Assembly: GCA_030590605.1 (NCBI GenBank)
Contig: JAUUYB010000019.1
Span: forward strand, 1 to 12,210
Length of the DNA stretch: 12,210 nucleotides
Origin: Candidatus Woesearchaeota archaeon
GTDB lineage: Archaea; Nanobdellota; Nanobdellia; Woesearchaeales; JAUUYB01
Direction: 5' to 3'
Shown here in pieces: positions 1 through 12,210 of the stretch. The notes under the pieces are model-generated. The model was not told the origin of the DNA. It worked only from the letters and a program-made list of their open reading frames with translations, and ran no database searches. Each line of letters opens with the position of its first letter. The stretch's first letter is position 1. Position numbers and translations under genes: made by a program.

Positions 1-380
1 ACGCTGATATGATGATAATAGATTCTGCAGCAGGCGTCGGGTGCCCGGTCATCGCATCTGTCACTGGATCGGATTACGCAATAATAGTCACTGAACCAAC
101 ACCTTCCGGGTTCTCTGATATGAAGAAAGCTCTTGAGGTAGTCAATCATTTTAGGATACCATACGGGATAATCATCAATAAACATGATATCAATAAAGAA
201 TACTCAAAAAAAATAGAAGAATTTGCAAAAGATAATTCAGCAGAAATCCTCTCAAAAATCCCTTATGATATCGCATTTGTTGAGGCTTTAGTCAATCTGA
301 CCCCATTGATGATTTATGATAAGAGTTATAAACCTGTGTTTGATAAAATATCAAAAAAGGTCATTGAGAAGGTGATTTGA
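1..380 (+). CDS. MinD-superfamily P-loop ATPase, C-terminal part (5' truncated)
   Basis: The reading frame is already open at base 3 (Ala-Asp before the first Met), so the gene starts upstream of the window and only the last ~125 residues are visible. The visible part contains a Walker-B-like MIIDSAAGVGCP segment, then VTEPTPSGFSDMKKALEVV and a nucleotide-base-specificity-like IIINKHDI. This order is typical of archaeal MinD/Mrp-type ATPases with an inserted ferredoxin domain; in that family the 'GxxCPV' and 'TEPTPSG' blocks follow the ferredoxin insert, which would lie upstream and cannot be seen here. Those proteins are cytosolic and thought to work in Fe-S or redox processes. The stop overlaps the next start by one base (TGATG), so it is translationally coupled to the thioredoxin-like lipoprotein. 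Family assignment is good; the ferredoxin insert and exact role are inferred. Confidence 0.8.
   Translation, partial: ADMMIIDSAAGVGCPVIASVTGSDYAIIVTEPTPSGFSDMKKALEVVNHFRIPYGIIINKHDINKEYSKKIEEFAKDNSAEILSKIPYDIAFVEALVNLTPLMIYDKSYKPVFDKISKKVIEKVI
369..375 (+). promoter_or_regulatory. Shine-Dalgarno site for the thioredoxin-like lipoprotein
   Basis: AAGGTGA lies 4 nt before the ATG at 380, inside the end of the upstream ATPase gene. It fixes the start at 380 rather than the in-frame TTG at 377. Confidence 0.7.
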
Positions 381-796
381 TGTTCAGAAAATTATTCCTG
401 TCCTGCATGATTGTTGCTTTGATGTCATTATATGGCTGCCAACCACCAGAAGAGAGTCAAGAGAGCCCATTATTGACTCATACTATCCAGGTTGATGGAG
501 AGTTTGAAGCAGATGACTGCCTTCAAAGAGGGTTAAAAGATTCAGTGATCATGTTTGAATCAAAATATTGCGGGCACTGTAAAGCAACACTGCCTATTTT
601 TCTGGAAGCATGTAATGAAAACGGCATTGAACCGATAATCCTTGACCTGTCAATATCAGAACAAAGAGAACAGATGGAATCATACGGGATTGAAGTGTAT
701 TACACTCCTACATTCATCTTTGGCTGCAGTTATTATGTAGGAACAAAAACAAAAGAAGGATATTTACAAGTGATCGATGAATATAAGAGTGGATAA
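380..796 (+). CDS. thioredoxin-like lipoprotein (CGHC active site)
   Basis: 138 residues from the ATG at 380. Residues 1-20 form a lipoprotein-type signal (short basic start, hydrophobic core, lipobox LYGC with Cys20 as the predicted lipidated residue). A short Glu/Gln/Pro-rich linker follows. The thioredoxin fold begins near residue 45: VIMFESKYCGHCKATLP (CGHC at 64-67) and a cis-proline region YYTPTFIFG (Pro110). CGHC is the dithiol seen in protein disulfide isomerases and some thioredoxins. The predicted place of action is the outer face of the membrane, anchored by lipid. The next gene encodes a CcdA/DsbD-type membrane carrier, the usual source of electrons for such a domain, so a reductase or isomerase role in the envelope is the likely reading. 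An extra Cys116 near the C terminus and Cys47 and Cys78 are present. Function on specific substrates is unknown. Confidence 0.82.
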   Translation: MFRKLFLSCMIVALMSLYGCQPPEESQESPLLTHTIQVDGEFEADDCLQRGLKDSVIMFESKYCGHCKATLPIFLEACNENGIEPIILDLSISEQREQMESYGIEVYYTPTFIFGCSYYVGTKTKEGYLQVIDEYKSG

Positions 797-797
797 T

Positions 798-1622
798 ATG
801 GAAAATAAAAAGAGATTTATCCTGCTCGGGATAACGATTGCAGTCATTTCAGCTGTTTTTTTCATAACAAAGAACATCTCATCGGATTATCTTGAAACGC
901 TCAGCCTTTCCCTCCCTCTCCCGCTCTTTACATTCTTAATAGCGATCGTCGATGGGTTCAATCCATGCAACCTTTTCATATTGACCCTTCTCTTATCATT
1001 ACTGCTGTCTGCTTCACATTCGAGAAAGAAGATATATGCGGTAGGGTACAGCTGTATCGCTGTGGTATATATATTTTATTTCCTTTTCATGGTAGCATGG
1101 CTGAACATCTTCAAATACATCGGGTTTATTGATCCAGTGAGGATAGGTATAGGGATACTGGCGGTAATTGCCGGGCTGATCAACTGCAAAGAATACTTCT
1201 TTTACAGAAAAGGGATCACATTGATGATCCAGGATAAACATGTCGGGCCGCTCAAAAAAAGGGTACAGCACGTTGCAGACCTTATCAAAAACGGATCGAT
1301 GCCTACATTGATAGGGGCCTCAGTGACCCTGGCTATCTTTTCATCGTTAGTTGAATTACCCTGTACTGCGGGGTTTCCTATCATATACACCGGAATCCTG
1401 ACCGGGATGTCCTTAAGCGGATTTGCATATTATGGGTATCTCTTATTGTATAACCTGATATATGTACTGCCTTTACTCGTGATGATCACAGTGATCGGAT
1501 ATACTTTCAAAGGAAAACAGATTGAAAAAACTACGATGGCCCTAATAAAATTCGTTGGAGGGGCCATAATGCTGATATTGGGCCTGATCCTGCTGTTCAA
1601 CCCGGCATTGATAGGCATCTAA
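798..1622 (+). CDS. CcdA/DsbD-type transmembrane thiol-disulfide electron carrier
   Basis: 274 residues from the ATG at 798, directly after the TAA of the upstream gene; an in-frame ATG at 777 inside that gene would add seven residues, and partial Shine-Dalgarno-like AAGAGTGGA (785-793) favours 798. The protein is hydrophobic, with an N-terminal membrane anchor followed by about six further membrane segments. Two cysteines sit in the contexts expected for the CcdA/DsbD beta domain: DGFNPCNLF (Cys57) and ELPCTAGFP (Cys189), in the first and fourth core helices. In this family the pair carries reducing equivalents from cytosolic thioredoxin to an outward-facing partner. The partner here is very probably the thioredoxin-like lipoprotein encoded just upstream. 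It ends 27 nt from the convergently transcribed amidoligase gene. Confidence 0.85.
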   Translation: MENKKRFILLGITIAVISAVFFITKNISSDYLETLSLSLPLPLFTFLIAIVDGFNPCNLFILTLLLSLLLSASHSRKKIYAVGYSCIAVVYIFYFLFMVAWLNIFKYIGFIDPVRIGIGILAVIAGLINCKEYFFYRKGITLMIQDKHVGPLKKRVQHVADLIKNGSMPTLIGASVTLAIFSSLVELPCTAGFPIIYTGILTGMSLSGFAYYGYLLLYNLIYVLPLLVMITVIGYTFKGKQIEKTTMALIKFVGGAIMLILGLILLFNPALIGI

Positions 1623-1649
1623 TGGGGCACGATTTCGCAAAAATCAGAA

Positions 1650-2999
1650 TCACACATTTCCCACTTTCTCCAGGAGGTCCTTTGTCTTCTCCAGATCCTT
1701 AGGGAATGTTTTCGCGTAGAAGAGAGCCATTTCAGCTGCGTTTTCCTGTGAGATATCCTTATCATCCATGTATCCTTTCCTTTTAGCGAACTTCAGGATC
1801 TGGTCTGACATCGATTGTTTATGCTCTATCATGTCTCCTATCGGCTGGATGATCTTCTGGTAGGCTTTAGGTGTCACGGACTTAGCGAAATTGTAGAATC
1901 GCTTCGCATATTCGTGCATCTGGTCGTTCTCGTAACCGACATATGCGCTCCATGGCTGGAATCGGTTCCTGATCATGCTATGAGGCGGGATATACATGAT
2001 CTCGTTCTCTATCTTGAATGCTTCAGAGATGCCGAAATCTGCAGGGATCACTTCGACAAAATCTCTTTGGATCTTCTTTAAAGCATATTTAAGCAGGACC
2101 GTTATCGCGATGACAGTCGAGATATAGTTCTCATCCATCCCTCTTTGCTCGAGAGTGCCGTGCTTGTTGAGTTTGACAGGGTGCCAACCGATATCGAGCT
2201 TATGAGGGTACATCTCATCGAAGTCGACGTTAGGATCAGCTTTTTTCACTTCAGTTTCCCATCGTTTCCATCTCTTCCTTAATGAGTCGAGAAGATCGGT
2301 AGCAGTCTGCTTATATGGAGGAAGGGCACCCAGCTGCTGGAGCTTAGAGTAAGCGCCGTCCATATATCTTAATTTTTTTCCTCCTCTGTAGACGACCACC
2401 CTGGTGTCTTTAGCGAAATGATTCCCCTGGAAGAAAGGAGAGGACTGTGCGAATAGCGTGAGGATAGGGTCGATGGCGATCTCGAGATTGTAAGATGATA
2501 CCATCGTCCTCTCGAGCTTGCTTTTACGGAGCAGGCGGACTTCCTTGTTCTGAGCATCAAACACTCCTTTTGGCAAAGTGTAATGGTGATGGAAACCGAC
2601 TACCTGGCAGGTGATGTCGACCTTAGGCTTCCCGAAAATCTTCTCTTTAAGTTCATATTTCGGTTTCTGCACCCTAAGAGGCTCGAAGTGTCCAGGATAG
2701 GTCGCGAAAGGATACATATGGAGTCCGTGCTTTTCGCAGATCTCATGAGCTACCTGAATAGACTTGATCATGTCAAGCGCAGGGTTCTCCGGGTTCACAT
2801 CAGGGTAGCATCCGAATTCGATCATGCTCTGGCCGATCTCAGGATGGACATCTATAGAAGGGTCGACTGCTTTTATCTTATTCCTTAACTCAGTCACCCT
2901 ATTGGAAATCATGCCTGCGCTGTCTAGCAGCATGTATTCGGTCTCAAGACCTGTCTTCGAGCGCTTCAAAGGGCGCTTCTCATTGTTGACTTGGTTCAT
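1650..2999 (-). CDS. GCS2-family carboxylate-amine (glutamate-cysteine-type) ligase
   Basis: 449 residues. Family blocks in order: GLETEYMLLD (17-26), EIGQSMIEFG (54-63), a CQVVGFHHHYTLPKG block (131-145) matching the 'H-hydrophobic-H' strand, LTLFAQSSPFFQG (180-192), and TLEQRGMDEN (282-291). These are the glutamine-synthetase-like ATP-binding and metal-binding blocks of the GCS2 (YbdK-like) amidoligases, which join an amino acid carboxylate to an amine with ATP. Family members annotated as glutamate-cysteine ligase often make other products, so glutathione synthesis should not be assumed. The C-terminal ~100 residues are helical, charged and not diagnostic. The start lies inside the upstream hydrolase gene (20-nt overlap), so the two are co-translated in one operon. 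The substrate is unknown. Confidence 0.8.
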   Translation of the reverse strand: MNQVNNEKRPLKRSKTGLETEYMLLDSAGMISNRVTELRNKIKAVDPSIDVHPEIGQSMIEFGCYPDVNPENPALDMIKSIQVAHEICEKHGLHMYPFATYPGHFEPLRVQKPKYELKEKIFGKPKVDITCQVVGFHHHYTLPKGVFDAQNKEVRLLRKSKLERTMVSSYNLEIAIDPILTLFAQSSPFFQGNHFAKDTRVVVYRGGKKLRYMDGAYSKLQQLGALPPYKQTATDLLDSLRKRWKRWETEVKKADPNVDFDEMYPHKLDIGWHPVKLNKHGTLEQRGMDENYISTVIAITVLLKYALKKIQRDFVEVIPADFGISEAFKIENEIMYIPPHSMIRNRFQPWSAYVGYENDQMHEYAKRFYNFAKSVTPKAYQKIIQPIGDMIEHKQSMSDQILKFAKRKGYMDDKDISQENAAEMALFYAKTFPKDLEKTKDLLEKVGNV

Positions 3000-4059
3000 T
3001 TTCTATCTCGATATCGAATATGTTCGTCAAATCACTAGATATCTTCTTCATCTTTCTCTTAAGGGGGTTGTTACGTGACATGTAAATCTTCTTATTTATC
3101 TCCATAGAGCAGATGAAGACATTCGGGAATTTCCCGTTCAGCCATCTGAGTATGAAACCTCCTTTAAATGGGGTGTTCAACAGGACAGGACTATAACCAA
3201 GAGATTGCATCTTACGTTGCATGCTTCTGACAATCGGCTGATAGAACTTTGGGATATATTTCGTTCCGAAGCTCAGATTCGGACGCCCCTCAGTCGGTTT
3301 CATCGAATGCCCGTCTAAGATGATGTTGAACTGGTATGAATCCAGCAGCCTGGTCAGAGCGAAATAGAACTCCCTGTACCCCGCATATATAGCATCGCTC
3401 TCGTTCTTCAGGAGAGGTTCTTTCCATAATGCATTCACCCATTTTTCAGAGTTGTCCACATAGATAGCATTCTTGAGCGCTCGGTTGAAATCTATCACGA
3501 ACCTTGACTGTTTGTTATCTATCCAGATACCTGCTTTCTCCAGGACCAGATTCCTATATAGCCTATCAGTCTCGACATCTTCTTCCCGATACCGTTTATG
3601 GTCGGATATCCACATCTTTTTCTGTATCTCTTCCGGAACCCAGGTCCCAGAATGAATGGTAAGGAGGAGCACATTGAATGCGTCCTTCTTGTAATTGTCA
3701 TAGATGATGACTCCCCTTTTTGTGATAGTCATCTTCACATCCTTATATTTCGGATGAAGGGATTCGAGGTCTCGTTTGACTATCTCCCATAGTTTTCGGT
3801 CATAAAAAAAATTCTTGAAATAAAGCCGATTCCTGTCGCGGTGGAACTCATGGAGCGATCCAAAAAGGAATCTCCCAAGCACCTTATAACTTTTCAGCAT
3901 GGCTACGAAATTAAGATGAGGGTCCTCTTCGATCATGGTTATGATACGCCTCATGAGATGGAACAGGAAGAATCGCTTAGAGATGCCTATTGTCAGGGAA
4001 CCGAAAGTAGGTCTCACTAAGATCGGACTCACCATCTCGACTATCTCTCTGACCTTCAT
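2980..4059 (-). CDS. N-formylglutamate amidohydrolase-family hydrolase
   Basis: 359 residues. The family domain starts near residue 125: LLLTIHSGTWVPEEI (His136, Glu143/144 as the metal-binding HxG...PxE region), DVETDRLY (161-168), RFVIDFNRAL (186-195), IILDGHSM (246-253, His251), LSFGTKY, NTPFKGGFI (295-303) and CSMEINKKIYM (317-327, Glu320). These match the zinc-dependent N-formylglutamate amidohydrolase (HutG-type/aminoacylase-like) family. About 120 N-terminal residues precede the domain, are basic and hydrophobic, and match nothing I recognise. No histidine degradation genes are nearby. The adjacent amidoligase gene suggests instead that the enzyme cleaves an amide related to the ligase product, or frees its substrate. 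A TATA-like box about 27 nt upstream of the ATG suggests a nearly leaderless message. Confidence 0.78.
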   Translation of the reverse strand: MKVREIVEMVSPILVRPTFGSLTIGISKRFFLFHLMRRIITMIEEDPHLNFVAMLKSYKVLGRFLFGSLHEFHRDRNRLYFKNFFYDRKLWEIVKRDLESLHPKYKDVKMTITKRGVIIYDNYKKDAFNVLLLTIHSGTWVPEEIQKKMWISDHKRYREEDVETDRLYRNLVLEKAGIWIDNKQSRFVIDFNRALKNAIYVDNSEKWVNALWKEPLLKNESDAIYAGYREFYFALTRLLDSYQFNIILDGHSMKPTEGRPNLSFGTKYIPKFYQPIVRSMQRKMQSLGYSPVLLNTPFKGGFILRWLNGKFPNVFICSMEINKKIYMSRNNPLKRKMKKISSDLTNIFDIEIENEPSQQ

Positions 4060-4080
4060 CTTTTTGAACTGTAAGTCTAG

Positions 4081-4092
4081 ATTAATAAATGT
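4081..4092 (-). promoter_or_regulatory. TATA-like box for the hydrolase-ligase operon
   Basis: On the minus strand the A/T run TTTATTAAT is centred ~27 nt upstream of the ATG at 4059, the spacing expected when transcription begins at or very near the start codon. No Shine-Dalgarno site precedes that ATG. The box abuts the 12-bp hairpin at 4093-4121. Confidence 0.5.
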
Positions 4093-4158
4093 ATTGAAAA
4101 TCTCGCGCAGAGATTTTCAATCCCAAAACTTGGGTTCGAGAATATAAGTGAACCCCAA
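4093..4158. repeat. cluster of short inverted repeats (tandem hairpins)
   Basis: Three adjacent inverted repeats fill the gap between the DUF368 and hydrolase genes. (1) A perfect 12-bp stem, 4093-4104 with 4110-4121 (ATTGAAAATCTC and its complement), loop GCGCA. (2) A 5-bp stem CCCAA/TTGGG, 4122-4126 with 4130-4134, loop AAC. (3) TTGGGTTC (4130-4137) with GAACCC(C)AA (4150-4158), one bulged C, which competes with stem 2. It could terminate the DUF368 transcript, form an operator beside the TATA box of the downstream operon, or be a small dispersed palindromic repeat. The pairing is visible; function is not. Confidence 0.6.
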
Positions 4159-4175
4159 TTTTTGTTATTGAAATC

Positions 4176-5060
4176 TTACCTTTTCCTGAACAATCCTTCT
4201 ATCAACAGGACGAGGATGAATCCTCCCAGAGCCGCTATTACGAGCGGAGGATAAGTAGTGTAGGCCTCAGCCATACGTATCACAGGCAGCCTTATCGATC
4301 CCAGCATCAATCCTGTCAAGAACGCGAGAGTGTGCGGTCTGAATCTCTTGAGGAGGAAATTGATTAGTCTTGAGAATATGATGATGCCGAATCCTGCTCC
4401 TACACCGAATGTGGCTATCCTCAGGAGGTCAAGATCATGGAGAATCCCTATCAGATATTCATACTGGCCCAGGAGGAGCAGGATGAATGCCCCGGAGATC
4501 CCAGGAAGGATCATCGCGCAGATCGCGATAGCTCCAGAGAAAAGGATCGCTGGATAAGAATGTCCAAGAAATGATCCCATGCTCAAGCCCGCGATGTAGA
4601 AAGCGAACCCGAAACCTGTGACTGTAGCAAGACCTGTCCAGGCATCTATCAGTTTCACTTTTGCGAAAAGGATTATCGCTGATGCCATTATCAGACCGAG
4701 GAAAAATGCGAAAGTGATCCCTGAATGGTCTGTCAGGAGGTAATCTATAACCCCTGAAAAGAAGAATATCGCGAGACCGATGCCCAACCCTAAAGGGACG
4801 AATAGCCAGAAATCAATCCGATTGAAATTGTTCTGCCATTTCCTTCCTTTGAAGAAATCGATGATGAAAGCAATGTTGAGATTGCTTATCGCCCTTATGA
4901 GCCGTTCATATATCCCTGTGATAAGCGCAATAGTGCCTCCAGAGACACCTGGAATCGTGTCTGCCAGCCCCATGAGGATGCCTCTAAGGAAGACGAGCAA
5001 AGATTCAATCGCTTTCTTCGTAATGTATTGTTTTTGTTTTTTCTTTAACATAGTCATCAT
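4176..5060 (-). CDS. DUF368 family membrane protein, probable polyprenyl-phosphate translocase
   Basis: 294 residues, strongly hydrophobic with about eight to nine membrane segments and a basic N terminus. The family signature ADTIPGVSGGTIALITGIYE occupies 33-52 and a second, related copy MILPGISGAFILLLLGQYE occupies 183-201, so the protein shows the internal inverted duplication expected of a transporter fold. Bacterial DUF368 proteins (PopT) have been shown to recycle undecaprenyl phosphate across the membrane; in an archaeon the natural substrate would be a dolichyl-type phosphate used for glycosylation, which is inference. The start overlaps the end of cca by 56 nt; an in-frame ATG at 5051 is an alternative and still overlaps. 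It is very likely co-transcribed with cca. Confidence 0.85.
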   Translation of the reverse strand: MMTMLKKKQKQYITKKAIESLLVFLRGILMGLADTIPGVSGGTIALITGIYERLIRAISNLNIAFIIDFFKGRKWQNNFNRIDFWLFVPLGLGIGLAIFFFSGVIDYLLTDHSGITFAFFLGLIMASAIILFAKVKLIDAWTGLATVTGFGFAFYIAGLSMGSFLGHSYPAILFSGAIAICAMILPGISGAFILLLLGQYEYLIGILHDLDLLRIATFGVGAGFGIIIFSRLINFLLKRFRPHTLAFLTGLMLGSIRLPVIRMAEAYTTYPPLVIAALGGFILVLLIEGLFRKR

Positions 5061-6249
5061 CGAGTATCTCTTTCAATAGCGCCAGAGCGGAGGGGTATTT
5101 CCTCTCGACTTTAGCATAGATCGTCTTGTCCTTGACATAGGTCTCTTTGTAGATCTTCTTGAAATCACTGACAAAATCTTTCATCTCAACAGGAGGGCCT
5201 TTCCATTCCTTGATCTTTGGAAGGGTATCCTCTTTGATCGTGAACCAGAAAAGCGCATCATTTTTCCTGTCCCAGAACCAGCCTTTATCTTTGATCGTGA
5301 AATCGTTATTTATCAGGCTCCTCTCTAAAAATCTGAAGCATTTGAGGAGCTTACTGCCCTCGATATCATCTTTTCCTTTGTCAGGAGCCGCAGTAATAAT
5401 ATGAAGATTCTTTTTCTTGAATTTTTCTTTTATAGACTGGATTGTCACAATTTTTGGTTCGAAGTATTTAGGACCAGGAGATTTCAGGAACTTTTTAGCT
5501 GATGAGATGAGAATCTTGAAATTTTCCACAGATAATGCAGCAGCGACATTTCTCCCTTTCTGGACAGGATCTATGAGGACAAGAGGGCTCTCGAGCTTGG
5601 ATTGATTGACCTCGATATCGATGTTATTGTGATATCCCATTATATCTATCACTTTTCTCTTCTTCCACTTGCTTATTGCTTCTAAGAATTTTTTGAATCC
5701 ACCATAATGCACTATGAGAATCTCGATGCAATATCCGGAGAACCCCTGGATGAATGATTCTGCCCCATATATCCCCTGACTCTTGGCGAATGCTTTTGCG
5801 AGCCTAACCTGGTCAGGATCAATCATATGTTTCTTGACCCATAAAGCGTGCAGAGGGCTTATGTCTGTTATGTTCACTGCCATACCTGAATCCTTGATGT
5901 CCAATATCGGGATGATCTCGAATACGAAATCGTCCTCGATGATCTGGAAATAATCTCTGCTACCATGGACCCTCAATATCTCTTTGAACTCTTTTTTTAT
6001 CGCTTTTTCCGTGATATCAGAAAGCTCATCGCTCCTGTCCTTGAACTTTTGGTAGTTGAACTTGACGAAGATGTCAGCGTCATAGGAATCCTTGAGCCAG
6101 GTATTCTTCTTTGCGCTCCCTCCTAATATGATTTTTGCGCTTGGGACATCGATGCGCTTCATGAAATCATCAATACGCAGCTTCTTCTCTCGCTCCTCCT
6201 TTTGTGTAGGTTTTATGAGCGATAAGGCTTCTTTTAGGATGTTTTCCAT
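5005..6249 (-). CDS. cca: CCA-adding enzyme (archaeal class I tRNA nucleotidyltransferase)
   Basis: 414 residues, close to the usual archaeal length. It adds or repairs the 3' CCA of tRNAs in the cytosol without a nucleic acid template. The nucleotidyltransferase core is clear: GGSAKKNTWLKDSYDADIFV (43-62) with carboxylates Asp57 and Asp59, and the third metal ligand in FVFEIIPI (Glu111). The central domain shows RLAKAFAKSQGIYGAESF (149-166) and GFSGYCIEILIVHYGGF (169-185), and IDPVQKGRNVAAALS (226-240) follows, all characteristic of the archaeal class. The third carboxylate is Glu where the Archaeoglobus enzyme has Asp, a conservative change. It is the first gene of a two-gene operon with the DUF368 transporter, with a TATA-like box 27 nt upstream. 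Confidence 0.95.
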   Translation of the reverse strand: MENILKEALSLIKPTQKEEREKKLRIDDFMKRIDVPSAKIILGGSAKKNTWLKDSYDADIFVKFNYQKFKDRSDELSDITEKAIKKEFKEILRVHGSRDYFQIIEDDFVFEIIPILDIKDSGMAVNITDISPLHALWVKKHMIDPDQVRLAKAFAKSQGIYGAESFIQGFSGYCIEILIVHYGGFKKFLEAISKWKKRKVIDIMGYHNNIDIEVNQSKLESPLVLIDPVQKGRNVAAALSVENFKILISSAKKFLKSPGPKYFEPKIVTIQSIKEKFKKKNLHIITAAPDKGKDDIEGSKLLKCFRFLERSLINNDFTIKDKGWFWDRKNDALFWFTIKEDTLPKIKEWKGPPVEMKDFVSDFKKIYKETYVKDKTIYAKVERKYPSALALLKEILDDDYVKEKTKTIHYEESD

Positions 6250-6270
6250 GGGTATGATAAATCCTTGATG

Positions 6271-6282
6271 GTTATAAAAAGG
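6271..6282 (-). promoter_or_regulatory. TATA-like box for cca
   Basis: Minus-strand CTTTTTATAACC is centred about 27 nt before the cca ATG at 6249, consistent with a leaderless transcript. No Shine-Dalgarno-like site is seen in between. Confidence 0.6.
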
Positions 6283-6366
6283 TTTTGGAATAGCCCAGGT
6301 TTTTGAAAGGATATATTTCTCGTTTAATCAATATGTGTGGATTCTTTTGAAAAAACTGTACGCTAC

Positions 6367-6517
6367 GCCACCACCACCATTGGCGGCAGACGGCCAATCG
6401 CTTCGCGATTGTCCTACTCGCCACAAAGAAACCCGTTGGGTTTCTTGTGCAGGAAATTGTTCCAATTTCCTTGCACTCCGTAGGAGCCTCGGCTCGACCT
6501 GCGCCAGTGGTGGTGGC
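6367..6517. repeat. nested multi-hairpin palindromic element (candidate mobile repeat or structured RNA)
   Basis: A 151-bp block sits between the divergent cca and transporter genes and is richer in G+C than its flanks. A perfect 11-bp outer stem, 6367-6377 (GCCACCACCAC) with 6507-6517, continues as TGGCGGCAG (6381-6389) against CTGCGCCA (6499-6506) with one bulged G. Inside lie: CAATCGC-TTC-GCGATTG (6395-6411); a long-range TCCTAC (6412-6417)/GTAGGA (6480-6485) pairing; a 12-bp stem with one bulged A and loop GTT (6422-6449); GGAAATTG-TTC-CAATTTCC (6452-6470) flanked by TGCA/TGCA; CTCC-GTA-GGAG (6476-6486); and GAGC-CTCG-GCTC (6484-6495). Nearly every base can pair. The rest of the 6250-6578 gap holds only the two divergent promoters. 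No coding potential is credible here. It may be a non-autonomous mobile element, a single-strand recombination substrate or an RNA; I recognise no named family. Confidence 0.7.
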
Positions 6518-6548
6518 TTGCTAAATCGAAAGTGGGGCAATCGAAATG

Positions 6549-6560
6549 CTTTTAATATTG
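6549..6560 (+). promoter_or_regulatory. TATA-like box for the VUT-family transporter
   Basis: CTTTTAATATTG is centred ~25 nt before the ATG at 6579, which supports 6579 as a leaderless start over the in-frame ATG at 6546 that lies upstream of this box. Confidence 0.5.
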
Positions 6561-6578
6561 GGTCTGTTCCGGATAATC

Positions 6579-7238
6579 ATGATTATCCTCTGGATATTGC
6601 TGACACTGGTCGTCGCCAGCCTCTCCGTAGTCATCGCGAAGAAGTATGGGCCTGAATACATCATAGGCATGTATGTCGCTATGGCAGTCATCGCGAACGT
6701 ACTCGCAGGAGCGAAGATTGTCAAGTTCTTCATGTGGTCAGTCGATGCAGGCACGATAGTCTATGGGGCGATGTTTCTCCTGACTGACATGCTCTCCGAG
6801 ATATATGGCAAGAAAGTGGCACGGAAGGCGGTGTTTGCCGGATTCTTAGGGAACGTGATGTTGGTCGTGTCAGTCTGGGTCGCACTCAGATGGGCAGGCG
6901 CGCCTGGATGGGAGAACCAGCAGATATTTGAGACCCTCTTCGGAAACACATGGAGGATAGTGCTCGCCTCTCTTACAGCATACCTCATAAGCCAGAATCT
7001 TGATATCAACCTTTATCAGAGATTCAAGAAGATGACAAGGGGCAGATATATGTTCTTCAGGAACAATGCGTCCACATGGATCAGCCAGGGTGTCGATACC
7101 GTAATCTTCACGACAATAGCATTCTATGGAGTATTTCCTATAATGGAGATGATCATCGGGATGTATATAGTCAAGGTAATCATAGCATCATTCGATACAC
7201 CATTTCTTTATGCCGCAAAATGGTACTATAAGAAATAA
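6579..7238 (+). CDS. yhhQ: queuosine/archaeosine precursor transporter, VUT (YhhQ) family
   Basis: 219 residues from the ATG at 6579; an in-frame ATG at 6546 would add 11 residues but lies before the likely TATA box. The protein has about six membrane segments. Family motifs are clear: GTIVYGAMFLLTDMLSEIYG (58-77) followed by KKVARKAVFAGF (78-89), and RNNASTWISQGVDTVIFTT (161-179), with the conserved TD..SE.YG and R...T..SQ..DT patterns. The Escherichia coli member imports the 7-deazaguanine precursors preQ0 and preQ1. In archaea these feed archaeosine at tRNA position 15, and possibly queuosine at position 34, so salvage of a tRNA base precursor is the likely role. The neighbouring divergent gene cca is also a tRNA maturation gene, though this may be coincidence. 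Confidence 0.88.
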   Translation: MIILWILLTLVVASLSVVIAKKYGPEYIIGMYVAMAVIANVLAGAKIVKFFMWSVDAGTIVYGAMFLLTDMLSEIYGKKVARKAVFAGFLGNVMLVVSVWVALRWAGAPGWENQQIFETLFGNTWRIVLASLTAYLISQNLDINLYQRFKKMTRGRYMFFRNNASTWISQGVDTVIFTTIAFYGVFPIMEMIIGMYIVKVIIASFDTPFLYAAKWYYKK

Positions 7239-7250
7239 TAATTGGCAGTA

Positions 7251-7258
7251 TTTTTTTT
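7251..7258 (+). terminator. T-tract terminator after the transporter gene
   Basis: Eight consecutive T residues lie 13 nt after the transporter stop codon. Archaeal RNA polymerase commonly terminates at such U-tracts without a hairpin. Confidence 0.5.
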
Positions 7259-7259
7259 C

Positions 7260-7410
7260 GGTAACATCGTCTCGGCCGCTACTTCCGTCGATTTCCCGCA
7301 AACTTTCTAATCCTCCACATTCAATAACATACCTCAAAGGAAATCGATCCCTTAGACTCAGAACATTCACTTAGCGTCATCCGCCTTAAGGCCCAGACGA
7401 CGACGTTACC
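7260..7410. ncRNA. candidate structured RNA bounded by a long closing stem, identity unknown
   Basis: No believable gene fills 7239-7428, but three nested long-range pairings do. The ends match: GGTAAC-x-TCGTC (7260-7271) against GACGA-x-GTTACC (7399-7410), 11 of 12 pairs, prolonged by GGCC/GGCC. Within this, CGCTA (7277-7281) pairs with TAGCG (7372-7376), and a perfect 9-bp stem TCGATTTCC (7288-7296) pairs with GGAAATCGA (7339-7347). GCCTTAAGGC (7383-7392) can form a small side hairpin. The apical loop is about 42 nt. The single mismatch is A-C read on the plus strand but G-U on the minus strand, favouring minus transcription (from the rad50 3' end); a TATA-like ACTATAAGAAATAATAAT ending near 7242, centred ~26 nt before 7260, favours plus. 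Signatures of RNase P RNA, SRP RNA, 5S rRNA, tRNA or box C/D RNA were looked for and not convincingly found. Confidence 0.5.
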
Positions 7411-7428
7411 TGAAATACTACCAAAAAC

Positions 7429-9483
7429 CTAGTAGATTGCGGTGCTCTCGTGATCAGTCTTCTCTATCCGGATGATGTTCTCTACGAATGACTCGATCTT
7501 CGATTCGTGGCTCACTATTATGACCTGGCGGATTGCAATCAAGTCAAGCAGTTCTCTCATCCTGTCAAGCTGTTCAGTAGAGAATCCGTCAGTAGGTTCG
7601 TCCAGTATCAAAAGATCTTTTGTACGGATAGTATCGATGACATCATTGATCACCTTGTTCAGTGCGAGACGATAGGCTAAGGCGCACGCAGTACGTTCTC
7701 CGCCTGAAAGGCTCAATAGGTCTGTCTCATAACCGTTTTGCTCTGCGATCGGAACGAATTCCTCATTCAACCTGACCTGAAGGGTCTCGTCATCAATAAG
7801 GATATTGAACCATTGCGAGAAAAGATGGGCGAATTCCTGGTAGACTGCGGTCATCACAGTCCTTTCCATCGCAGTCATGAGGGATATGAACTCGTCATTC
7901 AGCCAGGAAAGTGTTTTTTTCGCTTTCATAAGATTGGATCTTGCCAATTCCTTCTCTTTGATGTCTTTTTCAATCGAACGGATGAGTTCAACTTTTCCCT
8001 GAGTCTCCTTCTCTATCATCGCGATCTCTTTGTCGACCCTATAGGCTTCCTGCATAGATCTTTCGAGTCGTGCTTTCGCAGCAGCATGGGTCTCCTTGAC
8101 ATCCCTGAACGACCCTATCTGAGTCTTTACGTCTATCTTCTGGCTGTTTATCTTGCCGATATCATCTTTCAATACTTCCACTTTCTTGATGAGGCTTTCT
8201 CTCCTCACTCTTTTTTCAGCCATGTTCTTCTCTTTTTGGATCAGGACCTTGACTTTTGTGAGGGTCTCCCTTTGTTCCTCTATCTCTTTATTGGTGGAGA
8301 TGGTCTCTTGTTTCAATTCAGTTATCCTTTTAGTGAGCGACTCTTTTTGCTTAGTCAGTCCGCTGATGTTCGATTCTTCTCTTTCCTTCACTTTCTCTTT
8401 ATGGATTGCGCTTACTGATTGCTCGCAAGTCGGGCAAGTATCGAGTTTTGTTATTCTGGTCTTTATATTTTCTGATTGAGTAGTCCGCTCATCTATGGTT
8501 GCTATCTTGTTCTGGACAACTGTCAGCTCTTTTCTAAGGCTTTCCAGGACTGATTCCTTTTTATCTATGAAGTTCTCGATAACAGTGGGCTCTTTTTTCT
8601 CTACAGATGTTTCATCCTTTAACTCTCCTGTAATCTTCCTCTCTTCAGCAAGCGCTTCGCTTCGCTGCAGTACCATCGCCTGGAGTTTTTGTTCCAATAC
8701 TGCAAATTCTTTCTCTAAACCAGTGCACACCTCGATCTTTTCCTCGATCACGATGACTTTTTTCTTAGCATCTGCTTCTTCCTGTCTTGCTTTTGCCAGG
8801 ATCGGGATCTGCGCTTCCTTACCATTATCCAGGGCAGAGATATCTTTCGTGATCCGTTCCTGTTCTGCATATTTCTCTGTGATGCCGTCAGCTTTCCCTT
8901 CATACCCTTTTATAGTTTCTTTTACTGCTCTTCCGACAATGGCGCTATTGTTCCTGATGACCTTGTATTTCTCTATGCCGAATACCTTACGGAGGATGTC
9001 GAGACGGGATTCGCTGTCATCAAGTATGATACCTTTCATCTCTTCCTGAGGGGTATAGACTGTATACCTATAGACCAAGTCCTTGCTCTTTGCCGCGAGA
9101 TCCCTGGAATATCCAAGGATATCCAGGATGTCAGACTTCAACTCTATAGCAGTGCCTTCTTTCTTCACTCCGTTCCTTATGATGTACCCGGAAGCCTGCT
9201 GGACTCCCTTGCTTCCCCGCTTAAGAGTCCTCTTGACAACAAATCTATCTTTATCGATAGAAAATCCTAGTTCCACCTCGCCCTCACTCTTGCCGCCTCT
9301 GAGCAAAGTGTCTCCGCTGAACTTTCCCCTCATGATACCGAAAAGTGCGAACTCAATCGCTAAAAGTATAGAAGACTTGCCGCTTCCGATGTCGCCTGAC
9401 AGAAGGATAGAACCTTCCCTAAACTTGATAGTAGATTCAGTATAACTCCTGATATTCCTGAGCTTGACGTAATCGATGATCAT
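7429..9483 (-). CDS. rad50: Rad50-like SMC-family DNA repair ATPase
   Basis: 684 residues. The ABC-type head is split across both ends: Walker A GDIGSGKSS (30-38), Q-loop YTPQEE (143-148, Gln146), signature LSGGE (592-596), Walker B LLILDEP (624-630), D-loop region and a switch His659. Between them lie two charged coiled-coil arms (~190-345 and ~360-525) joined by a zinc hook DTCPTCEQ (CPTC at 350-353), which defines Rad50 rather than SMC. Rad50 works with the nuclease Mre11 on double-strand breaks. At 684 residues it is shorter than typical archaeal Rad50 proteins (often 850 or more), because the coiled-coil arms are short. No mre11 is in the window. The start codon overlaps the stop of the isomerase gene (ATGA), so it is the second gene of that operon. 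A more divergent SbcC-like role is possible. Confidence 0.88.
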   Translation of the reverse strand: MIIDYVKLRNIRSYTESTIKFREGSILLSGDIGSGKSSILLAIEFALFGIMRGKFSGDTLLRGGKSEGEVELGFSIDKDRFVVKRTLKRGSKGVQQASGYIIRNGVKKEGTAIELKSDILDILGYSRDLAAKSKDLVYRYTVYTPQEEMKGIILDDSESRLDILRKVFGIEKYKVIRNNSAIVGRAVKETIKGYEGKADGITEKYAEQERITKDISALDNGKEAQIPILAKARQEEADAKKKVIVIEEKIEVCTGLEKEFAVLEQKLQAMVLQRSEALAEERKITGELKDETSVEKKEPTVIENFIDKKESVLESLRKELTVVQNKIATIDERTTQSENIKTRITKLDTCPTCEQSVSAIHKEKVKEREESNISGLTKQKESLTKRITELKQETISTNKEIEEQRETLTKVKVLIQKEKNMAEKRVRRESLIKKVEVLKDDIGKINSQKIDVKTQIGSFRDVKETHAAAKARLERSMQEAYRVDKEIAMIEKETQGKVELIRSIEKDIKEKELARSNLMKAKKTLSWLNDEFISLMTAMERTVMTAVYQEFAHLFSQWFNILIDDETLQVRLNEEFVPIAEQNGYETDLLSLSGGERTACALAYRLALNKVINDVIDTIRTKDLLILDEPTDGFSTEQLDRMRELLDLIAIRQVIIVSHESKIESFVENIIRIEKTDHESTAIY

Positions 9484-10460
9484 CTGGCAAGATCCTTTTT
9501 CAGGGTCTCTATGATCTTTACAGGTGTAGGGTCGACGTTATTCTTGATGCTCAAGAAATAACTCACCCAGTCCCCGATGTAGATAGCAGAGAACAGCTTA
9601 GACAGGTGGTTCGCCCCTGTAATACCTATTTCGGTCACTTCAACACCTTTCTCTTTCATGATCTTTTTCGTCAGGTCCATACGGAGCTTTACCCGTACAT
9701 GGTCTGTATCATTCTTCAGGATGATCCCATAATAGTCTCCATTCAGGTCAGTGTATCCAAGGATCTCGTTGTGGTTCATCTCTGGGATGACATTACAGAA
9801 CGCGTGGATCTTAGAATTTTCATTGAAATTGATCTTCCATTTGTATGCTACACCTGCCATAGCCTGGGAGGCATAGATGATAGGTATCCTTCCGACCAGA
9901 TGCTCTGCAAGCTCTTCTCCTCTTTTCATGAATACATCCTGTTTCAGAGTGGCGTACAGTCCGGTCACTTCTTTTTCCATGGTCTTTATGATTTTCGAAT
10001 TCGCAAGGACACGGAGAATCGCGAAGAAGATATATCCATAAGTGAGCCTTGGCTGAATCCCCCTTGGGACAAGGACAAGCGGGTGAGAATTTTTTCTTGC
10101 CAGGATGTCAAGCTTCCCTCCTGAAGTGATCACGACCAATTTGCAGCCGCGTCTGATAGCATCCCTGTATGCCTCAATAGTCTCTTCTGTATTGCCTGAA
10201 TAGGATATCGCGAAAACCAGGGTGTGTGAATCGACGAAGTTAGGGAGCGTATAATCCTTGTTGATGAAGATAGGGATCTTCTCATCGAGATATGAAAGAA
10301 GAATCTCTCCTGACAGGGCAGAACCGCCCATACCAGCAATCATGATCTTGTCGATGTCCTCGACCGCAGTCTTTCCACCTAGTTCATAACCATCAACGAC
10401 CTGTTCTGGGAATCGTTTCAATAATCCTTTCATATCTTCCTTATCGATGCTTTCTGACAT
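9480..10460 (-). CDS. bifunctional phosphoglucose/phosphomannose isomerase
   Basis: 326 residues from the ATG at 10460. It interconverts fructose 6-phosphate with glucose 6-phosphate or mannose 6-phosphate in the cytosol, linking central carbon metabolism to sugar donors for glycosylation. Two SIS sugar-isomerase halves are seen: GMGGSALSG (43-51), AISYSGNTEETIEA (84-97), then PRGIQPRLTYGYIF (132-145) and the C-terminal family block with NFNENSK (211-217), PEMNHNE (226-232, catalytic Glu227 and His230 region) and NNVDPTPVKIIETLK (307-321). An in-frame GTG at 10484 would add eight residues, but GGGGTG lies 5 nt before 10460 and the TATA box at 10491-10502 would put transcription start near 10473, downstream of that GTG. 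It overlaps rad50 by 4 nt, an operon without obvious functional logic. Confidence 0.9.
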   Translation of the reverse strand: MSESIDKEDMKGLLKRFPEQVVDGYELGGKTAVEDIDKIMIAGMGGSALSGEILLSYLDEKIPIFINKDYTLPNFVDSHTLVFAISYSGNTEETIEAYRDAIRRGCKLVVITSGGKLDILARKNSHPLVLVPRGIQPRLTYGYIFFAILRVLANSKIIKTMEKEVTGLYATLKQDVFMKRGEELAEHLVGRIPIIYASQAMAGVAYKWKINFNENSKIHAFCNVIPEMNHNEILGYTDLNGDYYGIILKNDTDHVRVKLRMDLTKKIMKEKGVEVTEIGITGANHLSKLFSAIYIGDWVSYFLSIKNNVDPTPVKIIETLKKDLAR

Positions 10461-10490
10461 AGCAACACCCCAGCTACAGACCACGGAACA

Positions 10491-10502
10491 CTATATTTAA
10501 AC
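10491..10502 (-). promoter_or_regulatory. TATA-like box for the isomerase-rad50 operon
   Basis: Minus-strand GTTTAAATATAG would direct transcription from about 10473, leaving a short leader with the GGGGTG ribosome-binding site and the ATG at 10460. Confidence 0.55.
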
Positions 10503-10523
10503 TTTTTGGCAGGTCTTTCAAAA

Positions 10524-10574
10524 CATTTAAATACCTTGCTGCAGGCATATATCATATAAATATTCAAGAGGTGA
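10524..10574 (+). promoter_or_regulatory. TATA-like box and Shine-Dalgarno site of the histone-fold gene
   Basis: CATTTAAATA at 10524-10533 is placed for transcription from about 10555. The resulting leader carries a full GAGGTGA at 10568-10574, 4 nt before the ATG, the strongest ribosome-binding site in the window. A second A/T run (CATATATCATATAAATATT, 10546-10564) could instead hold the TATA element. Confidence 0.55.
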
Positions 10575-10578
10575 AACC

Positions 10579-10755
10579 ATGTCATTAGTAGTCAAGTCAA
10601 ATCTGAAAGAAGTAGCAAAAATCGATGGAAAATCGCTCAACATCTCCGGAGATTTCGCTGAAGCACTAGATAAGAAAGTGGAAACACTTGTAAGGGAAGC
10701 ATGCAGGAGAGCGACTGATAACAGCAGATCGACTGTCATGGCGAAAGATCTTTAA
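10579..10755 (+). CDS. small archaeal histone-fold protein (DUF1931-like)
   Basis: 58 residues, starting MSLVVKSNLKEVAKIDGK and continuing LNISGDFAEALDKKVETLV (21-39), REACRRATDNSRSTVMAKDL (39-58). The pattern, VVKSxxKE, then 'SGDF.EALDKKVE.L...A..RA..N.R.TV...DL', is that of the short archaeal DUF1931 histone-fold family, which has the core histone helix and the final R-T-V-x-x-x-DL strand seen in archaeal histones. These proteins are presumed to bind DNA or to act as small chromatin or regulatory factors; the role is poorly defined. The gene is preceded by an excellent GAGGTGA site at 10568-10574 and followed by T-tracts. It is divergent from the isomerase-rad50 operon and monocistronic. 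A single Cys42 is present. Confidence 0.82.
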   Translation: MSLVVKSNLKEVAKIDGKSLNISGDFAEALDKKVETLVREACRRATDNSRSTVMAKDL

Positions 10756-10764
10756 TTCGTTATC

Positions 10765-10783
10765 TTTTTTAAGATTTTTTTTT
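10765..10783 (+). terminator. double T-tract terminator after the histone-fold gene
   Basis: Six T residues (10765-10770) and then nine (10775-10783) follow 9 nt after the stop codon, a typical archaeal U-tract terminator. It overlaps the last codons of the convergent lnt-like gene. Confidence 0.6.
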
Positions 10784-12133
10784 AAATAAGAACCAACCAA
10801 GTAATACTAATCCAATAGAAATCACTATGCAAACCCATACTATCATCCAACCAATTTGAGTATAGAAAGTCATTTTTTCAATAGATTCCACCTGTCCTAC
10901 TTCCGCTCTGGTCTCTCCAATACTGATAGAATGGGTTATCCTTCCGTTTGGATCGATGATCTGAGAAATCCCTGAGGTCGCTGTACGAGCGATAAACCGT
11001 CCATTTTCGACAGCACGCATCGACGTCATAGCAGAATGTTGCTTGTGTTGGACTTTGGTCCACCTCATAGCATCGTAAGTTGGAATAAATAAGATAGTCG
11101 CTCCGTTCTTTACAAGATTCCTTGATACATATGAATAATCCATATCATAACAGATCAGAACTCCTATAGGCCCAAACGCTGTCTCATGAACAGAAAATTC
11201 AGTTCCAGGAAGACCATCATCGAAGAATTGGATCGGGTTCATCTTATAATAAGTTCCGATGATATCTCCCTGTGGGTCAAATACATAAGCTGTATTATAT
11301 TGGCCCTCATCAGTCCGGTCTTTTCCTCCTGCTATGAGATATGCATCTTTAGATTGTGTAATCTCAGAAATCTGACTTAGGATATCAGGAGATTCATCAA
11401 TATATTTAGGGATTGAATATTCGGGAAGGAGAATGATGTCTGCTGAAACCTGCTCTATGAGGTGATTATACACAGAAAAAACAGATGACTCATCCTGAAT
11501 AAGTGCTACATCGATGTCAGGATCATATGTATCTAATGTTATTGATCCATACCCAATCACTGTTGTAAGGGTTAGAACTACACCAATGAGTGAAATCATC
11601 GCCTTTTTTTGGTCTTTCCTGTTAACAAAGGCGTATAAAAGACAGGAATTAACAAACACAATCAACAGTGATAGGCCATACTGGCCAAAAATTGAAGCAA
11701 ATTGCAGGATCAGGAGGACATCATGCTGACTATACCCTAGATTCATCCAGCTAAACTTCAACCACCATATCTCTGACCTGAAGAATTCTAATGCTGTCCA
11801 AATGACCATAGGTCCATATATCATGAATCCAGGTAATTTTCGAAGGAAATTGACAACAACTGAAAAAAATACGGGAATCAAACATAAGATAAAAATCAAA
11901 ATGAGACCGAATACTGAAAAAACTGATACAATCCAATAAAGAGTCCCATAATAAAAAACAATAGAAAATATCAATCCTGCAATGTAAGTAATGTGCCTGT
12001 CAGAATGAAAAATGATGTATAATAATGGAATCAGGGCAATCCAGATCAGAAACGAAAAATCGAAAGGAGGAAATGAAAGGATACAAAGAATACCTGAGAG
12101 AAGAGCCAAAAGATAAGGATGTTTCCAATCCAT
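10769..12133 (-). CDS. lnt: apolipoprotein N-acyltransferase (Lnt) homologue
   Basis: 454 residues. N-terminal ~200 residues carry about six membrane segments with Lnt-like landmarks LSFPPFDFSFLIWIALIPLL (19-38), a YGTLYWI segment (62-68) and WTALEFFRS (112-120). A nitrilase-fold domain follows with the full Glu-Lys-Cys triad: LLPEYS (Glu238), YYKMNP (Lys297) and LICYDMD (Cys328). A C-terminal membrane helix (~427-450) ends in KKKS. In bacteria Lnt adds a third acyl chain to lipoproteins at the outer face of the membrane. E. coli Glu343 is replaced by Asp305 at the matching spacing, and the protein is a little shorter than E. coli Lnt (512). A target in this window could be the lipobox thioredoxin, but archaeal lipids are ether-linked, so the acyl donor and the reaction are uncertain. 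A carbon-nitrogen hydrolase with another substrate is possible. Confidence 0.85.
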   Translation of the reverse strand: MDWKHPYLLALLSGILCILSFPPFDFSFLIWIALIPLLYIIFHSDRHITYIAGLIFSIVFYYGTLYWIVSVFSVFGLILIFILCLIPVFFSVVVNFLRKLPGFMIYGPMVIWTALEFFRSEIWWLKFSWMNLGYSQHDVLLILQFASIFGQYGLSLLIVFVNSCLLYAFVNRKDQKKAMISLIGVVLTLTTVIGYGSITLDTYDPDIDVALIQDESSVFSVYNHLIEQVSADIILLPEYSIPKYIDESPDILSQISEITQSKDAYLIAGGKDRTDEGQYNTAYVFDPQGDIIGTYYKMNPIQFFDDGLPGTEFSVHETAFGPIGVLICYDMDYSYVSRNLVKNGATILFIPTYDAMRWTKVQHKQHSAMTSMRAVENGRFIARTATSGISQIIDPNGRITHSISIGETRAEVGQVESIEKMTFYTQIGWMIVWVCIVISIGLVLLGWFLFKKKS

Positions 12134-12157
12134 CTCTCAAAATCTGTATAAGTATAC

Positions 12158-12166
12158 TATTATAAT
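12158..12166 (-). promoter_or_regulatory. TATA-like box for the lnt-like gene
   Basis: Minus-strand TTATAATAG is centred ~29 nt before the ATG at 12133. A second A/T element (TATACTTATA, 12147-12156) lies closer, so the exact box is uncertain. Confidence 0.45.
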
Positions 12167-12180
12167 TATCGGAAATAGAA

Positions 12181-12210
12181 TCAATTCGCTATCTTTGCCT
12201 TCAGGTCGTC
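12181..12210 (-). CDS. possible 3' end of an upstream gene (rest outside the window)
   Basis: On the minus strand the last 30 bases read Asp-Asp-Leu-Lys-Ala-Lys-Ile-Ala-Asn and then TGA, open to the window edge. Composition and helical, charged character are like the C terminus of a cytosolic protein, and the TATA-like box for the lnt-like gene follows directly. Too short to identify; it may be chance. Confidence 0.35.
   Translation of the reverse strand, partial: DDLKAKIAN

Follow-up and report, generated by a model that had tools for sequence, protein, structure and literature searches.

A nested-hairpin repeat of the Woesearchaeales, a probable DNA parasite that may be recognised through its folded shape

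A block of nested hairpins lying between two divergent genes of a Candidatus Woesearchaeota archaeon proves to be the inner part of one copy of a repeat that is multi-copy in its genome, spread through the order Woesearchaeales, present at differing sites in related genomes and marked by near-pure Watson-Crick covariation. The reading that we favour, and hold to be rather probable as a whole, is that of a non-autonomous mobile Woesearchaeales repeat whose folded DNA would be read by a recombinase supplied in trans. Such a repeat has the look of parasitic DNA that is recognised through its shape.

The element in the window and its fold

The window, by which we mean the whole 12,210-nucleotide stretch of DNA that was analysed, carries the folded block at 6367-6517, between ORF 5005-6249 on the minus strand, a CCA-adding-enzyme gene, and ORF 6546-7238 on the plus strand, a Vut_1-family transporter gene. 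An earlier note on this DNA had described the block as folding almost completely within a perfect 11-bp outer stem (6367-6377 / 6507-6517). Both the coordinates and the stem check out, and the near-complete folding is borne out on either strand: 6367-6517 folds at -82.5 kcal/mol as plus-strand RNA (z -9.8) and at -79.1 kcal/mol as minus-strand RNA (z -7.1), with 0 of 200 dinucleotide shuffles as good in each case. The minimum-energy plus-strand fold of this block has the CCA/TGG outer stem in a slipped register; the exact 11-bp stem is present in folds of the longer interval 6359-6524, which reaches z -8.4 and -8.0 on the two strands under DNA parameters. No Rfam family was found in the window at the gathering score, and a search of 6300-6600 at E≤10 returned a single 17-base match (E 7.8). 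Elsewhere in the window, 7432-9483 holds an ORF of 684 aa whose AAA_23 and SMC_N-like matches make it Rad50/SMC-like, the ORFs at 1653-2999 (449 aa) and 777-1619 (281 aa) have no Pfam match at E≤1e-5, and the other genes are ordinary (FGase, VCA0040-like, bact-PGI_C, and LNT_N with CN_hydrolase).

The true extent of the element exceeds the 151-bp block. Model R1 matches 6359-6524 on the plus strand (C37:6359-6524, E 4.1e-19), a whole copy of 166 bp with the ends TACGCTAC ... TTGCTAA, whose outermost bases are also found in copies elsewhere. The left terminal motif (6359-6366) takes the form (TG)YACGCT in most own-genome copies, and the right terminal motif (6518-6524) reads TTGCTAA in this copy and TTACGCT in others. 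To compare the ends we took 25 copies from the own genome (a short derivative on C84 and 24 of the 28 model matches, with C53, C69, C100 and C162 omitted): ACGCT stands at positions 2-6 of the left end in 22 copies, a G precedes the element in 20, and the right end is TTACGCT in 14 and TTGCTAA-like in eight, the type to which the window copy belongs. The GCTA words that had been suggested as a target duplication were placed rightly, at 6362-6365 and 6520-6523, but one lies inside each of these end motifs, which recur in copies found elsewhere; around the 25 copies, too, the flanks hold no direct repeats beyond those of shuffled pairing (mean longest 4.84 versus 4.62; 29 of 200 shuffles as high). 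We rejected that suggestion.

Inside the ends, the outer stem arms (6367-6377 and 6507-6517) pair at a position that covaries in relatives. They enclose, by alignment to intact copies and to the consensus structure, the core stem P1, whose 5′ arm TGGCGGCAG (6381-6389, one G unpaired) pairs with the 3′ arm CTGCGCCA (6499-6506); the core hairpin P2, GGCCAATCGC-TTC-GCGATTGTCC (6392-6414); and P3, represented by a remnant of its 5′ arm (6417-6424) and by its tip and 3′ arm, CTCCGTAGGAG-CCTCGGCTCGA (6476-6497), between which pairing is now poor in the window copy. All of these features are read on the plus strand. The family consensus runs in the order long outer stem, P1 (TGGCGGCAG / CTGCGCCA), AC, P2, TA, and P3 with a C-G-C tip, and the family core is a three-way junction of P1, P2 and P3. 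In alignment A4 the commonest base has a mean frequency of 0.75 over the core, against 0.52 over the outer stem, and the unpaired bases are A (91%) and C (100%) at the P1-P2 junction and T (97%) and A (73%) at the P2-P3 junction. The outer stem sequence varies from copy to copy in the own genome; within each of G003 and G054 it is, by eye, nearly constant. Three-base P2 loops start with T in 35 of 44 cases (P2 was parsed in 76 of 117 elements).

The P3 tip (6476-6486 in the window) may form an intramolecular triplex, with two C-rich strands around a G-rich strand in parallel register, as judged from the way its bases change together. Among 98 of 117 elements parsed, about six evidently wrongly and some element types perhaps sharing origins, the C-strand/G-strand/C-strand types CCCC/GGGG/CCCCC (42), CTCC/GGAG/CCCTC (13) and TCCC/GGGA/CCCCT (8) follow this pattern. 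Off it are the 14 elements of type CCCC/GGGA/CCCCC and some ten cases met once or twice each, and GCCC/GGGC/CCCCA (4) changes in step, yet gives no standard triplet.

Copies, genomes and sites

BLASTN of the element against its own genome (G000; 1.13 Mb in 166 contigs, 84% complete) gave 26 matches, mostly to one half of it or the other, and model R1 found 28 places at E≤0.01, some of them partial. In an alignment of ten insert-free copies (A1), RNAalifold called 36 pairs, 22 of them with double-sided change. Matches to R1 occurred in 18 of 60 genomes, the own genome counted, and a broad model, R2, built from 107 R1 matches, reached, at E≤1e-4, 122 of 352 Woesearchaeales genomes from 90 of 220 genera; because about ten candidates were scored per genome, R2 gives minimum copy numbers and may have overlooked the element in some of the negative genomes. 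A sample of 371 genomes from the phylum contained 70 positives, all 70 in Woesearchaeales (the share of the 371 from outside the order is not stated), and the strict core pattern matched twice among GTDB species genomes, both times in Candidatus Woesearchaeota. Where the earlier note would have counted a single copy against its reading, the search of the own and related genomes shows one that is multi-copy and order-wide. Among viruses, neither the strict core pattern (in IMG/VR) nor the P3 pattern had any match, and a looser core pattern picked out 88 stretches, of which 80 were scanned and none was a model match at E≤0.1; no plasmid matched at E≤1e-5.

Of four elements queried, two proved to be missing from the corresponding site of a congener. 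At G116:C54:56034-56158 both flanks match the congener G117:C14, where 35 bases replace 203 and the core is absent; in the second case, G315 against its congener G316, 243 bases stand for 425 and the flanks match more poorly. Because the intergenic DNA has diverged, neither of these element-free sites can be defined to the base. We note that stretches beside the elements of G315 locus L234 (about 1662-1753 and 4636-4807) recur many times in G316 and apparently belong to another repeat family. The congeners G051 and G233 have two element loci in common (L146/L240 and L210/L215), at which the copies differ by whole hairpin blocks, and a third orthologous intergenic site (L151/L241) holds two different family members, being either a hotspot or a place of replacement. 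The earlier note's proposal of a non-autonomous MITE/REP-like mobile element is thus supported by the copy number, the spread over genomes and the absences in congeners, together with the compensatory changes described below.

Simple ORF calls around the 25 own-genome copies place 15 between tandem genes, six between divergent and three between convergent ones, with one unassigned. These gene orientations do not fit a terminator, a reading that we rejected. The count set aside ORFs overlapping the element, of which ten of the 25 copies have one of at least 70 aa, so that intergenic placement is no more than likely for any one copy; at two copies (L029 and L048) the overlapping ORF exceeds 200 aa. 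The most recurrent neighbour, a gene that we take from its sequence to be scpA-like, is found at four of 56 loci (L040, L070, L075 and L078, each from another genome) in varying position, and was rejected as a conserved neighbour. Adjacent plus and minus matches, resembling the inverted pairs of REPINs, occur in G047, G051 and G045, and none is present among the 28 own-genome matches.

The evidence from one relative would fit an ordinary DDE-type MITE, in which a transposase binds duplex terminal inverted repeats and the structured core is a passenger. In G030, terminal inverted repeats RGCTTCATCCAAAAAAT flank the core, and six of the seven places with both repeats have, by eye, 9-bp duplications. 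All six carry the core or its remnants, two of them with internal N runs; the loci with a core inside a repeat-bearing MITE are L068, L083, L179, L180, L191 and L201. The seventh place has neither core nor duplication, and the core is therefore dispensable there. The near-constant outer stems of G003 and G054 are likewise what a transposase-bound inverted repeat would give. Against this stand the own-genome copies, with flanks free of repeats beyond shuffling and outer stems that vary by copy, and the G030 repeat, searched for in G030 alone, was not noticed in the displayed copies of other genomes. No transposase of the G030 MITE was found. We consider this explanation unlikely for the family.

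Covariation and the nature of the fold

In alignment A4, 93.1% of 3578 cells pair, compared with 65.7% after shuffling and 34-49% in slid versions, and double-sided changes occur at 36 of 36 pairs (913 such cells against 250 in shuffles), figures that are inflated because A4 was fitted to the same structure and contains many related copies. Compensatory changes, whose lack the earlier note would have counted against the element, are therefore abundant in homologues. Of 3331 standard pairs, 52 (1.6%) are G-T or T-G, a single pair of the P3 tip contributing 13 of these, and A-C or C-A occupies 60 cells, so that G-T is as rare as A-C. In a control of 18 distinct tRNA genes predicted in the retrieved DNA, G-T accounts for 29 of 383 pairs (7.6%) and A-C for none (Fisher p 1.3e-8 for the comparison with the element), the zero being in part a product of ARAGORN, which picks the pairs itself; more weight falls on the parity of G-T with A-C inside the element. 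In a fold maintained as RNA, G-U should be tolerated more readily than A-C. The element shows no such preference, and its substitutions point away from an RNA fold and towards one kept as DNA, either through selection or through template-switch copying.

Template switching, proposed as a process by which hairpins arise and are kept up (PMC8794818), could produce the DNA-level signature alone. The repeat would then be a hairpin relic, its covariation a product of template-switch repair of quasipalindromes with no need for the fold to be recognised, and this agrees both with changes that are almost Watson-Crick-only and with orthologous congener copies that differ by entire hairpin blocks. Template switching explains neither the conserved unpaired core bases (the A, C and T at 91, 100 and 97%) nor the spread of the element, and we regard the relic explanation as distinctly unlikely. 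The structured RNA among the earlier note's options, taken as a gene family or a cis-regulator (riboswitch, terminator or ncRNA) that is multi-copy by chance, draws on the strongly conserved three-way junction with its junction bases and on the mostly kept orientation of the P2 loop, but is made very unlikely by G-U pairs no commoner than A-C (52 versus 60), inconsistent gene orientations, a top neighbour recurring at so few loci, the lack of an Rfam family at the gathering score and the turnover of sites inside a genus.

For the mobile repeat that we favour, the mechanism would be as follows. A recombinase supplied in trans would recognise the folded single-stranded or cruciform DNA, probably by its shape plus a few core bases, by analogy with REP and PATE models, and the hairpins may be renewed as blocks through exchange between copies or through template switching. 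The single-strand recombination substrate that had also been put forward is a possible description of the element. Stem letters that change while the fold stays would suit tests of the recognition of folded single-stranded DNA. More generally, covariation of the sort by which functional RNAs are called can also be displayed by DNA repeats, and counting G-T against A-C may be a simple way to separate folds kept as DNA from folds kept as RNA.

Candidate enzymes and known repeats

We found no autonomous copy and no linked enzyme. Y1_Tnp matches at E≤0.001 occur in 125 of 352 Woesearchaeales genomes, in 67 of the 122 with the element and 58 of the 230 others (odds ratio 3.6, p 5e-8, uncorrected for kinship or genome size). 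The Y1 transposase co-occurs with the element in this way, but it is missing from 11 of the 28 genomes with at least ten element matches, the own genome among them, and none of 20 Y1 loci inspected holds an element, so that we rejected it as the sole mobiliser. The left-end pattern occurs at 20 places in the own genome and a reversed control pattern at five; three left-end places outside the 28 model matches are a coding-like one, a bare end and a truncated core (about 330 unannotated bases each).

We rate the element as one of the PATE/REPIN/ERIC kind. That it stands for a new class of archaeal selfish DNA, a shape-recognised three-way-junction single-strand element with changeable stem letters that is moved by a recombinase, is a tentative and somewhat doubtful proposition. 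Of the open-licence PMC papers that our searches turned up, none, judged by title and opening of the abstract, describes this family, which is no proof of novelty, and none deals with small mobile repeats of DPANN archaea. Integron attC sites are recognised more by folded shape than by sequence, and the recognition proposed for the element would share that preference. ERIC, taken here to be RU-1, is not known to have a three-way-junction core with changing stem sequence. The enterobacterial RU-1 (127 bp) and RU-2 (168 bp), described in PMC2759123, resemble the element in size, intergenic position and MITE-like character and differ in their hosts. REPs and REPINs, moved by TnpA-REP (RAYT), are likewise intergenic hairpin repeats, with inverted pairs that the adjacent matches in some of the genomes here resemble; a GTAG-like word, read on the minus strand, stands at the foot of P2, and the REP model has mobilisation as a folded single strand, as we propose for the element (PMC3116915 and PMC8266576). 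In contrast, a REP measures about 20-60 bp and has a single palindromic core (PMC3116915, PMC8266576), and no Y1 (PF01797) match was found here in the own genome (84% complete) or in four high-copy relatives (G003, G045, G051 and G059).

The PATEs and SMRs of Haloquadratum walsbyi offer an archaeal parallel (PMC3119063). Like PATEs as described there, the element is archaeal and non-coding with divergent copies, and in the own genome it is palindromic and has no target duplication. PATEs differ in having near-terminal palindromes and IS605-type-related ends (same source), whereas here a nested three-way junction spans the element; an IS605-type relative of the element was not found. SMR-A, an inverted-repeat element of about 110 bp, inserts into PATE palindromes (PMC3119063), and the module nested in the window copy seems similar.

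This 52-bp twin-hairpin module (6425-6476, plus strand) consists of a CAC..GTG hairpin followed by a GTGC..GCAC-like one, and a CAC directly precedes it (6422-6424) as well as making up its last three bases (6474-6476). It was delimited by alignment of 14 copies, ten of which have no insert there or in the outer stem; C93 has another insert. A DNA search with the module found only C53 and C62, and the remaining look-alikes were recognised by eye. Modules of like fold and differing sequence are present on C53 (L015), C62 (L010), C69 (L274) and C140 (L016), the last in a degenerate element unmatched by the model. The module sits on the 5′ side of the outer stem in C53 and C62 and in P3 in C69, and it may represent another mobile family, one with hairpins as its targets.
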